Source: J088 sp003695505 [NCBI: Candidatus Dadabacteria bacterium] (GTDB lineage Bacteria > J088). From it: a DNA stretch of 12,241 nucleotides. Below, one piece after another: positions 1 to 12,241 of this stretch. The notes below the pieces were generated by a model. It was not told the DNA's origin. It saw only the letters and a list, made by a program, of their open reading frames with translations, and ran no database searches. The stretch's first letter is position 1, and every line of letters begins with the position of its first letter. The position numbers and the translations under genes are program-made. The DNA is taken from the NCBI GenBank assembly GCA_003695505.1, contig RFIY01000187.1, positions 1 to 12,241 on the forward strand, written 5' to 3'.

Positions 1-613
1 CCAGTTCGTCGAAACGCTCGGGCGGGCAAAGGCGATCGCCGGTAAAGCGCATACCGAGGATCTCGAGTCCATCGTCGGCAACGCGGCGATCCAGCCGTTG
101 GAGGCCGTCGGGATCCAGTCCGAGGTCCCGACGATGGCGCGTCGACAGCGGCAGCGGCAGTGATGGCTGGCTCAACACCGGCGCATCCACGATCGGATCG
201 ATGGCCAGCAACAGTCCGAAGCCGCCGGTCAGGCACATGCCGATCAGGCCGACCTTCTGGCCGCCGCAACGCTGTGATGCCTCGTGGCAGAGTCCGCGAA
301 CCCAGTCGGCAATCGGCGACGGTTTGCCCGTTGCAAACAGCGTAAACTCGCGGCGAATGCAGACGAGCGCGGTATATGCCGCCGACTCCACGGGTCCCGG
401 CTCCGGCCGACCGAACAGCAACGGCATGAACACGCAGAACCCCGCCTGGTGCAGCCTTCGTCCGAGATCGACGCATTCAGCAATCATGCCCGGCAGTTCG
501 TGGAGCAGCACGACCGGCGGATCATCGATGTTTCCGGTCCAGTACACCGGTCGTTTGGTCTGGCCATCCGAGTGCCAGAACTGCTCGAATCCATCCAGTG
601 GGGGCGCGTGCAT
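1..613 (-). CDS. Dienelactone hydrolase family protein (3' end outside window)
   Basis: The first 204 residues of an alpha/beta-hydrolase of the dienelactone hydrolase (DLH) type are visible; the C-terminus lies beyond base 1. An N-terminal beta-strand VVLLHELPG (residues 34-42) gives the oxyanion region. The nucleophile elbow is GMCLTGG (residues 125-131), with Cys127 in place of the usual Ser, the DLH hallmark. FTGD near residues 190-193 is where the family's catalytic Asp is expected, and the catalytic His must be off the window. Known members hydrolyse cyclic or activated esters in the cytoplasm; the substrate here cannot be told. The ATG at 613 overlaps the arfB stop (TGATG), and a GGAGG at 618-622 inside the end of arfB precedes it, so the two genes are probably co-transcribed and translationally coupled. 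Confidence 0.88.
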   Translation of the reverse strand, partial: MHAPPLDGFEQFWHSDGQTKRPVYWTGNIDDPPVVLLHELPGMIAECVDLGRRLHQAGFCVFMPLLFGRPEPGPVESAAYTALVCIRREFTLFATGKPSPIADWVRGLCHEASQRCGGQKVGLIGMCLTGGFGLLLAIDPIVDAPVLSQPSLPLPLSTRHRRDLGLDPDGLQRLDRRVADDGLEILGMRFTGDRLCPPERFDEL

Positions 614-1008
614 CAATCCTCCAGTGGGCTACGGCGTAGTGATTTGACGCGGCTGCGCCGACGTTTCGCGTCGAGACGGCGCTGCCGCGCGGCCCGGCTC
701 GGTGTCGTCGGCCTGCGGGACTTCGGCCGCTGACGCGCCTGCGCCAGCAAGGCTTCGAGCCGGTGCAACGCCTCGCGCCGGTTGTCGGCCTGACTGCGCG
801 AACCGGCCGCTTCGATGACAATCGTACCGTCGGTACGCATGCGTCGTCCCGCCAGACGCCGCAGCCGGGCAAGCGTCGGTGCATCGACGACCCGCGACCG
901 TGCCGCATTCCAGAACAACTGGACGGCGGTGGCCGTCTTGTTGACGTGCTGTCCACCGGGGCCAGAAGCGCGCACGAATCGCCATGTCAGTTCGTCTTCA
1001 GGTATCAT
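613..1008 (-). CDS. arfB: Alternative ribosome-rescue factor ArfB (class I release-factor-like peptidyl-tRNA hydrolase)
   Basis: This 131-residue protein carries the release-factor signature GPGGQHVNK, with the catalytic GGQ at residues 18-20. A basic tail follows (residues 96-126, KSRRPTTPSRAARQRRLDAK and more). In the ArfB/YaeJ family this tail enters the empty mRNA channel of stalled ribosomes while GGQ hydrolyses the peptidyl-tRNA. There is no codon-recognition domain, and the length is close to the usual ~140 residues. I chose the ATG at 1008 because IPEDELTWRFVRASGPGGQ aligns with the normal family N-terminus; the open frame upstream to 1215 runs antisense into the zinc-finger gene and lacks family sequence. 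A TTG-less weak leader precedes the start; the DLH gene follows with a one-base overlap. Confidence 0.93.
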   Translation of the reverse strand: MIPEDELTWRFVRASGPGGQHVNKTATAVQLFWNAARSRVVDAPTLARLRRLAGRRMRTDGTIVIEAAGSRSQADNRREALHRLEALLAQARQRPKSRRPTTPSRAARQRRLDAKRRRSRVKSLRRSPLED

Positions 1009-1035
1009 CACAACGTTCCGGGTACTTGCCTGTTC

Positions 1036-1041
1036 ATTGTA
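1036..1041 (-). promoter_or_regulatory. Possible -10 element for arfB
   Basis: The 67-bp divergent spacer between arfB and the zinc-finger gene contains TACAAT on the minus strand, five of six matches to TATAAT, 28 bases before the arfB start. No good -35 hexamer lies 16-19 bp upstream, so this is only a weak candidate. No convincing sigma70 pair was found for the rightward gene. Confidence 0.25.
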
Positions 1042-1075
1042 AGACCTCTGCACCGATTCGGCACTTGACGACAGC

Positions 1076-1417
1076 ATGAACTCGCATTTCGATCCAGCCA
1101 CGGCACGCGAGGCGCTCAACCAGTTGCGTACAGAGTTGCTGCAGTTCCTCGAACAGAGTGACGACGATGCGCAGACGGTCAGCCTGGAACGGCCGATTGG
1201 GCGCCTGTCGCGCATGGATCAGATGCAGCAACAACAGATGGTGCTCGAACAACGCCGCCGCGCGCAGCGCCGGCTGCAGCAGGTCGATGCGGCTCTTGAA
1301 GCACTGGATCGCGGCGACTATGGTCTCTGCGCCGAGTGCGGAGAGCCGATTGCCCTGGCCCGACTCAAGGCGCTGCCCGAATCGCGCATCTGTATCGACT
1401 GTCTGGAGGAACGCTGA
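1076..1417 (+). CDS. DksA/TraR-type C4 zinc-finger protein, short form
   Basis: The protein has 113 residues. The N-terminal ~80 are charged and helical, probably a coiled coil (QLRTELLQFLEQ and the Gln/Arg-rich stretch 48-70). They are followed by a C4 zinc finger with Cys85, Cys88, Cys106 and Cys109 (LCAECGEPI ... RICIDCLEE). This is the DksA/TraR family, which binds the RNA polymerase secondary channel. The protein is much shorter than DksA itself (about 150 residues), and the acidic Asp-x-Ala coiled-coil tip of DksA is not evident. It is therefore better seen as a DksA-like paralogue than as DksA. A regulatory role at RNA polymerase is an inference from the family. It is divergent from arfB, and its TGA overlaps the ATG of the following hydrolase. 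Confidence 0.88.
   Translation: MNSHFDPATAREALNQLRTELLQFLEQSDDDAQTVSLERPIGRLSRMDQMQQQQMVLEQRRRAQRRLQQVDAALEALDRGDYGLCAECGEPIALARLKALPESRICIDCLEER
1405..1409 (+). promoter_or_regulatory. Ribosome binding site fixing the hydrolase start
   Basis: GGAGG lies inside the last codons of the zinc-finger gene, seven bases before the ATG at 1417. Together with the one-base TGATGA overlap it supports translational coupling, and it favours 1417 over the in-frame upstream codon near 1336 or the ATG at 1432. Confidence 0.7.
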
Positions 1418-2346
1418 TGAATGCCGGTCCCATGCCGATTCCCACATCGCTCCGCGACCTGCCCGCCCGTCACGAACGCGTGGAGACCGATGACGGCGCA
1501 TCACTCTACTACGTCGTAGTTGGAGACGGCCCGCGTACGATGATCCTGGCCAATGGCCTCGGCGGACGCCTGTATGCCTGGGCGCCGTTGATTCGGCAGC
1601 TCGGCAGCGGCTGGCGCTTCATCACGTGGGATTACCGCGGCCTGTTTGCATCGCATGCGCCAGAGGCGACCGGCGCGCTGGCCATTCCCCGGCACGCCGC
1701 GGACCTGGTCGCGATTCTCGATGCCGAAGAGATCGACCGGGCCGTCGCCGCGGGGTGGTCGATGGGGGTGCAGGTTGCACTGCAAACCGCGGTGGATCAC
1801 CCCGAGCGGCTCAGCAGCCTCGTCCTGTTCAATGGCACATGGGGGCACATCTTTTCGACCGCGATGCAGCCGCTGATCCGCCCACGCGGCTTCGAGCGGT
1901 TGTTCCATCGTTCGGTCGAGCGCATGCTTGCGGACCCGGATCGTCTGCGCCGGCGGTTCGCACCGATCCGTGACCGGGGTGCCCTGTTTGCGCTGTTGCA
2001 ACGCGCATTTTCACCTCTGTCCCCCAATGCCGAAGAAATGCGCCGGGCGATCCAGCAATACTTCGATGACGTGCTCGGCGAGAGTTTCGCAACCTACCTG
2101 CGGCTGTTTCAGGAACTCGACGCGCACAGCGTCTTTCACCACCTGACCGAGATCCAGACGCCGGCGCTGATCATCAGCGGCGGCCTCGACCTGATGACCC
2201 CGGCGCGGGAGTCTCGTGCGATGGCAAAGCGCCTTCCGGATGCAGAACACCTGCACCTGCCGCTGGCAAACCACTACGCGCTGCTGGAATACCCGGAACG
2301 TGTCGGCGCCGCGGTGCGCGCATTCACCGAACGTTCGAATATGTAG
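1417..2346 (+). CDS. Alpha/beta-fold hydrolase
   Basis: This 309-residue cytoplasmic alpha/beta-hydrolase has a complete catalytic set. An oxyanion strand ILANGLGG is at 43-50. The nucleophile elbow GWSMG is at 113-117, with Ser115. The acid is Asp258 in SGGLDLMTP, and the base is His286 in ANHYALLEYP. A helical cap lies between about 150 and 240. The order and spacing match single-domain esterase/lipase/peroxidase-type members; no signal peptide is seen. The substrate cannot be inferred from sequence. The gene is coupled to the upstream DksA-like gene by a one-base overlap and ends seven bases before the stop of the convergent GH5 gene, with no obvious terminator between them. Confidence 0.9.
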   Translation: MNAGPMPIPTSLRDLPARHERVETDDGASLYYVVVGDGPRTMILANGLGGRLYAWAPLIRQLGSGWRFITWDYRGLFASHAPEATGALAIPRHAADLVAILDAEEIDRAVAAGWSMGVQVALQTAVDHPERLSSLVLFNGTWGHIFSTAMQPLIRPRGFERLFHRSVERMLADPDRLRRRFAPIRDRGALFALLQRAFSPLSPNAEEMRRAIQQYFDDVLGESFATYLRLFQELDAHSVFHHLTEIQTPALIISGGLDLMTPARESRAMAKRLPDAEHLHLPLANHYALLEYPERVGAAVRAFTERSNM

Positions 2347-2352
2347 CTGAGA

Positions 2353-3855
2353 TCAGCCGCACTGTTCCGGACCGATCGCCACGCTGTACGCCCCCTTGAG
2401 AACGGCGTCGATCAGCCAACCTCCAGTGACTTCGCGGGGTGCCACCTGCCTGAACCCCGTACCGCTCATACACGGCGCCTGCTCGTCCTGATCCTCGCGC
2501 GGGTACCAGAACCTCGCGGTGCCCGTCGTTGAGGTTACCCCCTCGATTTCCAGCGGTCCGCCACAGTTGTCCGTCCGGACAGCCTGCAACCGCCCTGGTG
2601 CCGCACGTGGATATGGGCGTGCCATGCAGGGATGGAACGTCCCCCTCGGATTGCGAAAGTCATCGTCCTGATGGGCCGCGAGCCAATCCTCCGACGGCGG
2701 GTACTCGATCGAATGCGGGTCGCCGGACGTCTGCTCCCACTGCCACCAGGCACTGCCCGCGCCGATAAAATCGTCCTCACGTTCTGCGAACCGCCGATAC
2801 CATGCGTCGTTCTGCTCGGGCGTCCCGCGAAAACTGCCGAACTCTCCGATCCAGAGCGTCGTATCGTAGGCTTTCGCAAGCGTTTCGTACAAAGTCGCGC
2901 CGTCGTCGACCGTGTACTCGGTGAGGATCGAGCCAAAGTAATTGTGCGGAGCAAATACCAGATTCGGGTCGTCGCTGAGTTCCAGATCCGGCAGTTCTCC
3001 GAGCGCAGGTTCGAAGAAAATGATATGTTCACCGATTCCAGCCTCTGCAGCGCGAATCTCCTCGATCGCACGCCGGTAGAACCGGGTCAGACCATCGACG
3101 GTACTGCGCTCACCAACACCAGGCTCATTGAGCAGATCGTACCCCGCAACACCGTCGTCTGCCGCAAAGGCGGCGGCGATGCGACCCCACGTCACCGCGA
3201 GCCGATCCTGGATACCTTCGCGGTTCTGATAAAAGTTCTCCCATGCGCGAATCACGGCCGGACTTTCCTCGCGAGTATCGGGTGTGCATGTCTGCAGCCC
3301 ATCCGTGAACGTCGCCCACTCTGGCGCTCCGTCCCAGCCTTTCTGATGGTGCGTACCCGGAGGACAGGTCTCGGAGACAGGCGTAAAAACATGCTTTCCC
3401 CAGGCGTCCTGGTGCATGTCGATCACGACGTACATTCCCCTTGCGTTTGCCGCCGCTACAGCGTCGCGGACGCGCTGCAGATACGTCTGATCGAACTCGC
3501 CGGGGGCCGGCTCCCAGAACGACCAGCTCGTGACCAGTCGAATCACGTTTGCACCCGTCGCCGCTGCGCCATCCCAGTCTTCTGCTGACAGTTCCGCCAC
3601 GGGTGGCAGGCCGGGAGCGCCCGCAAAATAGTCGCCAAGATGATTGAAATTGACGCCCCTCAGCACGACCTGGCGATGGCAAATATCGTAAACGCCGGCC
3701 GCATCGCCGCGCGTCGCAACCAGCCGCGGCATCGGCGGGCAGTCGTCGAGCACACTGTCGGCGGACTCAACAAGGCAACCACTCACGGTCACGATCAAGG
3801 CCAAACAAATTAATGCAATCACATTACCGGGGACGGAGCGTCGCGGATTCGTCAT
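2353..3855 (-). CDS. GH5 endoglycoceramidase-like lipoprotein
   Basis: A 500-residue glycoside hydrolase with a lipoprotein signal: basic start, hydrophobic stretch 11-24, lipobox VSGC with Cys27. Position +2 is Leu, so outer-membrane sorting is expected. The GH5 catalytic pair is visible: acid/base Glu244 in YDLLNEPG and nucleophile Glu338 in LWIGEFGSF. Several features recall endoglycoceramidases rather than cellulases: DMHQDAW (146-152), DGAPEWATFTDG (175-186), AWENFYQNREG (204-214) and the RPYPRAAPG-led C-terminal beta domain (about 412-500). Those enzymes release the whole glycan from glycosphingolipids. Eight further cysteines (39, 59, 164, 190, 410, 431, 462, 499) suggest disulphides outside the cytoplasm. 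The substrate is inferred; other glycolipids or beta-glycosides are possible. Confidence 0.85.
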   Translation of the reverse strand: MTNPRRSVPGNVIALICLALIVTVSGCLVESADSVLDDCPPMPRLVATRGDAAGVYDICHRQVVLRGVNFNHLGDYFAGAPGLPPVAELSAEDWDGAAATGANVIRLVTSWSFWEPAPGEFDQTYLQRVRDAVAAANARGMYVVIDMHQDAWGKHVFTPVSETCPPGTHHQKGWDGAPEWATFTDGLQTCTPDTREESPAVIRAWENFYQNREGIQDRLAVTWGRIAAAFAADDGVAGYDLLNEPGVGERSTVDGLTRFYRRAIEEIRAAEAGIGEHIIFFEPALGELPDLELSDDPNLVFAPHNYFGSILTEYTVDDGATLYETLAKAYDTTLWIGEFGSFRGTPEQNDAWYRRFAEREDDFIGAGSAWWQWEQTSGDPHSIEYPPSEDWLAAHQDDDFRNPRGTFHPCMARPYPRAAPGRLQAVRTDNCGGPLEIEGVTSTTGTARFWYPREDQDEQAPCMSGTGFRQVAPREVTGGWLIDAVLKGAYSVAIGPEQCG

Positions 3856-3964
3856 GCGTCAGACACCTCTATTCAGGGGAAACGTACATGCCCGGATCGG
3901 GACTTGCCATATTTTAGCAAGCCGGCCCGGATCCGGCGTCGGCGTGAACTGCTGGCGGCGAACA

Positions 3965-3985
3965 CCAACGTGCGGCCCACGTTGG
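3965..3985. repeat. Inverted repeat (8-bp stem, 5-nt loop)
   Basis: CCAACGTG at 3965-3972 is a perfect inverted repeat of CACGTTGG at 3978-3985. It lies in the non-coding gap between the GH10 and GH5 genes, five bases from a second hairpin at 3991-4013. It could be a second terminator stem or a protein-binding palindrome upstream of the GH5 gene. Confidence 0.5.
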
Positions 3986-4013
3986 CAAAATTGCCGACCC
4001 CGTCTGTCGGCAA
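3986..4013 (-). terminator. Candidate intrinsic terminator after the GH10 gene
   Basis: Read leftward, TTGCCGAC (4013-4006) and GTCGGCAA (3998-3991) form a perfect 8-bp stem with a 7-nt loop. A short T run, TTTTG (3990-3986), follows. It begins 48 bases after the GH10 stop. The T tract is only four long, so termination may be partial. Confidence 0.5.
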
Positions 4014-4060
4014 CATCACCACGCCCGCGCGGCCTCAGCCCCCGGTTCGCCTGCGTGACG

Positions 4061-5155
4061 TCAAGGCAGGCGCCTCCCCGCCAATAACCCATCCAGAATC
4101 GCATAGTACGGCAGCTTCGGCCGCAGGTCGGCATCGAATGGCAGCGGCTCCGCAAAATTCTTGTAAAAGTACGGAATCCAGGACCGGGAATCATCGGTAC
4201 CCCAGAAGACGATCGCGGTACAGGCGGGCACCGCCAGGCAGGCGTCGACAAGTCGACGGTAGCGAATCGCCTGCTTGATGCGCTTGCCATTCGTGACCGG
4301 TTTGGGAATCCCGAGGTCGACCTCGGTCAGATGGATCTCGACGCCCAGTGCCGCGAGTCGGTCCAGTTGCGCAATCAGTTCATCTCGTGACGGCAGACTG
4401 AAATGCATGTGCGCCTGCAAGCCGACGCCGTGGATCGGCACGCCTTCGGCCTGCAATGTTGAGATCAGGTTGACCAGTCGATCGGCCTTGGGCCGCAGCC
4501 CTTCGACCCGAAAATCGTTGTAGAACAGTTTTGCATCTGGATCCGCCTCGTGCGCGGCGCGAAACGCCTTCGCGATGAAGTCCTGGCCGATATGCTTCGT
4601 CCAGACGTTGCGCCGCAGACCCCAGTAGCCGGAAATCGCCTCGTTGACCACGTCCCAGCAGCAGACGCGACCACGAAAATGGCCGACGACCGTCGTCACA
4701 TGGTCGAGCATCGCCTGTTCGAGCGCGCCCGGCTGATCGTCCCATTCGCCTTCGCGCACCCACTTCGCCCCGCCGTACCAGATCAGGGTATGGCCGCGCA
4801 CCTTGAGTCCGGCTGCGCGCGCCCGGTCCACGAAGGCATCGGCGCGATCGAACCGGTAGGTCACAGGATGGGGATGCAACGCCTGGAATTTCATTGCATT
4901 CTCAGCGACGACCATCGAGAACTGGCTGGTGATGAATGTCGCATACGTTGCGTCATTGACGAATTCCGAAGCCCTTGCGGCGACGCCGATATCAATGCCG
5001 GCGCGCGCAGCGGCGACCTTGAGCGGCAGCTCGCGCAGTGGCCAGGTCTCTGGCTGCTCGGAAGGCGCCTCGGGCGTCGTCCAGTTGAACGACCACATCG
5101 ATACCAGCAGAATCCAGGTGCCGACAAAACGGCCAAGCAGGTATTTGAAGAACAT
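4061..5155 (-). CDS. GH10 endo-beta-1,4-xylanase-type enzyme, membrane-anchored or secreted
   Basis: From the ATG at 5155 the protein has 364 residues. A hydrophobic N-terminus (about 5-22, YLLGRFVGTWILLVSMW) lacks a clear signal-peptidase site and may be an anchor. GH10 motifs follow in order: AENAMKF (84-90), GHTLIWY (121-127), the acid/base Glu172 in WDVVNEA, GLQAHMH (245-251), the nucleophile Glu278 in IHLTEVD, and FWGTDD with Trp326. The family cleaves xylan backbones. The usual His after HTLxW is Tyr127 here, so specificity could differ. An in-frame ATG at 5242 with AAGG upstream is possible; I prefer 5155 because it puts the hydrophobic segment at the N-terminus. The leader before 5155 is poor in Shine-Dalgarno. 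It is transcribed ahead of the GH5 gene and divergently from the response regulator. Confidence 0.87.
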   Translation of the reverse strand: MFFKYLLGRFVGTWILLVSMWSFNWTTPEAPSEQPETWPLRELPLKVAAARAGIDIGVAARASEFVNDATYATFITSQFSMVVAENAMKFQALHPHPVTYRFDRADAFVDRARAAGLKVRGHTLIWYGGAKWVREGEWDDQPGALEQAMLDHVTTVVGHFRGRVCCWDVVNEAISGYWGLRRNVWTKHIGQDFIAKAFRAAHEADPDAKLFYNDFRVEGLRPKADRLVNLISTLQAEGVPIHGVGLQAHMHFSLPSRDELIAQLDRLAALGVEIHLTEVDLGIPKPVTNGKRIKQAIRYRRLVDACLAVPACTAIVFWGTDDSRSWIPYFYKNFAEPLPFDADLRPKLPYYAILDGLLAGRRLP

Positions 5156-5310
5156 TTGTGCTGTCTCGTCGTGTGCTGCGTTGATGCACCAGCGCAATCG
5201 TTTGTCGATGGGAATCAGATTATTGTCGCACCTGCGCCACATCGCGGGCCTTCAAGCTGGCCTCGGCATTGCAACACATCCGCCAGCACGATACCCAACG
5301 CCATTTCAAC

Positions 5311-5316
5311 AGGAGA
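5311..5316 (+). promoter_or_regulatory. Ribosome binding site of the response regulator
   Basis: AGGAGA lies nine bases before the ATG at 5326 and fixes that start. The rest of the 170-bp divergent spacer (5156-5325) shows no convincing sigma70 pair on either strand. Confidence 0.6.
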
Positions 5317-5325
5317 TGACTTTCC

Positions 5326-6051
5326 ATGATTGCTGCCGCCACGCACACACGCCACTCCGGTACCGTCACAGGCAAAAGACGTAAAACGATTCTCGTCGTC
5401 GACGACGATCCCGACATTCTCCGCCTGTTCGAACGGATCCTGCCAACGCTTGACGTCGATTTCCATACAAGCGCGGATCCGGCTGCCGCGATGCGGGATA
5501 TTCCGACGCTCAAGCCCGACCTCGTCATGCTCGACATCGCGATGCCCGTCGTCTCAGGCTTTACCGTCGCCCGCACCGTGGCCACCTGGGTACCCGACGC
5601 CCGCATCGCCTACATCAGTAGCAATGCCCACACCGGACAGCAACTTCGCGCGTGGCGGACGGGCGCGAGCGCGTTTCTTGCCAAACCCCTGGATCTGGAA
5701 ACGCTGGCGCAACGCGTCGAGCATCTGCTCGACCATGCGCCTTCCGCGCAGGACATCGTCGTTATCGGTGACTTCGGAGCCACCTCCTGGTCGGAGCTTC
5801 TGCCGACGATTTCACACCTCGCGAACCGACTGTGCGTGCGCGTTGACAATGGCTCCGGTGTCGATACCGCGGTATGGATCGATTCGGGGAAAGTCGCCGA
5901 CGTCGCACATGGGGCGCTGCGCGGCAAAGCCGCACTCCCCGCCGTTCGTGCAATCCGCGAAGGAGTCTATCGGATTTCCCTGGAGTCGCCGTCGGGCACG
6001 TCGCTGGACATCGCACCAGAAGCGTTCGCCACCGCCGAACTTCAGGACTGA
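5326..6051 (+). CDS. Response regulator: receiver domain with DUF4388/PATAN-like C-terminus
   Basis: The protein has 241 residues. The receiver domain spans about 20-137: acidic pocket Asp26/Asp27 in VVDDDPD, phospho-acceptor Asp70 in LVMLDIAMP, Ser98 in YISSN and Lys120 in LAKPLD. No helix-turn-helix follows. The C-terminal part (about 145-232) contains AVWIDSGKVADVAHG then LRGKAALPAV and EGVYRISL. This is the pattern of a glycine-turn beta hairpin, an acidic/aromatic 'GxAA' helix and a closing strand seen in DUF4388/PATAN domains, which are known as protein-interaction modules. A protein-protein output, rather than DNA binding, is therefore inferred. No histidine kinase is adjacent, so it is an orphan in this window. 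It is divergent from the GH10 gene and convergent with cobT across a 28-bp gap. Confidence 0.82.
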   Translation: MIAAATHTRHSGTVTGKRRKTILVVDDDPDILRLFERILPTLDVDFHTSADPAAAMRDIPTLKPDLVMLDIAMPVVSGFTVARTVATWVPDARIAYISSNAHTGQQLRAWRTGASAFLAKPLDLETLAQRVEHLLDHAPSAQDIVVIGDFGATSWSELLPTISHLANRLCVRVDNGSGVDTAVWIDSGKVADVAHGALRGKAALPAVRAIREGVYRISLESPSGTSLDIAPEAFATAELQD

Positions 6052-6079
6052 CGACCGCGCAGCCTGTAGCGGATCTTTT

Positions 6080-7144
6080 TCAGCGCCCGGTATCGGTCAC
6101 GCCGGCATCCGAGAAACTCGCCATCTCCGCGAGGATGCGGGCCGCGCTGCGAATGATGGGGATCGCCAGCGCCGCGCCGCTGCCTTCGCCGAGGCGCATC
6201 CCGAAATCGAGCAGCGGCTCAAGGCCCCACTCGTCGAGGATCAGCCGATGTCCCGGCTCCACGGAGCAGTGTGCCGCAAAGATGTAGTCCCGCACGGACG
6301 GCGCAATGCGGGTCGCGACCAGGGCAGCGGCGGCGGTGATAAAACCATCCACCACGACGGGAACACGGGCCGCCGCTGCGGCCAACGTCACGCCGGTCAG
6401 AGCCGCGATTTCGAAGCCGCCGACCCGGCGCAGCAATTCGAGCGGATGCACGGACGCGACCGCATGACGTTCTAGCGCCGTGGAGACCGCCTGCTGTTTT
6501 CGCGCCAGACCAGCGTCGTCTACGCCAGTTCCGCGACCAATGGCCACGTCTGCCTCCAGGCCGAGCAACGCGGCCGTCAACGCCGAAGCGGCGGTCGTGT
6601 TGCCAATCCCCATCTCGCCGAGACCGATCAGACCGATACCGTCGGCGATCAGTTGATGGGCAATGGCCGCGCCGTGGCGGATCGCCGTCTCGCAGGCCTG
6701 CACCGTCATTGCCGGGCCTTCGCGCATATCGGCGGTTCCGGGCCCGACGCGCCGGTCGAGTACGCCGTCGAGGCCCGCGATCGGGGACGCCACCCCCAGA
6801 TCGGCCACGACGAGACGAATGCCGGCATCACGACAAAGCACATTGATCGCCGCGCCGCCGCGCGCGAAATTGGCGACCATCTGGGCGGTCACTTCCTGCG
6901 GGTACGCGCTGACACCGGCCGCGGCGACTCCGTGGTCGGCAGCGCAGACGACGACCGCGGCATCCGGCACGGGCGGAAGCTCCTGTCCACGCGCGAGCGC
7001 GTACCTTCGCGCAATGTCTTCGAGCCGCCCGAGGCTGCCGCGCGGCTTCGTCTTGTCGTCGAGACGGGCCTGAATCGACGCACCCAATGCCTCATCGATC
7101 GGATTGATCTTGTCGGCCATCTCCTGAACCGGTTCCCAGGGCAT
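6080..7144 (-). CDS. cobT: Nicotinate-nucleotide--dimethylbenzimidazole phosphoribosyltransferase
   Basis: This 354-residue CobT is full length. It transfers phosphoribose from nicotinate mononucleotide to 5,6-dimethylbenzimidazole, making the alpha-ribazole phosphate of the cobalamin lower ligand. Family landmarks are TKPRGSLGRLE (32-42), CAADHGVAAAGVSAYP (67-82), GEMGIGNTTAA (176-186), the C-terminal EPGHRLILDEWGL and LGEGSGAALA (319-327). Glu320 in the last motif corresponds to the family's catalytic Glu. The ATG at 7144 is preceded by GAGG seven bases away, better than the in-frame ATG at 7120. It follows the propeller lipoprotein by 57 bp with an intrinsic terminator between, so its expression depends either on readthrough or on a promoter I cannot see. 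Confidence 0.96.
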   Translation of the reverse strand: MPWEPVQEMADKINPIDEALGASIQARLDDKTKPRGSLGRLEDIARRYALARGQELPPVPDAAVVVCAADHGVAAAGVSAYPQEVTAQMVANFARGGAAINVLCRDAGIRLVVADLGVASPIAGLDGVLDRRVGPGTADMREGPAMTVQACETAIRHGAAIAHQLIADGIGLIGLGEMGIGNTTAASALTAALLGLEADVAIGRGTGVDDAGLARKQQAVSTALERHAVASVHPLELLRRVGGFEIAALTGVTLAAAAARVPVVVDGFITAAAALVATRIAPSVRDYIFAAHCSVEPGHRLILDEWGLEPLLDFGMRLGEGSGAALAIPIIRSAARILAEMASFSDAGVTDTGR

Positions 7145-7160
7145 TCGTCACCTCACTTTG

Positions 7161-7194
7161 CACAAAAGCGGGGGCGGCCCGGCCGGGCCGCCCC
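7161..7194 (-). terminator. Intrinsic terminator after the propeller lipoprotein gene
   Basis: A perfect 24-bp palindrome (7171-7194, GGGGCGGCCCGG and its reverse complement) can fold into a 10-bp all-GC stem with a GGCC loop. Read leftward it is followed by CGCTTTTGTG. It starts seven bases after the lipoprotein stop codon and ends about 17 bases before the cobT start, close to the cobT ribosome binding site. Confidence 0.75.
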
Positions 7195-7201
7195 ATCGAG
7201 A

Positions 7202-8512
7202 TCAATATAGACCGAACGCTGACGGTACAAAACCATCCGCAAACGAACGCTCACCGAGCAGCGTGATCGCGGGCGCGGACAAGTCGGTTGCATACACGCC
7301 GATCACTGGCGTCGCCAATGTGCCGTCGCCGACGAAGAGTCGCTGATGGACCGGATCGGCAAAAAGCGTCGTCGCGTAAGCGCCCGCCGCACTATAGATT
7401 TCGGTTGCCGTGCCATCGGAAACGTTCACGGCATAGATCGTCTCATTCTCGAGCACATCCCCGGTCGCCCAGTCGGTCTGGCCGTAGCTGATCACGGCGA
7501 CATGTGTCCCATTGATCAGGGCGATGACATCGGCCAGCGGTTGCTTTGCGAAGTCCGCGGCAAACAGCAACTTTTTCGTCGTTGGCGCAAAAGGATCGGA
7601 AACATCGACGATCCAGAGGCCCGATCGCGCGAGCTGCACCGTCGGACCCTTCGCGAAGTTACCGCCACAGACCAGGATCAGTTCCTTGCGCGGGCCGTTG
7701 AGTACAGCATCGCCGCAGTTTTCCAGCTCATCCGTCACAAGCCGGCTGACGACGCCATCGGTGACCGGATCGACCACGACCAGCGCCGCGGGCCCCGACA
7801 GGAACGATCCATCGGCGGTCATGTTCTGAAGGACAACGTACACGGCGTCACTGACCGCAACGAGCGCGTCCGGGCGGGCGTACGTCGGCGTCGTCGCCTG
7901 CGTCGCCGCCGACGCCCAGTCGCTGAGCGGTATCGTCTGGACGACCTTGCGTGTCGACGGATCGATCTTCAGCAGGTCGTCCCCGCTGTCGAGTGAACCG
8001 TCCGCGGCAAACACGAGTCCGTAGCGAGCGACGTACGCGGTCGTCGGGGAGATGGCCAGATAGTCATGCGGATTGTGTCCGTAAAAGGGTTCGCCGACCG
8101 ACATCTGCGCCTTGACACTGCCGTTCTCGGTATCGAGCCAGATCAGCGACGCATTGAGCCGGTCGATCACGACAGCTTCACTGGTTGGCAGGTAGCCCCT
8201 GCCGACAGCGAGATCGGTCCCGATCGCATAACCGAGTACCGGATCGGTGCTGCCCGAGTTGGCCACGTCCTCGACCACGATGTTGCCAGCGAGGTCGAGC
8301 AGCGAAATACCAGCGGCGGAATAATCGGGCGCACGGCGCAACGCAATCAGCCCATGGCCCGCCAGATTCGGAAACGCGGCGGCGTTGGCCTCTGTCACCG
8401 ACAACGGCGCATCATCGGTCGCGGAATCGGCCGTGTCAAGAAATTCGCAGCCGCTCGCGGTTGCCAGAACGGTTGCAAGCAGGAGCCAGAGACGTAAGGG
8501 GGAACGATGCAT
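7202..8512 (-). CDS. Beta-propeller-like lipoprotein, candidate corrinoid-binding partner of the receptor
   Basis: A 436-residue predicted lipoprotein: basic start, hydrophobic 8-18, lipobox ASGC with Cys22; +2 is Glu. The mature part has seven spaced strand-turn-strand units, near residues 68, 114, 180, 242, 298, 358 and 403 (for example LLKIDPSTRKVVQTI, LVVVDPVTDGVVSRL, LWIVDVSDPFAPTTKKL). This pattern is typical of YncE-like beta-propellers. A GGAGG eight bases before the ATG supports the start. It lies 39 bp after the TonB-dependent receptor and before a strong terminator, so it belongs to the riboswitch-controlled unit. In Bacteroidetes the propeller lipoprotein BtuG captures cobalamin for BtuB; by context this could be a functional analogue. 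That role is inference. Cys266 and Cys282 could form a disulphide. Confidence 0.8.
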   Translation of the reverse strand: MHRSPLRLWLLLATVLATASGCEFLDTADSATDDAPLSVTEANAAAFPNLAGHGLIALRRAPDYSAAGISLLDLAGNIVVEDVANSGSTDPVLGYAIGTDLAVGRGYLPTSEAVVIDRLNASLIWLDTENGSVKAQMSVGEPFYGHNPHDYLAISPTTAYVARYGLVFAADGSLDSGDDLLKIDPSTRKVVQTIPLSDWASAATQATTPTYARPDALVAVSDAVYVVLQNMTADGSFLSGPAALVVVDPVTDGVVSRLVTDELENCGDAVLNGPRKELILVCGGNFAKGPTVQLARSGLWIVDVSDPFAPTTKKLLFAADFAKQPLADVIALINGTHVAVISYGQTDWATGDVLENETIYAVNVSDGTATEIYSAAGAYATTLFADPVHQRLFVGDGTLATPVIGVYATDLSAPAITLLGERSFADGFVPSAFGLY

Positions 8513-8551
8513 GGTTTTTTCCTCCGTGGTTGTGAAGGTTGAGACTTCGGT

Positions 8552-10525
8552 TCAGAATCTGCTGCTCAAGGAGCCCATCAGATGGCGTCCCGGCAGCGGG
8601 TAGGCGATCAGATCCATTTGTTGACGATCCATGACGTTATAGAGCGTGATTTCCCCAACCAGGCGGCCTTCCCGCCAGCCGAGGCGCGCACTCAGATCGA
8701 CCTGCCTGCGCCCCGGCACGCGTACCGTACCGGTCGTATCGACCGTATGTGGCGATTCGATGCGGAAGCGTACCTGCGCGCCCGCGCTCAGATCGCGGGG
8801 CAACGGTTCATTCCAGCCGACGGCCGTGCGACCGCGGTGTCGGGCGCGTAGTGGCAGCGGCTTTCCCTGCTCCGCCGCCTGCGCGCTTTTCTGGCGGGCG
8901 TCGAGCCAGTCATACGTCTGTTCGAGCAGCAGCCGCTGGCGCCAGGCGAGGCGCAGCCGCCATTCGCTGCCCAGCAGCCGCGCGCCATCCTGGTTACGCG
9001 CAACGAACGTGTCGCTGGTCGAGCGCACGAACTGAATCAGGTCGAAATGCCAGCTCGCGAACGCGGCCGCGTCGAGCAGCAGATCCACGCCTCGCCCAAG
9101 ATGTGGGGTCCAGGTCGCACCGGCATCGAGCGTATGCGCCGATTCGGGCCGCAACACCTGATTGGCCGGCAGCACGAATGCGCCGTCGCCGAACAATTCG
9201 AACAACGTCGGCTCACGTCCGGCCCAGGTATAGCCGGTCCGCAGCAACAGGTCCGCCATCGGGCGGACGTCTGCACCGACGTGCGCATCCGGTCGGACAC
9301 GGACGACCGGATCCGGCACCAGCAATTGCCCGCCAAAGGTCTCGATGCGCGCGACATCGCTGCGTACGATGTCGAGCCCCAGACTGGCGGACAGCCGCAC
9401 CAACTGCCCGGGCAACGGCGCCAACAATCCACTCCGCAAACTGGTTGCCAGCCGGACGGCGTTCGGCGGGTCGGGAGCAGCGGACAGGCGTTCGTTCGGG
9501 TCGTAGCGTTCGGCGTCGATACGCAGCGCCAGCGGCCACTCCAGACCGTGCGCCGAACGGGGGCTCGCCGAACCCCATCCGCCAAGCCGCATGGCCCGAT
9601 TGTCGCTGTCGTTTGGCGCGATCCCGAATTCCTGCAGCGGATCGCGCTGCCGCTGTCGCAACTGGGCGTGGTACATTCCGGCGGACCACGAAGGCCGATT
9701 CCGGGGCGACAGCGCCACGGTGCTGATGAAACGACGTTCGTCGCGATCGGCCACGGTTGGTTGACGTAACCCGTTACCCGGCAGGCCACCCCGAAATCCG
9801 TAGGCCGAATGCATCGCGACCATCTGCAGATCGCCGGCCTCGACACGGGCCTTGATCAGGCCGTCGAACTGCTCGCCGTCGTTGTTGCCGCGCCGTAGTG
9901 TCTGATCGTCGGATGGGTCGAATGCTGTACCGTTGTCTGAACGGTACGAAAAGTTACCGTCCGTGCGACGCCACGAAACGGAACCCAGCACGCCGCCGCG
10001 CCTGAGCGGCTGGGTGTGCCCACCGGCCAGGTGTAATGTATTCCAGGCGCCGTACGCGGCTCGAAGCTGCGTTTCGCGGCGCTCGATCGACCGGGTCTGT
10101 AACCGGATCGCGCCGCCAATCGGTTGCGCACCGAGCACTTCCGGCGCGCCACTGCGCCAGACGTCGACAGCCTCGATGCCGAACAGATCAACCGTACCGA
10201 TGTTCGCGCGTCCATCGAACCCGCCACCGAGCGGCACCGCATCGAGAAACACGCCGGTCTGCCGTGCACTGGCGCCCCGGACGGCGGTCCGCTGCTGCCC
10301 GCCGAGCGAACCGTCATCGGTCGTCGCGACCCCCGGCACCGTCTGCAACAGCCCGGTCAGGCCCTCGTCCAGATGCTCGACGACGACAGCGCGCTCCTCG
10401 GTCGTCGCGGCGACCGTCGGGGCAGCAGCGGGACGCACGGTCCAGCGCTGCCCGTAGACCTCCAGCACCGGCGGCGACACCGCGGCTGCAGCAGCCATCG
10501 CGGTCACGGCGGTGACCGCGACCAT
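8552..10525 (-). CDS. btuB: TonB-dependent outer-membrane receptor, BtuB-like cobalamin transporter
   Basis: A 657-residue TonB-dependent receptor. An Ala/Val-rich signal (1-17) is followed by a possible TonB box (LEVYGQR, 21-27). The plug domain spans about 45-145, with LLQTVPGV, VRGASARQTGVFLDAVPL and the closing IGGAIRLQT. The rest is a beta-barrel, including GREPTLFELFGDG and a terminal Phe in SLSSRF, the outer-membrane assembly signal. The barrel is not close to E. coli BtuB by eye; the substrate call rests on the cobalamin riboswitch upstream, cobT and cobQ beside it. The start is uncertain: ATG 10525 overlaps a TGA in another frame, and its signal peptide has no positive residues. The strong AAGGAGG at 10574-10580 points instead to GTG 10569, which is out of frame (see findings). 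Confidence 0.85.
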   Translation of the reverse strand: MVAVTAVTAMAAAAAVSPPVLEVYGQRWTVRPAAAPTVAATTEERAVVVEHLDEGLTGLLQTVPGVATTDDGSLGGQQRTAVRGASARQTGVFLDAVPLGGGFDGRANIGTVDLFGIEAVDVWRSGAPEVLGAQPIGGAIRLQTRSIERRETQLRAAYGAWNTLHLAGGHTQPLRRGGVLGSVSWRRTDGNFSYRSDNGTAFDPSDDQTLRRGNNDGEQFDGLIKARVEAGDLQMVAMHSAYGFRGGLPGNGLRQPTVADRDERRFISTVALSPRNRPSWSAGMYHAQLRQRQRDPLQEFGIAPNDSDNRAMRLGGWGSASPRSAHGLEWPLALRIDAERYDPNERLSAAPDPPNAVRLATSLRSGLLAPLPGQLVRLSASLGLDIVRSDVARIETFGGQLLVPDPVVRVRPDAHVGADVRPMADLLLRTGYTWAGREPTLFELFGDGAFVLPANQVLRPESAHTLDAGATWTPHLGRGVDLLLDAAAFASWHFDLIQFVRSTSDTFVARNQDGARLLGSEWRLRLAWRQRLLLEQTYDWLDARQKSAQAAEQGKPLPLRARHRGRTAVGWNEPLPRDLSAGAQVRFRIESPHTVDTTGTVRVPGRRQVDLSARLGWREGRLVGEITLYNVMDRQQMDLIAYPLPGRHLMGSLSSRF

Positions 10526-10569
10526 CAATTTGCACCTGCCATCGTTGGCGGGTGGTTGCGGCGGAACAC
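10525..10569 (-). other. 14-codon leader frame before btuB (leader peptide or frameshifted signal-peptide start)
   Basis: AAGGAGG is followed after four bases by GTG, opening a frame of 14 codons that reads MFRRNHPPTMAGAN and stops at TGA 10527-10525. The receptor ATG uses the last base of that stop. The basic Arg-Arg start would be a normal signal-peptide n-region if it joined the receptor frame. It may be a true coupling leader peptide, or a one-base deletion or sequencing error near the AAATTG at about 10526-10531. Confidence 0.45.
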
Positions 10570-10573
10570 AGTC

Positions 10574-10580
10574 CCTCCTT
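10574..10580 (-). promoter_or_regulatory. Shine-Dalgarno of the riboswitch-controlled transcript
   Basis: AAGGAGG, the strongest ribosome binding site in the leader, directly abuts a 7-bp-stem hairpin (10581-10599). It is complementary over seven bases (GGAGGGA) to TCCCTCC in the L5 region of the aptamer (10784-10790), a plausible route for translational repression. Confidence 0.6.
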
Positions 10581-10599
10581 CAGACGCGCAATGCGTCTG
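10581..10599 (-). other. Hairpin abutting the Shine-Dalgarno (expression platform)
   Basis: CAGACGC and GCGTCTG form a perfect 7-bp stem with a 5-nt loop immediately 5' of AAGGAGG. It has no T tract, so it is not a terminator. Its 5' arm repeats the CAGACG at the P1 end of the aptamer (10701-10706), allowing alternative pairings. Confidence 0.5.
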
Positions 10600-10629
10600 C
10601 CACAACCCCCACGTGATCGGAAGCGGAAT

Positions 10630-10657
10630 CCGGCCTGAAATCCATGGACGAGGCCGG
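10630..10657 (-). other. Hairpin in the expression platform
   Basis: CCGGCCT (10630-10636) is a perfect inverted repeat of AGGCCGG (10651-10657), giving a 7-bp stem and 14-nt loop between aptamer and Shine-Dalgarno. No U-run follows in the transcript, so it is more likely a spacer or switching stem than a terminator. Confidence 0.4.
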
Positions 10658-10699
10658 CATGCCGTCTTCTCCCTGATCGCGAGGAGATACGGTTCAACA

Positions 10700-10860
10700 T
10701 CGTCTGCCCAGGCCGGTCTCCTGACTCACGCATCATCGCCCATCCTCCGCCTTCCCATTCGCCGTGGCGAACAGTGGCACCGTGGAGGGAGCTCCGCGTT
10801 TACAGTGGCGCGACCGTGCCGGATTTTCACCGGCTTCCCGATTAAGGCAGGATCACACGT
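10700..10860 (-). ncRNA. Cobalamin riboswitch aptamer (class I type)
   Basis: Read leftward the segment carries the conserved cobalamin riboswitch core. P1 is CTGCC (10850-10846) pairing with GGCAG (10708-10704). The hairpin GCCGGTGAAAATCCGGC is at 10834-10818, and GCCACTGTAA starts at 10809. A C-rich L5 region is at 10784-10790, with a second GCCACTG at 10778-10772. A small hairpin TTCGCCACGGCGAA precedes GGGAAGGCGG. The B12 box GAGTCAGGAGACCGGCC (10727-10711) matches the consensus exactly. The GGGAAGGC-to-B12-box arrangement is that of class I (adenosylcobalamin) riboswitches. It precedes the receptor by about 175 bases and is expected to repress receptor and lipoprotein expression when cobalamin is plentiful. 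Confidence 0.95.
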
Positions 10861-10890
10861 TGTGCAGATCCAGACGCCACCTGTGCAGAT
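10861..10890. repeat. 9-bp direct repeat, 21-bp period
   Basis: TGTGCAGAT occurs at 10861-10869 and again at 10882-10890, exactly 21 bp apart, two helical turns. The pair lies between the candidate promoter and the aptamer; the upstream copy covers the predicted transcription start. It could be an operator or a chance repeat. Confidence 0.4.
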
Positions 10891-10895
10891 TTCCC

Positions 10896-10924
10896 ATGGT
10901 AGCCCGTCTGGCGCGACGCGTCAA
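10896..10924 (-). promoter_or_regulatory. Candidate sigma70 promoter for riboswitch-btuB unit
   Basis: Read leftward, TTGACG (10924-10919, five of six matches) and TACCAT (10901-10896, four of six) are separated by exactly 17 bp. Transcription would start near 10889, about 30 bases before the aptamer. The -35 overlaps the cobQ stop codon. Confidence 0.6.
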
Positions 10925-12241
10925 TTGACTCCGGCAACCCGGCTGATACGGACCAGATCGAGGTGCTCGGCGAGATGATCGGCCCAGCGATCGATCTCGG
11001 CGTCCAGAATCGCGTCGAACGAACGTGCCGATAGCTCCGGCGCGCCGAGTAAACGCGCCAGCGCATCGCGGGCCTCCGTCGCATCGAACAGCCCGTGAAT
11101 CGACGTACCGATCGTGCGTTCACCGTACGCGCCCTCGACCTCGCCGGCAGGTGCTGTCAGATCAGCCAGCGGCGCCACGGCATCGCCGACGACGCGCCCT
11201 TGGTGGATCTCGTAGCCGACCAGCTCGGCGCCGGCCAACGGCCCACCCATTGCGCCCTTGCCGCGCACGCGGCGAACGATCTTCTCGGGCCGGTATCGTG
11301 TCGCGACCGGCAACAGGCCGATGCCATCGACGCAACGCGGGCCGGATTCCAGACCCGCATGATCGATCGAGCGACCGAGCATCTGGTACCCCCCACAAAT
11401 CCCGACGACCCATGCGCCGGCGGCGTGGCGCGCGCGGATCACTGTGTCGAAACCGCGGTCCCGCAACCAGACGAGGTCGGCCGTCGTCGCCTTGCTGCCG
11501 GGCAGCAGGACCAGACGCGCTTCGTTGAGCATCCCCGGCCCATAGGCAAAGCTGACGCGAAACCGGCGGTCGATCAGCAGCGGCAATACGTCATCCAGAT
11601 TCGCCACCCGCGGACAGACGACGACGGCAACCGGCACCGCATCTGGATCCGCACGATCCAGGGCGGCAAGTCGCTCGATGGACTGGCTGTCCTCGATCGG
11701 TAGCGCCAGGTGTTCCAGATATGGCACGACACCGAGGACGGGCCGGCGGCACCACTGCTCAAGCAGCGTGATCCCCTCGGCGAACAATGCCGCATCGCCG
11801 CGAAAACGATTGACGATCAGGCCGGCAATGCGCGCACGATCCTGCGGCTGCAGCAACGCCAGCGTGCCGTACAATGCCGCGAACACGCCACCCCGCTCGA
11901 TATCCGCCGCCAGCAATACCGGTGCTTCGGCCAGGCGGGCGGTGTGCATGTTGGCCAGATCGCCATCGAGCAGATTCAATTCCGCCGGCGAACCTGCCCC
12001 CTCGATCAGCACCAGATCGGCATCGGCACGCAAGCGGCGGAGACTGTTGGCGATGGCCTGGCGTGCATCATCCTGCGGCGCATGCCACTGCCGCGCGTCG
12101 CGGACACCGCAAACCTTGCCGAGCAGGACCCGCTGGCTGCGCATCTCGCCTTCCGGCTTGAGCAGGACCGGGTTCATCGCCACGACCGGTTCAATGCCGG
12201 CGGCGCGGGCTTGCAACGCCTGGGCGCGACCGATCTCACCG
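10921..12241 (-). CDS. cobQ: Cobyric acid synthase (5' end outside window)
   Basis: The visible 439 codons are the C-terminal bulk of CobQ (usual length about 480-490). The frame runs open through the window edge with GEIGRAQALQA, normal CobQ sequence that follows the missing N-terminal P-loop. Visible landmarks are MNPVLLKP, LVLIEGAGSPAE, the dethiobiotin-synthetase-like middle with NRFRGD, and the class I glutamine amidotransferase domain. In that domain the nucleophile Cys lies in GICGGYQMLG (codon near 11397) and GYEIHQG and TSIHGLFD carry the active-site His region. CobQ amidates four side chains of adenosylcobyrinic acid a,c-diamide using glutamine and ATP. The TTG at 12216 is internal Leu, not a start. 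The gene lies upstream of the riboswitch and is probably transcribed from outside the window. Confidence 0.95.
   Translation of the reverse strand, partial: GEIGRAQALQARAAGIEPVVAMNPVLLKPEGEMRSQRVLLGKVCGVRDARQWHAPQDDARQAIANSLRRLRADADLVLIEGAGSPAELNLLDGDLANMHTARLAEAPVLLAADIERGGVFAALYGTLALLQPQDRARIAGLIVNRFRGDAALFAEGITLLEQWCRRPVLGVVPYLEHLALPIEDSQSIERLAALDRADPDAVPVAVVVCPRVANLDDVLPLLIDRRFRVSFAYGPGMLNEARLVLLPGSKATTADLVWLRDRGFDTVIRARHAAGAWVVGICGGYQMLGRSIDHAGLESGPRCVDGIGLLPVATRYRPEKIVRRVRGKGAMGGPLAGAELVGYEIHQGRVVGDAVAPLADLTAPAGEVEGAYGERTIGTSIHGLFDATEARDALARLLGAPELSARSFDAILDAEIDRWADHLAEHLDLVRISRVAGVN

Follow-up and report, generated by a model that had tools for sequence, protein, structure and literature searches.

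In E. coli, BtuB functions alone, with no known lipoprotein partner at the surface. In Bacteroides, BtuB is covered by a lid, the surface lipoprotein BtuG, and papers of 2018 and 2023 call this type of design exclusive to Bacteroidetes. The structure of BtuG2 is 3DSM (PMC6143338), and the contrast between E. coli BtuB and the lipoprotein-partnered BtuB has been drawn before (PMC10404256). Here we describe the pairing of a BtuB-type receptor with a putative distant BtuG relative outside Bacteroidetes, in dozens of genomes and several lineages.

Organization of the locus

The window, i.e., the whole 12,241-nucleotide stretch of DNA that was analysed, contained the following features, read in the direction of transcription:

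10921..12216, minus strand: cobQ, cobyric acid synthase, truncated at its start by the end of the contig (over the cut-offs of TIGR00313 and NF001989)
10694..10899, minus strand: cobalamin riboswitch aptamer, operon leader (RF00174, 113.3 bits, E 2.4e-28, model positions 1-189 of 189)
8552..10528 (TTG start) or from 10525 (ATG start), minus strand: TonB-dependent receptor P0002, BtuB-type (PF00593, 1.7e-21; PF07715, 6.7e-10)
7202..8512, minus strand: P0001, BtuG-like putative propeller lipoprotein of 436 aa (lipobox; relatives; profile homology to BtuG via intermediates)
8447..8449, minus strand: predicted lipidated Cys22 of P0001, invariant in the 31-row alignment A3, in part by selection, since most rows (29/31) were picked among lipobox bearers
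8063..8074, minus strand: N147-P148-H149-D150, the strongest family motif (NPxD), with N147, P148 and D150 invariant in 31/31 rows of A3
7667..7717, minus strand: Cys266 to Cys282 with a VCxG segment, both cysteines at least 90% conserved in A3
7171..7194, minus strand: intrinsic-terminator-like hairpin 3' of the lipoprotein gene, ten G-C pairs followed by CGCTTTTG
6080..7144, minus strand: cobT, nicotinate-nucleotide:DMB phosphoribosyltransferase, downstream (PF02277, 6e-134; TIGR03160 above cut-off)

The operon order was riboswitch, TonB receptor, lipoprotein and GC-rich hairpin, flanked by cobQ and cobT, with a gap of 39 bp (8551-8513) between the receptor and lipoprotein genes. The coordinates and the RF00174 and Pfam matches bore out the gene arrangement given in the initial annotation. 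The match of the upstream cobQ gene began at profile position 57-59. The riboswitch covered the full aptamer at a score far above the gathering cut-off of 31.5 bits, and it was the sole RF00174 match in the genome (2.83 Mb searched with strict filters, 84.5% complete). A terminator scan found 4 sites where shuffled sequences would lead one to expect 3.4, so it is the strength of the stem, and not the number of sites, that backs the hairpin at 7194-7171.

P0002 scored far below the BtuB equivalog cut-off of TIGR01779 (54.3 vs 599.7 bits). When a profile of 12 such receptors was compared with solved structures, the vitamin B12 receptor BtuB ranked first (3.4e-50), and the same profile matched BtuB1 at 7e-40.

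Distribution and neighbourhood of the lipoprotein family

Relatives of P0001, selected by protein similarity alone, were found in a Myxococcota-like group (82 of 282 genomes) and in a sample taken across bacteria (52 of 372 genomes). Two sets of loci were assembled from them. Set 1 comprised 60 loci: one place from each of 56 of the 82 Myxococcota-like genomes, taken in order of match quality, and the loci of G149, G288, G150 and G229; leaving out L184, which the tighter profile did not recover at E 1e-3, gave 59, of which 47 had 3 kb of upstream DNA. Set 2 comprised 40 loci from 35 genomes (34 of the 52, plus G345). The loci L307, L308 and L315 gave no family gene; the set as a whole, with 33 genomes contributing, yielded 40 family genes, and 39 of these genes had 3 kb upstream.

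Counted over the family genes with 3 kb of upstream DNA, a BtuB-type receptor was adjacent in 35/47 (set 1) and 28/39 (set 2), and a same-strand riboswitch lay no more than 6.5 kb upstream in 35/47 and 34/39. The initial annotation had named beforehand the lack of a conserved cobalamin neighbourhood in related genomes as evidence against its reading; the neighbourhood was in fact kept, with a receptor, a riboswitch or both for 41/47 and 38/39 family genes, and neither was near the gene in 6/47 and 1/39. Further, among 14 genomes of the sample across bacteria with weaker matches, whose locus DNA was outside the sets, 12 had a riboswitch 0.2 to 6.2 kb upstream of the match, on its contig and strand, the two without being G224 and G265. 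In G375 and G396 the lipoprotein followed a riboswitch and no receptor was found in the region, and, among the loci scanned, in L165, L143 and L179 genes for a periplasmic binding protein and FecCD/ABC components (BtuF, BtuC and BtuD type) lay behind the family gene. A lipobox was present in 32/60 set 1 proteins by a strict rule and, by eye, in 26 of the other 28. Among 80 loci collected with CobT as bait, two profiles found no family member at E 1; three of these loci that were inspected (two from Rokubacteriota, one from Omnitrophota) had a receptor without the lipoprotein.

The label "proteobacterial", which had been attached to the pair, was not borne out: the relatives found belong to the Myxococcota-like group and to scattered other lineages, and the source genome was not placed in Proteobacteria. 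That genome was the sole member of its phylum among the genomes compared; its RpoB fell beside those of beta- and gammaproteobacteria in a 27-row tree, and no 16S was found in it.

Relationship to BtuG and cell location

Taken alone, P0001 matched no Pfam family at E 1 and no solved structure, and plain look-ups (contig pattern searches, plasmids and 58 other genomes) were fruitless. Its N-terminus is a hydrophobic stretch that ends in ASGC, the lipobox of a predicted lipoprotein. A structure model of P0001 alone was uninformative (mean pLDDT 39.1). The initial annotation had counted seven YncE-like units in the protein. In P0001 by itself a single YVTN repeat was matched, weakly and below cut-off (E 0.0076). 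Self-alignment of the wider family profile showed offsets of 43, 86-93 and 145 columns (89-97% probability) and, weakly, the longer offsets of 192 and 245 (1-14%), over columns 36-373, about 335 columns; the tighter profile did so at offsets of 58 (94-96%) and 117 (61-77%), longer ones being weak. Autocorrelation gave a weak signal for the spacing of blades, with z at best 3.3, and was less clear than self-alignment of the profiles. Repeats of about 48 columns would give about seven units, which is consistent with seven blades in the family and is not a count in P0001.

The initial annotation also asked for a profile comparison with BtuG, and a match was obtained over most of the length. The family profile matched BtuG directly at 94.1% (E 1.3e-7, 308 columns). 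In two steps, P0001 alone matched, at 99.4% over 300 columns, a wider profile from which P0001, L129 and L316, a bridging row, had been left out, and this profile matched BtuG at 98.5% (E 2.8e-15), while P0001 alone against BtuG gave 0.2%, i.e., no match. Reversed BtuG, CobT, GH10 and GH5 scored at most 0.2% against the wider profile, and all non-propeller or reversed controls stayed below 0.5%. A pair of YVTN propellers, an impure control in that the DUF5074 search had supplied both and a cobalamin riboswitch precedes one of them, L246, by about 4 kb, scored 96.8% (E 3e-10) against the wider profile and 35-36% against the tighter one, below BtuG with both. When the wider profile, now including P0001, L129 and L316, was compared with solved structures, 9 of the 10 best matches were chains that a reference BtuG gene also matches; BtuG was first (5.8e-14), a YVTN surface-layer protein second (1.3e-13), and YncE was at 1.1e-6. 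Among solved structures, the sole match of the 31-row profile was a phosphatase propeller (0.025), and BtuG did not appear.

DUF5074 (PF16819), which we take to be the Pfam model for BtuG, was not matched by P0001 at E 1 and was matched by 1/31 relatives at E 0.044, below cut-off. A DUF5074 search gave matches in 28/372 genomes, 14 of them over the cut-off. Of seven such loci inspected for their ORFs, two encoded BtuG, judged by how strongly they match its solved structures; a third, L316 (G329), matched BtuG chains weakly (8e-6 to 0.003), ranking them below a YVTN protein. Because intermediates bridge the family and BtuG, homology is favoured over convergence, so that of the two origins previously offered the first is preferred and the second, from YVTN propellers, is retained as a lesser alternative. 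Since it lacks both the Pfam model and the export signal of BtuG, P0001 would be a divergent variant.

In the wider 23-row alignment A7, the N-P of the NPxD motif was invariant and the D at least 90% conserved. The C-x-G segment of the family aligned with VLCTG of BtuG, and a Cys266-Cys282 disulfide is possible.

After Cys22, P0001 has EFLDTAD, which lacks the lipoprotein export signal of Bacteroidetes. Acidity after the lipid cysteine, tried as a surface signal, was not significant in the family (13/24 vs 9/31, p 0.095). Type IX secretion sorting tails serve surface delivery. At E 0.1, each of the ten set 2 members chosen by eye for a visible C-terminal extension (an eleventh, L298, was left out of the scan) had a match to a type IX sorting or FlgD-Ig domain, and 3/10 exceeded the TIGR04183 cut-off. 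By script, 7/10 of these tailed proteins lacked a lipobox, and the candidate cysteines of L280, L283 and L292 were judged spurious. The type IX tails of some relatives suggest that the family is at the cell surface. In BtuG2, the residues after the cysteine are MKWD (PMC6143338).

Function of the unit and comparison with known systems

We consider it probable, at roughly 0.7, that the locus encodes a riboswitch-run corrinoid uptake unit, in which a BtuB-type receptor is joined by a divergent, BtuG-related seven-bladed propeller, an outward-facing lipoprotein for corrinoid capture and handover. Gene order, riboswitch, lipobox, pairing in many genomes and profile homology to BtuB and BtuG are known for this locus or family; from these we infer the propeller fold of P0001, its outward orientation, corrinoid binding, receptor contact, ligand transfer and the sense of riboswitch regulation. 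When cobalamin is scarce, the riboswitch would permit production of both proteins, and the receptor would act as a BtuB-type TonB-dependent transporter. The lipoprotein, presumably a very divergent propeller, would be held in the outer membrane by its N-terminal lipid and face outwards; its central pocket would bind the corrinoid and pass it to the receptor, as the BtuG lid does on BtuB.

The same job might have been taken up independently of BtuG, by a partner recruited from YVTN/YncE propellers. This concerns origin and is compatible with the function proposed; we regard it as possible but doubtful. The YVTN score against the wider profile and the closeness of the YVTN surface-layer protein to first place speak for it, and E. 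coli yncE adjoins the receptor gene yncD/pqqU. Given that pair and XusB (PMC13142918), propeller-receptor pairs arose more than once, which also fits convergence, but BtuG stood above the YVTN pair with both profiles and first among solved structures. Unlikely, in our judgement, is a periplasm-facing protein, in which the propeller would sit on the outer membrane's inner leaflet, where it would take corrinoid from BtuB for BtuF, or stabilise the receptor. Lipoproteins outside Bacteroidetes mostly face the periplasm, P0001 lacks the Bacteroidetes export signal, the acidity after the cysteine is not significant, and some loci continue, on the same strand, with btuF- and btuCD-type genes. Against this orientation are the type IX sorting or FlgD-Ig tails of some relatives and the profile homology to BtuG, a surface protein (PMC6143338).

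A propeller lipoprotein for another ligand, a siderophore or PQQ, merely co-regulated by cobalamin, has a precedent in the siderophore-binding XusB, itself a lipoprotein with a seven-bladed propeller (PMC13142918). Further, 12/12 scanned receptors matched the MxcH siderophore receptor model, with a best E-value better than that of the B12 receptor model, and 1/12 matched the PqqU model. We nevertheless judge it very improbable, given the cobalamin riboswitch in most examined loci across distant lineages, the B12 receptor structures, which the receptor profile matches best, the presence of cobQ and cobT in the window, and the btuF/btuCD-type genes of some relatives. That P0001 is a YncE-like chance neighbour of unrelated function would agree with its weak YVTN repeat match, but is contradicted by a pairing kept in genomes picked by similarity alone, and its probability is close to nil.

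It is somewhat better than an even bet that propeller-capped BtuB transport is widespread in bacteria and that the Bacteroidetes BtuBG is one branch of it, the capture subunit having diverged beyond simple sequence search and its tether varying by lineage, with an N-terminal lipid in many and a type IX sorting tail in others. Should the family bind corrinoids at the surface, the lid mechanism would be neither gut-specific nor Bacteroidetes-specific, many Pfam-less proteins would gain a function, and it could be tested whether surface lipoproteins also occur in lineages that lack the known export signal.

Among known systems, E. coli YncE-YncD/PqqU likewise has a propeller next to a TonB receptor, but YncE is a soluble periplasmic protein and is not known to be under a cobalamin riboswitch. 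E. coli BtuB shares the receptor family and riboswitch control. Bacteroides XusA-XusB pairs a TonB receptor with a seven-bladed propeller surface lipoprotein (PMC13142918), the arrangement proposed here for P0001 and its receptor; XusA-XusB differs in its iron ligands and DUF4374, whereas the P0001 locus has a cobalamin riboswitch, and DUF4374 was matched neither by P0001 at E 1 nor by 31 family members at E 0.1. The BtuH/DUF4465 proteins are a corrinoid-binding class with members reported from eight bacterial clades (PMC13398666), but with a beta-jellyroll rather than a propeller. Compared with Bacteroides BtuB-BtuG, P0001 is from outside Bacteroidetes, has neither a DUF5074 match nor the export signal, is about 85 residues longer than two reference BtuG genes, and carries the NPxD motif and the cysteine pair. 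The likeness lies in the cobalamin riboswitch, the BtuB-type receptor, the adjacent lipoprotein and profile homology over nearly the whole length.

Gene order in the window and its putative corrinoid receptor

The lipoprotein P0001 (436 aa) is encoded behind a cobalamin riboswitch and a TonB-dependent receptor gene (P0002). On the minus strand the order was:

cobQ, minus strand, first in order, its 5' part lost at the contig end
10899-10694, minus strand, complete cobalamin riboswitch (113.3 bits)
10528 or 10525 to 8552, minus strand, ORF of TonB-dependent receptor P0002
39 bp, minus strand, gap between receptor and lipoprotein
8512-7202, minus strand, ORF of lipoprotein P0001, 436 aa
7194-7171, minus strand, hairpin of ten G-C pairs with a T run, downstream of the P0001 gene
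7144-6080, minus strand, cobT, last in order

The window is an entire contig of a 395-contig assembly, 84.5% complete. Its riboswitch was the single cobalamin riboswitch found in the 2.83 Mb assembled for this genome, in which no second copy of P0001 was found. Elsewhere in the window, two adjoining genes encode a GH10 protein (4061-5242, minus) and a GH5 cellulase-type protein with a lipobox-like N-terminus (2353-3855, minus), and another gene encodes a receiver-domain protein (5326-6051, plus), whose C-terminal half had no Pfam match up to E 1.

P0002 scored 54.3 of 599.7 bits against TIGR01779, the vitamin B12 receptor model. A receptor profile was built from P0002 and 14 long ORFs 5' of set-1 family genes (set 1 comes mainly from a Myxococcota-like group of 282 genomes). 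P0002 and 11 of those ORFs were checked, and at E 1e-10 all 12 matched both vitamin B12 receptor models, TIGR01779 and BtuB. The same 12 also matched the siderophore receptor MxcH, whose best E-value was better than those of the B12 receptor models. Against solved structures, the 12-receptor profile placed the vitamin B12 receptor BtuB at the top (3.4e-50); BtuB1 scored 7e-40, and chains of YncD/PQQ transporters came out near 2e-30.

Distribution and neighbourhood of the family

Searched alone, P0001 had no match in Pfam (limit E 1), among solved structures (limit E 10) or in plasmids, and showed one weak YVTN repeat; a structure model from single-sequence input had a mean pLDDT of 39 and was uninformative. 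A P0001 search of 386 genomes across bacteria gave several weaker relatives and three that were clear, with E-values between 6e-20 and 2e-12. A four-sequence profile matched 2/2 genomes in the phylum of genome G149 and, at E 1e-3, 82 of 282 in the group of genome G375; a 31-row profile, also at E 1e-3, matched 52 of 372 genomes across bacteria. Myxococcus grouped with six members of G375's group in an RpoB tree (support 0.997), and the group is therefore read as Myxococcota. Since G000, G149 with G288, G150, G229 and the Myxococcota-like group were separate in that tree, at least five deep lineages carry the P0001 family. The 31-row alignment has 12 invariant columns, including D63, R118, Q136, N147, P148, D150, R163, D179 and Cys22, the invariance of Cys22 being partly a selection effect because 29 of the 31 rows were drawn from relatives already showing a lipobox. 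Cys266 and Cys282 are conserved at 90% or more.

Relatives were chosen on protein similarity alone, and riboswitch positions came from separate whole-genome searches, which located cobalamin riboswitches in 58/61 genomes in one search and 53/54 in the other. The main counts were confined to family genes with at least 3 kb of upstream DNA, and a riboswitch was counted if it lay upstream on the same strand within 6.5 kb. In set 1 (n=47), a receptor lay immediately upstream in 35, a riboswitch was present in 35, either in 41 and both in 29. In set 2 (n=39), from the 372 genomes, the receptor was adjacent in 28 (upstream in 24), with a riboswitch in 34, either in 38 and both in 24. With the 3 kb condition dropped, receptor or riboswitch accompanied 48/59 (set 1) and 39/40 (set 2). 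A further 14 of the 52 genomes, with weaker matches, belonged to neither set; in 12 of them a riboswitch on the contig and strand of the family match preceded it by 0.2 to 6.2 kb. Given one to a few riboswitches per several Mb, the chance expectation for one nearby is, as a rough estimate, one in a thousand. The gene arrangement described in the initial annotation is borne out in the window; it is genuine, and it is conserved in these relatives.

Variants were found. Loci L131 and L132 (G375 and G396) have a cobalamin riboswitch 23 nt 5' of the family gene, and the surrounding DNA yielded no receptor; five riboswitch-led genes (L303 and L304 in G109, L312 in G315, L289 in G131, L300 in G223) had no receptor by profile in the fetched region. 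The lipoprotein gene precedes the receptor gene in G257, G148 and G287, and two tandem family genes follow one riboswitch and receptor at L302 (G127), L301 (G264) and L282 (G040). At L133-L135, the receptor and the lipoprotein gene each have their own riboswitch. Family genes are followed by FecCD permease and periplasmic binding protein genes at L143 and by a periplasmic binding protein gene at L179; at L084 one is flanked by a btuF-type gene and a putative cobS, the latter read by eye. At L165 a btuF-type gene and then a fused btuC-btuD-type gene lie downstream; the latter (8146-9966) joins a BtuC-type permease and a BtuD-type ATPase as one gene.

Relation to BtuG and to YVTN propellers

The reference comprised two genes identified as BtuG from their hits on solved BtuG structures (4.7e-42 and 4.5e-18); in G345 the reference BtuG gene lies downstream of a riboswitch and receptor. 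The solved chains were taken as BtuG because PMC6143338 gives 3DSM as the BtuG2 structure and BtuB chains occur in the same entries. The 31-row profile matched reference BtuG at 94.1% (E 1.3e-7, 308 columns) versus 36% (134 columns) for a pair of YVTN propellers. A wider, 23-row profile, taken without P0001, L129 and the bridging row L316, gave 98.5% (E 2.8e-15) with BtuG and 96.8% (E 3e-10) with the YVTN pair, an imperfect outside control because both members came from a search with DUF5074, the Pfam model tied to BtuG, and one, L246, lies behind a cobalamin riboswitch. Reversed BtuG, CobT, GH10 and GH5 controls gave at most 0.2% with the wider profile. P0001 alone gave 99.4% with that profile and 0.2% with BtuG directly; a single BtuG gene also picked up a few family members, at about 1e-4. 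The riboswitch at L246 (G365) is about 4 kb upstream on the same strand, and L246 may be another corrinoid-linked propeller.

Among solved structures, the 31-row profile found no BtuG, its best match being a phosphatase propeller (0.025). The full 23-row profile ranked a BtuG chain first (5.8e-14) and a YVTN surface-layer protein second (1.3e-13), followed by eight more chains also matched by the reference BtuG gene; E. coli YncE gave 1.1e-6. Compared with itself, this profile repeated clearly at offsets of 43, 86-93 and 145 columns and weakly at 192 and 245, which suggests about seven units across the domain; plain autocorrelation was weak. By profile homology, the P0001 family is a predicted propeller that resembles BtuG more closely than it does the YVTN pair, and it may descend from a single BtuG ancestor. 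P0001 is kept apart from BtuG because a DUF5074 match and the Bacteroidetes lipoprotein export signal are both missing.

The receptor and lipoprotein had been read as a possible proteobacterial counterpart of BtuB-BtuG. That reading is partly supported. The arrangement holds, and profiles indicate homology to BtuG. The label "proteobacterial" is possible, short of shown, because the RpoB branch of the window's genome adjoins beta/gammaproteobacteria (27 rows, FastTree support 0.98); no 16S gene was found in this genome, the sole representative of its phylum among the genomes compared.

Cell location and proposed function

The indications of cell location are indirect. A strict lipobox rule was satisfied by 32 of 60 set-1 relatives. 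Of the other 28, 26 have, by eye, a cysteine ending a hydrophobic N-terminus (in two, after a histidine), and two are truncated at contig ends. Acidity after the lipid cysteine had no significance across the family. Several set-2 relatives have a C-terminal tail and no lipobox; ten tailed ones, chosen by eye, matched at E 0.1 either FlgD-Ig or a type IX secretion sorting domain, and three of the ten exceeded the TIGR04183 cut-off. Such tails were seen at L280, L295 and L311 and, more weakly, at L278, L283, L285, L287, L290, L292 and L299, most without a lipobox. The tether thus seems exchangeable between lipid and C-terminal tail. Type IX secretion brings proteins to the cell surface, and a surface role would therefore fit both designs.

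By analogy, the most likely function is surface corrinoid capture: the lipoprotein would bind corrinoids at the cell surface, contact the receptor and pass its cargo on, in the manner of BtuG. A lid mechanism is described for BtuG (PMC10404256), BtuG is employed as a reagent (PMC11287211, PMC13374852) and BtuG homologs are stated to be restricted to Bacteroidetes (PMC6143338). No report of a BtuG-type partner outside Bacteroidetes was found among the matches listed, which did not cover most subscription papers or any bioRxiv preprint. P0001 most likely works like BtuG: set beside BtuB-BtuG, it differs in the DUF5074 match and the export signal but likely acts alike.
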